Positions 1 to 8,903 of a stretch of DNA of 8,903 bases are shown piece after piece. The notes under the pieces are model-generated. The model was not told the origin of the DNA. It made no database searches and saw nothing but the letters and a program-made list of their open reading frames with translations. The DNA is taken from the NCBI GenBank assembly GCA_018400545.1, contig JAGYLT010000082.1, positions 1-8,903 on the forward strand, written 5' to 3'. The position numbers were made by a program, and so were the translations under genes. This stretch comes from Bacteroidales bacterium (GTDB lineage Bacteria > Bacteroidota > Bacteroidia > Bacteroidales > 4484-276). How positions within the stretch are numbered: position 1 is the stretch's first letter; the number at the start of each line of letters is the position of its first letter.

Positions 1-2198
1 GTAAGCATTAGCGAAACCCCGCTGGCCGTAGCCCCGAAGGTTTTTCTTACGCCAATTTCCTTGGTGCGCTGCTCAGCAAGATATGACGACAAGCCGAATA
101 AGCCCAGGCAGGCAATAAAAATGGCCACGATGGAAAAGTAGATATACATTTTTGATAGCCTGACTTCGGCATGATAAAGTTCTTCGAAAGACTGATCGAG
201 GAAATGGTATTCAAACGGAAATTCCGGTTCAAGGCGGTTCCAGGCATTTTCGATTTCGGCCAGATGATTGGCTACATCTCCCGGTTGTATCCTGATGCAA
301 AGGTTTCGCATGCCCCGCTCCCGCAGATGAAACATGAAGGGTTCTACCTGTTCGTGCAGCGATGCAAAATGAAAATCATCAACAACTCCGATCACTTCAA
401 AATTTCGGCTGTTCATCGGGTCATTGGGTTTTATTTTTTTTCCAATTGCATCATCACCCCAGCCCAGTTTTTCCCAGAGCGTACGGTTGATAATTACCGC
501 AGACGTATCCGTACTGTAATCCTTAGAAAAACTCCTTCCCATGATCAGGTTCATGCCCATGGTTTCGAGGTAATGATAATCCACACCTGCATGAAATATC
601 AGCCACGGATCGTTTGCGCTTTCGCCCTCCGGAAAATATGCACTGCCATCGCTGCCGTTTCCGGGATTCATTGTTGCAGCGCTCACAGATTCAGTTGCAG
701 GAATACGCTTCATTTCGTTGATGATCTCTTTCACATTTTCGCGCAATTTTTCATTGCGTAATTCTACAACCATCACACGTTCTTTGTCAAAACCAAGCCT
801 CCTGTTTTGCATATAGTCGATTTGCCTGCTGATGATTCCTGTGCCGATGATCAGAAAAATGGAGATGGCAAACTGAAATACCACCAGCACATTCCGTAAG
901 CCTGCACTTCGGCGGTTACCGGTAATGCGGTCGTTCTTCAGCACTTTAACAGGCTGAAATGATGACAGATAAAAAGCGGGATAACTTCCGGCAACGAACC
1001 CCACAGCAAGAGACAGAAACACGTATCGCAATATCATAACCGGATCGGTGAGGATACTTCTGCTGAGCCCCCTCCCCACAATATCGCCGAAATGAGGCAG
1101 AAAAAGTTCCACCATCAGCAATGCAATAATCAGGCTGGTAAGGCTGAGCATAACGCTTTCGGTGATGAACTGATTTATCAGTTGCCTGCGAAAGGCCCCG
1201 TGCACTTTTCTAACGCCCACTTCCTTTGCACGCCCCGCCGAACGGGCAGTGGTCAGGTTCATAAAATTGATGCAGGCAATGAGCAGGATAAACAGGGCAA
1301 TTGCCGAAAAGGTGTAAACATACGACATATCGCTGTTTGGGGACATCTCTGCCATCAGGTTCGAATGGAGATGTATATCGTTAACAGGCTGCAAAAAAGC
1401 ATTGAATTCCATCTGGAAATTTTCAAATACTTTCGGAGGCTCACCTGATTCGATGATGATCCTGTTCATGATAATCTTTTTGATTTTTTCTTCAAAGGCT
1501 CTTACATCAGCCTGTTCAGCAAGTTTGATGTAAGTGTAATAAGCCAGAGACCCCCAGTTTCCCCGCGTATAATCTTGTTCCAGGGTATGAATCGAATTCC
1601 AGGAAATGAGCGCCGGAAAATCAAAATGGGTATTGTTGGGCAGATCGCGAATAACAGCGGTCACCTTCAGGGTAAATTCATTATTAAATCTCAATACACT
1701 ACCTACAGGGTTTTCACTACCAAAAAGTTTGTTGGCCAACGATTCGGTGAGCACAATGGTCAGGGGTTCGTAAAGCGCAGTGGAGAGGTCACCGTAAACG
1801 GATTCAAAAGAAAAGATATCAAAGAATGCCGAATCGGCCATCATGAGGTCCTGTTCATAGATGCGGGTATCTCCTTTCGAAAGTAAGGCTTCCTGGCTGA
1901 TATTCCGGAGCCTCACCGAATTTTCTACCTCCGGATAAGTTTGCCTTAACGCAGGCGCCAATGGTGCAGGTGCTACCGCCGCCTTGAAAAAATCACCAGA
2001 CATTCTTCCATCCACAGCCACACGGTAAATGTTTTGATAATCCCGGTGAAAACGGTCATAATTCAGCTCATGACGAACGTAAATAAGTATGAGGATACTT
2101 GCAGACAGACCAATGGCAAGTCCTAAAACATTGATGAGTGTGTAAGTCTGATTTCTCAGCAAATTCCTGAAGGAAATCTTAAAATAATTTTTTATCAT
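1..2198 (-). CDS. FtsX/MacB-like ABC transporter permease, C-terminus cut by the window edge
   Basis: Translating the minus strand from the ATG at 2198 gives 732 uninterrupted codons that run off the left edge, so only the start is present. An in-frame TAA lies directly before this ATG, so no longer start exists. The protein begins MIKNYFKISFRNLLRN, typical of Bacteroidota FtsX-family permeases. I see a first membrane segment at about residues 21-42, a large extracytoplasmic MacB-type core (about 45-290), and membrane segments at about 292-313, 347-366, 389-410 and 436-456. A second periplasmic core follows (about 457-680), then a membrane segment at 685-706. The paired FtsX signatures KEVGVRKVHGA (about 325-335) and KEIGVRKTFGA (about 713-723) mark the two halves. 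The family usually has about 800 residues, so the last two membrane segments are probably outside the window. Such permeases work with a separate ATPase in efflux, lipoprotein handling or mechanotransmission; no ATPase gene is visible here, and the substrate is unknown. A terminator upstream suggests its own promoter. Confidence 0.93.
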   Translation of the reverse strand, partial: MIKNYFKISFRNLLRNQTYTLINVLGLAIGLSASILILIYVRHELNYDRFHRDYQNIYRVAVDGRMSGDFFKAAVAPAPLAPALRQTYPEVENSVRLRNISQEALLSKGDTRIYEQDLMMADSAFFDIFSFESVYGDLSTALYEPLTIVLTESLANKLFGSENPVGSVLRFNNEFTLKVTAVIRDLPNNTHFDFPALISWNSIHTLEQDYTRGNWGSLAYYTYIKLAEQADVRAFEEKIKKIIMNRIIIESGEPPKVFENFQMEFNAFLQPVNDIHLHSNLMAEMSPNSDMSYVYTFSAIALFILLIACINFMNLTTARSAGRAKEVGVRKVHGAFRRQLINQFITESVMLSLTSLIIALLMVELFLPHFGDIVGRGLSRSILTDPVMILRYVFLSLAVGFVAGSYPAFYLSSFQPVKVLKNDRITGNRRSAGLRNVLVVFQFAISIFLIIGTGIISRQIDYMQNRRLGFDKERVMVVELRNEKLRENVKEIINEMKRIPATESVSAATMNPGNGSDGSAYFPEGESANDPWLIFHAGVDYHYLETMGMNLIMGRSFSKDYSTDTSAVIINRTLWEKLGWGDDAIGKKIKPNDPMNSRNFEVIGVVDDFHFASLHEQVEPFMFHLRERGMRNLCIRIQPGDVANHLAEIENAWNRLEPEFPFEYHFLDQSFEELYHAEVRLSKMYIYFSIVAIFIACLGLFGLSSYLAEQRTKEIGVRKTFGATASGVSLML

Positions 2199-2335
2199 TT
2201 ACCAAACCCTTTTCAGGAGGGTTATCATTTTTTATGCCACTTAAGGCAAACCACTGATATCTTGACCTTTAAAAAATTATCAGGAAAATTAAAAGTCCCA
2301 ATTACCTTTATTCATTAAAAAGACTGTGCGGAATC

Positions 2336-2363
2336 GTTCAACCGCAATTTTGATTGGTTCAAC
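2336..2363. promoter_or_regulatory. Candidate regulator-binding site upstream of the permease gene
   Basis: The heptamer GTTCAAC occurs at 2336-2342 and again at 2357-2363, exactly 21 bp apart (about two helical turns). Between and overlapping them is an imperfect palindrome, AACC-g-CAAT / TTTG / ATTGGTT (2340-2359). The site lies between the terminator of the upstream unit and the permease start, about 140 nt before the ATG, where an operator for the permease would be expected. No matching regulator is recognised, and so short a repeat in AT-rich DNA could be chance. No clear TAnnTTTG promoter element was found in the 245-nt gap; TAATTTTC/TAATTTTT-like stretches on the minus strand are only weak candidates. 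Confidence 0.3.
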
Positions 2364-2381
2364 TTTTTGGATTTAAAAACG

Positions 2382-2409
2382 AAAAGCCCCGCCGAAGGGC
2401 GGGGCTTTT
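2382..2409 (-). terminator. Rho-independent terminator of the three-gene unit
   Basis: A perfect 12-bp stem, AAAAGCCCCGCC paired with GGCGGGGCTTTT, encloses a 4-nt loop. It starts 34 nt past the stop codon of the large secreted protein. Read on the minus strand the stem ends in TTTT followed by CGTTTTT, a good U-tract. The A-run on the other side means it could also work on the plus strand, but no plus-strand gene ends here. It separates the toroid operon from the permease gene. Confidence 0.9.
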
Positions 2410-2443
2410 CATAGAGTCAGGTTTTGTAATGAAAACTATCAGC

Positions 2444-5400
2444 CTATTCGATGATGAGCTTTTCGATGATCAAACCGGCTTCGTTGGATGCTTTCATGAA
2501 GTAAACACCCTTTTCGAGGTTGGTCAGATCGATTGCAGCATCACCCTCGGTTGCTGTTTCAAATACAACCTGTCCGGCAGCATTAATAATTTGAATATCA
2601 TAATTGCTACTGGCAATAATGTTGAGCTGTCCGGTTGTCGGATTCGGATATGCACTGAAGAATGCATTTTCTGTACCCGGAATACCAAGTGCTCCCAGCT
2701 TCAGATCGGTAACCTTCGAAACTGCTCCTGCTTCATAAATACCCTGATAGAACTTGCTGTCGAAGGTAGTTTCCAGATGGTAAATCTGATCTTCGGCAGC
2801 TTTGTAAACCATCAGGTTCATGATTTCGCCCTGCGCCAGGCCATCAACAGCTTCGGTCGTGAAATCATCCCCATTGGCAATCAGTTGCAGATTTTCAGTT
2901 CCGCCTTTGTATTCCGTGATACCGGCAATATTTCCGGAGGCACCAAATAGTCCGATGTAATCACCGGACTCCAGCATTTTCAGCGCTGCATTTTCGATGG
3001 CGATGATGTGCGGATTACCGGTGTTAATCACATCCTGCCAGGGAGAATTATTTACAAACGGAACCGATGGCTGGCTGGTTGCACCTGCTTTGGCGCTAAA
3101 GTCAACCGTTACAGGATTCAACAAATTAATCAGATAACCAACGCCCGGTTCTATCGTGCCAATGGTATTAAGTCCGCCTTCGGGCCAGAAGACTGTTTGT
3201 TCCTGCAAATTGAATGCATAAACCAGGTCATCACCCATTTCTGCGAAAATATCCGTGGTCATTTCTACAGGTGAGAGCACAGGCATAAAGCTGAATCCGG
3301 CGGGCAAATCAACTGTTGTTTCGGCCGGGAAGCCGTAGAATTCGAGTAAAGTAGGATTAACAATCTTGATCTTGTAGCCTTCGTAGCTGTTCCAGTCGCC
3401 AATGAGGTTGATATTCTGGAATGGCCAGTAAATTCCTGAATTGGAAACGAGGATAACCATGTCTTCCTCGATCTCGCTGAGCACCACCTCCAGTGCAGGG
3501 TCTTCCGGTATGATGTATGATGAAATACCGAGCCATCCGGCCATCAACTCAAGTTGCTGGTCAACTTCACTGGCGAATGTGATCATGACAGATACATCCA
3601 TCGATGGAATTTCGTTCATATCCAAAAAGTTACCGGTGTACATGTAGCTCCCCAAGGGATAATCTCCCGGTACGGTGAGATACATTTCACCATTACCAAC
3701 AAGGAACTGCAGTCCATCCACCAATGAAAATTCCTGATCAACTTCACCCTCAACTTTAATGTAGAATGTGGGCTGATTACCATTGATGATTTCCCACATA
3801 GTGCCCTGCCATCCGGCGGCGCCTTCAACAACACCACGTCCGGCCCAGTAGTCGTAAAAACCTTCAGGTACAGAGCCCGGATCGAGGAAGAATGGGTACA
3901 TATCTTCCATAAATGGCACATTGCTGCTGGTATTATCGCCCAGGTTCAGGTAATAGTGTTCAATCATTTCATCCAATCTTACCAGGTAACCACCTTCGAG
4001 ATCGCCAAGTGCGGTTTCCCAAACATTCTGATCTTCCGAAACAATCAGTTCAGCTTCCAGGAGTTCGGGTCTGTAGAAACTAATCATCACATCAATCTCA
4101 TTGGAAAGCAAACCGGTTTCACTTTCAATGATTCCGGAATACACATAATCACCGGTTGGATAATCGCCCGGGGTTTGCTGATATTCTTCTAATCCATTTG
4201 CCAGATATTGTAGGCCGTCAATAAGGCTAAACATCTGATCTTTGGTTTGGTCGTCAACTTTTACATAAAATGTTGGTTCATTTCCAGTAATGATCTCATA
4301 CATGATGGCCTGCCATCCGGTTGCATTTTCATCAACACCTTTGGCAGCCCACCAGGCATAAAAGTCGTCAGGCACGGAATTCACATCCAGGTAAAATGGA
4401 TACATACCCAAAGCCAACGGCATATTGGTAGCAGTTTCATCACCCAGGTTGAAATAGTACGTATCTACGTTGAAGTCAAGTCCATGGAGAAATCCGTTTT
4501 CGACCGATCCCGGCACATCACTCCAATCCAGTTCATTTTCTGAAACTTCAAGATCAACAGTGGTAAAAAACACAAATGGTGAACCATCCTGTGTGATGGT
4601 GAATGTTTCTTCGCCATTGGCTGACCCTTCGGCAATTATGGTTATTACAGCCATTCTTTCCACATCGGTTGGATTGGCCTCATAATTAATGGTCACTGTT
4701 GCGTTGCCGTTTCCCATCATGGGGTCGGCAGTAAACCAGTCTGCATCAAAATCGAGTTCCCAATCTGCTCCAACCAGGCCAGTAAAGTCGATGTCGAAGG
4801 TTGTGGAACCGTTTGTGAAGGGCACATCAGCTTCCATGGGATCAATGGTCATTTCAGGGCTACCGAGTTCTAAATTCACACCCTTTGACTGTTGTGAGGT
4901 TTGAGCTGTAATATTACCCTGGAACAGGCCCGGATCGAAGTTTAAAGAACCGGGTGTTGTAAATGAAACCGTAACCGTTTCGGTGGCTCCAGGTTGAATA
5001 ACCTCGAAAAAGTTGGGTGAAATGGTAATGTCTTCTGAAAGAATTACATTCCCGTTTTGATCCACAAGATCAGATGCGAAAACATCTACATCCAGTAAGG
5101 ATGTTTCTTCTCCTGTTTCAGAAATATCAAATGTAAATTCATAAAACTGGCTATACTCAAACGGGTTGAATGCCACAACGTTTGGATTGATTACCATTTG
5201 TGGAATGGGTGTGGGGGGCAGAACAATAATCACATTCAACCCACCAATTGCATTTACAAATCCGGCAGCTCCGATTGGCGTAAATGGAATCACATCTTCC
5301 AGCAAGAAACACTCTTCATCGGTCAACTCACCTTCAAGAAAAGTTTTGTAGCACAATTCGGCTGTTTGCGGATCATTACAGGTGTTATTTACTTCAACAC

Positions 5401-6751
5401 CGTAGTTGGTTGATTCCTGTACCTCAATTGTCAGTTCATAAAAATTATCGGAAGTAGATGTCCATTCTGATAAAGGAATGTTGGTAAACCAAGCTGTTCC
5501 GTTCCATCCAGCCTGATTACCCAATTCATCAGACACTGAAAATTCAAAGCAATCATCAGCTTTTGCCGCGCCCGGATTTGTATCCAGTGAAATCTTGAGG
5601 GTACTTCCAACCGGTACTGACTGGGTTTGCAGGCAAAGCAATGCCAGTGCTGTTTCCATGTTGTTGCCCTGTCCGCCGTAAGCTGCATTCCAAAAGTAGT
5701 TTCCGTTACCATCTGTTTGATACTGGCTTTCGATAGCATTGTAGAGGTATGCATACCAGTCACCGCCAGCAAAAATGGTTTTATTTCCGAGGGCCATGGC
5801 TTTCGAAAATTCGTAGAGGTAGTAATAGTAGCCACCACCTGAGTAAACATCATTATTGTTAATCTGATTTTCATCAATCAACTGAGCTAATGAGAAATTA
5901 TCCAGATAGTTGAAAAACTCATCTTTTAATGCACTTCCTCCGGCAATACCATGATCTGCCGCAAGCACAGCACCCCAAACACCTGCGCAGGTATTACCCT
6001 GTGTCCAGGTGCCACAACTTTGATATCCAATATAGGAATAGTCTCCTGATGAGCATTTTCTGGTTTGCATGTATCCGTAAATCTTATTCCAGATATCATT
6101 TTCCTCGTAATCCATGGCATCCAGGGCCAGGAAAACCCACTGGTTTACTGACATATCGCCTCCGGTTTGTGAAGTATTATTTCGATTATACCTCCAACTT
6201 ACAGAAGTCCAGGTTTCGACAACATCCTGGGTGTAATAATTCAATCCATCAGCAACGGCTGTTTCAATATCCGTTTTTAGCTGTCCGGAAATATAGCCAC
6301 CACCATTCAGGGGTGTTTCGAGGGCAAGTTTTAGGGCAACAATACAAATACCTGTCTCGTAACCATAATGGCTGCTGCTGCCAAAGGCTCCATAATGGTA
6401 AGCTCCGGCAGTAGTTACCTGCCTCCCAAGAATGTAGTCGATGGCATTCTGAACCACGGTCCCATATACAGGATCGTCTATATTGTGTCCGTTTTGTAGA
6501 AAGGCCTGCAAACAAAAACCGGAAATACCGGCACCGCCCCAGTCGCCCGGGGTTTTGGTCATTTGATAAAGGTTGTCAGGATCGATACTGGCACCTTCAC
6601 CGGGGGTGTAACCCTTGGTAGTGTTCTGGGTTGAAGCCAAAAAGGCCAAACCCTTTTCAATCAGAATGTTCGACTTTTGTGCTTCAGTCTGAAGGCTGAA
6701 AAGCATAAAACATCCTGTTAAAAAAACCAACAGTAAAGTTTTGATTTTCAT
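2444..6751 (-). CDS. Large T9SS-secreted multidomain protein with N-terminal prenyltransferase/squalene-cyclase-like toroid
   Basis: This is a 1435-residue exported protein. Residues 1-24 form a signal peptide, with likely cleavage at TEA|Q. Residues about 27-376 are an alpha/alpha-toroid of prenyltransferase/squalene-oxidase type, with helical repeats such as GLAFLASTQN (34), AIDYILGRQ (103) and GYETGICIVALKLAL (130-144). Triterpene-cyclase DXDD or DCTAE motifs are absent, so enzymatic activity is doubtful. About 380-625 is beta-rich and Ig-like. About 630-722 resembles a BACON domain and ends in FTITQDG. Residues about 731-1060 hold a duplicated ~168-residue domain that I do not recognise. 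About 1071-1222 has two GW..ISSYI / GDW..GYxI-type modules common in Bacteroidota secreted proteins, followed by a GDYIGLF module (about 1263). Residues about 1365-1435 are a T9SS type A sorting domain (YPNPTTGQLNI ... GVYFMKA ... EKLIIE). The product should cross the outer membrane and be released or surface-anchored. It is last in a three-gene unit, 39 nt after the second toroid gene, with a strong ribosome binding site. All cysteines fall within residues 1-481. Substrate unknown. Confidence 0.93.
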   Translation of the reverse strand: MKIKTLLLVFLTGCFMLFSLQTEAQKSNILIEKGLAFLASTQNTTKGYTPGEGASIDPDNLYQMTKTPGDWGGAGISGFCLQAFLQNGHNIDDPVYGTVVQNAIDYILGRQVTTAGAYHYGAFGSSSHYGYETGICIVALKLALETPLNGGGYISGQLKTDIETAVADGLNYYTQDVVETWTSVSWRYNRNNTSQTGGDMSVNQWVFLALDAMDYEENDIWNKIYGYMQTRKCSSGDYSYIGYQSCGTWTQGNTCAGVWGAVLAADHGIAGGSALKDEFFNYLDNFSLAQLIDENQINNNDVYSGGGYYYYLYEFSKAMALGNKTIFAGGDWYAYLYNAIESQYQTDGNGNYFWNAAYGGQGNNMETALALLCLQTQSVPVGSTLKISLDTNPGAAKADDCFEFSVSDELGNQAGWNGTAWFTNIPLSEWTSTSDNFYELTIEVQESTNYGVEVNNTCNDPQTAELCYKTFLEGELTDEECFLLEDVIPFTPIGAAGFVNAIGGLNVIIVLPPTPIPQMVINPNVVAFNPFEYSQFYEFTFDISETGEETSLLDVDVFASDLVDQNGNVILSEDITISPNFFEVIQPGATETVTVSFTTPGSLNFDPGLFQGNITAQTSQQSKGVNLELGSPEMTIDPMEADVPFTNGSTTFDIDFTGLVGADWELDFDADWFTADPMMGNGNATVTINYEANPTDVERMAVITIIAEGSANGEETFTITQDGSPFVFFTTVDLEVSENELDWSDVPGSVENGFLHGLDFNVDTYYFNLGDETATNMPLALGMYPFYLDVNSVPDDFYAWWAAKGVDENATGWQAIMYEIITGNEPTFYVKVDDQTKDQMFSLIDGLQYLANGLEEYQQTPGDYPTGDYVYSGIIESETGLLSNEIDVMISFYRPELLEAELIVSEDQNVWETALGDLEGGYLVRLDEMIEHYYLNLGDNTSSNVPFMEDMYPFFLDPGSVPEGFYDYWAGRGVVEGAAGWQGTMWEIINGNQPTFYIKVEGEVDQEFSLVDGLQFLVGNGEMYLTVPGDYPLGSYMYTGNFLDMNEIPSMDVSVMITFASEVDQQLELMAGWLGISSYIIPEDPALEVVLSEIEEDMVILVSNSGIYWPFQNINLIGDWNSYEGYKIKIVNPTLLEFYGFPAETTVDLPAGFSFMPVLSPVEMTTDIFAEMGDDLVYAFNLQEQTVFWPEGGLNTIGTIEPGVGYLINLLNPVTVDFSAKAGATSQPSVPFVNNSPWQDVINTGNPHIIAIENAALKMLESGDYIGLFGASGNIAGITEYKGGTENLQLIANGDDFTTEAVDGLAQGEIMNLMVYKAAEDQIYHLETTFDSKFYQGIYEAGAVSKVTDLKLGALGIPGTENAFFSAYPNPTTGQLNIIASSNYDIQIINAAGQVVFETATEGDAAIDLTNLEKGVYFMKASNEAGLIIEKLIIE
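3572..4561 (-). repeat. Tandem duplication of a ~168-residue domain inside the large secreted protein
   Basis: Copy 1 spans about residues 731-893 (4073-4561) and copy 2 about 898-1060 (3572-4060). Landmarks repeat with a constant offset of 167-168 residues: YYFNLGD/YYLNLGD (765/933), MYPF (783/951), GWQ (812/980), PTFY (826/994), DGLQ (845/1012) and PGDYP (861/1028). By hand alignment, about half of the roughly 110 core positions are identical. The domain is rich in aromatic and acidic residues, has no cysteine, and matches no family I can name. Its aromatic richness would suit ligand or glycan binding, but that is inference. Confidence 0.88.
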
Positions 6752-6760
6752 TGGTGTAAT

Positions 6761-6766
6761 CCTCCT
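6761..6766 (-). promoter_or_regulatory. Strong Shine-Dalgarno site of the large secreted protein
   Basis: On the minus strand AGGAGG stands 9 nt before the ATG at 6751. Bacteroidota genes usually have weak or no Shine-Dalgarno sequences, and the other starts in this window show none as good. The site confirms the start and suggests that the last gene is translated well despite its distal position. Confidence 0.8.
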
Positions 6767-6790
6767 AATTTAATTAAAAACAGATGTCTT

Positions 6791-7969
6791 CTATTTAGAC
6801 TTATAAATCATTTGCCTTTTTTTAACCGTAGTGCTTTCGGGTAAACCGGCAATTTGCTCCAGTGCCAGGATTGCATAAGCGGTAACCAATACAGGGTTGT
6901 TTTCCCACCAACGGCCATTTTCATTAATCCAGAAACCTTCCGGCTTTTGAACTTTAATGATTTGATTGGCAAGATCATAACGCCAGTCGTGGCTGTTACC
7001 TTCCTGATCGGTTATATCTTCTGCACCAAAAGCATCCAGCGACTTGGCCATGGTCTGATAATAATAATATAAACCCTGAATACCCATACGTGGTGTAGCC
7101 TCCACTGAATAGTTAGATTGAATCCAGTTGAATGCTGACTGAACCCGTTCATCATCCTTATCCACGTCGGCATAGATCAGGCTTTTGAGACCGGCGTAGG
7201 TCATGCTGCCGTATGAATTGGTTTCTCCGGCCTTGCTGGCACCCGGCTCATACATGAAGCCACCGTCATTTGCCGCATAATCTTCCGGATTGACGCTTTG
7301 CAGGTTTTGGCATTTGGCGAGAAATACAAGCGCTTTGTCGTAAAACAGCTTTTTGTTTTGCATCCGCTGAACTTCTTCATCGGTTAACCTGCGCTCAGGA
7401 TCAACGGCTTTCATATCATCCATCGACATGGCCTCAATGGCCCACTGCAGATTAGAGAGGTCGGGCCTTTCGTCACCGCCGTAGCCTACCCCACCATAGA
7501 ACGTACTATCCGTTGTAAAATCATCACTTTCGTCAATTTGCAAACCCATTAAATATTCTTCAGCCCGAATAATGATGGTTTCATACTCAGGGAAATTGGC
7601 ATCTTTAAAAGCCACCAGGCAAATGGAAGTATTGTAATTGGGCATGTCGTCCAGGTAAATTCCGCCATCCGGCTTAACACAACTTTTCAAAAATGCAAAG
7701 CCGTTTTTGATCATGGGTTCGTTGATGGTAATGCTTGGATGCGCCCTGAGATAGGCCGACAAAACCAGCGCCGTCATGGCCGGATAGTGTTGCCAGGAGC
7801 CGTCATCTTCCTGTTGTTCGTAAAGCCATTTGAGCCCTTCCTTTATCGAATGATCAATCTCTTTTGCCAGTGATAGATCGACCTTTGGTTCAGCTTTCTG
7901 TGCTATGCCCTGCTGAACGGGGAGTAAAACTGAGATGAGAATAAAAAATCGTGTAAACAGTCTGATCAT
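6791..7969 (-). CDS. Exported prenyltransferase/squalene-oxidase repeat protein (alpha/alpha toroid)
   Basis: This 392-residue protein has a signal peptide (MIRLFTRFFILISVLLPVQQ, likely cleavage GIA|Q at 23) and then almost only toroid repeats. Examples are GLKWLYEQQEDDGSW (45-59), GFAFLKSCVKPDGGIY (90-105), ALVFLAKCQN with DGGFMY (213-240), FNWIQSNYSVE (280-290) and IIKVQKPEGFWINE (337-350). The QxxDGSW-like units are the hallmark of the squalene-hopene cyclase/prenyltransferase superfamily. The stretches YGSMTYAGLKSLIYA (253-267) and GLYYYYQTMAKSLDA (299-313) resemble, from memory, a secreted subfamily of unknown function common in Planctomycetes. It is shorter than true squalene-hopene cyclases (over 600 residues) and is exported, so hopanoid synthesis is unlikely. 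There is no T9SS tail, so it should stay in the periplasm or attach to the envelope. It starts 12 nt after the YdjY gene and is followed by a much larger protein with a related toroid, suggesting shared substrate or partnership. Function unknown. Confidence 0.93.
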   Translation of the reverse strand: MIRLFTRFFILISVLLPVQQGIAQKAEPKVDLSLAKEIDHSIKEGLKWLYEQQEDDGSWQHYPAMTALVLSAYLRAHPSITINEPMIKNGFAFLKSCVKPDGGIYLDDMPNYNTSICLVAFKDANFPEYETIIIRAEEYLMGLQIDESDDFTTDSTFYGGVGYGGDERPDLSNLQWAIEAMSMDDMKAVDPERRLTDEEVQRMQNKKLFYDKALVFLAKCQNLQSVNPEDYAANDGGFMYEPGASKAGETNSYGSMTYAGLKSLIYADVDKDDERVQSAFNWIQSNYSVEATPRMGIQGLYYYYQTMAKSLDAFGAEDITDQEGNSHDWRYDLANQIIKVQKPEGFWINENGRWWENNPVLVTAYAILALEQIAGLPESTTVKKRQMIYKSK

Positions 7970-7981
7970 AAATTATTGGGT

Positions 7982-8713
7982 TTAAATCTTTTCAACAATT
8001 AAAGTTACCTTTTTGCCAATAGTTAGTTTGGCATTTTCATCCACATAAAACAGTTCATCGTTAAATTTAGATTGGGCATTGAGCTCCATCATGGCAACCG
8101 GATCGTGATAGGTTGCAATCATGGTAACATCCGGATCCACCATCACGTGGCCGCTCATATGCGTTGCAGCCCCGCGAAAAAGCCAGGTGGAGGGTTTGAG
8201 TTTTTTTTGAACAGATTCATCATAAACAAAATGCTCAATCGGTTTCTTTACCATTTCGCCATTCAACTCGTAAGCCAGATATAATTTTACGGCATCACCC
8301 TCGGTTTCGATGCTGCTGAACTGGTCGGATTGGTCAATTTTGGAAGGATCATCAGGAACTTCATTCACCGGGTCGAGCCCAAGCAAAAGCAGTGCAGTTT
8401 GAAATTCAAGTGGTGATATGTTTGTAACGAGTAAACTTTCGTGTACCTTTCCTTCTTTTCTGCAAAGCACCACCTCAATCAGTCCTTTGTTCATATTAAT
8501 TTTGCAGGGTATTTCAATGGTTCCGTTTGCCGTATTGATCGACATTTCGTTTAGCATATATACATCTTCGCTGACTTTTTTTAGCATATCCTCCGGTTTT
8601 GCCTGTTGCCCATTTAAGAACTGAGGCGTAAGGGCAATCCAAAAAATCAGAAATAACAGACCTGCCAAAGGTTTTGACAGTGTCAAAAATCGGAACTGTT
8701 GAATTTTAAGCAT
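7982..8713 (-). CDS. Exported YdjY-domain protein
   Basis: This is a 243-residue protein if started at the ATG at 8713. A TTG 18 codons upstream (8767) is also in frame, but the extra residues would be encoded across an inverted repeat and would put a polar tail before the signal sequence, so I prefer the ATG. Residues 1-36 form a signal peptide with core PLAGLLFLIFWIALTP and probable cleavage near LNG|Q. The rest fits the YdjY family: GLIEVVLCRKEGKVHESLLVT (77-97, with the GKxHES motif), the helix FQTALLLLGLDP (104-115), STWLFRG (175-181), ATYHDPVAMMEL (200-211) and a closing GKKVTLIVEKI. The biochemical role of YdjY domains is not established; E. coli YdjY sits in a cluster with membrane and oxidoreductase genes. 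Here it is the first gene of the unit and only 12 nt separate it from the toroid gene, so the two are probably co-transcribed. Family assignment rests on motif recall, not a search. Confidence 0.85.
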   Translation of the reverse strand: MLKIQQFRFLTLSKPLAGLLFLIFWIALTPQFLNGQQAKPEDMLKKVSEDVYMLNEMSINTANGTIEIPCKINMNKGLIEVVLCRKEGKVHESLLVTNISPLEFQTALLLLGLDPVNEVPDDPSKIDQSDQFSSIETEGDAVKLYLAYELNGEMVKKPIEHFVYDESVQKKLKPSTWLFRGAATHMSGHVMVDPDVTMIATYHDPVAMMELNAQSKFNDELFYVDENAKLTIGKKVTLIVEKI

Positions 8714-8731
8714 GTGAATTTTGTTACCGTT

Positions 8732-8779
8732 TTTGATAAAATCGTACACAATATTAAGAAAAATCAAGATTTTATCAAA
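8732..8779. promoter_or_regulatory. Perfect 12-bp inverted repeat in the leader of the YdjY-toroid operon
   Basis: TTTGATAAAATC (8732-8743) and its exact reverse complement GATTTTATCAAA (8768-8779) flank a 24-nt spacer. The repeat ends 18 nt before the chosen ATG at 8713 and lies downstream of the candidate promoter. It could be an operator with half-sites 36 bp apart centre to centre, or an AU-rich hairpin in the mRNA leader. It is not followed by a U-tract, so it is not a typical terminator. Confidence 0.5.
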
Positions 8780-8833
8780 GCATACCTGAAAAGAATTTAT
8801 AAAATTTAGTGATTTTTATGATAAACTGAGAAA

Positions 8834-8863
8834 CAAAGATAGTTAACAATGCTCAAAATTAAA
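8834..8863 (-). promoter_or_regulatory. Candidate Bacteroidota-type promoter of the three-gene unit
   Basis: On the minus strand TATCTTTG (8841-8834) matches the Bacteroidota -7 consensus TAnnTTTG exactly. Upstream at the expected distance is only TTTA (8863-8860), a 3-of-4 match to the -33 TTTG, with an 18-nt spacer. Transcription would start near 8827 and leave a leader of about 115 nt containing the inverted repeat. The rest of 8714-8903 is AT-rich and shows no gene. Confidence 0.5.
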
Positions 8864-8903
8864 TACTTACATATGAAAAAGGTGTATATATTTTCATTAT
8901 AAA

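Follow-up and report, generated by a model that had tools for sequence, protein, structure and literature searches.

The window, an 8,903-nt stretch of a contig from a Bacteroidales bacterium, carries three closely spaced genes on its minus strand. The first is ydjY (8713-7982; 243 aa), followed after 12 nt by a gene for a small toroid protein (7969-6791; 392 aa) and after a further 39 nt by a gene for a giant protein (6751-2444; 1435 aa); the first-pass annotation of this DNA was right in the strand, coordinates and gaps of all three. It also placed a strong terminator at the end of the module, and beyond the stop codon of the giant gene we found an intrinsic terminator (2412-2379, minus strand) with a 15-pair stem that includes 9 G-C pairs, a loop of 4 and a T run, after which the next gene encodes a MacB/FtsX-type permease. 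The single promoter that had been proposed did not stand up: sigma-70-like sites were about equally common in the window and in its shuffles (22 versus 18.6 +/- 5.2), the sole full match to the familiar Bacteroidota-type promoter pattern lies within the giant gene, and two -7-like boxes upstream of ydjY have no -33 box at the expected spacing.

All three products have a basic and hydrophobic signal-like start, so that the signal peptides claimed for them hold as far as hydrophobicity, used here in place of SignalP, can indicate. A possible signal peptidase I site precedes a Q in both toroid proteins and is less clear in YdjY, and the only later hydrophobic segment over the threshold used lies near residue 492 of the giant protein. 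The YdjY protein, which is probably periplasmic, belongs to the ydjY_domain family (NF040466, E=1.4e-26, 93.3 bits versus a cut-off of 50), and its AlphaFold2 model (pLDDT 93) is mostly beta and gave no PDB match at E<=0.001 using Foldseek.

The small toroid protein matches PF13243 SQHop_cyclase_C (E=1.4e-8) and has an alpha/alpha toroid of the kind known from squalene-hopene cyclase. However, the DXDD acid motif is absent, with D170-L171-S172-N173 at the aligned positions in both single-sequence and profile alignments, and across 84 toroid sequences S172 is invariant and D170 and N173 are at least 90% conserved. Ser and Asn thus occupy the positions expected for catalytic acids, which makes the name 'cyclase' doubtful. 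The name given by JGI is squalene-hopene/tetraprenyl-beta-curcumene cyclase and, among the 120 listed of the 5805 relatives of the small toroid at E<=0.001, a number are named squalene-hopene or terpene cyclase. The small toroid protein further differs from squalene-hopene cyclase and the class II terpene cyclases in its length (392 aa versus 631) and its signal-like N terminus. We found no T9SS tail in the small toroid protein, which is probably periplasmic.

The giant protein begins with a toroid of its own. No Pfam model matches this region, and the second toroid claimed by the first-pass annotation was confirmed by profile comparison: residues 25-400 (5552..6679, minus strand) align with the small toroid family in hhalign with a probability of 96 (E=4e-9, 285 columns), compared with 0.1 and 1.1 in two control comparisons, and the two toroids are therefore homologous. 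This is followed by a BACON domain (residues 653-721; 4589..4795, minus strand; PF13004 E=2.2e-9 for 667-721, PF19190 E=4.8e-6 for 653-720) and by two tandem copies of an unnamed ~160-aa domain (732-892 and 900-1059; 3575..4558, minus strand), which share 48% identity over 161 positions when compared using blastp (E=2e-52). At the C-terminus is a T9SS type A sorting tail (residues 1368-1434; 2450..2650, minus strand), which scores over the cut-offs of both PF18962 (E=2e-14) and TIGR04183 (E=5.4e-14) and, together with the signal-like N terminus (by hydrophobicity only), marks the protein as putative type A cargo. The giant protein would therefore be exported to the cell surface by the T9SS, while its smaller homologue is predicted to stay in the periplasm. 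A lipobox-like LTGC also occurs in the giant protein and is not kept in all relatives.

Grouping of ydjY and toroid genes in other genomes

Using the toroid alignment to search GTDB genome contigs, we obtained 34 toroid loci, all labelled as metagenome-assembled genomes (loci carry L numbers below, and genomes G numbers). A relative with 89% identity to the giant protein over its first 700 residues, on a contig of 69,544 bases (P0233), was not recovered in this search. These span about eight phyla plus unnamed lineages, with labels that include Bacteroidota, Cloacimonadota, KSB1, Ignavibacteriae, GN15, Planctomycetota, Verrucomicrobia, Chitinivibrionia and Deltaproteobacteria. Two begin within the toroid gene (L032, L034), which leaves 32 that are readable upstream, and in 29 of these YdjY is encoded by the next upstream gene on the same strand. 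The first-pass annotation had staked the module on co-occurrence of its genes in related genomes, and this is what the loci display. In L027 YdjY is upstream of the toroid and not adjacent, in L029 it lies ~5.5 kb away on the opposite strand, and it was not found in L023, where the contig is cut upstream. By hand count, the longest contig in 28 of the 57 closest toroid clusters was exactly as long as that of a YdjY cluster. While gene order varies among loci the content stays, and the ydjY-toroid grouping is firmly beyond chance.

A second, larger protein that matches the toroid or giant profile (E<=1e-3) is encoded at 22 of the 34 loci, in L021 upstream. Five of the 12 remaining loci end within 1 kb past the toroid (L005, L010, L013, L016, L024) and the other seven gave no second-protein profile match (L018, L019, L027-L031), although the downstream proteins of L018 and L019 cluster with the large ones by BLAST despite lacking one. 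The large proteins scanned in relatives carry PKD, CARDB, PA14 or astacin domains and several have T9SS tails, with the astacin protease domain fused to the surface toroid protein in two loci (L022 and P0269). SprA_N, which we take to be part of the T9SS and used as its marker, scored over its cut-off in 18 of 22 module genomes, weakly (50-65 bits) in five. The four genomes without it are those of L028-L031, at which no T9SS-tailed toroid partner was found, and this pattern fits a surface protein that occurs only where a T9SS exists; in L018, L019 and L027 SprA_N is present and a profile-matched partner is absent. Sequence inspection also revealed a Shine-Dalgarno-like AGGAGG box before the giant gene of the window (6761..6766, minus strand), which recurs before the giant start in L001-L004, L006 and L007, making seven of eight with the window, and is absent in L008. 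No such box was present in the 25 nt preceding the starts of the ydjY and small toroid genes examined. Since boxes of this kind are uncommon among Bacteroidota, the surface protein is plausibly translated at a high level.

The YdjY family is broader than the module. Its domain is present in E. coli, and it was detected in 158 of 199 Planctomycetota genomes, where it mostly has no toroid nearby: none of 30 loci with 1.5-kb flanks had one, and among 16 hand-picked wider regions a toroid was seen in four (L098, L100, L103, L104). Within the Bacteroidota phylum YdjY was found in seven of 296 genomes, and three of the seven (G001, G136, G267) have a toroid that is either adjacent or a few kb distant. 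The YdjY profile of the module had no match in the other four, G249, G284, G292 and G300, for two of them also in wider regions.

TonB-dependent receptors beside the module in relatives

TonB-dependent receptors are encoded at 12 of the 34 loci, including nine of the ten labelled Bacteroidota, Bacteroidetes or Bacteroidales (L001-L008, L012, L023); the exception, L002, is truncated at both ends. Receptors were identified using Pfam for L031, L033, L085 and L086, and of 24 receptor frames in all, 10 were compared with NCBIfam. The frames form two types, type A of ~730 aa and type B of ~750 aa. All NCBIfam matches fall below the curated cut-offs and hence no receptor can be named. The ten receptors, which come from seven loci in relatives, all lie below the TIGR01779 cut-off for canonical BtuB-type B12 receptors and below that of TIGR01785 for heme receptors.

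In L001 and L003-L007 the type A gene adjoins ydjY and is divergent from it, and type B lies beyond type A wherever the contig reaches, which excludes L007. Type A precedes type B and ydjY in L008, while the order is B, a distant A and then ydjY in L022 and A-B-toroid in L023. The receptors lie between ydjY and the toroid in L085 (ydjY-B-toroid, then a large protein) and L086 (ydjY-A-B-toroid-giant), with further arrangements in L033 (B-ydjY-toroid, a distant A, then a large protein) and L031 (ydjY-toroid-B). A single strand of G003 encodes YdjY, the toroid, a protein of 7302 aa and a type B receptor, whose frame starts 7 nt after the giant. The window itself contains no receptor gene, and since its contig ends 190 nt upstream of ydjY, compared with divergent gaps of 238-563 nt in relatives, a receptor at that position could not show.

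The receptors of the module stand apart from others in the same genomes. Across 14 genomes searched, the type B receptors of the module scored 745-1030 bits with the next best receptor at 232 or below, and type A at the module scored 1078-1242 bits in three genomes with the next best at 140. The type B alignment has nine rows, seven of which were drawn from genomes of the 14-genome search, so these are not independent; two of the seven also come from genomes of the class search below and one from the order search. G003 is not in the type B profile, and there a 745-bit match lay 24 kb downstream of YdjY, in a region which, once fetched, was seen to hold the module. We also carried out group-wide receptor and toroid searches, with scoring limited to the 3 to 9 top candidates of each genome. 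Within one order (295 genomes) the toroid was found in two and type B at >700 bits in the same two, with a weaker type B match (417 bits) and no toroid match in G587. Within one class (197 genomes) the toroid was found in three and type B in two of those and in no other, and both had also given rows to the type B alignment.

No receptor gene was within reach, up to ~10 kb each way, at the Cloacimonadota, KSB1 and several other loci, and in G004-G006, G008, G011 and G012 the type A or B profiles either matched at no more than ~125 bits or had no match at E<=1e-30. Receptors are therefore either not obligatory or replaced by other barrels. Among the loci of Cloacimonadota and KSB1 a barrel-like gene recurs in seven, and two of the three scanned matched FadL, PorV or UPF0164 weakly, in every case below cut-off. 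No SusD was seen in the portion of the neighbours that was scanned.

Ligand and proposed role of the paired toroids

With receptors beside the module in relatives, what had been handling of an unknown ligand becomes a concrete TonB-linked hypothesis. On balance we favour the view that the window shows three genes of a larger TonB-linked outer-membrane system, which in Bacteroidota would comprise up to five genes, for one or two receptors (A and B), YdjY, the periplasmic toroid and the large T9SS-exported toroid. The surface toroid would capture a ligand, which in the two loci with a fused astacin domain could first be freed from a protein. The receptors, which we infer the species of the window also to have, would move it across the outer membrane, presumably as import rather than export, and the periplasmic toroid, with YdjY, would receive or modify it. 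We propose more tentatively, as a possibility that falls short of an even chance, that the module represents a new class of TonB-powered solute system, in which catalytically altered toroids of cyclase fold act as paired receptors for one and the same ligand, one at the cell surface and the other in the periplasm with YdjY, such that it may be handed over from one to the other. The first-pass annotation is thus partly supported: the module, its inside/outside toroid pair and the envelope ligand handling gain support, although the picture was incomplete as it lacked the TonB-dependent receptors.

As regards the ligand, 40 toroid positions are invariant in the 84 sequences and these are mainly polar, aromatic or glycine residues, including an N-x-N-x-RW-x-E stretch. 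A polar or aromatic ligand, either sugar- or cyclitol-like or a conjugate, is therefore expected rather than squalene. The single-toroid PDB neighbours found using Foldseek include cellobiose 2-epimerases and AprG, a protein titled transaldolase and solved with amino sugars. Like the small toroid protein, AprG consists of one small toroid and falls in the same fold class, and its structures contain GlcNAc or GalNAc, but the two share 12-14% identity in the Foldseek alignments. AprG belongs to the apramycin pathway, and we know of no TonB or YdjY partner for it.

Some neighbouring genes also bear on the ligand. In L029 (Desulfobacteraceae) an ebo-type cluster with an EboE over cut-off (420 bits) comes after the toroid, and in the deltaproteobacterium of L031 and its wider region L109, EboD-like and EboE genes are on the contig and strand of the toroid, while in L100 a myo-inositol-1-phosphate synthase-like gene lies beside the toroid. 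EboE (NF035939) was not among the matches of the three window proteins. It scored over cut-off in only four of 22 module genomes, on the contig of the toroid in two, and therefore does no more than point, for certain lineages, to metabolites linked to cyclitols or prenyl groups. The ebo cluster likewise concerns small-molecule traffic across the envelope, but differs from the module in that its action is placed at the inner membrane (PMC6282210).

The same observations could be read in another way, in which a polar, sugar- or cyclitol-like substrate is pre-processed by the surface toroid, merely imported by the receptors and acted on in the periplasm by the small toroid, an enzyme partnered by YdjY. 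The many polar or aromatic residues among the invariant positions, with the N-x-N-x-RW-x-E stretch, AprG and the cellobiose 2-epimerases among the structural neighbours, and the ebo genes (two genomes) and myo-inositol-1-phosphate synthase-like gene beside the toroid all agree with this. However, we identified no catalytic motif of a named enzyme, similarity of fold does not show function and EboE is confined to the few module genomes given above, and we consider this reading rather unlikely.

The receptors allow two narrower interpretations, of which acquisition of heme or hemoproteins, through a protease, a surface binder and a hemin-type receptor, is very unlikely. The five type B receptors compared with NCBIfam (L001, L006, L008, L023, L031) have TIGR01785 as their first or second best match and the astacin domain of L022 and P0269 would supply the protease, but the scores are 192-287 bits versus a cut-off of 316.85. 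Heme receptors also carry a His between the FRAP and NPNL boxes, and this is absent in the three type B sequences that have both boxes in order. We likewise find little room for canonical vitamin B12 uptake, in which the toroids would parallel the alpha/alpha-barrel of transcobalamin and intrinsic factor in animals. TIGR01779 is among the best NCBIfam matches of type A, and the top match for that of L006 and L008, yet it reaches 144-152 bits (L001, L003, L006, L008) or 88 bits (L022) versus a cut-off of 599.7. Furthermore, no riboswitch, cobalamin included, reached its Rfam gathering score in 18 sources including the window, the 36 PDB sequences that the toroid profile matched (E<=10) included no chain called transcobalamin or intrinsic factor, and few genomes of the order searched have the toroid (two of 295). 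That unrelated cargo genes are co-located by chance with no joint function is hardly credible, for even though the YdjY family occurs without nearby toroids in many Planctomycetota, its adjacency to the toroid is conserved in about eight phyla while the order of the genes changes.

The TonB-linked system that we favour has parallels in known loci. BtuB/BtuG and SusC/SusD are TonB-dependent uptake loci that encode a receptor with a surface-exposed partner, as would be the case here, although the partner in the module would be a T9SS-exported toroid in place of a surface lipoprotein, with a homologous toroid also inside and YdjY present. Chitin use by Flavobacterium johnsoniae, in which a T9SS-secreted enzyme works with TonB import, resembles it in the cooperation of a T9SS surface product with such import, but differs in that the toroid has no glycoside hydrolase family match.

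In the open literature searched we found no description of the module and no role in print for the YdjY domain. If our reading is true, the module would supply a functional context for this domain, and its conserved TonB-linked setting makes the roles of YdjY and the small toroid testable. A database name implying terpene synthesis, despite the missing catalytic acids, would be corrected as well. These bacteria would then carry surface toroid proteins of up to 7302 aa, with a periplasmic homologue waiting together with YdjY, and an import system in which such a pair recognises a single ligand outside and inside the outer membrane would, if this holds, be unusual in its design.

The giant gene and its protein

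Upstream of the giant gene, which encodes the large T9SS-tailed surface toroid protein, we detected a perfect AGGAGG box on the minus strand (window positions 6761-6766). Boxes of this type are seldom used in Bacteroidota, the group of the host; within the module this one precedes the giant gene only, and it recurs at the equivalent position in the related loci L001-L004, L006 and L007. The giant also contains two tandem copies of an unnamed ~160 amino acid domain (3575-4558, minus strand), which are 48% identical and, judged on length only, may be absent from the ~1090-residue relatives. At G003:C52 (joined regions L105/L106) the position of the giant is occupied by a 7302-residue open frame (joined coordinates 3009-24917), with a TonB receptor frame starting 7 nt past it. 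Furthermore, an astacin protease domain lies within the surface toroid protein at two distant loci, L022 (11118-15191) and L008 (protein P0269).

Receptors, barrel-like genes and a permease

The type B TonB-dependent receptor of locus L005 (3-1527) is read in two separate frames, possibly reflecting an assembly frameshift. At loci without TonB receptors, a barrel-like gene was observed near the module (L009, 14327-15283), and frames similar to it were found in six others (L013, L014, L015, L017, L032 and L034); of three of these genes scanned, two gave weak FadL/PorV/UPF0164 matches, all below cut-off. On the other side of the terminator from the module, the window holds a MacB/FtsX-type permease gene (3-2198), incomplete at the contig edge.

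Metabolic neighbours

Directly 3' of the toroid gene in the Cloacimonadota locus L014 is a gene (10458-11462) with Fe-S and reductive-dehalogenase-like Pfam domains, the frames at L011 (9398-10405), L016 (11119-11937) and L034 (200-1201) being grouped with it by BLAST clustering. Among Planctomycetota, a myo-inositol-1-phosphate synthase-like gene lies near YdjY and toroid genes in L100 (3464-7981) and, as read from the frame start only, near YdjY in L102 (4657-7777). Likewise, ebo-cluster genes, comprising EboE over the cut-off and an EboD-like gene, are found near toroid and YdjY genes in L029 (5121-12554) and L109 (48-20000), the wider region of L031, with UbiA and a phosphodiesterase additionally present in the L029 neighbourhood.
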